From: Chloroflexi bacterium HGW-Chloroflexi-6
GTDB taxonomy: Bacteria > Chloroflexota > Anaerolineae > Anaerolineales > Villigracilaceae
Length of the DNA stretch: 64,000 nt
Direction of reading: 5' to 3'
Assembly: GCA_002840685.1 (NCBI GenBank)
Contig: PHBU01000002.1
Coordinates: 186,001-250,000 of the forward strand
Of this stretch, positions 1 to 64,000 are shown piece by piece. The notes under the pieces were generated by a model that saw only the letters and a program-made list of their open reading frames with translations, had not been told where the DNA came from and did not search any database. How positions within the stretch are numbered: the stretch's first letter is position 1; every line of letters starts with the position of its first letter. Both the position numbers and the translations under genes were made by a program.

Positions 1-460
1 CCTCGATCATGAACTTGACATTGACCGGCAATTGACCGGTGCGAACAATGGCCTCGACCGCGTTCAGACAGGCCATGACCTGGCCCTTCATGTCTGATGC
101 GCCGCGCGCGTACAGGTTGTCGCCTTTGAGCGTGGCTGTGAAAGGCTCGGTGTGCCACAGATCGAGCGGGTCTACCGGCTGGACATCATAATGCCCGTAG
201 ATCAAGACAGTCGGTTTGCCGGGCGCGCCCAGCCACTCTCCGTAAACCACGGGATACCCCGTAGTGGGCATTACCTCGGCGCGTTCCATGCCGAGGGCCT
301 TGAGCCGCATTGCCACCCATTCGGCAGTTTTATAAATTTCGTTTTTGTGCTCGTCAGAAGTTGAAATCGAGCCAAATGAAAGCATCTCTTGCAGGCTGCC
401 TAAAAACTCTGCATCATGCTGGTGCGCGTATTTCAGCGCTGCTTGTAAATGGTCACTCAT
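1..460 (-). CDS. M20-family dipeptidase/peptidase, N-terminal part (truncated by window edge)
   Basis: Reverse translation from ATG at 460 gives MSDHLQAALKYAHQHDAEFLGSLQEML...LIYGHYDVQPVDPLDLW...GASDMKGQ, with the M20 metal-ligand motifs GHYDVQP and GASDMKG. Confidence 0.85.
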   Translation of the reverse strand, partial: MSDHLQAALKYAHQHDAEFLGSLQEMLSFGSISTSDEHKNEIYKTAEWVAMRLKALGMERAEVMPTTGYPVVYGEWLGAPGKPTVLIYGHYDVQPVDPLDLWHTEPFTATLKGDNLYARGASDMKGQVMACLNAVEAIVRTGQLPVNVKFMIE

Positions 461-474
461 TTATCTGCCTCTTG

Positions 475-1041
475 TCACTTCAGTTTGCCATACAAAAACC
501 AGAAATTATCCGCTGGGAAAGCGGATTCGAGCCCCGCTTCCCACAAAAAGCCACTTTTTATTAAGTTTGCCCGCAAGAAAATATCCAGGTCGTTGAGCGC
601 GGCCTGCTCTTGAGGCGAATTGATTTCGCTCAACAGAAGCTGCAGGATGACTCGTCCGCGGACTGCGCCGGTGTAATCGGCCGGGTTCTCGCCCGGGGCC
701 GATCGCCATTCGCTGATGGATTCGCTCCATAGCCGCAGCCTGTTGTGTGTTTCTCTGAGGGCTTTCTTTTCCCAGGCTGTGCGCCATTTCGCGCGGACCA
801 GGTCCAGCTCTCTCTGCCAGTTGTGCGCGGCGGATGGGTTGAGCGCTTCAGCGCGGCGCAGGGCCAGCAGCAGCGCGCCGGGAGTCAGGCGCGGCAGGGA
901 GTTGCCCAGGGGCCAGTACAGCTCTTCCGAAAGCAGGTAATCCTGTAATTCGGTCAGGGCGGTTTCGATAAAACGGGAATCGCGCTCGAGACTGGTCATC
1001 GGCTGATAAAAATGGGCAACCTGAAAGGGCTGCCCATCCAA
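475..1041 (-). CDS. hypothetical protein, 188 aa
   Basis: Intact ORF in the same orientation as its neighbours, 2 bp from the next gene. Confidence 0.6.
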   Translation of the reverse strand: MDGQPFQVAHFYQPMTSLERDSRFIETALTELQDYLLSEELYWPLGNSLPRLTPGALLLALRRAEALNPSAAHNWQRELDLVRAKWRTAWEKKALRETHNRLRLWSESISEWRSAPGENPADYTGAVRGRVILQLLLSEINSPQEQAALNDLDIFLRANLIKSGFLWEAGLESAFPADNFWFLYGKLK

Positions 1042-1042
1042 A

Positions 1043-2728
1043 TTACTCTTGTATTTCGACGGTGGGTTCGGGTGCGCGTCTTGTCACCAGGTACCAACTC
1101 GCGAAGGTTTGGAAGCGGTCGCTGGTGTCGAAGAGCGGCGGCACCTGGACCCCCAGAACCTGTTGATCGACCGCGTATGAATAGACGGGATAGAACAAGG
1201 GCAGGGCGGGCAATTCCTTGGCAAAAACCACCTGGAAGTTGCGATACAGGCGGGTACGCACTGCGTAATCGGTATTGGTGCGGGCCTGTTCGAGAAATTC
1301 GCTGGCCGTGCGGTTATCCCATTGCGAGTAGTTCTGCCCGCCAACCGCCTCTGACTGATGCCAGAAGGGGTAGGGATCGGGGTCGGGGGTGCGCGCCAGG
1401 TTCATATCGACCAACGCTGCATCGTAGTTGCGTGTATTCAGGCGGTCATTGACCAACTGTTCATAGGGCAGGGCTTCGAGGGTCACTTCAACGCCGAGAT
1501 CACGCCAGTTTTCGAAAATATACTGGGCAATTGCGCTGTGCAGCGCATCATCGGGGTGGATCAGGGTTATTTTTAGCGGGTTGCCGTCTTTATCCGCGCG
1601 AACGGTGCCGCCTTCTGCCGGGATGGTGTAGCCATTGGCCTTGAGCATGTTGATGGCCGCTTCGGGGTCGTAAACCACTCTCTCGATGCCATCGTAAAAT
1701 GCCCAGGTTCCGGGGAAGATCGGTCCGTCGGCGATAATGCCTTGCCCGAGCAGGAATCGGTCAATGATCCGCTGACGGTTGAGGCCGGTCAACAGCGCGC
1801 GACGCAGCTTTTCGTCTTGCAGAAATGTTTTTTCAGGGTTGTTCAAGTTGAGCAGGATCATGCTCATTTCTGGCAGTCGTCCCGAATAGCTTGAAAGGCC
1901 GGGGATGGCCAGGGCCTGGTTGAGCACATCCAGCGAAACTTCGCTGATCGCCAAAACTTCGCCTTCGCGATAGGCTTCCAGCGCGCTCTGGCTGTTGGGG
2001 AAATAACGGAAAACAACTTTCTCAATGAAAGCGCTGCTGCCGTAGTAACGGTCAAAAAGACTTAGCTCCAGGCCCGTTACCTGGCCGTTTTCGACGATCA
2101 GGCGGTCGAACTTATACGGGCCGCTCCCGATCGGGGAAAGGTTGAAGGGCGCGGCGGCCATTTCGGCGGCAGGGGTGCCTTCCAATATGTGGCGAGGCAC
2201 GATGCCGAAGGTCAGATAGTCGAAGAAAGGGGCGAACGGTTCTGGAAGTATGAATTGCAGCGTGTACTGGTTGAGTTGTTTGATCTCAATCTTTTTCCAC
2301 AATTCGCGCACATCCGCCGGGAAGAAGGATGAATCGTCCTTGATCATCTCGATCGTGAAGAGCACGTCTTCTGCCGTGACGGGTTGGCCGTCGTGCCAGT
2401 AGGCGTTTTCGCGCAGCGAAACATTATAGATGATTCCGTCTTGTGAGACGCCCATCGCGCTTGCCAGGTCAGGCACGGGCAGGCCGCGCGCATCGAACCT
2501 GAGCAGGCTGCTGAAGATGAGACGGTTTACGTCCCGGTCTGGGGCGTTATTTTGCTCGAGCAGCGGATTGAGTCGGCTGATCGAACCAACCAGCGCCTCA
2601 GAATATACGCCCCCTGAGGCGGGTTGCGGCAGGAAAATTTGCTGCCCAGGTTCCTGGGTGACCAGCAAAACCCCTACAATAATCAACGTGATAAGGATGA
2701 TCAGGAATTGCCAGCGAAGTTTTTTCAT
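1043..2728 (-). CDS. ABC transporter peptide/oligopeptide substrate-binding protein (SBP family 5)
   Basis: Signal anchor MKKLRWQFLIILITLIIVGVLL; body RLIFSSLLRFD...YWHDGQPVTAEDVLFTIEMIKD...GSGPYKFDR typical of SBP_bac_5. Confidence 0.9.
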   Translation of the reverse strand: MKKLRWQFLIILITLIIVGVLLVTQEPGQQIFLPQPASGGVYSEALVGSISRLNPLLEQNNAPDRDVNRLIFSSLLRFDARGLPVPDLASAMGVSQDGIIYNVSLRENAYWHDGQPVTAEDVLFTIEMIKDDSSFFPADVRELWKKIEIKQLNQYTLQFILPEPFAPFFDYLTFGIVPRHILEGTPAAEMAAAPFNLSPIGSGPYKFDRLIVENGQVTGLELSLFDRYYGSSAFIEKVVFRYFPNSQSALEAYREGEVLAISEVSLDVLNQALAIPGLSSYSGRLPEMSMILLNLNNPEKTFLQDEKLRRALLTGLNRQRIIDRFLLGQGIIADGPIFPGTWAFYDGIERVVYDPEAAINMLKANGYTIPAEGGTVRADKDGNPLKITLIHPDDALHSAIAQYIFENWRDLGVEVTLEALPYEQLVNDRLNTRNYDAALVDMNLARTPDPDPYPFWHQSEAVGGQNYSQWDNRTASEFLEQARTNTDYAVRTRLYRNFQVVFAKELPALPLFYPVYSYAVDQQVLGVQVPPLFDTSDRFQTFASWYLVTRRAPEPTVEIQE

Positions 2729-2818
2729 AAGCAAAAGAAAGGCCCCTGCCCCCAAGCCAGGCCTTGCGGCCAAACCCGGATGCGCGGCCTTTCTTAATCC
2801 TATCTGTAGTGGGAAGTC

Positions 2819-3043
2819 TTAGCGACCCAGGAAGATGGCAGTGATCGCAAGAACAAAGAACAAGACGCTTAATGCAATCGTAACGCGAAAAAGAACACGT
2901 TCGACGCCGCGGCGGGCAGTGAAAACGGAGCCGGTGTCAGCGCCGGTCAGTCCGCCCAGACCAGCGCCTTTGCTTTGCAAAATAACGCTTGCGATCAGGG
3001 CGATGGATGTGATGATCAAACCAATATCAATGAATGTTGCCAT
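2819..3043 (-). CDS. secG: Preprotein translocase subunit SecG
   Basis: 74 aa, two TM segments, ILQSKGAGLGGLTGADTGSVFTARRGVERVLFRVT motif of SecG. Confidence 0.9.
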   Translation of the reverse strand: MATFIDIGLIITSIALIASVILQSKGAGLGGLTGADTGSVFTARRGVERVLFRVTIALSVLFFVLAITAIFLGR

Positions 3044-3134
3044 TTTTGTGATTAGCCTCCTGCTAGATTAACTGCGTCATTATATTGGGCTTTCGACAAA
3101 TCGTCAACTGCGAGGTTGATCTGACGGGGCTGTC

Positions 3135-3854
3135 TTACCAGGGCCACCCATTTCCGGCGTGGTCCACCATCACCAGCCGGTCTTCATCGGCCCGCTGGCC
3201 CAAAAAGACCGGAAAGGCTCGAGCGGCTGATTCCTCCGGCTCCAGATCGGCCTCGGTGTTTTTCGTTCCGCCGATATACGAGCGGACCCAGCCCGGATGA
3301 TAAACACGGAAGGTGTAGCCTTCGGGCTGCAAAGCGTTGAAAAGGAGCTTGATTTGCATGTTCAGCGCCGCTTTTGACATGCAATAGCCGAACCAGGAGC
3401 TGCGCTCTGCACGAGTGATGCTGCCTGCTTCTGAAGAGACGAAGCACAGCCGCTTGAGAGTGCCGTGGTCCATCAGCGGCAGAAAGGCTTCCACAACCCG
3501 CAGCGGCCCCAGGGCGTTGACATCGTACAGGCGCTGCATTTCGGCGTAATCTTGCGCTTCGCGGATTGGGATGGTTGATGTGGGCGAGTTGACTCCTGCG
3601 TTGTTGATCAGCACATCCACATGCCCTGTGAGCGCCGCCACAGCCTGCGCAGCGGCCCGGACAGATTCTGATGACCTGACATCCAGCGGAACAAGATGCA
3701 GGGTTTGGGGGTATTGCTTTGCCAGATTGGACAGTTCGGGCCATTCAGGCAGGTACTGACCGGCAAAAACCCGCCAGCCTTGTTCGAGTAACCCGGCGCA
3801 CAAGGCAAGCCCCAGGCCGCGATCTCCACCGGTAACAAAAACTGTGTGTTGCAT
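3135..3854 (-). CDS. SDR-family NAD(P)-dependent oxidoreductase
   Basis: TGGDRGLGLALC Rossmann motif, NNAG, YCMSKAALN active-site motif. Confidence 0.9.
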   Translation of the reverse strand: MQHTVFVTGGDRGLGLALCAGLLEQGWRVFAGQYLPEWPELSNLAKQYPQTLHLVPLDVRSSESVRAAAQAVAALTGHVDVLINNAGVNSPTSTIPIREAQDYAEMQRLYDVNALGPLRVVEAFLPLMDHGTLKRLCFVSSEAGSITRAERSSWFGYCMSKAALNMQIKLLFNALQPEGYTFRVYHPGWVRSYIGGTKNTEADLEPEESAARAFPVFLGQRADEDRLVMVDHAGNGWPW

Positions 3855-3874
3855 GCGATGATTTCTCCTTGAAA

Positions 3875-4507
3875 TTAGAGCAGCTTGGCGCACCAGCGCA
3901 AGCTATTGAGCAGTAAAACTTGAAAGGATGGGTGCAGCCAGACTTCCAGGTTGTGACCCGGCGTCAAGACGGCAACCCGCCCTTCGCCTTCTGTCCGTCG
4001 CCAGGCGCCGGGCTGTTGCCCGTGTTCAGAGCGAGTGCTCATAAAGATATCGGCCTGTTGATTATCGAGCGTTATGAAATAATGCTCGTCTTGCAGTGTG
4101 AACGGATCGACCCCTGCGCAAAGCGGATGCCCCGGCGCTGGGACAATGGTCACCGGGCACTGCTCGGGATGGTGACTGAACACTCCGCCCAGTAAGCTGC
4201 GCAGTACGGGCGTTTGCTCGTAACCGGCAGTGCCCGAGTGAATGGCCAGCAGCCCGTTCCCCTTGCGGATATGCTCCGCAAAGGCCGCCTGGACAGAATC
4301 AGTCATCCAGCCGGTTTGATCGGCGGCTGAGATGTTGTTGGATTTGGCCAGGATCACCAGCGGGTAGGCCGCCATTCGTTCTGCGGACCAGTCGCGGGCG
4401 TTCTCGATCCAATCGAAGGTAAACGGATGCTCTTTTAACGCTCCCAAACCCGTTTGGGGGACCCGGGCTGGATGCCAATAATCGTCACACAAAACCAGGG
4501 TTTGCAT
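3875..4507 (-). CDS. ThuA-like domain protein
   Basis: LAIHSGTAGYEQTPVLRSLLGGVFSHHPEQCPVTI...PLCAGVDPFTLQDEHYFITLD resembles ThuA family. Confidence 0.75.
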   Translation of the reverse strand: MQTLVLCDDYWHPARVPQTGLGALKEHPFTFDWIENARDWSAERMAAYPLVILAKSNNISAADQTGWMTDSVQAAFAEHIRKGNGLLAIHSGTAGYEQTPVLRSLLGGVFSHHPEQCPVTIVPAPGHPLCAGVDPFTLQDEHYFITLDNQQADIFMSTRSEHGQQPGAWRRTEGEGRVAVLTPGHNLEVWLHPSFQVLLLNSLRWCAKLL

Positions 4508-4579
4508 AATATCTCCGGGAGTTAAACATCGGGCCCGCCCTTGTGCGCATCCACTGCCAATGCGGCAACATGCAATCGT

Positions 4580-5218
4580 TTAGCTGGCTGCTGCCTGATC
4601 GTGATCGCGGATATCGCGCGCAAACCCGCTCAGGACAGCCAGAAGGGGCAGCCCAAGGTTGCAAAAGAAAAAGAGAACGAAGCTCAATGCGATCATGGCC
4701 TGATTGAATAAATACCCAAGAACCCATCCACCCACGGACCAGGCCATAAAAGCGAACATAGCCCAGGGCCATAACTTTGCCAGCCGGTTCAGAGTTCTGG
4801 CCGGGAAACGCGCCCGCCAAAAGCTGAGCGATGAGTTTATGCCGGTTCCGGCAAACCCCGCAATCATGCCGGTAAAAACGGGAATAAAGCCTCCGCCGAC
4901 AAGCAGCAGGGGGATGGATAGCAAGATCAAAAACAGGCCGCTATTTTTCCGCTGCATGAACGCAGCCGCCCAAACAACGATGATCAGGGAGATGATGATC
5001 GCAAGCATCCCGGTGGTGCGAAAGTTAGGGATGAGTGTCATCGCCGGCAGGCAGGCGTGCCAGATCTCATCCTCCAGGCAAGGCGCCGGGATGGCCTGGA
5101 TCTTGATCCCGTTTGGTGCAACAGATCCCTGCAGTGTTTCAAAAATGCCATGCGCAGCGCCCAGAATGCCTGCGTAGATCCCAATAATTGAAGCTGTGGT
5201 TCTGGTTGCTGTGTTCAT
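4580..5218 (-). CDS. hypothetical multi-pass membrane protein
   Basis: 212 aa with several hydrophobic segments; same orientation as neighbours. Confidence 0.65.
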   Translation of the reverse strand: MNTATRTTASIIGIYAGILGAAHGIFETLQGSVAPNGIKIQAIPAPCLEDEIWHACLPAMTLIPNFRTTGMLAIIISLIIVVWAAAFMQRKNSGLFLILLSIPLLLVGGGFIPVFTGMIAGFAGTGINSSLSFWRARFPARTLNRLAKLWPWAMFAFMAWSVGGWVLGYLFNQAMIALSFVLFFFCNLGLPLLAVLSGFARDIRDHDQAAAS

Positions 5219-5271
5219 TCTTTATCCTGATATGTTTTGGCGGCAGTCTCCAGCCTTCAGTGCGCGCTGCG

Positions 5272-6057
5272 TTAAGCTGTGCCCTTTACTGCCCACGCTC
5301 TCGCGTTAAGAGAGATTGACCCATCATCACCCATGGGTAACGAATTACGCAATTTATCTTCAAGTTTTTGCCTGTTTATTGGATCCAGACCCATTGTGTA
5401 AGTGGGGGCTGGACCAACATTGCCGAGAAATGGTTGCCAATAATCATCGAAGTTTTGGAAAACAGTTTTTACTTCAATTGCTGTTGTCTCAACCTGCTTC
5501 AAGCCGACTTCTTGGGCAAGAGATTCGAGTTGTCCTTCCCGGCAAAGTGGAAACCGGATGCCCTCGTCAAGATCATGGGCGTTATTGTCAAGTTCTACGG
5601 CGGCATCCCAAAAATGGCGTAACATTTGCATGCCATGGGCATAATCCCAAAGAAATATCCCGATTTTGCCGCCAGGTTTTGTTACTCTCAGCATTTCCGA
5701 GATTGCGACTTTGGGTTGTGGTACAAAATTGAGAACCAGCCCAGACACAGCGGCGTCAATGGAATTCGAATCCAGTTCCAACGATTGGGCCAAACCAACT
5801 CTAAATTGTACAATAGGATTGGTTATCGAACGCCGTGCGTGTGAAATAAAATCGCTGGAAGAATCGATAGAAATAATTTCTTTTGGCTGATATGTTTCTA
5901 AAATATGTGCGGTCAGTGAACCTGTGCCGCAACCTACGTCCAGCCAACTGCGAGCAGGGCTGACCGCAAGCCAGCTCAAAAACTTTTGAGCAACAAGAGC
6001 GCTCCAACGCCCCATAAACCTTTCGTAGGCAATTCCACTTAACCATGGATCATTCAT
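5272..6057 (-). CDS. class I SAM-dependent methyltransferase
   Basis: WLDVGCGTGSLTAHILE motif I; MLRVTKPGGKIGIFLWDY. Confidence 0.9.
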   Translation of the reverse strand: MNDPWLSGIAYERFMGRWSALVAQKFLSWLAVSPARSWLDVGCGTGSLTAHILETYQPKEIISIDSSSDFISHARRSITNPIVQFRVGLAQSLELDSNSIDAAVSGLVLNFVPQPKVAISEMLRVTKPGGKIGIFLWDYAHGMQMLRHFWDAAVELDNNAHDLDEGIRFPLCREGQLESLAQEVGLKQVETTAIEVKTVFQNFDDYWQPFLGNVGPAPTYTMGLDPINRQKLEDKLRNSLPMGDDGSISLNARAWAVKGTA

Positions 6058-6101
6058 TAATTACAAAATTCTCCTGTCTCCTTCTATTCATGGAATGAAC
6101 A

Positions 6102-6180
6102 GCCCAACGTTTTGCCATGTGGGGGACTGAGGCTGGGGCGGACGTGGTCTCTGGTAGTTCATTCAAGGCTGGCCGACAAG
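6102..6180 (-). repeat. degenerate attC-like intergenic repeat, copy G
   Basis: Minus strand ends ...GGCAAAACGTTGGGCTG (R'-like GTTGGGC). Contains GACCACGTCCGCCCCAGCCTCAG, which resembles the core of the better copies. Confidence 0.35.
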
Positions 6181-6199
6181 CGCCATCCCAGGCGATTTT

Positions 6200-6589
6200 T
6201 CAGCCCTTAACATACGAAAACTTCTCGGCCACTTTGCCGTCCCGCACCCGCAACACATCTATTCCTCGAATATGACCAGACTTGCCATCTTGTTCCACCC
6301 AGCGATATTGCCATCGCACCAAGCAACGATCTCCACAGGCAAACATTTCCTCGGTTTCAAAGCTGGCCTGGGAAGAAGAAGCAAAGAATTTCTCCCAAAA
6401 ATCTCGAACGGCTTTATGCCCGACGTAGCGTTCACCGTCTGGGGCCGGGTAGGTGTTTTCAAAGACACAGTCTTCGGTCATGTTTGCCATTATCATGGTC
6501 ACATCGTGCTGATTGAAGGCCGCATTAAATCTTTGGACAGCTGCCAGGGTTGATTGGGTCAATATATCATCCTGTAAGTTTTCCGGCAT
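6200..6589 (-). CDS. SnoaL/NTF2-like nuclear transport factor 2 family protein
   Basis: FNAAFNQHDVTMIMANMTEDCVFENTYPAPDGERYVGHKAVRDFWEKFF pattern. Confidence 0.85.
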   Translation of the reverse strand: MPENLQDDILTQSTLAAVQRFNAAFNQHDVTMIMANMTEDCVFENTYPAPDGERYVGHKAVRDFWEKFFASSSQASFETEEMFACGDRCLVRWQYRWVEQDGKSGHIRGIDVLRVRDGKVAEKFSYVKG

Positions 6590-6651
6590 CGGTCATTCTC
6601 CTGAGTAAGGTTGAATCCATCCAAGGCGATTGAATCAACGATATAAAAACC

Positions 6652-6726
6652 GCCAATTAAATCGGGCACTTCTTGATTTGTCAGAAGAACCTAGTTTTGC
6701 AGGGTCGGACGTCAGTTATGGCGGGT
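6652..6726 (-). repeat. degenerate attC-like intergenic repeat, copy F
   Basis: gtcagttatggcgggttttacc aligns with gccagccaatggtgggctttacc of copy E; other end gccaattaaa lies about 60 nt upstream of the 6589 start. Confidence 0.35.
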
Positions 6727-6840
6727 TTTACCCGCGGATTTGGCGGAAAAAGGCACACTGTGTAACGAGAAAAGTGTAGCATGAAGCCAGATCTATTTGC
6801 AAGACATTCCTGATTCACCGAGACGACAACATCGTTGTGG
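6719..6840. repeat. ~120 bp direct repeat, left copy
   Basis: gtgtaacgagaaaagtgtagcatgaagccagatctatttgcaagacattcctgattc is shared almost base for base with 13856-13978. Confidence 0.95.
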
Positions 6841-6932
6841 AATCGACTCAATGGGTAGTCAAGTTCCACTTACATTGCCCATGTCCGCAAGCGTGCAATC
6901 TGGCAAGCAGTGGTTTCAAAACCGTCACCAAG

Positions 6933-6976
6933 AAAAAAGGTCTCGCATCTGGAAAAAGATGCGAGACCTTTTTTTA
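6933..6976. terminator. strong bidirectional intrinsic terminator
   Basis: aaaaaaggtctcgcatct-ggaaaa-agatgcgagaccttttttt perfect hairpin with A/T tracts. Confidence 0.9.
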
Positions 6977-7152
6977 TTCACTTTTTTGCCCATCCCTTGA
7001 CACTGCTGTTAATATGTAATCGGTTGGAACCATCAATGCGTCCACGCGTTCGTTGGGTAATGCTCTATCGCAGTGAACCAAACTAAGCTGGCACCCCCAA
7101 ACGCGTAGCGTAGATCGGCGGTGAGCAGTAATTTGATCGCAGTTTTAGAAGT

Positions 7153-7962
7153 TCATGGAGCAGGGTGAAGACATCGGAACCCAACAGTGCTGTACTTGCT
7201 CGACGGAGGGTAATAAGTACGAAATGCCGAACGCAAACCATCGGCGACAACATGCCAGCCGCCCCCACGTAGAACCCGGTACTCTCCATTTTCAGGTCCA
7301 GTAGGATTCTTGTGAGGTGAACTATGGTAATAGTCATTATCATACCAGTCATAGACCCACTCCCACACATTCCCGGCCATGTCCAACGCATTGTAAGGGC
7401 TGACACCTGTTGGATAACTACCAACAGCCACCGTCCGACCTACACAACTATTGGTTTTTAAGCCGCCATTTGTACGGTCACAATCCGGTTCAGCATTGCC
7501 CCACGGATATTGGCGTCCATCGGACCCTCGCGCGGCCTTCTCCCACTCCGCTTCCGTGGGCAAGCGCCGCCCGGCCCATGTACAATAGGCATTAGCGTCA
7601 TGCCAATCCACATAGATCACTGGATAATTGTCACCACCATTAGAATCACTCGGCTGACCGCACTTACCTGCCGCCTGACACTTGGTGTACATGCCTTGAG
7701 TCACTTCTGTCTGATCTATCCAATATGGATCCAGATACACGGTATGGGCGGGTTTTTCATCGCTGCCGCTAACATTGCTTCCCATTGTAAAATCGCCGCC
7801 CGGCACATAGACTTGCACCATGTTATCTATGGGGGCAATCCGGGTAGCGCCGGGTGCTATGGTAAGGGATATGGTGGGCGGCATCGACAGCAATGTTACT
7901 AGGCAGCCCAGCATGGCAATAATAAGGCATCCCAAAAAACAGATTTTTACCCTGTGGCTCAT
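7153..7962 (-). CDS. formylglycine-generating enzyme/SUMF1-family protein with N-terminal TM anchor
   Basis: VQVYVPGGDFTMGSNVSGSDEKPAHTVYLDPYWIDQTEVTQGMY...RRLPTEAEWEKAARG...WEWVYDWY...RVLRGGGW. Confidence 0.95.
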   Translation of the reverse strand: MSHRVKICFLGCLIIAMLGCLVTLLSMPPTISLTIAPGATRIAPIDNMVQVYVPGGDFTMGSNVSGSDEKPAHTVYLDPYWIDQTEVTQGMYTKCQAAGKCGQPSDSNGGDNYPVIYVDWHDANAYCTWAGRRLPTEAEWEKAARGSDGRQYPWGNAEPDCDRTNGGLKTNSCVGRTVAVGSYPTGVSPYNALDMAGNVWEWVYDWYDNDYYHSSPHKNPTGPENGEYRVLRGGGWHVVADGLRSAFRTYYPPSSKYSTVGFRCLHPAP

Positions 7963-7992
7963 GGCTTTTTTATCAATATCGGAATCTCTCTG

Positions 7993-9294
7993 CTATGGCT
8001 TTGAATACTGTAGGAGCCAATCATAAAACGCCGGGTCAGAATAAGTGTCGGTCCAGGTATCGTGATCGTGCCCATCTAAAACGGTGAACCGGATATTGCC
8101 GCCCAGTCTCTTCAATGCGTTGGCCGGTTGTTCCCCTGCCGCCAGCGGAACAATCAAATCATCTGTGCCATGAATAGCCCAGACCGGCAGGTTCTTAATA
8201 CGGTCCAGCATGGGAATCTGATCGGCGTCGAGCCAGGCCGAGAGCGGTGCGATGGCGGCAAAGGTCTCGGGTTGGTGTATGGCGAAGCGGTAGGTTGCCT
8301 CGCCGCCCAAGCTCAAACCGGTTAAGTAGATGCGCTTCGGATCCGCGCGATAGGTTGATTGCATCTCAGCCAGCACCCCATCCAAGTACTCAACGGGAAA
8401 CACATTCTGCGATGTATTCAGCAACGGCGCGACGATGATGAACGGCAGCGGCCCTTTCTCGCGGATCATCATAAACGGGCTGGCTTTGGCAAGCAGGTAG
8501 ATATTATCTCCGCGATCCCCGGTTCCGTGCAGGAAGAAGAGCAATGGCCAGCGCTTGGTTGGATTGTCTTCATACCCCTCGGGCAGGTAGAGCATGTAGC
8601 CCGACCCATATTGCTGTAAGTTTTTAGTCTGATATTCTTTGGAAAAGATTCGCTGGCTGGTCAGATACTGGCTGTAATCTTTGTAGACGTAGAAGGATTG
8701 GTCGCGGGTCAGGATGGATGGCCCATTCAGTTCGCTTCCGCTCGGCAGATCAATGCCACCGCGAAGTTGCCGATTTTCGCGATCATAGGCAAACCGGAAG
8801 GTGCCTGTGCCGCTGGGTCCACTCGACCCGCTGGCGAGATCACCTTCCCATTCAATCGCGGGTACCGCCCCGGGAACAACCTTGAATTGAATCTCTTTGA
8901 CCCAGTATGGATATTGAAGATTGGTGCCACTCCAGAGAAAGGCTTTTCCACCTTGCGCCGATATCTCCTGAATAAATAACACGCCCTTGTGATCTTTCTT
9001 GACTGGCGGATCGTAGTTATACCCTTCCCACCTGCCGAGAAAGGCCGCTAATTCTGGGGCAAGGCCTGGGGCGGCCGGCGAAACCGAAATATTGCCAAAA
9101 ATTAGATACGCGTAGGGGTCGTTTTTGACTGGCGAGTGCACCGCCTCGAAATCGGTGATCATGAAGTCCTGACTGGATGTACCCTCTGGCGTGGGAGTCA
9201 TCGTCGGCGTTGGCGTTGGCGTCGGCGCACATGCGGCGGCCAAGGCAATGATTACGACAATTGTAAATAGCTTGGCTGTGAGCGCGTTTTTCAT
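7993..9294 (-). CDS. lipoprotein; C-terminal alpha/beta-hydrolase (esterase/feruloyl-esterase-like)
   Basis: Lipobox-type N-terminus LAAACAPTPTPTPTMTPTPEG; LYLPEGYEDNPTKRWPLLFFLHGTGDRGDN; GLSLGGEATYRFA nucleophile elbow; AIHGTDDLIVP; DGHDHDTW. Confidence 0.85.
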   Translation of the reverse strand: MKNALTAKLFTIVVIIALAAACAPTPTPTPTMTPTPEGTSSQDFMITDFEAVHSPVKNDPYAYLIFGNISVSPAAPGLAPELAAFLGRWEGYNYDPPVKKDHKGVLFIQEISAQGGKAFLWSGTNLQYPYWVKEIQFKVVPGAVPAIEWEGDLASGSSGPSGTGTFRFAYDRENRQLRGGIDLPSGSELNGPSILTRDQSFYVYKDYSQYLTSQRIFSKEYQTKNLQQYGSGYMLYLPEGYEDNPTKRWPLLFFLHGTGDRGDNIYLLAKASPFMMIREKGPLPFIIVAPLLNTSQNVFPVEYLDGVLAEMQSTYRADPKRIYLTGLSLGGEATYRFAIHQPETFAAIAPLSAWLDADQIPMLDRIKNLPVWAIHGTDDLIVPLAAGEQPANALKRLGGNIRFTVLDGHDHDTWTDTYSDPAFYDWLLQYSKP

Positions 9295-9356
9295 CGGAAA
9301 TTTCCTTCGTATTGCAAAACGTTTTGATGTGGATGGTGTGGAAAATGGCATAAGCA

Positions 9357-9517
9357 GCCCAGCGGTTTGCGGCTTGCCCGCAGGGTAAGCCCGCACGCTC
9401 CTGATGGGACTGGCCCTAAGCCAGGCGTGGACTCTGTTTGGGAGCAGAAAAATCTCGAAGCCAGCCAAGACAATTACATGGAGACCTCGTGTCACACATT
9501 GCTGTTAATCGGTGGGC
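9357..9517 (-). repeat. attC-like intergenic repeat, copy A
   Basis: Ends gcccagc...ggtgggc; conserved core ggcgtggactctgtttgggagcagaaaaatctcgaagccagcc at 9423-9466. Confidence 0.8.
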
Positions 9518-9575
9518 AGCTTTACCTTTACTACATAGCGGTCTAGTAGTGATGAAGATGGCTCTTGCGTGCAGG

Positions 9576-10142
9576 CTAGGATTTGACATAGCGTTCAGGT
9601 TTGGTCTGGAAGGTTCTCCCATCCGGGTTCGGTTTATGATCCATTAATTTCTGCCAGGTTTCTCTCGTCCAATACAAGATATCAGTTCCACTTCCTCTAA
9701 CCTTGATAATCAAGGGATCGAACACATCATCAAAACTTCCTATAAACTCCTGATCATTTGCCGTTTTCATAATTATCATAGAATAGTTAGCCGTCCATGC
9801 CTGAAAACCGTTGTATAGCAACCCCACCAAACCAAGAACGGCGGCGATGAAGCCGAGGCCGGTGCACATATCATCCAGCCTGGCAACTTCACCAATGATA
9901 AAAACCAACAAGCCGAGGCCAAAAGTAATAGATAAGCCGATTAGCCTATTTTTGAGCGAAGCACGCAGATTCGCTTCCCAGCAATCACGGCAAAAGGCTA
10001 CTTCCATCGGGGCAAAGTCTCCGTAGGTTTGTGTGCCAGAAACAAGATTACCTTCCTGCTTGAGGTTGGATTTAAGTAGTTTCCCTGTCACTATTTCAAA
10101 GTGACGACCCTCTTTATCTTGACCGCACACATCGCAAGTCAT
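9576..10142 (-). CDS. hypothetical protein with N-terminal Cys motif and two TM segments
   Basis: MTCDVCGQDKEGRHFEIVTGK... then LLVFIIGEVARLDDMCTGLGFIAAVLGLVGLLYNG. Confidence 0.7.
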   Translation of the reverse strand: MTCDVCGQDKEGRHFEIVTGKLLKSNLKQEGNLVSGTQTYGDFAPMEVAFCRDCWEANLRASLKNRLIGLSITFGLGLLVFIIGEVARLDDMCTGLGFIAAVLGLVGLLYNGFQAWTANYSMIIMKTANDQEFIGSFDDVFDPLIIKVRGSGTDILYWTRETWQKLMDHKPNPDGRTFQTKPERYVKS

Positions 10143-10281
10143 GGTGTTTTCTCCTTATTCGTGTGATTTTGCATTTAATCGCGCTGTAGATTCAGCTCGC
10201 AAGCGGTTGTTGGGTAGCCTCATGCCTTTTAAAGCAACTTCTTCATTCTCTCGCATGGAACAGACTGTCATCAGCACTGGG

Positions 10282-10803
10282 TTATTTGCCGATCTCCAGC
10301 GTAATAAACTTGATGCCATCCTTGTTAAAGCAACTTACCTGTCCTATCAGGCTGCCACCACTAAAGCTTACCGAGCCAACAGCAGTAAAACGTCCATCGT
10401 TGCAGGTTTCAAAGTTCACCCGCTGCTCATTGACACTGACCACACCATTGATATACCAGGTATCTTGACTCCCTTTGATGCAATTGTAGTGATCGGTAAT
10501 AGTCGGGCCGGTGGTGCTCAATTCGGCTGTACCATTGCTGTTTACCCGAAGTGTAAGCGGTTGCTCAACTCGACAGGATGTATCTGAAGATCCAAAGCTG
10601 ATTTTGACGCCATCGCTCTCGAAAACTTGCACGGATGTGGCGTTGTCTAACCCTGCGGCATTCTCGGGTGGCGCGGGGGAGGGAGCTGGCGTAGGAAGAT
10701 CCAATTCATTGTCGATTTCATCCCAGCCGGGCGCATTACAAGCCAACATCGCAAGTAATAGCACTGCCAGTGTCACCCATGGAATATAAAAATGATTACG
10801 CAT
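10282..10803 (-). CDS. hypothetical lipoprotein
   Basis: Lipobox LLAMLACNAPG; 173 aa. Confidence 0.75.
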   Translation of the reverse strand: MRNHFYIPWVTLAVLLLAMLACNAPGWDEIDNELDLPTPAPSPAPPENAAGLDNATSVQVFESDGVKISFGSSDTSCRVEQPLTLRVNSNGTAELSTTGPTITDHYNCIKGSQDTWYINGVVSVNEQRVNFETCNDGRFTAVGSVSFSGGSLIGQVSCFNKDGIKFITLEIGK

Positions 10804-10823
10804 ATTGATCCCTTACATTTTTT

Positions 10824-11012
10824 GGCGTGGACTCTGCCTAGGCGCAAAAAACTCGTACCAGTCTGTCACCTGCCCCGCTGAGTTGCGCGGGGAGTGCCGC
10901 CTGGCCAGGGGGAAAATGCTTGTAAATCGCGCACGCCGCATACGCGGCAGTTCCCAGCAAGACAATTATATAGGCGAGTTCGTGTCGCATACACTGCTGT
11001 TAATCGGCGGGC
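10824..11012 (-). repeat. attC-like intergenic repeat, copy B (R' end degenerate)
   Basis: Core ggcgtggactctgcctaggcgcaaaaaactcg; shares gccgcatacgcggcagtt...agcaagacaat with copy C and cactgctgttaatcggcgggc with A and D. Confidence 0.8.
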
Positions 11013-11047
11013 GTGTTTGACTGGTTTCACCAATTGCCGTGCAAGCA

Positions 11048-11854
11048 CTAATTAATTGCCATAAGGAATTGTTCATAATTAGAATCTAGATATGCATAAT
11101 CGGTTGTGTAAATTTCTAAATGACCTTCATCAATGTTCGCTTGAAGACGCTTATCGCCGTTTGCCGCGCCTTGACGCAGATAATCTGCCATGTATGCAAT
11201 ACGTGATTTGGTAGCCTGAATAATTTTAGAACGCTCACGTAATCCATATTCATCGCAGAAAAGACGAACGCGGCGACATTGTTCTTGTATTGTCCCGTAA
11301 TTTTCGGGGTTGGATGGGTCAGTTATTGGAGCAAATCGGTAAAGGGCATATGCTAAATCCCATTCTCGATTACCAGGGTGTGCATTGTCGAAGTCAATAA
11401 CACCAATTAATTTTCCTTTGTCAAATACGCAATTGTATGGCGCAAAATCACCATGACAAATTACTTCGATTGGTTCTTGCGTTGGAGATTGCCACCCTGA
11501 CTGATAAATTTGTGCTATATCCTCTGTTGCATCGTGAATACGTCGAAGGAGTCGCGCTGCCGAAATTAATACTTCGTCAGTGCGGAGAAACTCAGGAAGT
11601 GGATAGTGCCCGACAAGCCCAGGTATAAAAGTCAAGATTTCACGTCCCTGTTCATCAAAGCCTAAAGGTGTTGGTACTTCTTGAATGCCTTTGGCCCGAA
11701 GATGTGCAAGCAGCATGTGGACTTGTTTTGTCCAAAAACCAACATCTCGACGAACAGTGTTTCCAATACGTGAAACGGCGGTCATGTTTCCACCCGCCAA
11801 CTTTTCTTCAGATTCCATTATGTGTATCCATTTGTTACCAAAAGTAGCAGGCAA
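11048..11854 (-). CDS. APH-family phosphotransferase (true start possibly 11818)
   Basis: EVICHGDFAPYNCVFDKGKLIGVIDFDNAHPGNREWDLAYALYR: Brenner motif HGDxxxxN and DFD. Confidence 0.93.
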   Translation of the reverse strand: MPATFGNKWIHIMESEEKLAGGNMTAVSRIGNTVRRDVGFWTKQVHMLLAHLRAKGIQEVPTPLGFDEQGREILTFIPGLVGHYPLPEFLRTDEVLISAARLLRRIHDATEDIAQIYQSGWQSPTQEPIEVICHGDFAPYNCVFDKGKLIGVIDFDNAHPGNREWDLAYALYRFAPITDPSNPENYGTIQEQCRRVRLFCDEYGLRERSKIIQATKSRIAYMADYLRQGAANGDKRLQANIDEGHLEIYTTDYAYLDSNYEQFLMAIN

Positions 11855-11856
11855 GC

Positions 11857-12025
11857 GCCCAATGGTTTCTGTTGCTGGCGCTCAGCACAGGCGTGGACTC
11901 TGCCCGGGAGCAGAAAAATCTCGAAGCCAGCCTGCCGAAGGTGCCGCCAGGCCAGGCGAAAATGCTTGTAAACCGCTCACGCCGCATACGCGGCAGTTTC
12001 CGGCAAGACAATCACTCGGTAGGCG
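11857..12025 (-). repeat. attC-like intergenic repeat, copy C; overlaps the 3' end of the upstream gene
   Basis: Ends gcccaatgg...ggtaggc; core ggcgtggactctgcccgggagcagaaaaatctcgaagccagcc at 11889-11932. Confidence 0.8.
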
Positions 12026-12989
12026 TACTTTGCACCTTGATAAATACTTTGTTGTTATATTCCCAATCATAATTTCCCTGGACACGAAATTGCATACTAT
12101 TGTTATTTTGTTGGAAATGTAGTTCTACCGGAAACGAGATTAACTCAAACACATTATCTGCCAAACATTGCATGGGCATATAGGGCCAAAATAAGGAGGT
12201 ATACAGACATTTGTTGCTATCGTCATAATGAATGCTCCATTCTTCATTCTCGGCTCCATTTTGCCATCGATATGTACCAAGGTAGTGCTTCATATCACAC
12301 GGATAAGACTTTACCTTTCCATACTCTAAACCCAAGTATGCAATGACTTCATGAACGTACTGACCCCAATGCTCTTCGCTTGTGTCTATTTTTATTTTCG
12401 AGCACAGCAATCGATCAAATATTGACATCATCTTGATTTGTTCATATTCAATAGCGGCAAACATACTGTTTTCATCTACATATTCATGCTCTTTAAAATA
12501 CACATGCAGATCATCTCTTCTCAGCATTAGTTCTCGCCACCATTGCCCCCGCGCGATGAATGCTTTTTCCAAGCTTTTGCGTAGATCAGGGCGATACAGA
12601 AAGACAATGACGGGATTTAGTTCGTTGATGATCTCTATTACCTGCGAAGAATATGCAACGATCTCATCTTCATTCCAGAGACTATGAATAAAATACCGGT
12701 CGTATGCATGCAAAAAACATCCTTCGGTAACACACACTTTGCCAGACGACTTGATTGAATCTCGGAATGTCATCCATTTCTGCAACATCCCAATCCTATT
12801 TAATTCCATACCTTCAGCGGTATTCAATTTGCCAAAGCTGAATTCATTCTGACGGATGGGATGATTTTCGCACTCTTCATGCAGCCAGTATGTATCATGA
12901 GCCAGGTTGATTTGTTTATATACACTTTTCGAAAGACTCGATTTTCCCACTGAGCAGTGTCCATCAACGATGATTAGTTTTGTGTTCAT
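12012..12989 (-). CDS. P-loop kinase-like protein with extra C-terminal domain
   Basis: LIIVDGHCSVGKSSLSKSVYKQ Walker A; no family I can name confidently. Confidence 0.75.
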   Translation of the reverse strand: MNTKLIIVDGHCSVGKSSLSKSVYKQINLAHDTYWLHEECENHPIRQNEFSFGKLNTAEGMELNRIGMLQKWMTFRDSIKSSGKVCVTEGCFLHAYDRYFIHSLWNEDEIVAYSSQVIEIINELNPVIVFLYRPDLRKSLEKAFIARGQWWRELMLRRDDLHVYFKEHEYVDENSMFAAIEYEQIKMMSIFDRLLCSKIKIDTSEEHWGQYVHEVIAYLGLEYGKVKSYPCDMKHYLGTYRWQNGAENEEWSIHYDDSNKCLYTSLFWPYMPMQCLADNVFELISFPVELHFQQNNNSMQFRVQGNYDWEYNNKVFIKVQSTPTE

Positions 12990-13032
12990 TCAGAATCTCC
13001 ATCGATGTTTGCCAAATCCCCTGTGTTGGGGC

Positions 13033-13326
13033 GCCTAAAGGGGGGCGGCCTACCCGGTGGGTTGCCGTGCATGCTGCTGTGGGGACTGGCGATGATGTGA
13101 GCCGGGCGTGGACTCTGCCTGGGAGCAGAAAAACCCGAAGCCAGCCTGTCACCTGTTCTGTTGAGTTGCGCGGGGAGTGCTGCCAGCCTGCCCCGTGTTA
13201 CGATGTAACCATCTCACGTAACCGCATAGGCCGCTGCGGATGGGAGATCAGGTTTTGTCAGGATTTACCATCGAAACAATTACATAGGCGATTTCGTGCC
13301 ACACACACTGCTGTTAATCGGTGGGC
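13033..13326 (-). repeat. attC-like intergenic repeat, copy D (long, possibly composite)
   Basis: Ends gcctaaa...ggtgggc; core gccgggcgtggactctgcctgggagcagaaaaacccgaagccagcc at 13101-13146. Confidence 0.75.
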
Positions 13327-13354
13327 GCATTTGTTGACAGTGTGTAAGCATCCA

Positions 13355-13708
13355 TTAATGTGTTGAATAATGAAGGATCACATAGCCCGTCACTGAAACG
13401 AGGATGGCTGCTGTGACAACTGCCCAAGCAACAAATTCTGTCGGCCGTTCTCTTATTCGCCATTCATTGAAGGTTGCTTCGTTTCGAAAGCGCGGACCGT
13501 TAGCTGCGCCACTCCACCGGTTGCCGCGCAGGGATCCGATAAAAACAACGCTTAGTATCAGAACGACGATGCCCGCCCATAAAAGCGAGATGCCCGCTGT
13601 ACCGTAGGTTGGAACTCCGGCAAGTGTGAAAAAGCCGATTACCACAATAGCCAGCCCAAAATATGTACCGAGCACGATCAAAGCGAATTTTCGTAGTTTG
13701 CGTAGCAT
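13355..13708 (-). CDS. hypothetical membrane protein, 117 aa
   Basis: Three hydrophobic segments; flanked on both sides by attC-like repeats. Confidence 0.65.
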   Translation of the reverse strand: MLRKLRKFALIVLGTYFGLAIVVIGFFTLAGVPTYGTAGISLLWAGIVVLILSVVFIGSLRGNRWSGAANGPRFRNEATFNEWRIRERPTEFVAWAVVTAAILVSVTGYVILHYSTH

Positions 13709-13770
13709 TTGTGTTGGTTTCCTAAGTTGTAGGTTTCAACAGCAGAAATGAAAGCTCCAAATTCCAGACC

Positions 13771-13855
13771 GCCCAATGGCTGGCTTTACCTGCGCTGAGC
13801 CGGGCGTGGACTCTGCCTGGGAGCAGAAAAAACTCGAAGCCAGCCAATGGTGGGC
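13771..13855 (-). repeat. attC-like intergenic repeat, copy E (best-formed, 85 bp)
   Basis: gcccaatggctggctt ... gaagccagccaatggtgggc: arms GCCCA-(AT)-GGCTGGCTT and GCCCA-(CCATT)-GGCTGGCTT form a bulged imperfect palindrome. Confidence 0.85.
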
Positions 13856-13978
13856 TTTACCGGTGGATTTGGCGGAAAAAGTCACAGTGTGTAACGAGAA
13901 AAGTGTAGCATGAAGCCAGATCTATTTGCAAGACATTCCTGATTCTCCGAAACAACAACATCGTTGTGGGATGGTAGT
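13856..13978. repeat. ~120 bp direct repeat, right copy
   Basis: See 6719-6840; same orientation, about 7.1 kb apart. Confidence 0.95.
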
Positions 13979-13982
13979 CTAT

Positions 13983-14025
13983 CAATTGACGCCTGTCCCG
14001 GCGTAAAAAGGGACAGGTGTCAATT
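13983..14025. repeat. REP/MITE-like hairpin
   Basis: caattgacgcctgtccc-ggcgtaaaaa-gggacaggtgtcaattg: 17 bp arms with one mismatch. Confidence 0.8.
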
Positions 14026-14206
14026 GAAAAGGCGTCCCCCGAATGGAGAACGCCTTGTTTTGGGTTAAAACTCGGACCGAATTTTGTCGTTTTTGGCATT
14101 AATTCTGCGATTTGCTCAGGTTCCGGCCCGTTTATGCGCTCCGGCGGGATATTGTGATGGGCGGGTTTCTGAGGACGTGGTGTTTAGGCGCATTTGGTTA
14201 TCTTAT

Positions 14207-14956
14207 TCACGCCTTTTGAATAACTATTTTTCGTTGAAGTTCATGATAGCGCCTTGTTGAATTCCAGAAGAAAAATATTCGATTAAATCTGGTGGAGTAT
14301 TGATGCGCTAGCGCCAATACTGTTAAATCAACGGATGAAGGAATACGTAAATCATCCGCAACGATTAATAACCACATTTCCGAACATTTGGATTTGTAAT
14401 TGTCCAGTTTTTTCTCTTTTTGGTTAATTATTTCTTGAAGATATTCCGGAGTAATCTCAGGAATCCAACCGGCACTTGAACTACGCCATTTGTTTTCTTT
14501 TCCATTTGGATGAGCGTAGATATGGAGCATCACAATTTCATTTGGAAAATACTCCGAATTTTCTCTATTTCGCTTTCGTGTGATTGGAGTGCCCGGCTCT
14601 ATCGGGGTCGTAATAACTAAGTGTACAACTCTTTCGGCAAGGCGGTCTACATCTTTTCTACCCAGCTTAGTTTTGTGATTGAAAAGAACCTGAACAAGAA
14701 GAGGCTGGCTGTGGTCTTTTAAATATAAACCATTTGCCTTGCTAACAACCTTCTGGCCCAAGCTATCTTGAGCTTGCAAGGATGTGCCATCCGTGGGACC
14801 AGGCTGAAATATTTCAGTATGTTCAATTCCTAGAAGGTTGTCTTGGGTATGCACGATAAAATCTGGCTTCTCAAATACTTCAATTTCGCCATCTGGAAAG
14901 AAGTTGCAAACTTCTTTGAAATGTTTTAGATGGATAAATTCTCGAATTTTGTCCAT
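14207..14956 (-). CDS. hypothetical protein, possible PD-(D/E)XK-like fold
   Basis: FEKPDFIVHTQDNLLGIEHTEIF resembles a degenerate PD...ExT/K motif; two-gene unit with 14960-15349. Confidence 0.5.
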   Translation of the reverse strand: MDKIREFIHLKHFKEVCNFFPDGEIEVFEKPDFIVHTQDNLLGIEHTEIFQPGPTDGTSLQAQDSLGQKVVSKANGLYLKDHSQPLLVQVLFNHKTKLGRKDVDRLAERVVHLVITTPIEPGTPITRKRNRENSEYFPNEIVMLHIYAHPNGKENKWRSSSAGWIPEITPEYLQEIINQKEKKLDNYKSKCSEMWLLIVADDLRIPSSVDLTVLALAHQYSTRFNRIFFFWNSTRRYHELQRKIVIQKA

Positions 14957-14959
14957 TTT

Positions 14960-15358
14960 TCAATCGATTGAATATGCTTCAAGAAATACTTTTTTGACTT
15001 CTGTTGGGGTTTTGCATTTCTCTAGCTTAATTTGTATCTCCAGTATCTTTTCGGGTTTAATTTCATTGGTCGAGAAATCAACCCCAACGCCAATGTGTTT
15101 CAAGGCTTTACGCCGAAACCTCGCCATGTCTTCCTGATATAGCGTAAGTGGTGTTCGGGCCAAATCTTGGGAATTAGTGAGCACTATACAGCAGAAGTTT
15201 TCATTCTCTTGTTGAATATTTAGTGAGAGAATATGTTCCTGAGCTGCGTTTTGCCAATTTACCAGACAATCATACAACCCTCGCATAGTAGGATTTTCAA
15301 AATAGAAAAAGCTGGATTCATATTCTTTTTGTTCGGACATAAAAAAGACTTTTTTCAC
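14960..15358 (-). CDS. hypothetical protein (132 aa, likely start within first codons)
   Basis: Adjacent, 3 bp gap to the next ORF on the same strand. Confidence 0.5.
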   Translation of the reverse strand: MKKVFFMSEQKEYESSFFYFENPTMRGLYDCLVNWQNAAQEHILSLNIQQENENFCCIVLTNSQDLARTPLTLYQEDMARFRRKALKHIGVGVDFSTNEIKPEKILEIQIKLEKCKTPTEVKKVFLEAYSID

Positions 15359-15542
15359 TCGGTGTTAAAAAGAAAATTCAGGATAAAAAGTGCGTAACTA
15401 TGTATTTAGCGGCCATTTCGCCGGTTTATGGCTTATGGGCGGCCAAAGGTTAAAATTGAATAAGCTATTCTGTGTATTTTACTGCTTTTTGCGTAAATCC
15501 CTGGACCGAACCTGGCGAAAAAATTAGTTTTTGTATCGAAAC

Positions 15543-15589
15543 AAAAATATGCCCGGCCTGTGCTGAAAAACACGGGCCGGGCATATTTT
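15543..15589. terminator. bidirectional intrinsic terminator
   Basis: aaaaatatgcccggcctgtg-ctgaaaaa-cacgggccgggcatatttt. Confidence 0.9.
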
Positions 15590-15605
15590 GAAGAAGTTGC
15601 GTTGT

Positions 15606-16004
15606 TTAGCGTCGTTCGGTAACGTGGAGATTGTAGTTGTCGGCTTTGAAGTACTCCATCGCAAAGCGGGCGGCATCTTCAGAGTCGTAGGGGGCGCAGC
15701 TGAAAACATCCAGATAGATGGCTTTGCTGGCATCGGCGAAGTGGGCCGAAATCAGGGATGTCTCGATCAACTGGGTCATGCTGAAACCCTGCACGCGCGG
15801 GTCGTCGCCAAAGAAAACCACCTGGGTCTCGCCGTAGCGTCGCATTTGGATGCGGTCGCACAGAATTTTCACAAATTCGCGGATGGCCTCGGCGTCTTGC
15901 ATCAGGGCCAGGTCGCAGTTGTACAGGTCAATACTTGTCGACACGCCCCAGCAGGTGGGGGCTTCGATACCATTAAGGGCTGGGGCTTGGGTCAGGTTAC
16001 CCAT
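15606..16004 (-). CDS. S-adenosylmethionine decarboxylase-family paralog (divergent SpeD homolog)
   Basis: GFSMTQLIETSLISAHFADASKAIYLDVFSCAPYD aligns with the SpeD core (AESHxSxHxxPE...DxFTC), but the ESH serine region is altered; start overlaps the speE stop. Confidence 0.75.
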   Translation of the reverse strand: MGNLTQAPALNGIEAPTCWGVSTSIDLYNCDLALMQDAEAIREFVKILCDRIQMRRYGETQVVFFGDDPRVQGFSMTQLIETSLISAHFADASKAIYLDVFSCAPYDSEDAARFAMEYFKADNYNLHVTERR

Positions 16005-16827
16005 GTAGTTCTCTCCTAAAGAATTCCGGCAAGGCAAACGCTGCGCGGTGAACGTCCGGGTTGATGTAGTTCATTTGTCCCGGCGGATAGGCGCGGGTCA
16101 GTCCGTTCTGCCAGGGGGTGTTGGATGCGTACATGAAACCGATCCCGCCGCCGGGGTAGGTGGGGACCTGGGCGTAGTAGTAATCCGGGCTCTTGGCCAT
16201 GCTGCGCGCGAAGCCGTAAATCTCTTTGATCAGGGCGGTGTCAAAGTAGGGCTGTTCGCACTGGGTGGCGAGCGCCCCGCCAGGGTTGAGCGCGCCCCAC
16301 ATCAGCCCGAAGAACTCTTCGCTGAACAGGCGCTCGGCCATGCCGATCGGGTCGGTGGTGTCTGAAACGATCACATCAAAGGTGTTGCCGGGGATCTTGA
16401 GATATTCGAAGGCATCCTGCACGACCAGCTTGGCGCGCGGATCGCTCCACGGGTCGCCAAAGCCGGGGAAGTACTGGCGCGAATACTCGACCACTTTACG
16501 ATCCAGTTCGCAGACCACGACTTCTTCCATCGAAGGGTAACGCAATAGCTGCTGCAGCGAACCGCCATCGCCGCCGCCAACCACCAGGGCGCGTTTGGGG
16601 TTTTCCACCGCCAGGGCCGGGACGTGGGTGATCATTTCGTGGTAGCCCATGTTGTCCTGCTCGGTCAGCTGGATGATGCCGTCCAGGATGAGCGCGTTAC
16701 CGAAGAATTCGGTCTCGACCACTTGCAGGTACTGGTAATCGGTCTGTTCTTCGACCAGCACGCGCTTGACGTGCAAGGCTTTGCGGTAGTAGGAGTGTAG
16801 CTCTTCGGTCAGCCAGATATTGTTCAT
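15997..16827 (-). CDS. speE: spermidine synthase
   Basis: NALILDGIIQLTEQDNMGYHEMITHVP..ALVVGGGDGGSLQQLLRYP...VIVSDTTDPIGMAE. Confidence 0.95.
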   Translation of the reverse strand: MNNIWLTEELHSYYRKALHVKRVLVEEQTDYQYLQVVETEFFGNALILDGIIQLTEQDNMGYHEMITHVPALAVENPKRALVVGGGDGGSLQQLLRYPSMEEVVVCELDRKVVEYSRQYFPGFGDPWSDPRAKLVVQDAFEYLKIPGNTFDVIVSDTTDPIGMAERLFSEEFFGLMWGALNPGGALATQCEQPYFDTALIKEIYGFARSMAKSPDYYYAQVPTYPGGGIGFMYASNTPWQNGLTRAYPPGQMNYINPDVHRAAFALPEFFRRELHG

Positions 16828-17285
16828 AGCGAGATCTCATGAACAACCGGCCGGGTTGCCGCCTGGAAGGCCGCATCGCGGTCGATCAGGCGCACGGTGT
16901 AAGATTTGGCGCCAAAGGCAGCCTTGATCGTGTCCAGCAGTGGGGTGAGGTCCATGCCCAGATTGCAAGTGAACAGATCGATGGCGCAATAGCCGTATTC
17001 AGGCCAGGCATGCAGGCTGGCATGCGATTCGGCCAGCAGCAGAAAGCAGGTAAAACCGTGCGGGCTGAATTTGTAGAAGCCTTCATCGACAACGGTCAGG
17101 CCGCTTTCGCGGACCGCGCCTGAGAAGAGGGCATAGGACCGCTCGCTGTCAAGTAAGATCTCATTGGAGCAACCGGAAAGGTCGCAAATATAGTGTTCCC
17201 CGAGCCGCAGGGTAGTGTTCAATCGTGCCTCCAGATTAGAAATTATATAAGTCACGGATTTTATCCGAGCATGGCCCGGCGTCAA
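16824..17285 (-). CDS. speD: S-adenosylmethionine decarboxylase proenzyme (class 1b)
   Basis: LLAESHASLHAWPEYGYCAIDLFTCNLGMDLTPLLDTIKAAFGA. Confidence 0.92.
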   Translation of the reverse strand: MTPGHARIKSVTYIISNLEARLNTTLRLGEHYICDLSGCSNEILLDSERSYALFSGAVRESGLTVVDEGFYKFSPHGFTCFLLLAESHASLHAWPEYGYCAIDLFTCNLGMDLTPLLDTIKAAFGAKSYTVRLIDRDAAFQAATRPVVHEISL

Positions 17286-17398
17286 TCTCTGGAAGGCATG
17301 AATTTTCGTCAGGTTTTTTGGGCAGAACGTTCGATTTGGAGGTCGAATGTTGCTTTAGGTCACGAATTTGCAGTGTTTTTGTCGTTTCCGGAATGATT

Positions 17399-18373
17399 CT
17401 ATTCTGTCAGCAAATCGGTCTGGTACATCTCTGCGAACAAGGCTGGTTGGCCGCCGGTATTCCAGAACAAAACGGTTTCGTCTGGCTTGAAAAATCCCCT
17501 TCTGATCAGGTCGATCATCCCGCCCGCGGCCCGGCCGGTGTAGACCGGGTCGAGCAGGATGCCTTCATATCTGGCGAACAACTGCACAGCTTCGCGCTCC
17601 AGATCGGTCAGGACTCCGTAACCGGCCCGGCAATAGGCGTCCGTAGCCAGTACATCTTCGGGATGAAAATCGAGGCGCGTTCCAAGCCGCTCGCTGGCTT
17701 CCGTTGCCAGGGCCGAGACGTGCGCCTTGAGCCAGGATTCCGTTTCGTCGATGCTCACCCCAAGCACCTTCCCGTTAAAGCCAAAGGCCCGTTGCCCGAG
17801 GGCAAGCCCGGCGTGAGTCCCGCCGCTGGATGTGCCGAAAACCATCCAATCGGCCTGCAGGCCCTGGGTCAGGAACTCCTGCACCGCGAAGGCATATCCC
17901 AAGGCCCCGGTCGGGTTCGAGCCGCCATACGGGACGAGATAGGGGCGTTTGCCATCTGCCCAGGCCTGGTCAAAAGTCTCTTTCAAGACCCGCTCACGCT
18001 CGGCGCGCTCGGCAACGAAAACGAATTTGGCCCCAAACAGGTTGTCGAGCAGATAGTTGCCGGTTGGCGCACCGGGTTTTATCCCGCTCAGCACCAGGAT
18101 GCACTCGAACCCGTATTTGGCGGCGGCGGCCGCGGTCTGGCGGCAGTGATTGGATTGCAAGGCTCCGGCTGTGATGAGAGTCCTCGCGCCGTTGGCCTGG
18201 GCTTCTGCTACCAGGAATTCCAGTTTGCGGGTTTTGTTGCCGCCCAGGGCCAGGCCGGTCAGATCGTCGCGTTTGATGAACAGACGCGGGCCGCCCAGCT
18301 GGGTCGAAAGGCGCGGCATGGCTTCGATCGGCGTCGGCAGGTGGGCAAAACGCAAGCGCGGAATTTGATTCAT
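17399..18373 (-). CDS. PLP-dependent D-cysteine desulfhydrase / ACC deaminase family
   Basis: LGGPRLFIKRDDLTGLALGGNKTRKLEFLVAEA...GALQSNHCRQTAAAAAKYG. Confidence 0.93.
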   Translation of the reverse strand: MNQIPRLRFAHLPTPIEAMPRLSTQLGGPRLFIKRDDLTGLALGGNKTRKLEFLVAEAQANGARTLITAGALQSNHCRQTAAAAAKYGFECILVLSGIKPGAPTGNYLLDNLFGAKFVFVAERAERERVLKETFDQAWADGKRPYLVPYGGSNPTGALGYAFAVQEFLTQGLQADWMVFGTSSGGTHAGLALGQRAFGFNGKVLGVSIDETESWLKAHVSALATEASERLGTRLDFHPEDVLATDAYCRAGYGVLTDLEREAVQLFARYEGILLDPVYTGRAAGGMIDLIRRGFFKPDETVLFWNTGGQPALFAEMYQTDLLTE

Positions 18374-18735
18374 GGCTGGCTCTTTCGGTTAAGAAGGAAT
18401 AATTTCAGACAGACGGCAAACAGGGCCATATAAAAGAGCAGTGCAACCAGGTCGACCAGGCCGATGTCATCAAAAATGAAGGCCGCAATGCTCAGGAAAG
18501 CGAAACCTGCGGCCAGCCCGGCATAACGGGCTGGGGCTTTTGCGAGCAGCCAGCCCAGACCCGCGAGAATTAAAGCATCGACGGATAGCAGGGCGACCAT
18601 GGTCAGTTTGATGGGGGCTTGCAATTCTGAGGGCCGCATAAAAAAGGCAACCGCGGCCACCGCCGAAAAGAGCGCGGCCAGGAAGAACAAGGTTTGCCCT
18701 ATTTTGGCATAATTCCAGGCGCTGAAGTTCAACAT
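18370..18735 (-). CDS. hypothetical membrane protein, 121 aa
   Basis: Four hydrophobic segments; stop overlaps the start of the next gene. Confidence 0.65.
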   Translation of the reverse strand: MLNFSAWNYAKIGQTLFFLAALFSAVAAVAFFMRPSELQAPIKLTMVALLSVDALILAGLGWLLAKAPARYAGLAAGFAFLSIAAFIFDDIGLVDLVALLFYMALFAVCLKLFLLNRKSQP

Positions 18736-18761
18736 GGCAATCTCCTTTCATCTGCTGGGTA

Positions 18762-20003
18762 TTACGCACTCTCTCTGAAGATGGCGACCAGGGTGATGTC
18801 GTCATCCTGGGGGGCGTTGTTTCGAAAGTCCAACAGGGAACGTTCGAGGGCGTTGCAGGTTTGCTGGGCGGGTTGGGTGGGCAGGCTGTCGAAGGCTGCG
18901 TGCAGCCGTTCGTAGCCGAAGGCCTCCCCTTGCGGGTTGCGGCAGTCAGTCATACCGTCTGAAAACAGCAGCAGCGTTGCGCCGGGCGGGATGGCGATGC
19001 TTTGCTCATCGAGCAGGATCGGGTCGAGAATGCCCAGGGGCTGTCCGCGCCCGCCCTGGATGGGACGGCAGGCTTGGCCTTCTTCGCGCAAAAGCGGGAT
19101 CTCATGCCCCGCGCGCGCATACTGGAATATTTCGCTGCGGTTGTCAATAACGCCGTAAATAACGGTCACGAACAGGTTGGTTTCGTCGCGGTTCAGCAGG
19201 TAAGCGTTGACGCCCCGTAACACCTGGCCCGGATGGTCACAGTGCAGGGCTTCGGCGCTGATCAGGGCGTGGACGCGCGCCATAAACAGGGCGGATGGCA
19301 CACCCTTGTCTGCCACGTCGCCGATCAACACCCCGACGCGCTGCTCATCGATATAAAACAGATCATAAAAATCGCCGCCCACGGCGCGGGCCGGGTTCAT
19401 GTAAGCGCCGAAACCAAAACCGGGCAGGCGCGGCATTTGTTTGGGAAGAATGGAGACCTGAATTTCAGCGGCGAGCTGCAACTCTTTCTCCAGCTTTTCC
19501 TTGGCGATGATCTGCTGCTGGGCAGCCTTTAATTCATCATAGGCTTGCTGCAGGGCATGATTTTTAGCAACAATTTCGTGAAAGGTGGATGTGTTCGAGG
19601 CGTCGAGCCGTTCGCTCAGAACGCGCGCAATGCTGAAGATCAGGCCGGGCTGACGGCGCAGGAGTGAGTCGAAGTCGGCGCGGGTCAGCACCCACAACTT
19701 GCTGTCTGCGGCGGCCCGAACGCTGGCCGTTCGTTTCCCGCCGGGAAGCACCAGGCTCATTTCTCCGACATATTCCCCGCTGCGACGCTGTGCCATGATT
19801 TTCTCGTCTGAGGTGCCCTCGCCGAGCAGAACGTCCAACTCCCCGTCGAGAACCAGGAAAAGCGCATCGCCCTGGTCTCCTTCGTGGAAGAGTGTTTCCC
19901 CGGCAGGCAAATCTCTGACTCCCAGGGTTTTGGCCAGGTTTTGGATTTCGTCGGCGGGTAAATCGCTGAAAAACGGGATATGACGCAGCAGTTCTTCGTT
20001 CAT
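18762..20003 (-). CDS. cyclic-nucleotide-binding domain fused to SpoIIE/PP2C-type phosphatase
   Basis: N-term cNMP domain (GETLFHEGDQGDALFLVLDGELDVLL...GEYVGEMSLVLPGGKRTASV); C-term AVGGDFYDLFYIDEQRVGVLIGDVADKGVPSALFMA. Confidence 0.93.
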   Translation of the reverse strand: MNEELLRHIPFFSDLPADEIQNLAKTLGVRDLPAGETLFHEGDQGDALFLVLDGELDVLLGEGTSDEKIMAQRRSGEYVGEMSLVLPGGKRTASVRAAADSKLWVLTRADFDSLLRRQPGLIFSIARVLSERLDASNTSTFHEIVAKNHALQQAYDELKAAQQQIIAKEKLEKELQLAAEIQVSILPKQMPRLPGFGFGAYMNPARAVGGDFYDLFYIDEQRVGVLIGDVADKGVPSALFMARVHALISAEALHCDHPGQVLRGVNAYLLNRDETNLFVTVIYGVIDNRSEIFQYARAGHEIPLLREEGQACRPIQGGRGQPLGILDPILLDEQSIAIPPGATLLLFSDGMTDCRNPQGEAFGYERLHAAFDSLPTQPAQQTCNALERSLLDFRNNAPQDDDITLVAIFRESA

Positions 20004-20090
20004 GGGCGGCCTCGTTTGGTTGGGTGCTTTCCTAAATTCTACACCTTGTGCGCGAAGTTATTTATGGCAAACATCCACATCTTTGGCAGG

Positions 20091-21110
20091 TCAGGGCGCT
20101 GCCAGCACAACCGAGATATACGTTCCGTAGGCGCTGCCGGGCAGATTGCTAATGCCAACCCCAATATGAACGTGCTCTGCCCGCAGAATGGCATCGCGGT
20201 GGATCTGATCGTTCATCCACCACTCAAAAGCCGCCTCGGCCCCGCCGGCGACATAGATGATCTCTTCGGAGCGCGAAGCGGCATAACCGGCAGCGGCCAC
20301 GCGCTGCCCCACGCTTGACCCGTCTGAGCCGGTGTGGCTGCGCAGTTCGTTGCATGCCATATCGTTGCTGTGTCCACGGGCGGCGCTATCCAGCTTGTCG
20401 TTTTGAGTCAGGGAGGGTAGGCCGTTTTCGGCACGGGCGGTGTTTATCAAGGCAATGATCTGGCTGGCCGGTCCGCTATTTTGGCTCGGATTGCAAACCC
20501 CGGCCGTGGGCTGACCGGTCGCAGCGGGATTGAGCGGGGCGGTGGCGACCGCGTTGGGCGCGCTGGCGAGCTTTCCGACCGTGATCTTGGCCCAGATATT
20601 GGTCAGAAACCCAATCGGGACGATTTTTCCAGCCGGGTTGCGGATCTCGTAGTAAGCGGCGAAGGTGCCATCTGTGGCCGGGGCGGCCAGTTCGACGGAA
20701 AGATCCAGCTCCGCATCTGGGACCGTTTCGCTGAGTGGAATCGACGCTGGAGCATCCATTCGGTCGCCGGAGATGAAATTAAGCGTGTAGCCGCTATTCC
20801 AGGTGCAGGTCCCGTTGTTGCGCAGCCGCCAGGTTTTTGTGAATACCTGTCCGGCGGGCACATTTGTCCCGTCCTGGATGGTCACATCCGAGATAAACAG
20901 GGCGCTTTCAGTGCAGTTGGTTTGGGCAGTGGGGGTGGCGGGCAGGGTCGGGCTGGGGGTTGCGGTTGGCGCTTCGGTCTGAGTCGCTGTTGCCGCGGGA
21001 GTCTGTGTCGGGGGGAGCGCGGCGGGGGTGGCCTGGGGTGCAGATTCTGCCGTGCAGGCGGAAAGGCCAAAGGCCAGCAGCAGAGTCCAGATCTTAATTC
21101 GGGTACGCAT
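20091..21110 (-). CDS. lipoprotein with NBR1-Ig-like domain and C-terminal CAP/SCP domain
   Basis: LSACTAESAPQ; QDGTNVPAGQVFTKTWRLRNNGTCTWNSGYTLNFISGDRM; ALINTARAENGLPSLTQNDKLDSAARGHSNDMACNELRSHTGSDGSS. Confidence 0.9.
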   Translation of the reverse strand: MRTRIKIWTLLLAFGLSACTAESAPQATPAALPPTQTPAATATQTEAPTATPSPTLPATPTAQTNCTESALFISDVTIQDGTNVPAGQVFTKTWRLRNNGTCTWNSGYTLNFISGDRMDAPASIPLSETVPDAELDLSVELAAPATDGTFAAYYEIRNPAGKIVPIGFLTNIWAKITVGKLASAPNAVATAPLNPAATGQPTAGVCNPSQNSGPASQIIALINTARAENGLPSLTQNDKLDSAARGHSNDMACNELRSHTGSDGSSVGQRVAAAGYAASRSEEIIYVAGGAEAAFEWWMNDQIHRDAILRAEHVHIGVGISNLPGSAYGTYISVVLAAP

Positions 21111-21223
21111 AAAAAACTTCCTCTCTGGAAATAATCTTATCATAGCCAAACTCATTTACTTGCGCCCCGATTTCGATTAAAATTTGTCTGACATATTTTC
21201 GTTCAAATTTCCCAGGAGACCCC

Positions 21224-22186
21224 ATGACCCATAAAAAACTCGCTGTTATCGCCATCGGCGGCAATTCGCTCATCAAAGACGACAAAACAGTCACCGTCGA
21301 TAGCCAATACCAGGCCGCAAAAGAGACCTGTGAGCATATCGCCGATATGATCGAGCAAGGCTGGGAAGTTGCCATTGGTCACGGCAACGGCCCGCAGGTC
21401 GGTTACATCCTGCGCCGTTCGGAGATCGCCGCCAAAACCGCCGGGATGCACGAAGTCCCGCTGGATGTATGCGGGGCGGACAGCCAGGGCGCGATCGGGT
21501 ATGCCCTGCAGCAGAATTTGCAAAACATTCTCTATCAGCGCGGAATTAAGAAGAAGGTCGTGACCGTCATCACCCAGACCCTGGTCGACAGGGATGATCC
21601 GGCTTTCAAGAACCCAACCAAACCGATCGGCAGTTTTATGGATGAGGCCGAAGCCAAGCGCCGTCAGACCGAGCAAGGCTGGACGGTGGTCGAGGATGCC
21701 GGGCGCGGATGGCGGCGTGTGGTCGCTTCGCCGCAGCCCAAGGAAATTGTCGAACTCGAAACGGTCCAGACTTTGCTGGATGTGGGCATCATCACGGTCA
21801 CGGTTGGCGGCGGCGGTATCCCGGTCATTGATCCCGGTGACGGCAATTACGAGGGCATCGCGGCCGTGATCGATAAGGATTTTGCCTCGTCGCTGCTGGC
21901 GCGTGAGATCAAGGCCGACCTGTTCGTGATCTCGACCGCTGTCGAAAAGGTTGCGATCAACTTTGGCAAACCGGAACAGAAATGGCTCGACAGGATCACG
22001 CTTTCGCAGGCCAAAGCCTACCTGGCCGAGGGCATCCACTTTGCCAAGGGCAGCATGGCGCCCAAGATCCAGGCTGTGATCTGGTTTCTGGAGGCCAATC
22101 CCAAGGCCCAGGCGTTGATCACCAACCCCGAAAACCTGGGCCGCGCCATCCGCGGAGAAACGGGAACGTGGATCGTGCAGGATTAA
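21224..22186 (+). CDS. arcC: carbamate kinase
   Basis: VIAIGGNSLIKD...GHGNGPQVGYILRRSEIA...VDRDDPAFKNPTKPIG...VTVGGGGIPVI...FAKGSMAPKIQAVI. Confidence 0.96.
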   Translation: MTHKKLAVIAIGGNSLIKDDKTVTVDSQYQAAKETCEHIADMIEQGWEVAIGHGNGPQVGYILRRSEIAAKTAGMHEVPLDVCGADSQGAIGYALQQNLQNILYQRGIKKKVVTVITQTLVDRDDPAFKNPTKPIGSFMDEAEAKRRQTEQGWTVVEDAGRGWRRVVASPQPKEIVELETVQTLLDVGIITVTVGGGGIPVIDPGDGNYEGIAAVIDKDFASSLLAREIKADLFVISTAVEKVAINFGKPEQKWLDRITLSQAKAYLAEGIHFAKGSMAPKIQAVIWFLEANPKAQALITNPENLGRAIRGETGTWIVQD

Positions 22187-22211
22187 CGACCGGAAAAATA
22201 AACACAGAGTC

Positions 22212-22257
22212 ACGGAGCCACAGAGATTTTTTAGTTCTCTGTGGCTCCGTTGTTTTT
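22212..22257 (+). terminator. intrinsic terminator after arcC
   Basis: acggagccacagaga-ttttttagt-tctctgtggctccgt then TTTTTT. Confidence 0.8.
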
Positions 22258-22443
22258 TAGGCTTCCAAGCTGAGTTAACTCTATACCAGTTTTTTCCAAC
22301 GTTTTACAGAAAACCCACGTGTTTCTTTTCGTTTCTTCTCTTCGGTCGATGTGTTATACAATGAGTACAGCATATGAAAAATTCATTTTTCTCCCCCACT
22401 TTTCTCAATCTATCTAAACAGCAGCGATTTCAGATGAAACCCA

Positions 22444-23994
22444 ATGGAAATTAAATATTTCGCCTTCTTGAAGCATCTAATTCGTTTTAATCGGCCGGTG
22501 TATCTCGACCATAATGCAACCACGCCTGTCAGCAACCATGTCCGCCGCAAAATGGATCAGGCTTTGAAAAATAATTTTGGCAATTCATCGTCGCTCTATG
22601 GCATTGCCAGGCGATCTGCCGGGTTGATCGAACAATCGCGGGAACATGTATCACAGGCTATTCACGCTGATCCGTCCGAAGTCATTTTTACTGCTTGTGC
22701 GACCGAATCGAATAATGCTGTTCTCAAATCAGTTGCCGCCCAATTCTATCCCCGAAAGAAAAAGATTGTTTCCACGCCAACCGAACATCCTTCCGTGATG
22801 AAAACGCTGGCGTATCTGGAGACCCAGGGAGTGCTCGTCGAATACTGCCCGGTGGATGACAAAGGGCGCCTGCTGCTCGCTGAACTTGAGCAGCAGGTGG
22901 ATGATGATACTTTTCTGATTTGTTGCATGGCAGCCAACAATGAAACCGGCGTCATTCAAGATCTCAAGGCTGTGACGAAAATCGCCAAACAGCATGGCGC
23001 GTTGGTTCTGGCGGACTGTGTGCAAGCGTTGGGTAAGATACCCATTGATGTCCATGCCTGGGATGTGGATTATGCCTCGTTTTCGGCACACAAACTGTAT
23101 GGACCGAAAGGCATTGGGGCTTTGTATGTCAAGCAGGGTAGCCCATTTACGCCGTTGCTGCACGGCGGTCACCAGGAAAGCGGATTGCGGGCTGGCACTG
23201 AAAGCATCCACAACATCGTCGGTTTTGGCGCAGCCTGTCAGGAAGTGGACAAACTGCTGGCGCATGCCGGGCGGACTCGGTCATTAAAGCAACAATTGAT
23301 TCAACGGCTTAAGCAGATAAAACCGGATTGTGTGATCAATTCGCCGGAAACAGATTCGGAGTGTCTGCCGAACACCCTCAGTATTACATTCCCCGGCGTG
23401 GAAAATGCCGGACTGATGGGCATGCTGGATTATCGCGGGATCGCGGTCTCTGCGGGTTCGGCGTGCAGCACTGGGGAAGACACCCCGTCCCACGTATTGA
23501 AAGCGATGGGATTATCCGATCAGGCTGCGAGGGAGACCGTTCGGATCAGTTTCGGGCATGATACCTCGGCGCAAGATATCCGCTATATGACGCAGGTGGT
23601 TCAGGATTATATCGAAGGCCGCATCTCGTTCGTCAATATGATCGCACCCGCACAATTGAACGAAACCATCCTGTTCGACAAACAAACCTATATTCTCGAT
23701 GTGCGTCCACCCGACGACCGGAAAAAGTACATGGGTTTGCCGAACGCTCATGAGGTCAACCCGCTCTTTGTTGAAAGATATTTAAAACAACTTCCACCCG
23801 ATAAGCAAATTCTAGTGTATTGCCCGGGAGGCGGACTTTCGGTCATGATCTCATATTATTTGAAGGCGAAAGGCTTCAAAAACGTCACCAACCTGCGCGG
23901 CGGGTTGGACGATTGGAGAAAGCGGCGCAGCGATTTGTATGAAAAATATGCTGGACAAAACGTCACCCTGCTTGAACCGGACAAGGTCGATTAG
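22444..23994 (+). CDS. cysteine desulfurase (NifS/IscS-like) with C-terminal rhodanese domain
   Basis: VYLDHNATTPVSNHVR...SFSAHKLYGPKGIGALYVK...SAGSACSTG; C-term YILDVRPPDDR...ILVYCPGGGLSVMISYYLKAKGFKNVTNLRGGLDDWRK. Confidence 0.93.
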   Translation: MEIKYFAFLKHLIRFNRPVYLDHNATTPVSNHVRRKMDQALKNNFGNSSSLYGIARRSAGLIEQSREHVSQAIHADPSEVIFTACATESNNAVLKSVAAQFYPRKKKIVSTPTEHPSVMKTLAYLETQGVLVEYCPVDDKGRLLLAELEQQVDDDTFLICCMAANNETGVIQDLKAVTKIAKQHGALVLADCVQALGKIPIDVHAWDVDYASFSAHKLYGPKGIGALYVKQGSPFTPLLHGGHQESGLRAGTESIHNIVGFGAACQEVDKLLAHAGRTRSLKQQLIQRLKQIKPDCVINSPETDSECLPNTLSITFPGVENAGLMGMLDYRGIAVSAGSACSTGEDTPSHVLKAMGLSDQAARETVRISFGHDTSAQDIRYMTQVVQDYIEGRISFVNMIAPAQLNETILFDKQTYILDVRPPDDRKKYMGLPNAHEVNPLFVERYLKQLPPDKQILVYCPGGGLSVMISYYLKAKGFKNVTNLRGGLDDWRKRRSDLYEKYAGQNVTLLEPDKVD

Positions 23995-24093
23995 CGGCGT
24001 GAATAGCCTTGCGGCATGGGCTATTTGGACGCCGGCCACCTGCCGTTCTCTTTGATAAACCGTATCAAATTATTTATCACACTACTCATTTAA

Positions 24094-24510
24094 ATGCTTA
24101 GACGAACCTGGTTTACGCCTTCTTTTTCCACACTCATCGAGAATCGCACCGAAGGGCTGGCGATCGTGGGCGCTGGGGCTTTGCTGGTGGGCTTGCATCT
24201 GGCGGGCCTGCCTGGCTGGGCTTGCCCGTTTAAGAGCCTGACAGGAATTCCCTGCCCCGGCTGCGGCCTTACCACAGCTACGGGCGAGTTGTTACGCGGA
24301 CAGTTTCTTGCTTCTCTAAATAGCCATGCCTTTGCTGGTATATTTTTGGTAGCGTATTCGGTGCTGGCTGTTGTTTTGTTCCTACCTGAAGAGCAGCGCC
24401 GATCCGCGGTTGCGTGGATCGCGATGTTTGAGCGGCGCACGGGAATCACATCCTTGGTGTTGACCGCGTTGATGATTTACTGGGGTTTTCGGCTGGCCGG
24501 CCTGATTTAA
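24094..24510 (+). CDS. DUF2752-family membrane protein
   Basis: CPFKSLTGIPCPGCGLTTATGELLRGQFLASLNSHAFA. Confidence 0.85.
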   Translation: MLRRTWFTPSFSTLIENRTEGLAIVGAGALLVGLHLAGLPGWACPFKSLTGIPCPGCGLTTATGELLRGQFLASLNSHAFAGIFLVAYSVLAVVLFLPEEQRRSAVAWIAMFERRTGITSLVLTALMIYWGFRLAGLI

Positions 24511-24543
24511 ATTCGGTTTTTCTACATTCAAAAGGAGAATACC

Positions 24544-24798
24544 ATGCTGGATCTCGGAACAATTGGTTCAATTATTATTTGGCTTGCGGGTATCGTTGTT
24601 CTGGTTAAACTTTTCCAGACCGAAGGTGTGATGAAGGGTATCTTGGGCTTCATCTGCATGCTTTACACCTTTATCTGGGGCTGGCAGAACATTGGCAAGG
24701 AAGAACTCAAGTTGAAAACCTGGATGTATCTTTGGAGTGGCGCCATCGTGCTCGGTATCATCCTGAACGTAGTCGGTGCTTCATCTGGCGGCGAGTAA
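24544..24798 (+). CDS. hypothetical small membrane protein
   Basis: 84 aa, hydrophobic; upstream AAAGGAG RBS. Confidence 0.7.
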   Translation: MLDLGTIGSIIIWLAGIVVLVKLFQTEGVMKGILGFICMLYTFIWGWQNIGKEELKLKTWMYLWSGAIVLGIILNVVGASSGGE

Positions 24799-24830
24799 GG
24801 AACTGCCATAATTACTTTGGTCAGCCAGCC

Positions 24831-24873
24831 AAAAAATACGAGGTGCGCCGTTTCTGGCACACCTCGTATTTTT
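24831..24873. terminator. bidirectional terminator between convergent genes
   Basis: aaaaaatacgaggtgcgcc-gtttct-ggcacacctcgtatttttt. Confidence 0.9.
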
Positions 24874-24895
24874 TACCAAAATTGTGCTTTCGCTT

Positions 24896-27800
24896 TTATC
24901 CCTGCGCCGCGTAATGCTCCTGCAGGCTGCGATATTGCAATTCCTTTTCGCGCAGGGCTTTGATCCCGGCGACGGCCGCCGAGGCGGCTGAGAGGGTGGT
25001 CAGCAGGGAAAGATTCATCAGAATGGCCGCCGCGCGGATTTCGGCCCCGTCGGCGTGTGATTTTGTGCCGAGCGGCGTGTTGATGATCAAATTCACCGCT
25101 CCAGAGCGGATCAAATCAACCGTGTGCGGCGAACCGAGGTGCATCTGCTTGACCGCTTCGGCGGGAACGCCGGCTTTATTGAAGAAATCCGCGGTGCCGG
25201 GGGTGGCGTAAATCTTGAATCCCATGCGGAACAGGTCGCGCGCAATCTTGAGCGCGGCGCCTTTGTCGAAGTCATTGACCGAGATCAAGGCTGCACCCTC
25301 CAGCGGCAGGGCCACCCCGGCGGCTTGCTGGCTTTTGGCAAAGGCATGCCCAAAGTGCGAAGCGTGCCCCATCACTTCGCCGGTCGAACGCATTTCGGGG
25401 CCGAGGCGGGCATCCGCGCCGGGCAGCTTGTTGAAAGGTAGAACCGCCTCCTTGACGAAGAACCCGTCGACGCGCGGCTCTTCGGTGACGCCGAGCGCTT
25501 TCAGCGTTTGGCCTGCCATAATTTGCGCGGCGACCCGCGCCAGGGGCAGCCCGGTCGCTTTGCTGGCAAACGGGATCGTCCGTGAGGCGCGCGGATTGAC
25601 CTCCAGCACGTAGACCACATCATCCTTGAGCGCAAATTGAACATTCATCAGCCCCTTAACGTTGAGCGCTTTGCCCAATTGGCTGACATAGTCGCGCATG
25701 ATGCCCAGGTAATACATGCTGACCTTGTAGGGTGGCAGCACGCAGGCCGAATCGCCGGAGTGGATCCCGGCTTCCTCGATGTGCTGCATGACCGCCCCGA
25801 CCACAACCTGCTCGCCGTCGCCGAGCGCGTCCACGTCCACCTCGTAGGCGTCTTCCATGAAACGGTCGATCAGCAGCGCCTGGCCCTCGGCGGCTTGCAT
25901 GGCCTCGTTGACCACCGCTTCGAGCTGGCTTTCGTCGCCGACGATCGCCATCGCCCGGCCGCCCAACACAAACGACGGGCGCACCAGCACCGGGTAGCCG
26001 ATTTGCGCGGCCACCTGGCGGGCTTTTTCCAGGTTGAAGGCGATCCCGTTTTCGGGTTGTTCGATTTCCAGTTCGCGCAGCAGTGCTGAGAATTTTTCGC
26101 GGTCTTCGGCCAGGGCAATCGAAGCGGGGGATGTGCCGATGATCGGAACGCCCGCCGCCTGGAGCGAGGCCGCCAAATTGAGCGGAGTCTGACCCCCGAA
26201 CTGGACGATGACCCCCGCCACCTGCTCCCGTTCGACAACGTTTAATACATGCTCGAAGGTCAGCGGCTCGAAGTACAGCCGGTCGGCGGTGTCATAGTCG
26301 GTGCTGACGGTTTCGGGGTTGCAATTGAGCATGATCGTCTCGAAGCCGAGATCTTTGAGCGCAAACGCGGCCTGGCAGCAGCAGTAATCGAACTCAATGC
26401 CCTGTCCGATGCGGTTTGGTCCGCCACCCAGGATCAGGATCTTTTTCCGCTTGGTTGGTTGTGACTCGTCTTCGCTTTCATAGGACGAATACATGTAAGG
26501 CGTGTGCGCTTCGAATTCGGCGGCACAGGTGTCGACGCGCAGGAAAGTGGCGTTGATCCCGAGCGATTGGCGCAGTGCGCGGACGCTTGAATGCTGAATG
26601 AAGAATGAAGAATGCAGAATTCGTGCTAAATGCGAGTCTGCAAAGCCCATCTGCTTTGCTTTCAGCAAAAGGTTTTTAAATTCTGCATTCTGTATTTTGC
26701 AATCTGCAATTTCCTTTCTGCACTCTGCAATTTCCTTCATCTGCGCCAAGAACCACAGATCGTAGCCGCTTTTTTGGGCGACAGTTTCGAGCGGGATGCC
26801 ATCCTCGATCGCGCGATAGACTTTGAAGAGCCGTTCGGCGCGCGGTAGCGAGAGTTCATCGATAGTATAGGCGATCGGCTCGCGCTTTGGCCCAGAGCCG
26901 TCCAACGCGTCCACGCCGATTTCGAGCGACTGGACCGCTTTCTGGAGCGCTTCGGGGAAGGTCCGCCCCAGGGCCAGCACCTCGCCGACTGATTTCATCT
27001 GCGGCCCGAGGGTCGGGTCCACACCCTGGAATTTCTCGAAAGCCCAGCGCGGAATTTTGACCACAACATAATCGATCGACGGTTCGAAGGCGGCTTTGGT
27101 CACGCCGGTGATATCGTTGATGATCTGGTCGAGCGTGTAGCCAGCCGCAACCAGCGCTGCGATCTTGGCGATCGGGAATCCGGTTGCTTTGGAGGCCAGC
27201 GCCGACGAACGGCTGACACGCGGATTCATCTCGATGATCACGATCCGCCCATCCGCCGGGTCGACCGCAAACTGGACATTTGCCCCGCCGGTCTCTACCC
27301 CGACCGCGGACATGACCTGCCGGGCCAGGCTGCGCATGCGCTGATACTCGCGGTCGGTCAGGGTCTGGGCCGGGGCGACGGTGATGCTGTCGCCGGTGTG
27401 GATGCCCATCGGATCGAGGTTCTCGATCGAGCACACAACGACAAAGTTATCGGCGGCGTCGCGCATCACTTCCAGCTCGTATTCCTTCCAGCCGAGGATT
27501 GACTGCTCGATCCAGGCCTGGCCGATCGGCGAGGCGGCGATGCCCTTGCGGATGGCTTCTTCCAACTCTGATGGTTGGTAAACCCACGAAGCGCCGGTCC
27601 CACCCATTGCGAACGAGGCCCGCACCAGCAGCGGATACCCTGCATGGGCGGCGATTTCCTGCGCTTCGGCAAAACTATAGGCCGGGCCGCCTTCGGGGAT
27701 CGGCAACCCGTGTTCTTTCATGGTTTCTCGAAACAGCAAACGATCTTCGGCGGCTTTGATGGCAGTCAGCGAAGCGCCGATCAGTTTGACGCCGTGTTTG

Positions 27801-28117
27801 GCGAGCACGCCGCGCTCGCTGAGGATCATTGCCAGGTTGAGCCCGGTCTGCCCGCCGACAGTTGGCAGCATCACATCCGGCTTTTCCTTTTCAATGATCG
27901 CTTCCAGCGCTTCGGGCGTTAGCGGCTCGATGTAGGTTGCATCGGCGATATCCGGGTCGGTCATAATCGTGGCCGGGTTGCTGTTGACGAGTACGATCCG
28001 ATGGCCGAGGCTGCGCAGGGCTTTGACCGCCTGCGTGCCGGAATAATCAAACTCCGCTGCCTGGCCGATGACGATCGGTCCGGAGCCGGGGATGAGGATG
28101 GTGAGGGGTTGAGTCAT
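24896..28117 (-). CDS. carB: carbamoyl-phosphate synthase large subunit (with two in-frame repeat-derived insertions)
   Basis: Full-length Car[27 protein letters not shown]...[24 protein letters not shown]-like C-terminal domain. Confidence 0.97.
26586..26745 (-). repeat. GCAGAAT/ATTCTGC repeat arms inserted in frame in carB
   Basis: Minus strand: ...TTGCAGATTGCAAAATACAGAATGCAGAATTT ... CGAATTCTGCATTCTTCATTCTTCATTCAGCATTC, flanking [13 protein letters not shown]. Confidence 0.8.
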
Positions 28118-28183
28118 GTCTGCCTGCTTTCAGATAAGTAGAGAGTGGATAACTCGAGCGTAGTAAAACTGTTCAGCTGCTCT

Positions 28184-29365
28184 CTAATCTCTATTTGCTA
28201 TTCTCTCGCGCATCGCTTCGAAAAACGGTTCAAAAATCTCATGCGCATCGTGCGGGCCGGGGGCGGCCTCCGGGTGGAATTGGACGCTGTACACCGGTCT
28301 GTGCTTCAGCCGGATGCCTTCGAGCGAACCGTCGTTCAGACTCAGGTGAGTGACTTCGACCTCGTCCGGGTTGAGTGTCTCAGGCACAACCGTGTAATTG
28401 TGATTCTGGGCAGTAACGTAAACCTGTTTCGTGCGCAAATCCTGCACCGGATGGTTGCCGCCGTGATGCCCGAACTTGAGCCGCGCCGTTTCGCCGCCGA
28501 GCGCCCGCCCGATCAGTTGGTGACCGAGACATATCCCGAAAATCGGTGTGTTGCTCTCGATCAACTGGCGGACAGCTTCCGAAGCATACGGCAAACCTGC
28601 CGGGTCGCCGGGGCCGTTCGACAGGAAGACTCCATCCGGTTTGAGCGCCAACACTTTTTCAGCGGAGGTATTCGCCGGGACAACGGTCACGTTTGCGCCG
28701 TAAGCGCTCAGGTGGCGCAGGATGTTTTCCTTGATGCCAAAATCGTATGCGACTACGTTTAATGCAGAATGCAGAATGCTGAATGAAGAATTTTCTGCAT
28801 TCTGCATTCTCAATTCTGCATTTTCCCTGACCCATTTGCTCCCATCATCATCCTGCCAGTGATAGGCTTCATCGCAGGTCACTTCCATGACCATGTCGCG
28901 CCCGTCCAGGCCGGGCCACTCGCGCGCCATCTGCAATAAAGCGTCGGCCGGCGTGCCTTTGGTTGAGAGGGCGGCTTTCATCGTCCCGCCATCGCGCAGT
29001 TTGCGGGTCAGGGCGCGCGTATCCACGCCGCTGATGCCGGGGACGCCGTGTTGGGCCATCCAGGCTGCCAGATCAAGGCTGGCGCGCCAGTTCGAGATGA
29101 GCGGGCTCAGGGCGCGGACAACGACTCCCGCCACCTGCGGCTTTTGCGATTCGTCATCTTCGAGATTGATGCCGACATTGCCGATGTGCGAAACGGTAAA
29201 CAGCACGGCCTGCCCGCGGTAAGAAGGGTCGGTGATGATCTCCTGGTAGCCGGTCATGCTGGTGTTAAAAACCAGCTCAAAAACCGCGTCAGTTTCCGCG
29301 CCGAAAGCGGCTCCGATATAAATCGAGCCATCTTCCAGCACTAGGGTGGCGAGTTTTTTATCCAT
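28184..29365 (-). CDS. carA: carbamoyl-phosphate synthase small subunit (start [13 protein letters not shown])
   Basis: [77 protein letters not shown]. Confidence 0.96.
28761..28824 (-). repeat. palindromic GCAGAATGCAGAAT...ATTCTGCATTCTGC element inserted in frame in carA
   Basis: aatgcagaatgcagaatgctgaatgaagaattttctgcattctgcattctcaattctgcatt; encodes [21 protein letters not shown]. Confidence 0.85.
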
Positions 29366-29491
29366 CTCTCTCCTTATTTGTTTCGATAGGGGCGACCCTT
29401 CAAGGCCAGCCAGGGTATTGTTTTGCGATTGTATTCGGCGAAAAGAGCTGCTTTTCGTGCCGGACGGGTCGCCCCTGCGTGTTGGTGTTAC

Positions 29492-29530
29492 AAAAAAACG
29501 CCCTCCGGCGGAACCTTCCGCCAGAGGGCA
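29492..29530 (-). terminator. intrinsic terminator between pheA and carA
   Basis: Minus strand GCCCTCTGGCGGAAGGTTCCGCCGGAGGGCGTTTTTTT. Confidence 0.9.
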
Positions 29531-29593
29531 AATTGGACTAGACAAGTAGTTGTGCAGACATTGGGCGCAAGTTTATCACGGCGGGCATATTTG

Positions 29594-30430
29594 TCAAGCG
29601 GAATTTTCTTCCCAGACAAAACGCGGATACGAGCCAAGCACCCGCAGCATGGTTGCCATTTCACCCAGGTGATCGAGGGCGCGGGCGCAGTTGGGATCGT
29701 TTAAATTCCCGGCAAAATCAATATAAAACAGATATTCCCATGGACTTCCCGCCAGCGGCCGCGACTCAATCTTGGTCAGGTCGATATCGCGCAGGGCAAA
29801 GACCGAGAGTGCCTTGAACAAGGCTCCCGGCACGTTTTTGAGCGTAAAAACGATCGTGGTTTTTGATGCACCCGCCGGGTCAACGGCCTGGCGCGACAAC
29901 ACCAAAAAACGGGTGTAATTGGCCGGGTTGTCCTCGATGCCCTCCTGCAAAATCGGCATATCGTAAACCTGGGCTGCCCGCGCCGAAGCGATCGCTGCCA
30001 GGGTCGGGTCGCCTTTGTCTTTCATGATTCGCACACTGCCGGCGGTATCGTAGACGGCTTCAACCTCGACGCCCAGCGCCCGCAGGGAGTGGTCGCACTG
30101 CGCCAGCGCCTGGGGATGGCTGATAACTTTTTTCAACCCGGCTTTGGTCGCGCCGGGCAGGCCGATCAGGCAGTGTTTAACGCGCACGAACTGCTCGCCG
30201 ACGATGTGCAGATCGTTTTCGAGCAGCAGGTCGTAATTGCGGTGAATGCTGCCCGCCAGTGAATTTTCGATCGGCAGGACGCCGTAATCACACTCTCCGC
30301 CGACAACTGCCGCAAAAGCCTGCTCAAAAGAAGGGTTGGGAACCGGGGTGACATCTGGCCCAAAATGAGCCAGCACCGCCGCCTCAGAATAAGCCCCCGG
30401 TTCACCCTGGAAAGCCACTTTGTAAGTCAT
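29594..30430 (-). CDS. pheA: prephenate dehydratase with ACT domain
   Basis: VAFQGEPGAYSEAAVLAHFG...YGVLPIENSLAGSIHRNYDLL; C-term ALFKALSVFALRDIDLTKIESRPLAGSPWEYLFYID. Confidence 0.96.
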   Translation of the reverse strand: MTYKVAFQGEPGAYSEAAVLAHFGPDVTPVPNPSFEQAFAAVVGGECDYGVLPIENSLAGSIHRNYDLLLENDLHIVGEQFVRVKHCLIGLPGATKAGLKKVISHPQALAQCDHSLRALGVEVEAVYDTAGSVRIMKDKGDPTLAAIASARAAQVYDMPILQEGIEDNPANYTRFLVLSRQAVDPAGASKTTIVFTLKNVPGALFKALSVFALRDIDLTKIESRPLAGSPWEYLFYIDFAGNLNDPNCARALDHLGEMATMLRVLGSYPRFVWEENSA

Positions 30431-30534
30431 CTTATCTCCGTTTATGGCGTGTAGCCAAGTTGTGGGGACGCGTTATTCGAACATCGAATAACTAATCTCC
30501 ATTTACCAATTACCAATCTCTAATCCCTAATTCT

Positions 30535-31386
30535 CTAATCCCTACGCCCCACCAACGACTGATACCGTTCCCTGGCCCTGGTCAGCGCTTCGGCCAATTC
30601 CTGTTCGGATTCGGACTCACGAAGGCCGGACTCGAGACCATCGAGCGATTCTCTCAGCCTTTGGATGGCTGCCAGCACGTTGGCGCGATTGGTCGTTAAA
30701 ATGTCCATCATCATCGGGACGGAGCTGCCCGCTACGCGCGCCGTCGAGCGGAATCCGCTTCCGATGAGGGGTGCAGCATCGGAGGGGGTCGCCATCACCA
30801 GCGCCGCCGCCAACAGGTAGGGGAAGTGGCTGGTTGCGGCGGTCCAGGCATCGTGTGTGGCGGCATCCAGCAGCAGCGGGCGCGCACCGATTGCTTGTAC
30901 CAACTCTCCGGTTAAGGCCAAAGCGGCAGGGCTGCTGCGCGCCAACGGCACAATGGCAAACGGGGCTTCGCGGTAGATGGCCGGGTCGGCGTTTTCCAGA
31001 CCGGAGGTCTCTTTGCCGCACATCGGGTGCCCGCCGATCGGATCGAAGCGGGCGGGCAGCTTATCCATTGCGGCAACGATCTCGGCTTTGGTGGAACACA
31101 GGTCGAGCACGATTGCCCGGGCGTTTGAGATCTCGCTTAAACGGCCCAGCAGGCCAAGGGTGGCGCGCACCGGGGCGGCGAAGATGACGAGATCGGCCTG
31201 GGGGACGATTTCTTCCATTTTAACGGAAGCAGCCTGCACCAAGCCCAACTCCGCCGCTTTCTCCACCGTTTCAGGAGCAGAATCGACGCCGAAAAGCGCG
31301 GCGCAATGGCCGCGCAAGGCCCGGGCCAGGGAGGCTCCCATCAGGCCCAGGCCGATAATGGCGATACGGGTCTCTGTCAGTTTCAA
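30535..31386 (-). CDS. tyrA: prephenate dehydrogenase
   Basis: IAIIGLGLMGASLARALRG...PIGGHPMCGKETSGLENADPAIY. Confidence 0.92.
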   Translation of the reverse strand: MKLTETRIAIIGLGLMGASLARALRGHCAALFGVDSAPETVEKAAELGLVQAASVKMEEIVPQADLVIFAAPVRATLGLLGRLSEISNARAIVLDLCSTKAEIVAAMDKLPARFDPIGGHPMCGKETSGLENADPAIYREAPFAIVPLARSSPAALALTGELVQAIGARPLLLDAATHDAWTAATSHFPYLLAAALVMATPSDAAPLIGSGFRSTARVAGSSVPMMMDILTTNRANVLAAIQRLRESLDGLESGLRESESEQELAEALTRARERYQSLVGRRD

Positions 31387-31391
31387 TCTGG

Positions 31392-32312
31392 TTAATCGAC
31401 GTAGGTCAGCCAGTGTTCGTAGCGCGCATCTTTGCCACGAATCGCATCGTGGAAGATCTTTTGCATGCTGCGGGTGAACGGGCCGGTCTTGCCGTCGCCG
31501 ATCTTGCGGAAGTCGATTTCGCTCAGGCCGATGACTTCTGCTGCTGTGCCACAGACGAAGACTTCATCGGCGGCGTACAGGTGGTCGCGCGAGATGGGCT
31601 GCTCTTTGATGGTGTAGCCCAGGCTGGTGGCGATGGTGAAGAGCGAGTGGCGGGTGATGCCTTCAAGGATCGGGGCAGTGGCCGGGGTGTAGATCTTGCC
31701 GCGTCGCACGGTGAAGATGTTTTCGCCGGTGCATTCGGCAACATAACCTTGCGGGTCGAGCATGATGGCTTCCTCGAATCCCAGTCGGACCGATTCGGTC
31801 TTGGCCAAAAAGCTGTTGACATAGTTGCCAGCGACCTTCGATTTGGTCAGCATGATGTTGGGGTGGTGGCGGGTGAAGGAAGAGATGTTGGCGCGAATGC
31901 CTTTCTCGAGCGCTTCTTCACCGAGATAGTTGCCCCATTCCCAGGCGGCAATCGCCAGGCTGCCCTTGCCAGAATCAACGTTCAGGTTCCAGCCGCCGCC
32001 GTCGAGGTAAAGCAGCGGACGGATGTAGCAATCGCCGAATCCGTTGGATTTGACAACCAATTTAACCGCCTCGACCACATCCTGCGGGGTAAACGTCAGG
32101 TTGCGAAAGCCGAAGATCTCAGCCGATTCGATCAGACGCTCGGCATGCTCCTGCAGGCGGAAGACGGCCGGGCCTTTGTCGGTCTTGTAGGCGCGGATGC
32201 CCTCGAAGACGGCTGCCCCGTAGTGCAGGGCCGGGGTCAGAAAGTGGATGGTGGCTTTCTCGAACGGAACGAGTTCGCCGTTCATCCAGACAAATTTAGA
32301 TTCCATTCCCAT
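31392..32312 (-). CDS. ilvE: branched-chain amino acid aminotransferase
   Basis: HYGAAVFEGIRAY...GEDVFVCGTAAEV-type region; YVNSFLAKTESVRLGFEEAIMLDPQGYVAECTGENIFTVR. Confidence 0.96.
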   Translation of the reverse strand: MGMESKFVWMNGELVPFEKATIHFLTPALHYGAAVFEGIRAYKTDKGPAVFRLQEHAERLIESAEIFGFRNLTFTPQDVVEAVKLVVKSNGFGDCYIRPLLYLDGGGWNLNVDSGKGSLAIAAWEWGNYLGEEALEKGIRANISSFTRHHPNIMLTKSKVAGNYVNSFLAKTESVRLGFEEAIMLDPQGYVAECTGENIFTVRRGKIYTPATAPILEGITRHSLFTIATSLGYTIKEQPISRDHLYAADEVFVCGTAAEVIGLSEIDFRKIGDGKTGPFTRSMQKIFHDAIRGKDARYEHWLTYVD

Positions 32313-32342
32313 AATGATTTCTCCTCGTTTTTTTGTTGATGA

Positions 32343-32373
32343 TTGTAGGGGCGCAGCATTGCTGCGCCCCTAC
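32343..32373. repeat. short palindromic repeat hairpin (family 1)
   Basis: gtaggggcgcagca-ttgc-tgcgcccctac. Confidence 0.85.
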
Positions 32374-33428
32374 AGGCGTGCAATGATTTCTTTTGTCATT
32401 TGTTTGGTGGTTAACGTTCCGCCCAGATCAGCGGTGCGCGCACCGGCGGTGATGGTAACGTCGACAGCGTTTTCGATGGCGGCGGCTTCGGTTTCGAGGC
32501 CGAGCGAGTGACGCAGCAGCATGGCGGAGGAAAGGATCGTGCCGATCGGGTTGGCGATGCCTTTCCCTGCAATATCCGGCGCGGAGCCGTGAATCGGCTC
32601 GTACAGACCGTTCTTGCCCGCGCCCAGGCTGGCGGAGGGTAGCATGCCCATCGAACCGGCCAAAACGCTGGCTTCATCTGTCAGGATATCGCCGAACATG
32701 TTTTCGGTGACGATCACGTCCATCCAGGCCGGGCCGGTGATCAGGCGCATCGAAGCGGTATCGACCAGGGTATGTTCCAGTTCGATATCCGGGTTTTGCG
32801 CGCCGACTTGCACCGCGATCTGCCGCCATAAACGTGATGTTTCGAGAACATTGGCCTTGTCGACCGATGTAACTTTTTTCTTGCGGCCCTTGGCCAGGCT
32901 GAAGGCCAGCTCCATGACGCGCCGGATCTCATAATCGTAATATTCGAGCGTGTCGACGGCCCGTTCGCGGCCATCTTTGATGTCGCGGCCTTTGGGCCAG
33001 CCGAAATACAGTCCGCCGGTCAGCTCGCGGATGACGAGAATATCGACGCCCTTCAGCTTTTCGGGCTTGAGCGGAGAGGAATCAATCAGCGCCGGGTGGA
33101 CTTTGACCGGGCGCAGGTTGGCGAAAACGCCCAGCCCCTTGCGCAGGGCCAGCAGTCCGCGTTCGGGACGGTCTTTGGCTTTGGGGTCGTCCCATTTTGG
33201 TCCTCCGACCGCGCCGAGCAGCACAGCATCAGCGGACTGGCAATCGGCCAGGGTTTCATCGGTCAGCGAGCTGCCGAACTTGTCGATCGAGCAGCCGCCC
33301 ATCAGGCGTTCGGCGAAGGTGAAGGTATGTCCGTATTTGTTGGCAATAGTTTCGAGCACGGTCACGGTTTCGCTGATGATTTCCGGGCCGATCCCGTCGC
33401 CAGGGAGTAGTGTGATGTTGGCTTTCAT
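32370..33428 (-). CDS. leuB: 3-isopropylmalate dehydrogenase
   Basis: [18 protein letters not shown]...[21 protein letters not shown]...[30 protein letters not shown]. Confidence 0.97.
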
Positions 33429-33441
33429 TAATATTCCATTC

Positions 33442-33472
33442 CGTAGGGGCGTAGCATTGCTACGCCCCTACA
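33442..33472. repeat. short palindromic repeat hairpin (family 1)
   Basis: gtaggggcgtagca-ttgc-tacgcccctac. Confidence 0.85.
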
Positions 33473-33474
33473 AA

Positions 33475-35040
33475 TTAATATGCTACAGTCAGGCCGTATT
33501 CGACAGCGTCTGCCAGGGCGCGCCACGAGGCTTCGATGATATTGGCGCTTGCGCCAACAGTCGTCCAGCGTTTGGTGCCGTTCTGGGTGTCGATCATAAC
33601 GCGGGTGGTGGCCGATGTGCCGTTGTCGCTGTCCAAAATGCGGACCTTGTAATCGGCCAGCTGAAAGTGCGCGAGAATTGGGTAATGTGGCAGAAGCGCT
33701 TTGCGCAGGGCTTTGTCGAGGGCGTTGACCGGGCCGTTGCCTTCTGCCGCAGTGTGCAGGATTTCATCCGAGCCGGGGACGCGCACTTTGACGGTCGCTT
33801 CGGCGAATATGCCACGTTTGTCGCGGTGTTCCACCGTTACGGTAAAGTCGATCATCTCGAAGGGCGCTTTGTAGTACATCTCCTGGCGTTTGAGCATAAG
33901 AGCTACCGAGGCTTCGGCGGCCTCGAAGGAAAATCCCTGTGATTCGAGGGCTTTGATTTCGGCCAGAACCCCGGTCACTTCCTCGCCGCTCTCGACTTCC
34001 ACGCCGTATTCCTCGGCTTTGCTGAGCAGATTGCCGCGCCCCGAAAGATCCGAGACAACCACGCGCATTTTGTTCCCGACTTTTTCGGGTTCGATGTGCT
34101 GGTAAGACTGCGCTGAGCGTCGCATGGCGGCGACATGCACCCCGCCCTTATGGGCAAATGCCGATTTACCGATATAAGGCAGATGTTCGTTGGGCGATTG
34201 GTTGGCGACTTCATCCACAAAATGAGCCAGATCGTAGAGTTTTTCCAGCCCGCCTTCTGGCAGGCAGCGCATATCGAGCTTTAACTCCAAATCGGGGATG
34301 ATCGAGCACAGGTTGGCGTTGCCGCAGCGTTCCCCGTACCCGTTGATCGTTCCTTGCACCTGGATCGCGCCCTCGCGGACCGCCATCAGGGCGTTAACCA
34401 CGCCGCATTCACCGTCGTTGTGAGTATGGATGCCGAGCGGGTGATCGACCGCGGCTTTGACCTCGCGCACGATCTGCTCCACTTCCCAGGGCATGCTTCC
34501 GCCGTTGGTATCGCAAAGCACCAGCGTTTCCGCTCCACCGCGCGCAGCAGCCTTGAGCGTTTCGAGGGCGTAAGCTGAATTCGATTTGTAGCCGTCAAAG
34601 AAATGCTCGGCGTCGTAGATGACACGCCGCCCCTGTGCCCGCAAGTACGAGACCGACTGCTCGATGATCCGCAGGTTGTCTTCGGGCGTTGTTTTGAGCA
34701 CTTCGAGTACATGCAGCATCCAGGTTTTGCCAAAGATCGTGCAAACTGGCGCACCCGAGTCGAGCAGGGCCTGGATGTTGGCGTCATCTTCGGGGCCGCC
34801 TTTGACGCGACAGGTTGAGCCGAAGGCGGTCAGCTTGGCGTTTTTCCACTTCAGTTCACGGGCGCGTTCGAAAAACTCCACATCTTTCGGGTTCGAACCG
34901 GGCCAGCCGCCTTCGATGAAGGCCACGCCCAGCTCGTCCAGCTTTTGGGCGATGCGGATCTTGTCGGTGGCTGAAAGGTTGAAGCCCTCGCTCTGGGTTC
35001 CATCACGCAGGGTGGTGTCGTAGATTTGGATAAAAGTCAT
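33475..35040 (-). CDS. cimA: (R)-citramalate synthase
   Basis: IYDTTLRDGTQSEGFNLSATDKIRIAQKLDELGVAFIEGGWPGSNPKD is the citramalate-synthase-type N-terminus. Confidence 0.93.
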   Translation of the reverse strand: MTFIQIYDTTLRDGTQSEGFNLSATDKIRIAQKLDELGVAFIEGGWPGSNPKDVEFFERARELKWKNAKLTAFGSTCRVKGGPEDDANIQALLDSGAPVCTIFGKTWMLHVLEVLKTTPEDNLRIIEQSVSYLRAQGRRVIYDAEHFFDGYKSNSAYALETLKAAARGGAETLVLCDTNGGSMPWEVEQIVREVKAAVDHPLGIHTHNDGECGVVNALMAVREGAIQVQGTINGYGERCGNANLCSIIPDLELKLDMRCLPEGGLEKLYDLAHFVDEVANQSPNEHLPYIGKSAFAHKGGVHVAAMRRSAQSYQHIEPEKVGNKMRVVVSDLSGRGNLLSKAEEYGVEVESGEEVTGVLAEIKALESQGFSFEAAEASVALMLKRQEMYYKAPFEMIDFTVTVEHRDKRGIFAEATVKVRVPGSDEILHTAAEGNGPVNALDKALRKALLPHYPILAHFQLADYKVRILDSDNGTSATTRVMIDTQNGTKRWTTVGASANIIEASWRALADAVEYGLTVAY

Positions 35041-35054
35041 AAATTATTCCTTAT

Positions 35055-35202
35055 GTTATTGCGAGCCGTGTTTTATGCGGCGAAGCAATCTCGTGATAGT
35101 TGAATAAATACTGTTTACAGGAGATTGCTTCAGGCTGGGTCTCGATACGCCCTTCGCAAACTGCGCTCAGGACTACTCGACCATCAGCCCTCGCAATGAC
35201 AT
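35055..35202. repeat. composite intergenic repeat
   Basis: ttattgcgag...gaagcaatctc ... gagattgcttc ... ctcgcaatgaca, with an internal ggtctcgatacgc...actactcgacc segment. Confidence 0.6.
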
Positions 35203-35787
35203 CTATGTTTGTTTTTCAAATGCTGCAATTTGGGTTTCGAAACCGAGGATGTAGCCCAATTCATCCACGCCCTTGAGCAGGCAGGTTTTCGAGAAAGAGT
35301 CGATCGGGAAGCTGACGCTGTGGCCGTTGGGCAGATTGACGGTCTGGCTGGCCAGGTCAATATTGACTTCTGCATGGGGTACTTCGGCCATCAGGTCGAA
35401 GAGCATTTTGTGGGTTTCAACATCCACGATCACCGGTAAGAGACCGTTCTTCAAGGCATTATTGCGGAAAATATCGGCGAAGGAGGTGCTGATAACGGCC
35501 CGGAATCCGAAGCCGGTCAGCGCCCAGGGCGCATGCTCGCGGGACGAGCCGCACCCGAAGTTGTCTCCCGCCAAAAGGACTTGTTTCCCTGCTGATTCGG
35601 GCTTGTTGAGCACAAAGTCAGCTTTGGGCGAACCGTCGGCGTTGTAGCGCCAGTCGGCGAACAGGTTATTTCCCATGCCGAGCTTGTCGGTGGCCTTCAA
35701 AAAGCGGGCCGGGATGATCTGATCGGTATCGATATCGTTGGCTGACAGCGGCACGACGCCGGATGTAAGTTGGGTGAATTGAGCCAT
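35203..35787 (-). CDS. leuD: 3-isopropylmalate dehydratase small subunit
   Basis: [18 protein letters not shown]...[48 protein letters not shown]. Confidence 0.96.
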
Positions 35788-35850
35788 AATACTCTCTTTC
35801 TATGTGCTGTATACTATGTTTTAATCGGTTTTGACGCTTTGGAGTAAGCC

Positions 35851-36567
35851 ATGGTTATTGTTTATTTTGATGATATTGCAGGTAAGGTGTGTGCTAATCC
35901 TGATTGTGGCTGGAAGCCATTGAGCGACTTTTCGCATCGTCGGCAGGGCGGGTATCTTGTCGGTGATGGTTATAAATCACGTTGTCGCGATTGTGCAAAT
36001 GCTCAAAAGCGCGCTGAACGTGGTGCGAAACCAGGGCAATATCGAGAAAGTGCTCGTCAGTATGTTCAGGCTAATTTAGAACACATTCAAGCGCTAAAAC
36101 GTTCTCACCAACAGGCAAATCCAGGGAAATATCGCGATGCGTTAATCAAATATCGCCTTCAACACCGCGAGAAAATCAATGCACTAGCGCGAGAACGGCG
36201 AAGCAGAAACCTTGAGTATTTTCGAGAGATTGGTCGTCGCTCGCGTGCGATACATGCAGAAAAACGAAATGCATATCAGCGCCAATATGGCAAGCAGAAT
36301 CGCGAGAAACTGACCCATTACACCAACCAACGTCGTGTTCGGAAACTTTTAGCACCAGGCTCACATTCTGAGCAAGAATGGCAACTCATCAAGCAATATT
36401 ATGGTTACAGATGCTTGTGCTGCGGAAAAGTCGAACCAGAAATTCAACTCACCCGTGACCATATTGTGCCGCTAGGTGCAGGCGGGAGCGATGTGATAGA
36501 AAATATTCAGCCGTTATGCGCTCGTTGTAATAGCAAAAAAAGCACCAAGGTTATTGATTATCGTTAA
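35851..36567 (+). CDS. HNH endonuclease-domain protein
   Basis: [46 protein letters not shown]; basic coiled central region; N-terminal CxxC...CxxC. Confidence 0.92.
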
Positions 36568-37991
36568 GCAACGGCAAGAGTTCTTGGGTCTGTAACAACT
36601 CCTGTTACAGCGGTAGCTGCTGCGGTTAGCGGGCTTGCCAGGAATGAGCGTGAGCCTTTCCCTTGTCTTCCTTCAAAATTTCTGTTTGAAGTGCTGACAC
36701 AATACTGACCTGCAGGAACTTCGTCGCCATTCATTGCGATGCAGAGGCTACATCCCGCTTCGCGCCATTCGGCGCCGGCATCCTTGAAGACTTTGTCCAA
36801 CCCTTCGGCTTCGGCCTGGCGTTTGACCATTCCGGAACCTGGCACGACCAGCACGCGCAGACCATCGGCCACTTTCTTGCCTTTCAGGTAGGCCGCCGCC
36901 TGGCGCAGATCGGATATGCGCGAGTTGGTGCACGAGCCGATGAAGACAACATCCACTTTTTTGCCAAGCAGGCTTTCACCAGGATATAAGCCCATATAGG
37001 TCAGTGCTTTGCGCAGAGCCAGCCGCATATTCTCATCGTCGAAGTGGTCCGGGTCCGGTACGCGGCCCGTGATCGACATGCCCATGCCGGGATTGGTGCC
37101 GTAGGTGATCATTGGCTCCAGTTCGTCAGCGTTGATGACGACCGTCTTGTCGTAGACGGCGCCTTCATCGCTGGGCAGGGTTTTCCAGGCCGCAACAGTT
37201 TTGTCCCAGTCTGCGCCTTTAGGGGCGAATTCGCGGCCTTTGAGATATTCAAAAGTCGTTTCATCGGGGGCGATCAACCCGGCGCGCGCGCCGCCTTCGA
37301 TTGACATGTTGCAGATCGTCATGCGTTCTTCCATGCTCAGGTTGCGGATGGCTTCGCCGGTGTATTCGAAAACGTGCCCCGTTCCACCGCCGATGCCGAT
37401 CTTGGCGATCAGGGCCAGGATGATATCCTTGGCGGTTACGCCTGCCTTGAGTTTGCCGGTCACGCGCACTTCGTAGGTTTTGGGCTGGCGCTGGAGCAGA
37501 CACTGTGTTGCCAGAACGTGCTCAACTTCGCTGGTGCCGATGCCAAACGCCAGCGCGCCAAATGCGCCGTGTGTGGCTGTGTGGCTGTCGCCGCAGACGA
37601 TGGTCATGCCGGGCTGGGTAAAACCCAGTTCCGGCCCGATGACGTGTACGATGCCCTGTTTGTCGTTACCCATGCCATACAGCGGGATGCCGAACTCGGC
37701 GCAGTTGTCGGTCAACTGTTGGAGTTGGGATTTTGCCGCCAGATCGGCGTAAGCGAGGCGCCCAAACGGATCGGACGGGTCATCGGTACGGGTCGGAATC
37801 CCGTGATCCATGGTGGCGACCGTCTTGAGCGGCTGGCGGACTTTCAGTCCGCGAGTCCGCAAACCGGTAAAGGCTTGCGGCGAGGTCACTTCGTGGACAA
37901 GGTGCAAATCCACATACAGCACTGCCGGTGATTCGGGTTCCTGGGCAACGATATGCTTCTCCCAGATTTTTTGAAATAATGTTTTTGGCAT
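36564..37991 (-). CDS. leuC: 3-isopropylmalate dehydratase large subunit
   Basis: [12 protein letters not shown]...[30 protein letters not shown]...[17 protein letters not shown]. Confidence 0.97.
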
Positions 37992-37995
37992 GAAG

Positions 37996-38199
37996 TTATC
38001 CCAGTTCCGAGAGATTCCAGCCACCGGGCATCGTGCGCAGGCTTTCGACGTGCTCGATAAACCATTCAGCATGCGGGTCGGTGGTGGTTGGTTTGTTGGC
38101 GCGCGCAGGGGAGACTGGCGTCAGTTCAGAAAGGTCCCATCCGCCGGGGATGGTGCGAGGTTCGTATTCATCAAAGCTGATTTCTTCAGGTGCGTTCAT
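37996..38199 (-). CDS. 67 aa small protein with duplicated RT(I/M)PGGW(D/N)LSEL motif
   Basis: Good [86 protein letters not shown]; lies between leuC and leuA. Confidence 0.75.
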
Positions 38200-38254
38200 G
38201 GTGGTTCTCCTTCATTTATTGTTCGCTTATCCGGTTGACCGGTTTGATTTCTGT

Positions 38255-39874
38255 TTATCCATTTACTGCATTTGCAGCGGGTTTCTCTTCGTAGGTCGAG
38301 AGCAGCAACTTGTTCAAGGCTGAGAGATAGGCCTTGGCGCTGGCAACGATGATGTCGGTATCTGCGCCGTAACCGCCAAAGGTGCGGTGACGGGTATTTT
38401 CGGTCTGCGGGGAGGTGCGGGTGGATGTGTTGCCGTTCTCGGCTTGCAGGCGGACTGTCACTTCGCCGAGGGCGTCGATGCCCTCGGTCACAGCGTGCAC
38501 GTTGAACTCCAGCAGCTTGTTTTTGGCATGCACAATCTGGTCGATGGCTTTGTAGATCGCATCGATCGGGCCGGTGCCGACTGCGGGCTGGATGTAGACC
38601 GCGCCATCCGGGCCGCGCAGGCGCACTGTGGCGGTTGGCAGGCCCATCGTGCCGCAGGCCACTTGCAGGCCGTCCAGGCTGTAGACTTCATTGGCCTGGT
38701 AAACCTGGTCTTCAACCAGCGCTTCCAGGTCGGCATCCGTGATGGTTTTTTTCTTGTCCGCCAGTTCCTTGAAACGATCGAAAATCACGCCCAGATCGTC
38801 GGGGCTGAACTCGTATCCCATCTCTTGCAGGTGGACTTTGAGCGCATGCCGACCAGAATGTTTGCCCAACACCAACTTCGAGCGGCTCAGGCCGACCGTT
38901 TCGGGCAGCATGATCTCGTAGGTCTGGTGGTTTTTGAGCATACCATCCTGGTGGATGCCGGCTTCATGGGCAAACGCGTTCGCTCCGACAATCGCCTTGT
39001 TGGGTTGGACGGTCATGCCGGTGTAATTGCTGACCAGTTTGCTGACGCGAGTGATCTGGGTGCTGTCGATGCCGGTTGTGCAGTTGTAGGTATGCGGGCG
39101 GGTTTTGAGCGCCATCACAATTTCTTCCATGGCGGTATTTCCAGCCCGTTCGCCGATGCCATTGATGGTCACTTCGGCCTGGCGCGCCCCGGCCTGGATA
39201 CCGGCCAGAGTGTTGGCTGTTGCCAGCCCCAGATCGTTGTGGCAATGCACCGAAACGGTGATACCTTCATGCATGCCGGGAGTGTTCTTGATGATCCCGT
39301 CGATCAACGCGCCGAACTCTTCCGGTGTCGTATAGCCAACTGTGTCCGGGATGTTGAGGGTGGTCGCTCCCGCGCGGATAGCTTCGCCCAGCACCACGTA
39401 CAAGAATTCCGGGTCAGAGCGGCCGCCGTCTTCGGGGCTGAATTCGACATCCTCGCACAACGTGCGGGCATAGCTGACCATTTCGTAGACTTTTTCAACC
39501 ACTTCTTCGGGATCCATCTTGAGCTTGTATTTCATATGGATCGGCGAAGTCGCCAAAAAGGTGTGGATGCGTGGATGTTTGGCGTGCTGGACGGCCTCCC
39601 AGGAGGCGTCGATGTCGTTTTTGGTAGCCCGCGCCAGGCCGCAGATGACCGGAGCTTTCGTCCCGTCGGTGGGGTTGCCCACCTCGATTGCGATCCGACG
39701 GACAGCTTCCAGATCGTCTGGCGAAGCGGCGGGGAAGCCGGCCTCGATCACATCCACGCCCAGACGGGCCAGCGAACGAGCAACTTCCAGCTTCTCTGCC
39801 GAAGTCATGGTCGCGCCGGGAGATTGCTCGCCGTCGCGCAGGGTGGTATCGAAGATTTTTACATAATTAGACAT
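38255..39874 (-). CDS. leuA: 2-isopropylmalate synthase
   Basis: [50 protein letters not shown]...[37 protein letters not shown]. Confidence 0.97.
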
Positions 39875-39894
39875 AAGTTGCTCCAAATAATCGC

Positions 39895-39973
39895 TGGTCG
39901 AGTAGGGTGTTGCGGTGGTTTCAATATGGCACAAGCGGCCTACTCAACCACCGCAACACCCGTATCGAAACCT
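39895..39973. repeat. hairpin/MITE-like intergenic repeat
   Basis: ggtcgagtagggtgttgcggtggttt...ctcaaccaccgcaacacccgtatcgaaacc: inverted arms. Confidence 0.75.
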
Positions 39974-41025
39974 TACTTTTGCCAGTTTTCAGGCCTCAAT
40001 GAGCGGACAGCTGCGCCAGCCTGCCACATTTCTGATTCGTGGATGACTTTGAGTTCTTCTTCGAGTTTGACGCGATAATCGGGGCGGCTGTTGGCTTCGA
40101 GCGTGATGCGGGCTTCGTTGCCGGTTACAACGCTCTGGTACAGGTCGCTGAAAACAGGAGCAACTGCATCGCGGAATTTGTCTTTCCAATCCAGTGCGCC
40201 GCGTTGGGCGGTGGTTGAACAGTTGGCATACATCCAATCCATGCCGTTCTGGCCGACCAGGCGGATCAGCGACTGGGTCAGTTCTTCGACGGTTTCGTTG
40301 AAGGCTTCGCTCGGACTGTGGCCGTTGGCGCGCAGGGTGTTGTATTGCGCTTCCATCACGCCTGCAAGGGCGCCCATCAGGATGCCGCGTTCGCCGGTCA
40401 GGTCGCTGTAAACTTCCTTTTGGAAGGTGGTTGGGAAAAGATAGCCTGCGCCGATGGCGATGCCGAGGGCGATGGTGCGTTCCATGGCGCGACCGGTTGC
40501 ATCCTGGTGGACAGCGAAACTGGCATTGATGCCGGAACCGTCCAGGAAGTTGGTACGAACGCTGCGCCCGGAGCCTTTCGGTGCGACCAGGGCCACATCG
40601 ACATGCGGGGGCGGCACAACACCGGTATCTTCCTTAAAAGTGACCGAGAAGCCGTGCGAGAAATACAGCATGTCGCCTTCGTTGAGCGTCTCGACGATCT
40701 TGGGCCACTGGCTGCGCTGACCGGCATCCGAAAGCAGGTATTGGATGACCGTGCCGCGTTCTGCGGCTTCTTCAACGGTAAAGAGCGTCTTGCCGGGGAC
40801 CCAGCCATCTGCGACAGCTTTGTCCCAGTTGGATGTGCCTTCGCGCTGACCAACGATAACGTTGATGCCGTTATCGCGCATGTTCATGGCCTGAGCCGGG
40901 CCTTGCACGCCGTAACCCAAAACTGCCACAACTTCGTTCTTCAAAACTTCACGCGCTTTTTCAAGCGGGAATTCTTCGCGAGTTACAACTTCTTCCACGG
41001 TGCCGCCAAAATTAATTTTTGCCAT
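39973..41025 (-). CDS. ilvC: ketol-acid reductoisomerase
   Basis: VVAVLGYGVQGPAQAMNMRDNGINVIVGQREG...DLTGERGILMGALAGVMEAQYNTLRANGHSPSEAFNETVEELTQSL. Confidence 0.96.
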   Translation of the reverse strand: MAKINFGGTVEEVVTREEFPLEKAREVLKNEVVAVLGYGVQGPAQAMNMRDNGINVIVGQREGTSNWDKAVADGWVPGKTLFTVEEAAERGTVIQYLLSDAGQRSQWPKIVETLNEGDMLYFSHGFSVTFKEDTGVVPPPHVDVALVAPKGSGRSVRTNFLDGSGINASFAVHQDATGRAMERTIALGIAIGAGYLFPTTFQKEVYSDLTGERGILMGALAGVMEAQYNTLRANGHSPSEAFNETVEELTQSLIRLVGQNGMDWMYANCSTTAQRGALDWKDKFRDAVAPVFSDLYQSVVTGNEARITLEANSRPDYRVKLEEELKVIHESEMWQAGAAVRSLRPENWQK

Positions 41026-41050
41026 GATATCTTTCTCCTTATTTATTTGA

Positions 41051-41116
41051 ATACAGAAGTCAAAATGCAGCACGAGGGATGAGATTTTGTATCCCGCGTT
41101 CTACATTCTGCATTTG
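41051..41116. repeat. intergenic relative of the GCAGAAT/ATTCTGC palindromic element
   Basis: acagaagtcaaaatgcagcacgagggatgag...atcccgcgttctacattctgcatt. Confidence 0.55.
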
Positions 41117-41118
41117 TT

Positions 41119-41679
41119 TTAGTAATCCGCCAGACCTTGCGGGTCGTCATTGTTCCAGCCATTACCGTTCGCGCCAGCCGTGCGGCGGACTCCCGAATGG
41201 GCGCCGCGCATCATCGAGACCTGGCCGGTGCGCACCATTTCGGCGATGCCGATCGGGCGCAGCAGTTCGATCATGCCTTCGATTTTTTCCTCGGTGCCGG
41301 TGATCTCAACGATGACCGAATCAGCCGCCACATCCACGATGCGGGCCCGGAAAATTTCAGCCAGGTTATTGACCTCAGAGCGTTTCTCGGGGCCGACCTG
41401 CACCTTGATCAGCGCCAGGTCACGGGTCACCGCGGGTTGGCGGGTGACATCCTGCACATCGATGATGTTGACCAATTTATACAAATTGGCCTCGATTTTG
41501 TGGGCGTCCATGTCGCCGTTGGCGCAATCGACCACGATTGTCATCCGCGAAACATCCGGTTTTTCGGTTCGCCCGACAGCCAACGATTCGATGTTGAAAT
41601 TGCGACGGCGAAAGAGCGACGCCACACGGTTCAAAACACCGGGTTTATTTTCTACAAGTGCGATGAATGTATATTGCAT
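41119..41679 (-). CDS. ilvN: acetolactate synthase small subunit
   Basis: TFIALVENKPGVLNRVASLFRRRNFNIESLAVGRTEKPDVSRMTIVV. Confidence 0.96.
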   Translation of the reverse strand: MQYTFIALVENKPGVLNRVASLFRRRNFNIESLAVGRTEKPDVSRMTIVVDCANGDMDAHKIEANLYKLVNIIDVQDVTRQPAVTRDLALIKVQVGPEKRSEVNNLAEIFRARIVDVAADSVIVEITGTEEKIEGMIELLRPIGIAEMVRTGQVSMMRGAHSGVRRTAGANGNGWNNDDPQGLADY

Positions 41680-41689
41680 GGTTTCCTCT

Positions 41690-43384
41690 TTACTTTTTTT
41701 CCTGCCGGACGGGCCTGCGGATCATCTGGTCGAGCGCTGCGCCTGCCGGAACCATCGGGTAGACGGCATCTTCTTTTTCTACGCGGAATTCAAGCACAAC
41801 CGGGCCGGGCGTTTTGCGCGCCCATTCGATGGCTTCTGCGACTTCTTCCCGTTTGGTCACGAGGCGGGCCGGGATGCCGTGCGCGTCTGCCAGTTTGACA
41901 AAGTCAGGGCTGAGCATGTTGACCGCAGAGTAGCGCTTCTCGAAGAAAAATTCCTGCCACTGGCGCACCATGCCCAGGAAGTTATTGTTCATGATTGCAA
42001 CCTTGACGTTCGCGCCTTCCTGGACGGCGGTCGAAAGCTCACAGGCAGTCATCTGGAAGCCGCCGTCGCCGGCAACCGCCCAGATCTCCTGGTCTTTTTT
42101 GGCAAACCAGGCCCCGATTGCGGAGGGCAGGCCAAAGCCCATCGTTCCGGCGCCACCAGATGTGATCCAGCGGTTGGGTTTGTCGAGGTGGTAATACTGG
42201 GCTGTCCACATCTGGTGCTGGCCCACATCGGTGGTCACAATTGCCCCGCCTCCGGTCGCTTTCCAGATGTCGCTGATCAGGTGGGCAACATACAGCTTCT
42301 CGTCATCCGGCCAGGCCATGATGCTGCGGGCGTCGCCTTCATCGCGCCAGGCATGGATTTGTCCGAGCCATTCGTCGTGTTCGTATTCATCGACCATCGG
42401 CACCAGATCGGTCAGGACGGTCTTCAGATCGCCGACCAGCGGCACGTCGACTGCTACGTTTTTGTGAACTTCCGAAGGGTCGATCTCGATGTGGATTTTC
42501 TTGGCTTTGGGCGCGTAAGTTTTGAGTGTGCCGGTCACGCGGTCGTCGAAGCGCATCCCGAAGGCCAGGATCAGATCCGAGTTCTGGATGGCCAGGTTGG
42601 TGTGGGCCTCGCCGTGCATGCCCATCATCCCCAGGCTAAGCGGGTGCGAAGCGGGGAAGGCGCCCAGCCCGAGCAGGGTGCTGGCGACCGGGGTCTGGGT
42701 CTTGATCGCAAAGTGCTGCAGGATTTCTTCTGCGCCAGACATGATGATGCCATGCCCGCACAGGATGATCGGGCGCTGGGACTGCTCAATCAGGGCCACC
42801 GCGCTTTCCAGGTCAACTTTGGGCGCGTGTGAAGGTGGCTGGTAGCCGGGCAATTTAACTTCTTCGGGGTAGATGAATTCGGTTTGTTCGATTTGCGCGT
42901 TCTTGCAAATATCGATCAGCACGGGGCCTGGCCGGCCGCTGCGGGCGATATAGAACGCCTCGCGCACCACTTCGGCAATTTCATCGGCACGGGTGACGAG
43001 ATAATTGTGCTTGGTGATCGGCAGGGTAATGCCGGTCACATCCACTTCCTGGAAGGCGTCGCCGCCGATCAAGTGCGCGGCTACTTGCCCGGTGATAAAA
43101 ACCACTGGCGAAGAGTCCATCATCGCTGTTGCAATGCCCGTTACCAGGTTGGTTGCGCCTGGTCCCGATGTCCCCATTGCCACCCCAACCTTGCCCGAAG
43201 CGCGGGCGTAGCCATCGGCCATGTGCGCCGCGCCTTGTTCATGGCGCACCAGCACATGGTGGATCGGGTAGCTCAGCATGGCATCGTAAATCGGCATGTT
43301 CGCGCCACCGGGGTAGCCAAAGACAACATCCACGCCCTCCCGCACTACACACTCCCACATTATTTCAGCACCAGTTTTTTTCAT
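41690..43384 (-). CDS. ilvB: acetolactate synthase large subunit
   Basis: VFGYPGGANMPIYDAM...RHEQGAAHMADGYARASGKVGVAMGTSGPGATNLVTGIATA. Confidence 0.97.
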   Translation of the reverse strand: MKKTGAEIMWECVVREGVDVVFGYPGGANMPIYDAMLSYPIHHVLVRHEQGAAHMADGYARASGKVGVAMGTSGPGATNLVTGIATAMMDSSPVVFITGQVAAHLIGGDAFQEVDVTGITLPITKHNYLVTRADEIAEVVREAFYIARSGRPGPVLIDICKNAQIEQTEFIYPEEVKLPGYQPPSHAPKVDLESAVALIEQSQRPIILCGHGIIMSGAEEILQHFAIKTQTPVASTLLGLGAFPASHPLSLGMMGMHGEAHTNLAIQNSDLILAFGMRFDDRVTGTLKTYAPKAKKIHIEIDPSEVHKNVAVDVPLVGDLKTVLTDLVPMVDEYEHDEWLGQIHAWRDEGDARSIMAWPDDEKLYVAHLISDIWKATGGGAIVTTDVGQHQMWTAQYYHLDKPNRWITSGGAGTMGFGLPSAIGAWFAKKDQEIWAVAGDGGFQMTACELSTAVQEGANVKVAIMNNNFLGMVRQWQEFFFEKRYSAVNMLSPDFVKLADAHGIPARLVTKREEVAEAIEWARKTPGPVVLEFRVEKEDAVYPMVPAGAALDQMIRRPVRQEKK

Positions 43385-43452
43385 TCATTCTCCTTAAAAA
43401 TCATCCGTTTTGTTATCCGTTTATCCGGTAAAAATCTGCTGCCATTCCTTGC

Positions 43453-45123
43453 TTACTCTGTCGAGAGCACTGCGCCTGTATCCGCGCTGGTCACAAAATG
43501 GGCATAACGCTTTAGCCACTTACTGCTTGTCTTTACCTTGAAAGGCGGCAGCGCTGCCAGTCTTTTTTGAATTTCCTCATCCGTTAAGCGGACGTTTAAT
43601 GTGCGGGCCATCAGATCCAATTCGATCATGTCACCCGGCTGAATGGCCGCGATCGGCCCACCCGCAGCCGCCTCCGGGGAAACATGCCCGATACAGGCCC
43701 CACGCGTGCCGCCGCTAAAACGACCGTCGGTGACCAGCGCGACTTTGTCGCCCAGGCCCATGCCCATGATGGCGCTGGTCGGCGAGAGCATTTCCTGCAT
43801 GCCCGGTCCGCCGCGCGGCCCCTCGTAGCGGATGACAACCACATCCCCGGCCTGCACTTCGCGCGCCATGATGCCTTTGATGGCCTCGTCTTGCGATTCG
43901 TAGATCCGTGCCGGGCCGGAAAATTTGATCATTGAATGTCCCACGCCGCCAGTCTTGACGACTGCGCCGTTGGGGGCCAGGTTGCCGAACAGCACGGATA
44001 GCCCGCCGTGGATCGAGTGCGGATTGTCAAAATGGCGGATGACTTCATCGTCCTTGATCTCGGCATCCTTGATCGATTCACCCAGGCTGACGCCCGAAAC
44101 GGTGATGCGGTCAAAGTGCAGCGAGTTGGTCCCGCGTTGGACTTCCTGCAAAATAGCGGGAATGCCTCCGGCGCGGTGAACATCTTCCATGTGCCATTTG
44201 CCTGAGGGGGAAACCTTGCACAGGTGCGGAACCCGTTCCGACACCATGTTGATGCGCGCCATCGGGTAATCCAGCCCGGCTTCGTGGGCGATCGCCAGTG
44301 TATGCAGCACGGTGTTGGTCGAACCGCCCATCGCCATGTCCAGCGCGAAGGCATCGTCCAGCGCTTCGGCGGTGACAATGTCACGCGGTTTGATCTGGCG
44401 CTCGATCAGATCCATGATGCGCCCGGCGGCTTTGCGTGCCAGTTCTTCGCGTTCGGGGGTCTTGGCCAGCGCAGAACCGTTGTAGGGCAGGGCCAGTCCC
44501 AGGGCTTCCATCAGGCAGTTCATGCTGTTGGCTGTAAACATGCCGGAGCACGATCCGCACGAAGGACAGGCGAAATCTTCAAGCAGTTTCAGGCGCGCGG
44601 CGTCGATTTTTCCGCTGGCGAAGGCGCCAACGCCTTCGAAGACTGAGATCAGGTCGATTTTTTCACCGTCCGGGGTGCGCCCGGCGGCCATCGGGCCACC
44701 CGAAATAAAAATCGCCGGGATGTTGACCCTGGCCGCAGCCATCAACATACCCGGAACGATTTTGTCGCAGTTGGGAATGCACACCATGCCGTCGAACTGG
44801 TGCGCTTCCATCATGGTTTCCACGCAGTCGGCGATCAACTCGCGCGACGGCAGGGAAAATTTCATACCAGAATGCCCCATGGCGATGCCATCATCGACGC
44901 CGATGGTGTTGAACTCGAATGGAACCGCTCCGGCGGCGCGCACGGCATCCTTGATCAGCTTGCCAAAATCTTGCAGGTGAACATGCCCGGGGACAATATC
45001 CACGTATGAGTTGACGATTGCCACAAAAGGCTTGTCCATGTCGGCATCGGTGACGCCGGTAGCCTTGAGTAAAGCCCTGTGCGGGGCGCGCTCAAAGCCT
45101 GATTTGATCGTTGAAGAACGCAT
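43453..45123 (-). CDS. ilvD: dihydroxy-acid dehydratase
   Basis: [36 protein letters not shown]...[28 protein letters not shown]. Confidence 0.97.
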
Positions 45124-45149
45124 AAATTAGTGCTCCCTGAAATGAGTAT

Positions 45150-45184
45150 GAAAAAAGCCGCCCGTTGGTGATTGGGCGGCTCTT
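45150..45184 (-). terminator. attenuator terminator 2 (proximal to ilvD)
   Basis: Minus strand AGAGCCGCCCAATCACCAACGGGCGGCTTTTTTC. Confidence 0.9.
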
Positions 45185-45214
45185 ATCTTGCTTGATTGTG
45201 TGCTTTTTCAGCCA

Positions 45215-45313
45215 CTATCCTCGCGCCATTCCAACCACCATCGTGCTCTCCCGCTTAAGCAGGAGGACGGTAATCAAAATTACTACGAGGTAAAACAAGG
45301 AATGTGGGTTCAT
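45215..45313 (-). CDS. leader peptide 2, BCAA-rich (32 aa)
   Basis: MNPHSLFYLVVILITVLLLKRESTMVVGMARG*, immediately upstream of terminator 2. Confidence 0.8.
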   Translation of the reverse strand: MNPHSLFYLVVILITVLLLKRESTMVVGMARG

Positions 45314-45335
45314 GGTTTCCTGAAATTTGTTAGTA

Positions 45336-45367
45336 AGAAAAGAGCCGCCCTGTGGTTGGGCGGCTCT
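45336..45367 (-). terminator. attenuator terminator 1 (distal)
   Basis: Minus strand AGAGCCGCCCAACCACAGGGCGGCTCTTTTCTT. Confidence 0.9.
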
Positions 45368-45386
45368 GGCTACTTTCTACCTTGCA

Positions 45387-45491
45387 CTAGTGTGCTTTTG
45401 CCTGCCCAACCTGAATGAAGCTCTCAAGGATGATACCCAGGAGAACTACAATAATAATAACTACAAGGGACAGGCTGTAAACGTTTTCCAT
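45387..45491 (-). CDS. leader peptide 1, BCAA-rich (34 aa)
   Basis: MENVYSLSLVVIIIVVLLGIILESFIQVGQAKAH*, immediately upstream of terminator 1. Confidence 0.85.
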   Translation of the reverse strand: MENVYSLSLVVIIIVVLLGIILESFIQVGQAKAH

Positions 45492-45557
45492 AATTCGCCC
45501 GATGATAAGGTTTAGACAACTTTCTGTCAATTCAGTTATCTAAATTTTATGCTTTCT

Positions 45558-46223
45558 TTATGCTGTGTGCTGCTCCACAAAAATATAACGCGCAACGGCA
45601 AATCCCAGGGTAACCAATTGGCCGCCAACTTCGACGCTGATGGTCTGGTTAAAAGGCAGGATTTCACCGAGAGTGGCCTGCGCGCCGGGCATCATTTTTT
45701 TCTCTTCGAGAAAAGCCAGCAAGGGCGGATTTTCCTCTGCCAATTCGTGGACGCGGCGGATGGTAACTTTTTGTCCGCTGGCGAGTTGGGTGAGCGGAAC
45801 CCAGTCTGCGACGGCGGCTTCGCAGCCCGGCAGCGGGTTGCCGTGTGGACAGGTCTGCGGCCTGCCCAACTCTTCGTACACGGCCGCTTCGGCTTCGGGT
45901 GAAATGGCATGCTCCAGGTGATGGGCTTCGCCGTGCAATTTCGACCAGGGCAGCATGCGCAGCATCATCCACTCCATCAGCATGTGGCGGCGCATGACAT
46001 CTTTGGCCGAGACCCATCCGTGCTCGGTCAGGTGGGTGCCGTGATCATCCATGGTGATCAGCCCATCGCGTGTCATCCGTTTCAGGGTGTTTGTCACGGT
46101 TGGCGATGTGACACCGATCAACTCGGCCAAACGCGCGCCGACGATCGGCTCACCATCTCGTTCGAGAACATAGAGCAAAGATAAGTAATCCTCTATCGTT
46201 TGGCTAAGTTTATTTTGTTCCAT
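45558..46223 (-). CDS. DtxR/MntR-family metal-dependent transcriptional regulator
   Basis: TIEDYLSLLYVLERDGEPIVGARLAELIGVTSPTVTNTLKRMTRDGLI...HHLEHAISPEAEAAVYEELGRPQTCPHGNPLPG. Confidence 0.95.
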   Translation of the reverse strand: MEQNKLSQTIEDYLSLLYVLERDGEPIVGARLAELIGVTSPTVTNTLKRMTRDGLITMDDHGTHLTEHGWVSAKDVMRRHMLMEWMMLRMLPWSKLHGEAHHLEHAISPEAEAAVYEELGRPQTCPHGNPLPGCEAAVADWVPLTQLASGQKVTIRRVHELAEENPPLLAFLEEKKMMPGAQATLGEILPFNQTISVEVGGQLVTLGFAVARYIFVEQHTA

Positions 46224-46274
46224 TGTTCCGCCTTTTTTGTGACATTTATCATGCCCTGCAAAATCAATATCGAT

Positions 46275-46299
46275 TATACTAATTATAAATATTAGTATA
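46275..46299. promoter_or_regulatory. palindromic operator candidate between DtxR-family gene and feoA
   Basis: TATACTAAT-tataaat-ATTAGTATA, perfect 9 bp arms. Confidence 0.75.
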
Positions 46300-46398
46300 C
46301 GCTAAATAAAACCATTGATTAATAATTATACCCGTCCCGGTCACAACTGTGACCACGGGCATTATAGCAAACCTTTCAACTGGTATTCTGGAGAAATC

Positions 46399-46647
46399 AT
46401 GCCGTTCAAACCCAATGCTATTTTTCTCTCTGAAATTAACACTGGCGAAAGCGCATTTGTCTTGGATTTTTCAAACGGACAGGGCATTGCCGGTCGTTTG
46501 ACCTCGCTCGGTTTTACCCCCGGCGTGGAAGTCAAAATGACCCAAAATTTTGGACGCGGCCCTTTGATCGTGACCGTGCGTGGCACGCGGGTCGCGCTCG
46601 GGCGCGGTGAGGCGGCTAGGATCTGTGTCCAACGGAGCCTTGAATGA
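46399..46647 (+). CDS. feoA: ferrous iron transport protein A
   Basis: GQGIAGRLTSLGFTPGVEVKMTQNFGRGPLIVTVRGTRVALGRGEAARI. Confidence 0.93.
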   Translation: MPFKPNAIFLSEINTGESAFVLDFSNGQGIAGRLTSLGFTPGVEVKMTQNFGRGPLIVTVRGTRVALGRGEAARICVQRSLE

Positions 46648-48680
46648 GCGGGGAATGTCACGATGTTGCACCGGATACAACAACTGTAAAAAGGGTTGGC
46701 CTGCCGATGATTGCTTTGGCTGGCCAACCGAACATGGGTAAATCAACCCTCTTTAATCTGTTGACCGGGCTGAACCAGCATGTGGGCAATTGGCCGGGCA
46801 AAACCGTCGAGCGCCGCGAAGGCAACTTCAGCATGGATGGCAGCGAGTACAACCTGGTCGATTTGCCGGGAACCTATAGCCTGACTGCCAACTCTCCTGA
46901 AGAAGTGATTGCGCGCGAGTTTATCCTGCGCGAATCGCCGGATGTGGTTGTGGCGGTCGTCAGCGCGGCCAACCTGGAGCGCAGCCTGTACCTGGTTTCC
47001 GAGCTGATCTGCCTGCCTGTCCGCCTGGTGGTTGCGCTCAATATGATGGATGTGGCTGCCGGAGAAGGATTGATCGTCGAGCCGGAGGTGCTTGAAGCCG
47101 CCCTGGGTGTGCCGGTCGTCCCGATCACGGCGACCAAGGCCAAGGGTATCCGGGAACTGCTTTACATCGTCCGCAAAACTTTGGATGGAAAAATCCAACA
47201 CTGCCCGCGTTTGCCTGAAATCCGCGCGGACCACCGCGACGCCCTCGACCAGGTGCTTTCATTGCTGGCCGGGCGCGTTCCCGCGCCTTACCCGCCCGAA
47301 TGGATCGCGCTCAAGCTGCTGGAAGGCGATATCGAAGTGACGCGCACCATGCAAACGGCTTTGCCCGTTGAAACCTGGACGGCGGTCCACGCCATTCTCG
47401 TCCAGCACGACGATGCCATGCTGGCAGTCGCTTCGGGCCGTTACGAGTGGGTCGGGCGGATGGTGCGGGCGGCGGTCGTGCGGCCCCGTCTCGGGCAGAT
47501 CAGCCTGACCGAACGTCTGGACCGCGTTGCCGCGCACCCGGTTTGGGGCCTGTTCGTGCTGGCAGGGATTTTGGGACTGGTTTTCTGGCTGACCTTCACG
47601 GTTGGTGCACCCCTGCAAGAATGGCTGGATGTGGTTGTTGTTGGTGGGATTTCCGATCTGGCATCAACCGTCCTGGCTGGCGCTCCCTGGTGGGTCAGCG
47701 GCCTGATCGTGGACGGGATCATCGGCGGGGTTGGCTCGGTGCTGACCTTCCTGCCGATCCTGGTGATCTTTTTTGCCGCTTTCGGCCTGCTCGAAGATGT
47801 CGGTTATATGGCGCGCGCGGCCTATGTGATGGACAACTTGATGCATCTGATGGGCCTGCACGGCAAATCTTTCCTGCCGCTTTTTCTCGGGTTTGGCTGT
47901 AACGTGCCCTCGATCATGGGTACGCGCGTGATCGACTCGTGGCCGGCGCGCCTGCTGACGATTTTGATCGCCCCGCTTGTGCCTTGCACGGCGCGCATGG
48001 CGGTGGTGGCCTTCCTGGCCCCAGCCTTTTTTGGCAAAAATGCTTTGTGGGTGACGTGGGGCTTGGTGATTTTCTCGCTCGCAACCCTGGTCGGGCTGGG
48101 AACGGTTTTGAATCGTGTCCTGTTCAAAGGGGAGCGCTCGGCTTTTATCATGGAAATGCCGCTTTATCACATCCCGAACTGGCGCACGGTGGGATTACTG
48201 GTCTGGGGGCGCGCGATCTCGTTCGTCAAAAAGGCGGGCACAGTGATTTTGGCCATTTCGGCTGTCATCTGGGCGCTTTCGGTCTTGCCTGGCGGCGATA
48301 TTGAAACCAGCTACCTGGCCCAATTTGGAAAATTTTTCGAGCCGGTTGGGCGTTTGATGGGCTTCGACTGGCGCTTGACGGTGGCCCTGCTGACGACTTT
48401 CCCGGCCAAAGAGAACGCGATCGCCACTTTGGGCGTGCTCTACGGTGGCGCGAGCGAATCCGGGCTGGCGGTGGCGCTGACCCAGTCGTTCTCGACAGCC
48501 ACGGCGATCTCTTTCCTGGCTGTGACCATGCTCTTCGTGCCCTGCCTGGCGACGGTGGCGGTGATCAAGCAGGAAACCAATTCGTGGCGCTGGACACTGA
48601 CCAACGTTGCCATGTTCCTGGTGATCTCGATCCTGGCGGGCATCCTGATCTACAATGCAGCGCTGTGGATGGGGCTTTAA
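46644..48680 (+). CDS. feoB: ferrous iron transport protein B
   Basis: LAGQPNMGKSTLFNLLTGLNQHVGNWPGKTVERREG...DLPGTYSL...VALNMMD; C-terminal permease GFGCNVPSIMGTRVI. Confidence 0.97.
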   Translation: MSGECHDVAPDTTTVKRVGLPMIALAGQPNMGKSTLFNLLTGLNQHVGNWPGKTVERREGNFSMDGSEYNLVDLPGTYSLTANSPEEVIAREFILRESPDVVVAVVSAANLERSLYLVSELICLPVRLVVALNMMDVAAGEGLIVEPEVLEAALGVPVVPITATKAKGIRELLYIVRKTLDGKIQHCPRLPEIRADHRDALDQVLSLLAGRVPAPYPPEWIALKLLEGDIEVTRTMQTALPVETWTAVHAILVQHDDAMLAVASGRYEWVGRMVRAAVVRPRLGQISLTERLDRVAAHPVWGLFVLAGILGLVFWLTFTVGAPLQEWLDVVVVGGISDLASTVLAGAPWWVSGLIVDGIIGGVGSVLTFLPILVIFFAAFGLLEDVGYMARAAYVMDNLMHLMGLHGKSFLPLFLGFGCNVPSIMGTRVIDSWPARLLTILIAPLVPCTARMAVVAFLAPAFFGKNALWVTWGLVIFSLATLVGLGTVLNRVLFKGERSAFIMEMPLYHIPNWRTVGLLVWGRAISFVKKAGTVILAISAVIWALSVLPGGDIETSYLAQFGKFFEPVGRLMGFDWRLTVALLTTFPAKENAIATLGVLYGGASESGLAVALTQSFSTATAISFLAVTMLFVPCLATVAVIKQETNSWRWTLTNVAMFLVISILAGILIYNAALWMGL

Positions 48681-48682
48681 CC

Positions 48683-48931
48683 ATGCTTGAACGCCTGATG
48701 AATGAAATCCGCGCAGGCGGGCCGCTCGATGCGTCCAAACTGGCGGCGCAGCTTGATACCAGCCCGCAAATGATCGAAGCCATGCTCGAACATCTGCGCC
48801 GCTCCGGCTTTCTGCGCGCCTACGAAAGCGGCTCCTGTTCGGATGCCTGCCAGGGATGCAGCCTGAATGGCTTTTGCGACCCCGATAAAAAACGCTCGAC
48901 CATGCAGATCTGGCGCTACGATGAGAAATGA
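48683..48931 (+). CDS. FeoC-like winged-helix protein
   Basis: LDTSPQMIEAMLEHLRRSGFLRAYESGSCSDACQGCSLNGFCDPDKK, directly after feoB. Confidence 0.85.
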   Translation: MLERLMNEIRAGGPLDASKLAAQLDTSPQMIEAMLEHLRRSGFLRAYESGSCSDACQGCSLNGFCDPDKKRSTMQIWRYDEK

Positions 48932-48946
48932 TCGCTAGAAAAGAAT

Positions 48947-48996
48947 CCGCCGGGCCTTTGAGCGAGCAGTTTTCTGCATTCTCAATGGCCCGGCGG
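48947..48996. terminator. hairpin between convergent feo operon and ABC permease
   Basis: ccgccgggcc ... ggcccggcgg arms. Confidence 0.6.
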
Positions 48997-49026
48997 TCAA
49001 TTTAAATTGCATTGACGACAATTTCG

Positions 49027-49779
49027 CTATGTTTCAGGCGCCATCCAGGGGCAGATGCGGCGCTCCAACCAGTCCACACTGAAATACATTCCCAAACCCA
49101 AAAAGGACATCGCCATCACCCCGGCATACATGGCCGGGTAGTTGAGCAGGGTGCTGCCCTGGAAATAGATGTAGTATCCCAGCCCGCGCGTGGTTGCAAA
49201 CAGTTCAGCAATGTATAACACCGCAACGGCTGTCCCAACCGATTGGCGCAAGGCGGTCAGGATGGCGGGCAGGCTGGCAGGCAGGTAAACGAAGCGGAAC
49301 AAGGCGCGCCGCCCCGCGCCGAGGCTGCGCACCGATTGGATCAATTCCGGTCGCAGGTTGGCGGCCTGGTCGCGCACAAGCACCAGGATCTGGAAGAACA
49401 GAATGATGAAAATGATAAATATTTTGGATGTATCACCAATCCCAAAAAAGAGCAGGATGATGGGCACAAAAACCACTTTCGGGATGGGATAAAGCAGGTA
49501 GATCAGCGGCGCAAACAGGCGGTCGAATCTCTTTGACTGGCCGAGCGCCAGCCCGGCAGGGGATGCCGTCAAAATGGCGAGAGCCGTCCCCGCCAGGACT
49601 CGCCACAGGCTGACCATGAAATGCGATAGCAAAGCCCCGTTGATCAGGTCGCGCCAGAAAACGAAAAAAACTGTCAGCGGGGAGGGCAGGATTGGATGGT
49701 TGATCAACCAGGCGAAAACCTGCCAGACCAACAGAATGATCAGGAACGAGAAAAGCAGGTCGCGGCGGTGGATTTTCAT
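49027..49779 (-). CDS. ABC transporter permease (SsuC/TauC-like)
   Basis: LPSPLTVFFVFWRDLINGALLSHFMVSLWRVLAGTALAILTASPAGLALGQSKRFD...ALRQSVGTAVAVLYIAELFATTRGLGYYI. Confidence 0.9.
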   Translation of the reverse strand: MKIHRRDLLFSFLIILLVWQVFAWLINHPILPSPLTVFFVFWRDLINGALLSHFMVSLWRVLAGTALAILTASPAGLALGQSKRFDRLFAPLIYLLYPIPKVVFVPIILLFFGIGDTSKIFIIFIILFFQILVLVRDQAANLRPELIQSVRSLGAGRRALFRFVYLPASLPAILTALRQSVGTAVAVLYIAELFATTRGLGYYIYFQGSTLLNYPAMYAGVMAMSFLGLGMYFSVDWLERRICPWMAPET

Positions 49780-50432
49780 GGGCGTTTCACCCATCCCAGC
49801 TCTTTGGCCGTGACCGCGAATCGCGACGCAAAGTGGATCAGCGGGCTCGAAAGGCGGGTGCGGTGCTGTGCGTCTCGCAGTGCTGATTTGAGCGTTTCTG
49901 CGTTATGGAAGTTTTCCAACACGGTGACAGCGCGCCCCAGTTCGCGGAGGGTGTGGGCATCCGAACCAACCGTGCCGAGCAGGTTGTGCTGGCTTGCAAA
50001 CTCGGCGGCAAGCTGGTTCTCGCGCTCAAAGATGCAGCGCGCGTTGAATATCTCGACCGCATCGACCAACGGGGCGATTGCGAGCAGATGTTCCAACTGC
50101 CAGCCGCGGTGCCCATCGAAGGGGTGCGATACGCTGATGAAGGCTCCCTGCGCCCGCAAGCGGCGGATGGCCTCGAGCGGGGGCAGCCGGGCCGGAACTT
50201 CCTCGCTGACGAAGGCGGCCAGCAATTCTCCCTGTGTGGTCAGCACTTCCTCGCCAACGATGACCAGTTCCGGGTCGAGCTTTTGGGCGGCCAGCGCACC
50301 GCCAATGCTGTTGTGGTCGGTGACCACCAGCCGGGTGATGCCCTTTGCGCGGGCGGCCTGTACCAGTGTTTCAGGGCGGGTCAGGCTGTCTTTGGAGTAG
50401 ATGGTGTGACAATGGAATTCGAGGGTTAACAT
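49776..50432 (-). CDS. PHP-domain phosphoesterase
   Basis: LEFHCHTIYSKDSLTRPETLVQAARAKGITRLVVTDHNSIGGAL...GSDAHTLRELG. Confidence 0.92.
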   Translation of the reverse strand: MLTLEFHCHTIYSKDSLTRPETLVQAARAKGITRLVVTDHNSIGGALAAQKLDPELVIVGEEVLTTQGELLAAFVSEEVPARLPPLEAIRRLRAQGAFISVSHPFDGHRGWQLEHLLAIAPLVDAVEIFNARCIFERENQLAAEFASQHNLLGTVGSDAHTLRELGRAVTVLENFHNAETLKSALRDAQHRTRLSSPLIHFASRFAVTAKELGWVKRP

Positions 50433-51841
50433 TAAAATCCCTGGTAGACAAAGCCGGATAGATCTGCGCCGGATGCAGAAAAAAGAATGAGCACAAGAAC
50501 CGCCAGAGCCAGCCCCCAGGCTTGAGATGCGGGTTTCCATTGAACGAAGAAGTCAACCTCGTTTGTGCGATATTCCTGCCAGTCAATGAAGAGTGACAGG
50601 AACAGGGGCAGACCGAGGTCGAATATGGAGAATTCTGGCAAGGTGGCGAATCCAAACGGAGGCAGCAGGCCACGGTAGTAGGTGAATGCCGTCCCCAGGC
50701 TGGATGCTCCAAAGGCGACCCAGGCCAGGCTGGTAAAAATAAAAATGAAAACAGGCAAGATGATTTGTGCGAGCCGGTTTTCTTTTAATCTTGGTAGAAA
50801 ACGATTGAGCGCAAATTCTTGAAAGATCAGATACGCTCCGTGCAGCCCACCCCAGAACAGCATGGAAAGGTAACTGCCATGCCACAATCCGCTGGCAAGC
50901 ATGGTCACGAGCGGCGGAAAAATCACGGTCAGACTTTGCGGCAATTTGGCTTTGAGCATACTGCGCCGGATGGGAAAGAAGATGTAATCGCGCAGCCAGC
51001 CTGACAGGCTGATATGCCAGCGGTTCCAGAAATCGCTGAAAGAGTTTGCAAAGAATGGCTGGCGAAAGTTGACCGTCAGTTCGATGCCAAACAACAGGCT
51101 GACTCCGCGCACGATGGAACTGTATCCGGCGAAATCGTTATAGAGAATGAAGGCGAAGACCAGCAGGCCGATCAGTTTTTCACTAAAAACGAACTCGACA
51201 GGTTTGGAAAATAGATCGGCAGATTGCACCAGGCGCAGGTGGTCCGCGATCACAACTTTTCGCAGCAGGCCGATCAGGATCAGGCCCAGTCCGCGCCCAA
51301 AGCTCAGGTTATCAACCTGGCGTTCGCGGCCCAGTTGGACAAAAAAAGCGGCCGGGCGTTCGAGCGGGCCTGAGAGTAGTTTGGGAAAATAAGCAAGATA
51401 GAGTGCAAGATCGGCCAATGAAGCGCCGGCCAGCTTGGGGGCGCGTGCCAGATCGACCAGGTAGGAAATGGCTTGCAGGATGTAAAACGAGAACCCGATC
51501 GGCAGGAGCAAGGCTGTTGTAGCGGCAGGCAGGCCCAGAGTGGCGAGGAGCGAGTCGCCGTAAGGGCCGACCAGCATTTTGAGCAGGAGCAGGGCCGAAG
51601 CGTTGAGTCCGATCCCGATCCACAAAAAGATCCGGCCGTTGCCCCTGGCGATGCGTTGGCCGAGCAGATAGTTGAGGATCGTCAGCCCGGCCAGAGTGGC
51701 GGCAAATTGCCAGCCCCAGGTGATGTAAAAGATATAGGATGCGGCCAACAGCCACAGGTTTTGAGCGCGGCGAGTCAGCAAAGCATAAACGACCAAGACG
51801 GCGACAACGAAAACGAGGAATTGGGTTGAGACGATTTCCAT
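50432..51841 (-). CDS. MBOAT-family O-acyltransferase (AlgI-like)
   Basis: NFRQPFFANSFSDFWNRWHISLSGWLRDYIFFPI...GLWHGSYLSMLFWGGLHGAYL. Confidence 0.93.
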   Translation of the reverse strand: MEIVSTQFLVFVVAVLVVYALLTRRAQNLWLLAASYIFYITWGWQFAATLAGLTILNYLLGQRIARGNGRIFLWIGIGLNASALLLLKMLVGPYGDSLLATLGLPAATTALLLPIGFSFYILQAISYLVDLARAPKLAGASLADLALYLAYFPKLLSGPLERPAAFFVQLGRERQVDNLSFGRGLGLILIGLLRKVVIADHLRLVQSADLFSKPVEFVFSEKLIGLLVFAFILYNDFAGYSSIVRGVSLLFGIELTVNFRQPFFANSFSDFWNRWHISLSGWLRDYIFFPIRRSMLKAKLPQSLTVIFPPLVTMLASGLWHGSYLSMLFWGGLHGAYLIFQEFALNRFLPRLKENRLAQIILPVFIFIFTSLAWVAFGASSLGTAFTYYRGLLPPFGFATLPEFSIFDLGLPLFLSLFIDWQEYRTNEVDFFVQWKPASQAWGLALAVLVLILFSASGADLSGFVYQGF

Positions 51842-51844
51842 GAA

Positions 51845-52897
51845 TTACTTGAAAAGCTCCGGGTTTTCAGCAAGTTTTTCGGCAACCCATTGACTCAAGA
51901 TGGGCGAACCGACTGTATTCAAATGCAGCCAATCGAACCAGCCAGCCTCTGGGATTTGTTTTCCTATTTCCAGTGTGCGCCAAAGCGGGATGTTTTTGGC
52001 CCCAAGATAGGCTTCCAGGTTTGCCATGTAATCTTGTTCATAGTGCTGAATGGATGGATCTTGTCTGTCAAGATTGATAATCGAAAATGCGGGAGCTTCT
52101 ATGAATATGAATTTGGTACCAAGGTTTTCCAGGGCGGTTAATCTATCCAGGTCCGTGTAAGTTTTCCCAGATACCCAAACGTTTTGCAAGTTTTCATCGT
52201 TTTCCAATAGCCAGTTGCGAGGGTAGGGTTGGTTGAGACCGGCTATTCTTGAATAGCCACCCGCCGTGATCGGCTCTGTTTCGTATCCCATTTTGTCTCG
52301 ATTGGCCAGGGTTTGCCAGTATTGCCATGTGTTCAAATAGCGTAACGTGTAGGTGTTGACTAGCAGCCAGTTTTCCGGCGTGATATTTCCGCGATGATAG
52401 TTAACCCAGGGGTTGCGTTCCAACTGTTTGACGGTGTATTCGTGATCCATCAAATCGCGTGGAATGAGAATGAACAAAACAACATCCGGTTGGTAGCGCC
52501 GAACGATCGCTTCGGCAATCGGGACAGCGTTCTCCGCTGTCAAGGCTGGGATGCCGATATTGAAACAATGGATTTTTTGCCCGGTTTCGTTTTGATAGGC
52601 TGTTTCGATCACTGCCGGGTCGAGGTCTGAATTTGCAACTGAACTGCCTAAAACTAGGCAGTCGAGCTGTCCGTTGCGGCGCACCTGACTTTCAAGGGCG
52701 TAAATTTTGTAATCGAAATAGAAATTATCAGAGCCAAGGCTTGGGAAGGAGATCGGAATAAAGAACAGCCGGGCTGCGACTTCGATAAACGAACCAAGCC
52801 CCAGAACCAAACCCAGCAAAACCAAAAGTCCGCGCAGAAGGGCGGTTTTGTGCAGCGCTTTCAGTTGGTAGGTGTCAGTAGAAAAAATTGTGCGCAT
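51845..52897 (-). CDS. SGNH-like protein paired with MBOAT acyltransferase
   Basis: N-terminal TM; CLVLGSSVANSDLDPAVIE; C-terminal WFDWLHLNTVGSPILSQWVA. Confidence 0.75.
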   Translation of the reverse strand: MRTIFSTDTYQLKALHKTALLRGLLVLLGLVLGLGSFIEVAARLFFIPISFPSLGSDNFYFDYKIYALESQVRRNGQLDCLVLGSSVANSDLDPAVIETAYQNETGQKIHCFNIGIPALTAENAVPIAEAIVRRYQPDVVLFILIPRDLMDHEYTVKQLERNPWVNYHRGNITPENWLLVNTYTLRYLNTWQYWQTLANRDKMGYETEPITAGGYSRIAGLNQPYPRNWLLENDENLQNVWVSGKTYTDLDRLTALENLGTKFIFIEAPAFSIINLDRQDPSIQHYEQDYMANLEAYLGAKNIPLWRTLEIGKQIPEAGWFDWLHLNTVGSPILSQWVAEKLAENPELFK

Positions 52898-54603
52898 TAA
52901 TCTTTCAACCCGGCGGGCTTTAAGTCTTTAACGTTCAGTTGGAGTGTTGTTCGCCCGTTGTATTCGTTGGTTTCCAGGGTGTACATCAGGTCGATGCGCT
53001 CGGGAAGTTTTCCAGCCCATTCGCCAAGACGGAAGGCGATCGCGTCGAAGCTGACTTTGCCGTCGCTGACGGTTAATTTCAGGTGTTTGGCGTCGGCGCC
53101 GACGGCGCGGTGGTTAACCACGCGCACATTGCGCGAAACGAAGACCGCACCGGGGTTGCCGTAGCCGGTCGGTTCAAGATAGTCCAGATAGCGCAGCAGA
53201 TCGCTCGTCATTTCGGCTAATGGCGCTTCTGCGTCAGCCAGCAGGCTGTGACGCAGATCTTTGCCATCCAATTCGCGGGCGGCGATTTCGCGCAAGCGGG
53301 ATTTGAGCGTATCCAGATTTTCGTTGCGGACGGTGAAACCTGCCGCGGCAGCGTGACCACCGTGCCGGATCAGCAAGTCGGCGCACTGGTCGAGGGCCTG
53401 GGTGATGTGAAATTCGGGGATGGAGCGGCACGAACAGCGCGTTTCTCCCTTTTCGGGATCGCTGTGCCCGACGATGGATGGGCGATAGTAGGTTTCTGTC
53501 AGACGGGCGGCGGCCAGGCCGACCACCCCGGCGTTGAAATCGTCGGCGACTGCAAACAAGATTTGCGGGTCGGGATCTTCGGCCAGGGCCAGGGCTTCGG
53601 CCTCAGCCTGGATTTTGCGGGTCATCTGTTGGCGCTGCCCGTTTTGGATGTTGAGTTGCTGGGCCAGCATCCCGGCTTCGGCGGGGTCGCTTGTCGTCAA
53701 TAGTTTGTACGAATCGATGGCAGTATCGAGCCGGCCGGATGCGTTCAGGCGCGGGCCGAGCGCAAAGCCGATGTTGATGGCGGTCACTTTTTGCAAGGAG
53801 ATGTTAGCCATGGCTGCCAACGAAAGCAAACCCTGGCGGGCTGAGTTGCGCATTTGGCGCAATCCGCCGCGCACCAAGTGACGGTTTTCACCGGTTAATG
53901 GGGCCAGGTCGGCGACCGTGCCGAGGGCGACCAGATCGAGCAGGTTATAGAGTTCGAGGTCGGTTGATTTAAAGGTGCTATAAAGCGCTTCGACGATCTT
54001 GTAGGCGATTCCGACCCCGGCCAGATATTTTTCGGGATAGTTGTCGCCTTCCTGCTTGGGATTGATCACCGCCAGGGCTTGCGGCAATTCGCCTGCTGGT
54101 TCGTGGTGGTCGGTGACGATCAGATCGAGGCCGATCGATTTGGCGTGGGCCGCCTCGGCCGGGGAGCGAATCCCACAGTCCACGCTGATTACCAGGTTGA
54201 CCCCATCAGCCAGGAGCGTATCGAGCGCCTCGTTGTTCAGTCCATAGCCTTCATCAAAACGGTTGGGAATGTATTCGCGGACACTGCCGCCCAGGGCTCG
54301 CAGGGCCTGCACGAGCAGGGATGTGGCCGTGACGCCGTCCACATCATAGTCACCGTAAATGGCGATTTGTTCGCGGCTTTCCAGGGCGCGGCGGATACGC
54401 GCGACAGCCTTATCCATATCTTTCATCAGGAAAGGGTTGGTATCGAAGGTCAGTTCTGCCCGCAGAAAGGAGCTGGCCGCCTCGCGGGTACTGATTCCAC
54501 GATTAAATAAAATCTGGCGCAGGGCAGGCGGATGGGCGGCCAATTCAAGGTCGGCTTGAGGGGTGAGCGGAGGCGGGATGATCCAGCGTTTTGAGTGAGA
54601 CAT
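52897..54603 (-). CDS. recJ: single-stranded-DNA-specific exonuclease RecJ
   Basis: IAIYGDYDVDGVTATSLLVQAL...VISVDCGIRSPAEAAHAKSIGLDLIVTDHHEP...RHGGHAAAAGFTV. Confidence 0.96.
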   Translation of the reverse strand: MSHSKRWIIPPPLTPQADLELAAHPPALRQILFNRGISTREAASSFLRAELTFDTNPFLMKDMDKAVARIRRALESREQIAIYGDYDVDGVTATSLLVQALRALGGSVREYIPNRFDEGYGLNNEALDTLLADGVNLVISVDCGIRSPAEAAHAKSIGLDLIVTDHHEPAGELPQALAVINPKQEGDNYPEKYLAGVGIAYKIVEALYSTFKSTDLELYNLLDLVALGTVADLAPLTGENRHLVRGGLRQMRNSARQGLLSLAAMANISLQKVTAINIGFALGPRLNASGRLDTAIDSYKLLTTSDPAEAGMLAQQLNIQNGQRQQMTRKIQAEAEALALAEDPDPQILFAVADDFNAGVVGLAAARLTETYYRPSIVGHSDPEKGETRCSCRSIPEFHITQALDQCADLLIRHGGHAAAAGFTVRNENLDTLKSRLREIAARELDGKDLRHSLLADAEAPLAEMTSDLLRYLDYLEPTGYGNPGAVFVSRNVRVVNHRAVGADAKHLKLTVSDGKVSFDAIAFRLGEWAGKLPERIDLMYTLETNEYNGRTTLQLNVKDLKPAGLKD

Positions 54604-54677
54604 GCGGAAAAGTATAAACGTGGATGGAGGGGCGGGCAAGGGCTATTGTATAATTGGGTGACATTCAGGAGCCCGCT

Positions 54678-55205
54678 ATGTACACCCTTCAATCAGATGA
54701 AAAATTGACATCGATCATGGTTTATAGCAAGGATAGATTTATTCGCGGCGAGGTGGTTACCAAAGATTCGATCATGGTTAGTCGTTGGCTGCGCACCCAG
54801 GGCGCGCCGACTTACCTGCACATTCTTAAAGCCAGCGTGCTCACTTTGAGTGCTGGCCCGGCGCGTGTCAATAATTTTGAAGAGGTGTATTTTCCAACGG
54901 CCGAATGCCTGGTTTTTCATCTGACCCCACCCAAAAGCGACCCGCTTGATTATGATGCTGATGAGCAAAATCGTTTGATGCAGCCGCTGACCTTGCTGGC
55001 AGGTTCTTTTGTCGTTCAGGGCAAGCTGCGTGTTTCAGCCATGACAGATTTTGCTACTTCTTTGGAAGGAAATCGCCTGACCTGGCTTTCGTTTTATGAG
55101 ATTTCCATCAGCAACCCGGCGCTACCGCAAATGCGTGTTGATGTGCCCATGGCTCTTATCAATGCGGCGCATATCACCTATGGTATGGGTGTTGTGCAAT
55201 CTTGA
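54678..55205 (+). CDS. hypothetical protein
   Basis: MYTLQSDEKLTSIMVYSKDRFIRGEVVTKDSIMVSRWLRTQGAPTYLHIL...; 175 aa intact ORF. Confidence 0.65.
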   Translation: MYTLQSDEKLTSIMVYSKDRFIRGEVVTKDSIMVSRWLRTQGAPTYLHILKASVLTLSAGPARVNNFEEVYFPTAECLVFHLTPPKSDPLDYDADEQNRLMQPLTLLAGSFVVQGKLRVSAMTDFATSLEGNRLTWLSFYEISISNPALPQMRVDVPMALINAAHITYGMGVVQS

Positions 55206-55549
55206 GAAGCGCCATTGTTCGAAGCAGAAGGCGAAGTGGCTCCGCTCAGAACTTATGCAATCTATCTACGTGTCCCGTTCGCCACTCCGCCAGTCATAGA
55301 GGGATTTCTCAGTAATAGAAAACAGCTTCTGCCATTACAAAACACGCCAATCGCTGTCAGTTCAAGCGGCCTGGTGTGTTTTTGTTTTTATCGTGGAGTT
55401 GGCTACAGAGAGAATGGCCTTTGAGTGGCGAACCATCGAGTATATTAAGCGATGAATATTGGACAAAAATACTCCTATTGACTTTGCAGAATTAATGTTC
55501 TAAAATAAAAGCATCTTACAGGTTTTTATCTCCCAAGGAGTAGAAAAAA

Positions 55550-56026
55550 ATGCAAAAAATCCGCACCTTTCTCTGGTTCGATGATCAGGCTGAAGATGCT
55601 GTTAATTTTTACACTTCCCTCTTTAAAAACTCCAAAATTTTGGAAGTCAACCGTTACAGCGAGGCTGGCCCTGGTCCGGCGGGCCAGGTAATGGTGATCA
55701 ATTTTGAACTCGAAGGGCGGGAATTTACCGCCCTTAACGGCGGACCACACTTCAAATTCAACGAGGCTATTTCGCTGGTAGTCAACTGCGAAAACCAGGC
55801 TGAAGTTGACCATTTTTGGGAAAATCTGATCGCTGATGGTGGCCAGGAAAGCATGTGCGGCTGGCTTAAAGACAAATTCGGTCTGTCGTGGCAGATTGTC
55901 CCCGCCGCGCTGGGCGGCCTGATCGGCGGCCCGGACCCGGCCGGGGCTCAAAGGGCTACCCAGGCCATGCTCCAGATGCATAAACTCGATATCGCCGCGC
56001 TAGAGCGCGCTTACGAGGGCCGATGA
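55550..56026 (+). CDS. VOC-superfamily (PhnB-like) protein
   Basis: IRTFLWFDDQAEDAVNFYTSLFKNSKILEVNRYSEAGPGPAGQVMVINFELEGREFTALNGGPHFKFNEAIS. Confidence 0.93.
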   Translation: MQKIRTFLWFDDQAEDAVNFYTSLFKNSKILEVNRYSEAGPGPAGQVMVINFELEGREFTALNGGPHFKFNEAISLVVNCENQAEVDHFWENLIADGGQESMCGWLKDKFGLSWQIVPAALGGLIGGPDPAGAQRATQAMLQMHKLDIAALERAYEGR

Positions 56027-56424
56027 ACGCCATCGGTCAAGCCACATTCGCAACAAAAAACTGGGACGAAAAGCCCTACTCCGAAATCGACGCAGGGCGC
56101 AAACTCAACCGCGTTCAGGCCACCTTTACCTACAATGGCGATATTGAAGGCGAAGGCACGCTGGAGTATTTGATGGCTTATAGCCCGGATGGGACTGGTA
56201 GCTTTGTGGGTCTGGAACGCATCGTTGGACGGATCGGCAACCGCAGCGGGAGCTTTGTCGCCCAACATACCGGCACCTTCGACCCAAAATCGGTGAGCAC
56301 GCACTGGGAGTTTGTTCCTGGTCTGGGCACGGAAGCGCTCGAAGGGCTGGTCGGCGGCGGAGAATTAAAACTGGAAGGGCACGGGCCGTATCCGTTTTCC
56401 TTTCAGTATGACTTTGATCAGTAA
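56023..56424 (+). CDS. DUF3224-domain protein
   Basis: ATFATKNWDEKPYSEIDAGRKLNRVQATFTYNGDIEGEGTLEYLMAY..GSFVAQHTGTFD. Confidence 0.85.
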   Translation: MNAIGQATFATKNWDEKPYSEIDAGRKLNRVQATFTYNGDIEGEGTLEYLMAYSPDGTGSFVGLERIVGRIGNRSGSFVAQHTGTFDPKSVSTHWEFVPGLGTEALEGLVGGGELKLEGHGPYPFSFQYDFDQ

Positions 56425-56442
56425 ATTTTTCGGAGAAAAATC

Positions 56443-57558
56443 ATGAGCAGTGTTCGTGTTTTGGTTGGCACGCGCAAAGGCGCATTTATCCTGACATCTG
56501 ACGCCAGACGCAAAGATTGGAGCGTCAGCGGTCCGCACTTTGCGGGCTGGGAGATATATCATATCAACGGCTCCCCCGCCGATCCTAACCGACTTTATGC
56601 TTCGCAATCGAGCGGCTGGTTTGGGCAATTGATCCAACGTTCGGATGACGGCGGGCAGACCTGGGGCCCGGTTGACAACAAATTTGTCTATGACGGCATC
56701 CTTGGCACGCACCAGTGGTTTGACGGCACTCAGCATCCCTGGGAATTCAAGCGTGTCTGGAACATCCAGCCCTCGCTGACCGACCCGGATACGGTCTATG
56801 CCGGGGTTGAAGATGCGGCCCTATTCCGCTCAACGGATGGCGGCCAAAGCTGGCAGGAACTCCCCGGATTGCGCGCAGCCAAGGGGCACCTGTGGCAGCC
56901 CGGGGCTGGCGGGATGTGCCTGCACACGATCCTGCTCGACCCCGCGAATGCTGATCGTCTTTTTGTTGCCATCTCGGCGGCGGGCGCCTTTCGCAGCGAT
57001 GATAGCGGCCAGACCTGGCTGCCGATCAACCGCGGTCTGAGATCTGATTACGAACTGCCTGACCCGGATGCCGATGTTGGCCACTGCGTTCATAACCTGG
57101 CCATGCACCCCTCCCGCCCCGGCGTGCTGTTCATGCAAAAGCATTGGGATGTGATGCGCAGCGACGATGCTGGCAATCTGTGGAGCGAAGTCAGCGGCAA
57201 TCTGCCGAGCGACTTTGGTTTCCCGATCGCCGTCCATGCTCATGAACCGGAGACTATTTACGTTGTCCCGATCAAGAGCGATTCTGAGCATTTCCCGCCC
57301 GATGGAAAATTGCGCGTCTATCGCAGCCGCAGCGGGGGTAATGAGTGGGAGGCTCTGACCAATGGTCTGCCGCAGAGCGATTGCTACGTCAACGTGCTGC
57401 GCAGCGCCCTTGCCGTGGATAAACTTGATTCATGCGGCATTTACTTTGGTACCACCGGCGGTCAGGTCTACGCCTCCGCCGACTCTGGTGACAGCTGGTC
57501 CCCGATTGTTCGCGATTTACCAGCCGTGTTATCGGTCGAAGTGCAAACTCTGCCATGA
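56443..57558 (+). CDS. BNR/sialidase-fold repeat protein
   Basis: Repeated [31 protein letters not shown] Asp-box motifs. Confidence 0.9.
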
Positions 57559-57851
57559 TCCGTGTCACGCTTCCGCATCATTTGCGCCAGTTGGCTAATG
57601 TCAGCGGCGAAATCGCGCTCAAGGTCGAGGGCCAAATCACCCAGCGCTCGATTTTGGATGCCCTGGAAGGCTGCTACCCGATGTTGCGCGGCACGATCCG
57701 TGATCAGATTACCCACGAGCGGAGGGCGTTTATCCGTTTTTTTGCCTGCGGGCAGGATCTGTCGCTGGAATCTCCCGATGCGCCGCTGCCCGACCAGGTT
57801 GTGAGCGGCGCAGAGAAGTTCATGATTGTTGGCGCAATGGCTGGAGGATAG
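57555..57851 (+). CDS. MoaD/ThiS-family ubiquitin-like protein
   Basis: [47 protein letters not shown]; 4 bp overlap with the BNR gene. Confidence 0.75.
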
Positions 57852-57860
57852 GAATCTTCT

Positions 57861-58073
57861 ATGAACGATCAATCGGAAAATAACCTCCCCAAATTATCTC
57901 AACCCGCGCAGCGTGCCCTGGCTGGGGCTGGGATTCGGCGTGTTGAGCAGTTGACCGGCTACGATGAGTCTGAGATCCGCCAGTTGCACGGGATTGGCCC
58001 CAAGGCGCTGAAAACGCTCCGCGAAGCGTTGGCGGCCCGGGGTTTATCCTTCAAGAAGGAGGCCACAGAATGA
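57861..58073 (+). CDS. helix-hairpin-helix small protein
   Basis: QRALAGAGIRRVEQLTGYDESEIRQLHGIGPKALKTLREALAARGLSF. Confidence 0.88.
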   Translation: MNDQSENNLPKLSQPAQRALAGAGIRRVEQLTGYDESEIRQLHGIGPKALKTLREALAARGLSFKKEATE

Positions 58074-58513
58074 AAGCAAGCTACACCACCATCGTATGGG
58101 CCGAAGGCAATAACACCGGCTTGGAGGTGCCCGCGGATATCATTGCCACGTTGGGCAGTTCAAAAAGACCACCTGTGATCGTGTCGCTGGCCGGCTATAG
58201 CTATCGCAGCACGGTGGCCGTAATGGGTGGAGTGTTCATGATCCCGCTCAGCAAAGCCAACCGCGAAGCAGCAGGCGTCAAGGGTGGAGATCAGGTGGAA
58301 GTAATCCTGGAGTTGGATATGGCCCCACGCACCGTTGACCTGCCTGATGATCTGGCTGCAGCGTTGGATGCCAAACCCGGCGCGCGGGCCGCCTTTGATG
58401 CGACTGCGCCATCCATGCGCAAAGAATTCGTCCGCCAGGTGGAAAGCGCCAAGGCTGCCGAAACCCGCACGCGGCGGATCGCCGCTATTGTTGAGAAGTT
58501 GATTGCTGCTTGA
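58070..58513 (+). CDS. DUF1905 / YdeI-like (OmdA) domain protein
   Basis: GLEVPADIIATLGSSKRPPVIVSLAGYSYRSTVAVMGGVFMIPLSKANREAAGVKGGDQVEVILELD..RTVDLPDDLAAALDA. Confidence 0.92.
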   Translation: MKASYTTIVWAEGNNTGLEVPADIIATLGSSKRPPVIVSLAGYSYRSTVAVMGGVFMIPLSKANREAAGVKGGDQVEVILELDMAPRTVDLPDDLAAALDAKPGARAAFDATAPSMRKEFVRQVESAKAAETRTRRIAAIVEKLIAA

Positions 58514-58528
58514 GCAGAGGAACCGAAA

Positions 58529-59119
58529 ATGACACGCAAATTGAAGCTCCAGGTACAAATGAGTATTGATGGCTACATCTGCGGGCCAAACGACGAATTG
58601 GATTTTATGGTCTGGAATTGGGATGATCAACTAAAACAATATGTCACAAATTTAACCGAGCCGGTTGACTGCATTGTGTTGGGACGAAAACTGGCTCAGG
58701 GCTTTATTCCACATTGGGCAGGGGTGGCTGCCGACCCCGGCCACCCGGAACACAGCGCCGGGATCAAGTTCACCGACACACCCAAGGTTGTTTTCAGCCA
58801 AATGCTGGAAAAATCCGATTGGGCCAATACCGCGCTTGCCAAAAGCAGCCTGGTCGAGGAGATTACCCGGATCAAAAACCAGCCCGGCAAAGATATCATC
58901 GCTTATGGCGGTGCAACATTTGTTTCAGGGCTGGTGAAACATAACCTGATCGATGAGTACCACCTGTTCATCAATCCAGCGGCGATTGGTAACGGCCGGT
59001 CGATTTTCAATACGCTCAACCAACGGCGAAACCTGACCCTGGTTAAGGCCATAGCATTCCCCTGTGGGATTGTGGTGTTGAATTATGCGCCGAACCAGAG
59101 TGAAAACCGCGAAAGTTAA
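58529..59119 (+). CDS. RibD C-terminal/dihydrofolate reductase-family protein
   Basis: KLQVQMSIDGYICGPNDELDFMVWNWDDQLKQYV...DIIAYGGATFVSGLVKHNLIDEYHLFINPAAIGNG. Confidence 0.92.
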   Translation: MTRKLKLQVQMSIDGYICGPNDELDFMVWNWDDQLKQYVTNLTEPVDCIVLGRKLAQGFIPHWAGVAADPGHPEHSAGIKFTDTPKVVFSQMLEKSDWANTALAKSSLVEEITRIKNQPGKDIIAYGGATFVSGLVKHNLIDEYHLFINPAAIGNGRSIFNTLNQRRNLTLVKAIAFPCGIVVLNYAPNQSENRES

Positions 59120-59146
59120 TCGACATCCACCAAACAGGATTGAACG

Positions 59147-59800
59147 ATGACAACTCAAAACCTTGCACATCCCCGCATTGTCACCAGGGACGAGTGGCAG
59201 ACAGCCAGGGAAATGTTGCTTGCGCATGAAAAAGAACTCACCAAGCAGCACGATCGGGTCAGTGCCGAGCGCCGCCGACTGCCAATGGTCAAACTTGAAA
59301 AAAACTACACGTTTCATGGTCCCGATGGAAAGCGAAGCCTTTACGATCTGTTCGATGGCCAGCATCAACTGATCGTGTATCATTTTATGTTCGACCCTGC
59401 CTGGGATGACGGCTGCATGGGCTGTACCGGATTTGTCAACGATCAGGGCGATCTATCCGAACTGCGCATGCGCAACACCCAGTTTGTGCTCATCTCGCGC
59501 GCGCCGTTGGAAAAGCTGCAAGCCTATAAGGCGCGCATGGGCTGGGAACGCCCCTGGTATTCGTCATTCGAGACCGATTTCAACGAAGACTTCCAGGTGA
59601 CTGTCGATGGCGGCGAAAGACATGGACTGAGTGTCTTTTTCCGGACCGATAATGATGTATTCCATACTTACTCGACCTACAAACGCGGCTGTGAATCGTT
59701 GAGCGATGTTTACAGACTGCTCGATTTGACCCCTTATGGACGCCAGGAAGACTGGGAGGAATCGCCTCCTGGCTGGCCACAGCGGCCAACCTACGGGTAA
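59147..59800 (+). CDS. DUF899 thioredoxin-like protein
   Basis: [57 protein letters not shown]. Confidence 0.93.
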
Positions 59801-59874
59801 GATGACTCCAATAGCGTTGCCCACGCTTTAAATATGGAGGTGTTTCCAATGCAAGTTAATAGAAGGAGATTTTT

Positions 59875-60309
59875 ATGACTGCCAAGCAAGATACATTCAC
59901 AGATGATGAAAAAGCCGCAATGAAGGCTCGCGCCCAAGAGCTGAAAGCGGAAGCGCGCATGAACAAAGACCGGGCGGAAGGCGAAAAAGTCCTATTGGCA
60001 GCAGTCGCTGCAATGCAGGAGCCGGATCGCAGCATGGCAGCGAGGCTCCATGAAATCATTACAGCCAGCGCGCCAAGTCTCGCGCCGAAAACATGGTATG
60101 GGATGCCTGCCTATGCCAACAAGGATGGCAAGGTGGTTTGCTTTTTCCAAAGCGCGCAAAAGTTCGGCGCGAGGTATGCCACACTCGGTTTTAACGATAC
60201 GGCAAACCTTGATGATGGTGTGATGTGGCCGACTTCTTTCGCGCTGAAAGAGTTGACCCCGGCTGCCGAGGAAAAGATCACCGCGCTGGTCAAAAAAGCG
60301 GTGAGCTAA
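59875..60309 (+). CDS. DUF1801-like protein
   Basis: [53 protein letters not shown]. Confidence 0.85.
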
Positions 60310-60327
60310 AGACACAGGAGAAAACAG

Positions 60328-60618
60328 ATGTCATTTCAGGCGTACCTGGATAATATCGAGGAAAAGACTGGCAAAACGCCAAATGAGTTCATTGCAATGG
60401 CCAAAGCGAAGGGCCTCGACATGCCGAGCACCAAAGCCGGAGCCATCGTACAGTGGCTCAAGGATGATTATGGTTTGGGCCGCGGCCACGCCATGGCCAT
60501 TGTTCATATCATCAAAAACGGGGCCAGGATCAGCGATAAGCATGTGGAAAGCGGCGGCGTACACAGTGACGAATCGGATACGCTGAGACTGGATGGCAAA
60601 AAACGCCGAGACTTGTAA
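60328..60618 (+). CDS. DUF4287-domain protein
   Basis: MSFQAYLDNIEEKTGKTPNEFIAMAKAKGL...GAIVQWLKDDYGLGRGHAMAIVHIIKNG. Confidence 0.9.
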   Translation: MSFQAYLDNIEEKTGKTPNEFIAMAKAKGLDMPSTKAGAIVQWLKDDYGLGRGHAMAIVHIIKNGARISDKHVESGGVHSDESDTLRLDGKKRRDL

Positions 60619-60701
60619 ATTGGCCACTTAACGAGTGAAAATCCGTGGGTTTTTCAAGCGGTTTTCTGAGTCTGAAGTTGATCTTGTCATTGGAAAAGAA
60701 A

Positions 60702-60971
60702 ATGTGCCGAAATATCAAGCCCCTGTTCAATTTTGAACCACCCGCCTCGGATGTTGAGATTCGCGCCGCTGCCTTGCAATATGTGCGCAAAATCAGCGGC
60801 GTTAACAAACCTTCACAAGCTAACGAGGCGGCTTTCCAGGCTGCCGTGGAGGCCATAGCCAGTATCTCCGCCGAACTGCTGCACAAACTCGAAACCAACA
60901 CTCTGCCTAAAAATCGTGAAATCGAGGCGGCTAAAGCGCAACTGCGCAATGCCCGGCGCTTTGCCAGTTGA
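60702..60971 (+). CDS. DUF2277-family protein
   Basis: MCRNIKPLFNFEPPASDVEIRAAALQYVRKISGVNKPSQANEAAF. Confidence 0.93.
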   Translation: MCRNIKPLFNFEPPASDVEIRAAALQYVRKISGVNKPSQANEAAFQAAVEAIASISAELLHKLETNTLPKNREIEAAKAQLRNARRFAS

Positions 60972-61023
60972 AAGTGCGCCAAAAGAGATATGTCGCTTTG
61001 TGGAAAACCAAATAGAGGAGCCG

Positions 61024-61527
61024 ATGATATTATCCAAACCCAAACTCGAGCAGCGCCCTGCCCAATATTATGCTGCCATTCGTACTGCGGTTCCGATTCC
61101 TTTTGGCAAGTATCTGGTGCCACTGTGGGATGAAGTTTTTGGCTGGCTTAAAGACAGAGGCGTCACTCCGTCCGGTCCATCGATCATCCGCTATCTGACC
61201 ACCGATATGTCTAAAAAACTGGATATTGACGTTGGCTTTACACTGGACGCGGCCATCCCTGGCGACGAGCGCGTCAGCGTGGATTTCCTCCCCGCCGGTC
61301 GCTATGCGACGCTTCTGTATACCGGCCCTTACAAGGGAAAAGGTGCCTTCAATGCAACCGTTGCGCTGCTCGAATGGGCGCAAGCGAATAATATTGCCTG
61401 GAGTGTCTCCCAAAAAGATGGCGTCGAGTGGTGGAACGGGCGCACCGAGTTCTACCTGACCGACCCCGACCTGGAACACGATACGAAGAAGTACCAGACC
61501 GAACTGGCTTTTTTGACCCGTTCCTGA
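61024..61527 (+). CDS. GyrI-like/AraC effector-binding domain protein
   Basis: [47 protein letters not shown]...[15 protein letters not shown]. Confidence 0.9.
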
Positions 61528-61535
61528 GCGCATCC

Positions 61536-61927
61536 ATGACTGATTCCGCCGATGTCCACATCCAGCGCGTCCGCCGTTTGTGCCAGGCCTTGCCCGAGAG
61601 CAGCGAAAAGCCCTCGCATGGCGAACCCACCTTTTTCGTTGGTAAAAAGGTTTTTGCGATGTTCTCAAACAACCACCACAATGATGGTCATATCGGAGTC
61701 TGGATTCCTGTTTCCCCTGGGTTGCAATCTCAGCTGATAAAATCGTCGCCTGAGAAGTTCTATTATCCGCCTTGTGTAGGTGTACGGGCTGGGTGGGTAT
61801 CGAGCTTGCAAATATCGATGATGAAGAACTTGCATCCTGGTTGCGCGAAGCCTGGCAGTTGATCGTCATGAATTTGAGTATAAAATATCGAAACAAGTAT
61901 GCCGATTTTTGGAAGGTAAAGGAATAA
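61536..61927 (+). pseudogene. MmcQ/YjbR-family protein with frameshift near 61785
   Basis: Frame 1: [32 protein letters not shown]...[11 protein letters not shown]; homology continues in another frame as [26 protein letters not shown]. Confidence 0.8.
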
Positions 61928-61930
61928 ATA

Positions 61931-62317
61931 ATGAATACTGATCCGATTGCGCCCCAAACCATCGATGAATACATAGCCAATTTCCCAAAAGATATTCAGG
62001 AGATTTTGGAAAAAATACGAGCGGTTGTCAAAGCCGCCGCACCCGGCGCTGAAGAAAAGATAAGCTATCAGATGCCCACATTTTTCTTGAATGGCAACCT
62101 GGTTCACTTTGCGGCTTTCAAAAAACATATTGGGCTTTACCCAACGCCATCCGGCATCACTGAGTTTAACGATGAACTTTCAGCTTACGTGAAAGCCAAA
62201 GGCTCGATCCAGTTTCCTCTGGACAAACCCATTCCGTATGATTTGATCGGCAAGATAACCACCTTTCGGGCTGAAGAAAATCTGGCAAAAGCGGCCAGCG
62301 CGAAAAAGAAGAAGTGA
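61931..62317 (+). CDS. DUF1801-family protein
   Basis: TIDEYIANFPKDIQEILEKIRAVVKAAAPGAEEKISYQMPTFFLNGNLVHFAAFKKHIGLYPTPSGI. Confidence 0.93.
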   Translation: MNTDPIAPQTIDEYIANFPKDIQEILEKIRAVVKAAAPGAEEKISYQMPTFFLNGNLVHFAAFKKHIGLYPTPSGITEFNDELSAYVKAKGSIQFPLDKPIPYDLIGKITTFRAEENLAKAASAKKKK

Positions 62318-62343
62318 CCCAACAAAACCAACAGGGATTGAAA

Positions 62344-62706
62344 ATGCAAAGCAAAGCCCTCAGTGTTGATGAATATCTGGAGCAGGTACCAGTCGAACGA
62401 CGCGCAGCGCTGGCGAGACTGAGAAAACTTTGCCGGGATACGCTCCAGGGCTATGAAGAAGTCATGGAATATGGCATGCCGGGGTATAAAAAGAACGGCA
62501 TTAGCGAAGTCGGCTTTGCCAGCCAGAAAAACTATATTTCGCTCTACATCCTGAAACAGGATGCCCTGGCCGCCAACCTGACCCAGTTAGCCGGCCTCAG
62601 CGTAGGCAAAGGCTGTATCCGCTACCCCAAGCCGGAGAAGATCGATTTTGTCGTTGTTGAGAAACTGCTTGTCGCCACGCTACAATCTGCTGGCTCCATT
62701 TGCTGA
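62344..62706 (+). CDS. DUF1801-family protein
   Basis: SVDEYLEQVPVERRAALARLRKLCRDTLQGYEEVMEYGMPGYKKNGISEVGFASQKNYISLYIL. Confidence 0.9.
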   Translation: MQSKALSVDEYLEQVPVERRAALARLRKLCRDTLQGYEEVMEYGMPGYKKNGISEVGFASQKNYISLYILKQDALAANLTQLAGLSVGKGCIRYPKPEKIDFVVVEKLLVATLQSAGSIC

Positions 62707-63897
<1,191 letters not shown>

Positions 63898-63910
63898 ATG
63901 GAGTCTGGCG

Positions 63911-64000
63911 TGATTGAAAAACAAAACATAAGCGTAGATCAGCGCCTTTCCGGCTCGCACCTGGGCCGGTTTTGGCAGGAACTTTTGCGCAATAGCGGCC
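63911..64000 (+). CDS. start of an unidentified CDS truncated by the window edge
   Basis: GTG start in an open frame: (M)IEKQNISVDQRLSGSHLGRFWQELLRNSG; too short to identify. Confidence 0.35.

Follow-up and report, generated by a model that had tools for sequence, protein, structure and literature searches.

The sedentary chromosomal integrons of Vibrio carry attC sites of the VCR type. These are imperfect palindromes with RYYYAAC/GTTRRRY boxes, covarying arms and extra bases on one side only; the sets are homogeneous within a lineage and the sites lie at the 3' ends of co-directional ORFs. Clusters of attC sites lacking an integron-integrase (CALINs) have also been described, for which intI loss has been put forward as one origin (PMC8618304, PMC9024848). 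Chloroflexota are listed among the integron-bearing phyla (PMC8618304, PMC9668308). The locus described here lies in a window of 64,000 nucleotides, the whole stretch of DNA analysed, from Chloroflexi bacterium HGW-Chloroflexi-6, a member of the Anaerolineales. As both integrons in Chloroflexota and CALINs are already known (PMC8618304, PMC9668308, PMC9024848), we regard it as a fossil member of a described group.

The sites of the Anaerolineales repeat family to which this locus belongs share the features of the VCR type listed above. In contrast to the Vibrio sites, however, the Anaerolineales type is 129-135 nt long and has a conserved loop core of its own, and the unit on which this study centres (13771-13855) is truncated and mutated. 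As in a CALIN, there is an attC-related array with no adjoining intI, but the window locus differs in retaining a recognisable attI/intI-promoter remnant, so that its origin can be read, and in that most of its sites are too decayed for the attC model. The phylum, an intI above the TIGR02249 cutoff and arrays of attC are held in common with the described Chloroflexota integrons (PMC8618304, PMC9668308). The data make it very probable that the 85 bp unit is a degenerate attC remnant, consisting of the R' half and the loop core, in a sedentary chromosomal integron that has lost intI and has kept an attI remnant, co-directional genes and decaying attC sites.

The unit reads GCCCA-AT-GGCTGGCTT ... 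AAGCCAGCC-AATGG-TGGGC and from the right, on the other strand, its arms are GCCCA-CCATT-GGCTGGCTT. The arms pair over 5 bp plus 9 bp with a 2/5 internal loop between them, exactly as a preliminary description of this DNA had set out, and the outer boxes deviate from consensus in the way that it claimed (GCCCAAT for RYYYAAC and GGTGGGC for GTTRRRY). Both strands fold as ssDNA: the + strand at -19.8 kcal/mol (z -2.31; equalled by 4 of 200 dinucleotide shuffles) and the - strand at -18.2 kcal/mol (z -2.40; equalled by 2 of 200). This is modest support, the unit having been chosen for its palindromic look. The preliminary description had also held that its stem would be refuted if other copies lacked it, and the stem is absent from the three other window copies folded: 11857-11943 (shuffle z +0.77), 9364-9479 (z -1.36, for a stretch that begins 7 nt inside its own box at 9357) and 13033-13170 (z +1.00). 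The stem as drawn is thereby refuted, but the relationship to attC is not. Fold energy was considered as a criterion for attC and set aside, as the z values of intact attC sites run from +0.16 to -2.98 and the energy neither proves nor refutes membership.

The repeat is present in 88 of 150 genomes of the same family, and an integron integrase above the TIGR02249 curated cutoff is found in 84 of the 150. Repeat and integrase share a contig in several of these genomes, and there are arrays that adjoin a true intI (for example G006:C25, G101:C3, G034:C28 and G122:C105). More than 100 repeats of 129-135 nt with the core of the unit were present in the loci fetched from relatives, and they take the form RYYYAAC-GG-TTTGCGTTACC...loop...GGTGCACGCTTTGTTRRRY. 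Alignment of 38 of the relatives' sites, with the home genome excluded, showed pairing in 94.4% of stem cells, 110 stem cells with a double change compared with 42.7 in shuffles, and a covariation score of 0.309 (shuffled, 0.108; slid controls, 0.065 or less). The stem has two extra unpaired bases on one side, the 3' half of the strand read (the + sense of the window). Extra unpaired stem bases on one side are a mark of the recombining bottom strand of attC (PMC8946536), which makes the + strand of the window the bottom strand, and this is consistent with the location of all the array ORFs on the - strand. Judged on its sequence, the repeat family is integron attC.

The boxes of neighbouring sites point the same way. 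Where sites stand in tandem, 41 of 54 neighbour pairs have a right box in the first site that exactly complements the left box in the second (shuffled expectation: mean 9.3, maximum 18 in 2000 shuffles), and the two boxes of a single site are complementary in this way in 8 of 71. Such a swap is the scar that strand exchange by IntI inside the R' box would be expected to leave. Arrays in the home genome itself gave 3 of 10, which would be expected of older or decayed arrays. Genome searches and fetched stretches gave about ten copies of the central part of the repeat in the home genome, including further window copies at 9413, 10824, 11890 and 13105. The copies are mosaic and scattered over several contigs, and the window contains two copies of another short repeat block; this is what might be seen if the repeat were a dispersed intergenic element of the MITE or REP type, inserting between genes and no more than attC-like. 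The box-swap between neighbours strongly disfavours such an element, however, as do the covarying attC stem with AAC/GTT boxes, the adjacency to intI and the attI remnant described below, and we consider it improbable in the extreme.

What the unit itself retains of an attC site was seen with a covariance model from which the home genome was left out. The model matches 13771-13873 with a score of 28.3 bits (E 2.3e-5 for a search of 253 kb; E 7.9e-7 when 9 kb was searched with filters off), so there is similarity in sequence and structure to bona fide attC sites. The left box, the inner arm and the loop core are matched and the right arm is not. At 13771-13777 (+ strand) is the R'-side outer box GCCCAAT, a canonical RYYYAAC in which the triplet AAC has become AAT. 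It belongs to a surviving R'-side half (13771-13844, + strand) that carries the inner arm GGCTGGCTTTACCTGCGCTGAG and the conserved loop (VTS) core GGCGTGGACTCTGCCTGGGAGCAGAAAAAACTCGAAGCCAG of the Anaerolineales attC. The AAC/GTT cleavage triplets are missing from both boxes of the unit (GCCCAAT and GGTGGGC); among relatives' sites AAC is kept in 93 of 107 and GTT in 98 of 107. Nor are there paired L''/L' inner arms beside the outer boxes, since the R'-side arm is there and the true L''/R'' arm is gone.

The right-hand part of the hairpin has a different source. The outer right arm AATGGTGGGC lies in a separate repeat block (13845-13975, no strand assigned). A further copy of this block, with no attC core, is at 6718-6843, and the same-genus genome G047 has an orthologous block. 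Over 126 bp the two window copies (6718-6843 and 13846-13972) are 92% identical, and the block occurs once at the same flank in G047. The inner sequence AAGCCAGCC is found as loop core in many long relatives, where the left arm is unable to pair with it; it is part of the loop core and not the L'' arm. With its outer right arm in a foreign repeat block and its inner right sequence in the loop core, the stem is chimeric. The 5 bp plus 9 bp bulged stem therefore fails as attC architecture, real sites here being about 129 nt long. The unit is not the best-formed one either, as had been proposed, because intact sites exist in the same genome outside the window (for example G000:C1:22685-22813). 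In calling the element attC-like, the preliminary description was right about its kind, given the covarying stem, the boxes, the intI adjacency, the box-swap and the model match, and wrong about the anatomy of the hairpin drawn.

These findings also bear on whether the 85 bp unit could be a short attC that is complete and functional, with a bulged stem of its own. The stem does exist and is somewhat better than shuffles, and a short loop is permitted in attC sites generally. The cleavage triplet is AAT and the right box begins GGT, however, the stem is missing from the other copies tested, the outer right arm sits in a block whose other copy has no attC with it, and many long relatives have AAGCCAGCC in the loop core. 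A short functional site is thus highly unlikely. Having lost its L''/R'' arm, the remnant is probably not efficiently recombinable.

Beyond the repeat block, at 13976-14191 (+ strand), is the R''-side half of an attC type. It ends in GGTTTCTGAGGACGTGGTGTTTAGGC and is homologous to the distal attC of the integron on contig C17 of the home genome, where the box is GTTAGCC. We suggest, with moderate confidence because the two halves do not pair, that 13771-14191 represents the remains of the first cassette's attC. Two other candidates in this region gained no support. One was a second attC (of the L015:14010 type) with its left half at 13837-13890, which remains doubtful: the alignment score of 33 equals the best of 500 shuffles, and by orthology with G047 the region is conserved flank. 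The other was a sigma-70-like promoter seen by eye in the block 13845-13975, which a promoter scan did not support.

The run of genes leading away from the attI remnant is on the - strand and the attC remnants between them are read on the + strand. The first cassette-type ORF after the attI remnant (14960-15358) and the second ORF, ahead of the first attC (14207-14956), have no assigned function. The unit is followed by a cassette-type ORF of 117 aa without a confident family match (13355-13708). Between this ORF and 12012-12989 is a long degenerate attC (13031-13328) with right box GGTGGGC and an uncertain left box (GCCTAAA). ORF 12012-12989 is cassette-type with a weak kinase-like match (PRK06761); it is absent from the rest of the genus and there is a 68% identical copy in another genus. 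No recognisable attC was found flanking the kinase-like cassette homologue in G064. It is separated from an APH-family phosphotransferase ORF (PF01636; 11048-11854), also cassette-type, by a degenerate attC at 11857-12025 with left box GCCCAAT and right box GGTAGGC. A degenerate attC without its left end (10824-11013) lies between 11048-11854 and 10282-10803. The last of these and 9576-10142 are cassette-type ORFs with no assigned function, and a degenerate attC with left box GCCCAGCGGTTTGCGG (9357-9517) lies between 9576-10142 and ORF 7993-9495. Finally, a possible attC remnant with an intact left box, GCCCAACG, was seen by eye at 6102-6190 and has no covariance-model match. A search for defence systems among eight array ORFs returned nothing but methyltransferase-type matches for 5272-6057.

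The remnants in the window are clear by alignment. One window site passes the covariance model (E 2e-5) and the other copies score just 12-15 bits. In the main array three left boxes are clear, at 9357, 11857 and 13771, and none of them keeps AAC. The low scores of the other copies, the uncertain left box of the 13031 copy, the lack of a left box in the 10824 copy and the missing triplets and L''/R'' arm of the unit itself count against the reading as a decayed integron.

At the 5' end of the array is a remnant of attI and the intI promoter (15384-15485, - strand), which has a crossover-type box, GTTACGC, at 15392-15398. It aligns with the region upstream of the intact intI in G047 with scores of 36.5 and 30.5, where the best of 200 shuffles gave 15 and 17; the corresponding box in G047 is GTTGAAC. 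The intI expected to the right of the remnant is absent, and no intI gene was found in the window. The G047 integrase contains the stretch KYPNAGREWIWQYVFPAS, which we take to be the integron-integrase-specific insert.

G047 has the same locus. Its flanks match the window at 93% (17403-15514), 87% (14177-13850) and 78% (3108-3), but the arrays have no sequence in common apart from repeats and the genes are wholly different. Two S-adenosylmethionine decarboxylase genes (15606-16037 and 16824-17285) flank a spermidine synthase gene (15997-16827) in the window. Read from the sequence, AAC is kept in six of the seven left boxes of G047 at this locus. The G047 contigs with an intact intI end before any array. 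The right end of G047 contig C136 (L158) and the left end of C87 (L072) are similar (AAAGTGCGCCAC..), which suggests that there may be an insertion element in the first attC of the array in G047.

Elsewhere in the home genome, intact attC sites were detected with the covariance model on contig C1 (22685, 23513, 28010 and others) and contig C2 (67073 and others), but no integron integrase above cutoff was found in the genome. Contig C17 carries a truncated, frame-broken intI remnant (L022 9930-10385; fragment 9948-10364) with at least four attC sites adjoining, to the left of the fragment. The fragment matches the G047 integrase at 39% identity over its N-terminal 140 residues and then stops. 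On this sequence evidence C17 is a second decayed integron.

In an ancestor, IntI would have bound the folded bottom strand (the + strand of the window) and cut at AA/C in the R' box. Cassettes would have been inserted at attI, so that the minus-strand ORFs read away from it, and the window ORFs would, from established integron biology, have been captured in this way. After the loss of intI the attC sites would have drifted. Alternatively, the array could still be active in trans, with its cassettes open to excision or capture by an incoming IntI. CALIN cassettes can be mobilised by exogenous IntI (PMC9668308), every cassette differs from those of G047 at the same locus, and the box is intact (GCCCAAC) in the possible remnant at 6102. 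Against this, the home genome has no intact intI, the clear left boxes have all lost AAC, and the turnover of genes can predate the loss of intI. We therefore think continued activity rather unlikely; the array may be within reach of IntI in trans, but its sites look weak.

In sequence records the attC core is overwhelmingly from Anaerolineales or other Chloroflexota assemblies. It also occurs in assemblies labelled Methylococcales, Bacteroidales, Chitinophagales, Ignavibacteriales and Aequorivita (L107, L109, L115, L122 and L135), reflecting either cassette transfer or binning contamination. Three sites of the Anaerolineales type are present in a 59.6 kb contig filed as viral (IMG/VR; L139 7611-9691), which are either phage-borne cassettes or the result of a misfiled contig. 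None of the papers covered by the literature search describes this type of attC or reports how frequent it is in this Anaerolineales family.

A modest palindrome read by eye thus pointed to a real integron by way of the wrong stem. The window locus is a readable case of integron death, in which attI and cassettes stay, intI is gone and the attC boxes drift. We put forward, tentatively, the wider possibility that this family is a large integron reservoir that has been little described, with one shared 129-nt attC type and a full-strength integrase in 84 of the 150 species genomes sampled, and that the cassettes of a sedentary integron at the window locus were wholly turned over between sister species before loss of intI stranded it, possibly with an IntI still serving it in trans. 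It has been proposed that sul4 had its original host among the Chloroflexota (PMC12772301). An integrase and a shared attC type in over half of the family's sampled genomes would bear on where environmental gene cassettes come from.

Follow-up and report, generated by a model that had tools for sequence, protein, structure and literature searches.

Two putative branched-chain amino acid attenuators arranged in series before the ilvD operon of a Chloroflexota bacterium

Introduction

The window analysed here (the whole 64,000-nt stretch of DNA, to which all coordinates refer) carries an operon for branched-chain amino acid synthesis whose first gene, ilvD, is preceded by two short reading frames rich in leucine, isoleucine and valine (L/I/V) codons, each with a terminator of its own. 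We examined if these are two complete ribosome-mediated attenuators and, if so, what a second one in series with the first could contribute. A 2010 genome-wide study (PMC2965389) knew amino-acid leader peptides only from Proteobacteria, Actinobacteria and, by its own finding, Firmicutes. Even a single module of the present kind is apparently undescribed in Chloroflexota: no such leader was found in the open literature searched, subscription journals lying largely outside it, and none is in Rfam. The reading we favour, at a probability of roughly 0.83, is that a single transcript passes through a pair of ribosome-mediated transcription attenuators, placed in series, which act as a double lock answering to the same signal.

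Results

The order on the minus strand is a dtxR-type gene, promoter, leader 1, terminator 1 (T1), leader 2, terminator 2 (T2) and ilvD; between the stop codon of the dtxR-type gene (45558) and ilvD (45123), 380 nt of this strand hold the promoter and both modules. The first-pass annotation had described two leaders and two terminators followed by ilvD on the minus strand, and its sequences proved correct to the letter. A sigma-70-type promoter, TTGACA-17-TATCAT (45502..45530, minus strand; 11/12 match), is kept in tandem and single relatives, where the conserved form before module 1 and before single modules is TTGAC-17-TATAAT, followed by a 5' untranslated stretch of some 4-18 nt. Judged from the promoter position, transcription would be expected to start about 4 nt 5' of leader 1, making this frame nearly leaderless; no Shine-Dalgarno sequence was found before leader 1.

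All features of the two modules lie on the minus strand. Leader peptide 1 (MENVYSLSLVVIIIVVLLGIILESFIQVGQAKAH, then stop; 34 aa; 45387..45491) has its control run at L9-L22, and its 3' part includes the antiterminator strand GGUUGGGCAGGC (45400..45411), placed by duplex energy and covariation. The intrinsic terminator T1, AGAGCCGCCC-AACCACA-GGGCGGCUCU followed by UUUU (45341..45367), contains the segment GCCGCCCAACC (45354-45364) that is the partner of this strand. A possible protector 5' arm, GCCUGUCCC (45467..45475), pairs with GGGCAGGC of the antiterminator strand in the minimum-energy fold of the full leader, on evidence weaker than that for the antiterminator. Module 2 begins with a Shine-Dalgarno sequence, AGGA (45318..45321), before leader peptide 2 (MNPHSLFYLVVILITVLLLKRESTMVVGMARG, then stop; 32 aa; 45215..45313; control run L9-L19); its antiterminator strand, again placed by duplex energy and covariation, is GGUGGUUGGAAUGGC (45225..45239), and the partner is the segment GCCGCCCAAUCACC (45167-45180) of the intrinsic terminator T2, AAGAGCCGCCC-AAUCACCAAC-GGGCGGCUUUU followed by UU (45153..45184). 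The stretch between T1 and leader 2 is too short for a promoter; since leader 2 has its own ribosome-binding site and there is no promoter room after T1, it is probably translated independently of leader 1, on the same RNA.

The operon 3' of the modules runs ilvD-ilvB-ilvH-ilvC-leuA-leuC, all on the minus strand: ilvD, dihydroxy-acid dehydratase (43453..45123; NCBIfam TIGR00110); ilvB, acetolactate synthase large subunit (41690..43384; TIGR00118); ilvH/ilvN, the small subunit (41119..41679; TIGR00119); ilvC, ketol-acid reductoisomerase (39973..41073; TIGR00465); leuA, 2-isopropylmalate synthase (38255..39934; TIGR00973/NF002086); and leuC, 3-isopropylmalate dehydratase large subunit (36564..38072; TIGR00170).

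Both leaders combine an L/I/V control-codon run with an intrinsic terminator before the first structural gene, as attenuators do, and this combination does not arise readily by chance. Short ORFs with at least nine L/I/V residues in ten consecutive codons occur exactly twice in the 64-kb window, each followed by a strong terminator; Markov-resampled windows (n = 40) held on average 0.1 such ORFs, and never one with a terminator. A covariance model scanned over the whole 5.26-Mb genome matched strongly only these two modules (E about 1e-13, scores partly by construction as both are among the 37 sequences used to build the model), the next match being at 0.03. Rfam families, searched over the window, gave no match at cut-off, no T-box and no riboswitch, and nothing convincing at a relaxed E-value; the best weak match was Phe_leader, with 21.5 bits of the 55 needed.

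An antiterminator that competes with the terminator is conserved and present in both modules. The 3' end of each leader can pair with the loop and 5' arm of the terminator in the same module: in module 1, GGUUGGGC-A-GGC pairs with GCC-GCCCAACC at -22.7 kcal/mol, and its own terminator is the best of 91 partners; in module 2, GGUGGUUGG-AAU-GGC pairs with GCC-GCC-CAAUCACC of its own terminator at -21.7 kcal/mol. Over 91 distinct modules the pairing with the own terminator averaged -19.9 kcal/mol, compared with -16.3 kcal/mol when terminators were swapped between modules (0 of 10,000 permutations were as low) and with -11.1 kcal/mol for shuffled leader ends. In the alignment of 37 modules (A1), 92% of cells were paired in the ten-pair antiterminator, compared with 21-56% once the partner was displaced by 1-3 columns. 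Seven of the ten pairs were changed on both sides (for example from GG-CC to CG, AU or UA pairs), which none of 500 shuffles reached; relatedness can inflate covariation counts, but in trials of the counting tool itself the measures based on such two-sided changes proved robust. The C-termini of the leaders alternate with the terminator loop, ...VRMA... occurring with CCUAACC and ...VG(M/T/K)A... with CCAACC or CCGACC, because the pairing of the antiterminator with the loop is kept. RNAalifold on the raw module alignment saw the terminator alone, as antiterminator and terminator exclude each other, and counting of the named structures together with the swap test was used instead. The prediction of an antiterminator for each module, proposed earlier as a check, thus yielded one in each, with preference for its own partner and with covariation.

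The effect of a stalled ribosome was assessed by folding the nascent RNA left free downstream of a ribosome with its A-site at each codon in turn, assuming an 11-nt downstream footprint and equilibrium folding. With the A-site in the L/I/V run, the probability of the nascent antiterminator was near 1 for single, first and second modules alike; it dropped just past the run and was 0 with the ribosome at the stop codon. An earlier form of the model, in which the full-length RNA was brought to equilibrium, penalised modules with strong terminators too heavily, and the nascent-RNA version is the fairer one. At full-length equilibrium the terminator of module 1 had a probability of 0.96 without a ribosome and of 0.001-0.07 with the A-site at codons 13-19, whereas T2 outcompeted the antiterminator of module 2 even with a stalled ribosome, so that module 2 would rely on co-transcriptional order. 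In nascent RNA free of any ribosome, the antiterminator is predicted to prevail in module 1 but not in module 2; the predicted behaviour of module 1 without translation would thus depart from the textbook protector model, and the protector hairpin (1:2) was seen in the full-length folds of both modules. Both modules are very probably classical ribosome-mediated attenuators, and the earlier proposal of ribosome-mediated branched-chain attenuation by two complete modules in series is supported by conservation, covariation and the stalling model.

We propose that the modules work as follows. RNA polymerase would start just 5' of leader 1. When leucyl-, isoleucyl- and valyl-tRNAs are charged, the ribosome would reach the stop codon and cover the antiterminator strand, and T1 would form; when any of the three runs short, a ribosome stalled in the L/I/V run would leave the antiterminator strand free to capture the terminator's loop and 5' arm, so that polymerase reads on. 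It would then meet module 2, with its own ribosome-binding site, where the same test would be repeated before ilvD. Only polymerases passing both modules would reach ilvDBHC-leuAC, and both leakage and response would multiply; the multiplicative gating raised in the first-pass annotation is plausible on this scheme. We infer that T1 and T2 both function in vivo, that the signal is charged tRNA and that each module acts independently of the other.

The same annotation had also spoken of different codon mixes in the two leaders, which would give amino-acid-specific gating. On such a reading module 1 would respond mainly to isoleucine and valine and module 2 mainly to leucine, as an AND or mixed gate suited to an ilv plus leu operon. 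The L/I/V fractions do shift slightly, from 37/37/26% in module 1 to 45/32/24% in module 2, and the module 2 run ends VLLL where that of module 1 ends VLII or VLIL in most tandems. However, all three amino acids stand within the stall-effective zone of both leaders, and the difference in composition is small and, over eight non-independent pairs, not significant enough to claim. The statement about codon mixes is unsupported, and we consider separate amino acid gates unlikely. That both leaders would sense Leu, Ile and Val, with little difference in composition, favours the double lock set by a single signal, whose likely role would be low leakage combined with steep induction.

Choice among synonymous codons in the control run was compared with the ilvD genes of the same genomes (41 modules with full ilvD). 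Of the Leu codons, CTT made up 54% in the control run and 4% in ilvD; ATT accounted for 85% vs 40% and GTC for 65% vs 34%, and GTG and CTG were avoided in the run. Theory (PMC1183508) predicts that control codons will be those read by the tRNAs most prone to losing their charge, and the observed bias is as expected if the codons were chosen for tRNA sensitivity; hairpins within the run may contribute to it too. Many single modules (L087, L091, L098, L105, L107 and others) have a perfect small hairpin, GGUCCUUAUUAUUAAGGACC, inside the control run (codons V-L-I-I-K-D), and module 2 has CUCCUUCUUxxxAAGGAG at the same place; this element is a candidate pause hairpin.

A covariance-model scan found modules in 103 of 152 genomes of the host family. 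The earlier proposal had been made to depend on conservation of the leader frame in relatives, and this frame is conserved: of the 90 loci in the family where the ilvD start could be located, 84 have an intact leader and terminator. One module is the rule, and tandems occur in 7 of the 103 module-bearing genomes, three of the host's own genus (G000, G047, G057) and four of four other genera (G024, G032, G003, G023). One further tandem, in G009 (L163), is decayed; its module 1 is intact, its leader 2 frameshifted and its terminator 2 broken. In six genomes of the family (G044, G081, G104, G110, G118, G001) the attenuator precedes a divergent ilvD with about 40-44% identity to the present IlvD, a pattern suggesting that another ilvD may have taken over behind a leader that was kept.

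The search was also extended to other Chloroflexota, as had been suggested. Modules of like kind precede ilvB in other classes and families, and one case each stands before ilvE (L256, G027:C42) and before the binding-protein gene of a branched-chain amino acid ABC transporter (L260, G473:C12), so that in this phylum the element would control more than ilvD and ilvB operons. In distant families the model matches only weakly, with E from 1e-7 to 7e-3; these modules appear to share the same design, from which shared descent does not follow at such E-values. A further Chloroflexota MAG (L010, JAEKNU010000015.1) has a tandem too.

The first-pass annotation had called the modules tandem duplicated. 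In a tree of 50 modules the second modules of five genera, with the decayed copy of G009, form one clade (99/99) that contains no module 1 and no single module, and a second tree of 95 modules recovered this clade (97). Recent tandem duplication was rejected, the two copies not being each other's nearest relatives in either tree, and the near-identity of the terminators reflects a GCCGCCC core common to nearly all family modules, with no sign of recent copying. Members of the module 2 clade were found only downstream of a module 1 and share a run ending VLLLxKER. Almost every tandem locus has a purine-rich ribosome-binding site (AGGA/AAGG) ahead of leader 2, the poorest being those of G023 and G057; none was seen before leader 1 of the tandems or before single-module leaders. 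By these trees module 2 is an old, distinct second module, apparently kept in some lineages and lost in others, or transferred between them. Mapped onto the IlvD tree, the tandem state has to change six times, a number compatible with a single old gain followed by many losses, or with transfer. For the module 2 of L010, which sits on long branches, the trees decided neither for nor against a place among the others (p-AU 0.39), and that tandem may have had an independent or a shared origin.

This history bears on whether module 1, the type that every relative retains, is alone the working sensor and module 2 a decaying relic or a constitutive brake. Single modules are the rule, G036 of the same genus has one (L083), and the second module of G009 has decayed; module 2 is thus dispensable in the long run, one module serving most relatives well. 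Yet G000 and G047, with a 3% difference in IlvD, share an identical leader 2 and a T2 that varies at one base, and the frame, ribosome-binding site, antiterminator and terminator of module 2 are kept in five genera; a relic or plain brake is therefore quite improbable here.

An added terminator could also insulate the operon from readthrough of the dtxR-type gene, which ends 27 nt 5' of the promoter on the same strand, no terminator having been found between them. Synteny argues strongly against this: G036 has the same upstream dtxR with only one module, and tandems of other genera have no upstream dtxR. A plain terminator, moreover, would need no conserved leader and antiterminator, and insulation was rejected as a very remote prospect. 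That the leader peptides, hydrophobic and conserved as they are, have a function of their own (e.g. as membrane peptides) beside ordinary terminators is scarcely credible, since their C-terminal residues vary in step with the terminator (VRM with CCUAACC, VGM with CCAACC), keeping the RNA pairing and not the peptide, and the synonymous codons of the control run are odd.

Discussion

The mechanism proposed for each module is of a known kind and very likely correct, and the novelty of the tandem lies in the serial arrangement. As in E. coli ilvGMEDA, ilvBN and leuABCD and in the ilvB leaders of Corynebacterium and Mycobacterium, a short L/I/V-rich leader ORF, a terminator and a competing antiterminator precede genes of the same pathway; unlike in those systems, the two modules stand in series, module 1 is near-leaderless and the Chloroflexota sequence is unrelated. 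No tandem is mentioned in the description of the actinobacterial set (PMC1262725).

The Salmonella mgtCBR leader (PMC3641672) likewise has two leader ORFs, each with an attenuator, in one mRNA leader. There, mgtM and mgtP sense different signals (ATP and proline) and act additively, without recognisable intrinsic terminators, and the authors called this tandem a "singular example". The two Chloroflexota modules, in contrast, are predicted to sense the same amino acids and to act via intrinsic terminators; an arrangement of the mgtCBR type, with two different signals, was set aside, the L/I/V codons being mixed in both leaders. The "double-lock" of the msrD macrolide-resistance leader (PMC10314930), in which two attenuators suppress basal expression, resembles the role proposed here, though stalling there depends on antibiotic and here would depend on amino acid supply. 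Tandem riboswitches and T-boxes (e.g. Bacillus clausii metE, in PMC3641672) also place two complete units of sensor and intrinsic terminator in series, with sensing by RNA aptamers rather than, as presumed here, by translating ribosomes.

A more specific form of the double lock is a two-stage cascade for the same signal, in which an ancient module 2, persisting 3' of the ordinary one in scattered lineages and with initiation distinct for each leader, provides either squared sensitivity or a leucine-weighted second gate for an operon whose products are all three branched-chain amino acids; we give this form an even chance. If true, this would make the tandem the first example of ribosome-mediated attenuators with intrinsic terminators placed in series for the same nutrients. 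With its strong covariation, the single module looks like the usual means by which much of Chloroflexota controls branched-chain amino acid synthesis. Closely related genomes with one module, with two, or with one and a decayed second before the same operon provide a natural test of serial attenuation.

Some neighbouring genes may be recorded. The dtxR gene (45558-46223, minus strand) encodes an iron repressor with DtxR/FeoA domains, and beyond it lies a divergent feoB (46644-48680, plus strand); a link of iron to the iron-sulphur enzymes IlvD and LeuC is possible. At the other end of the operon an HNH endonuclease ORF (35851-36567, plus strand; PF14279 and PF01844) converges on leuC and overlaps its 3' end by 4 bases.
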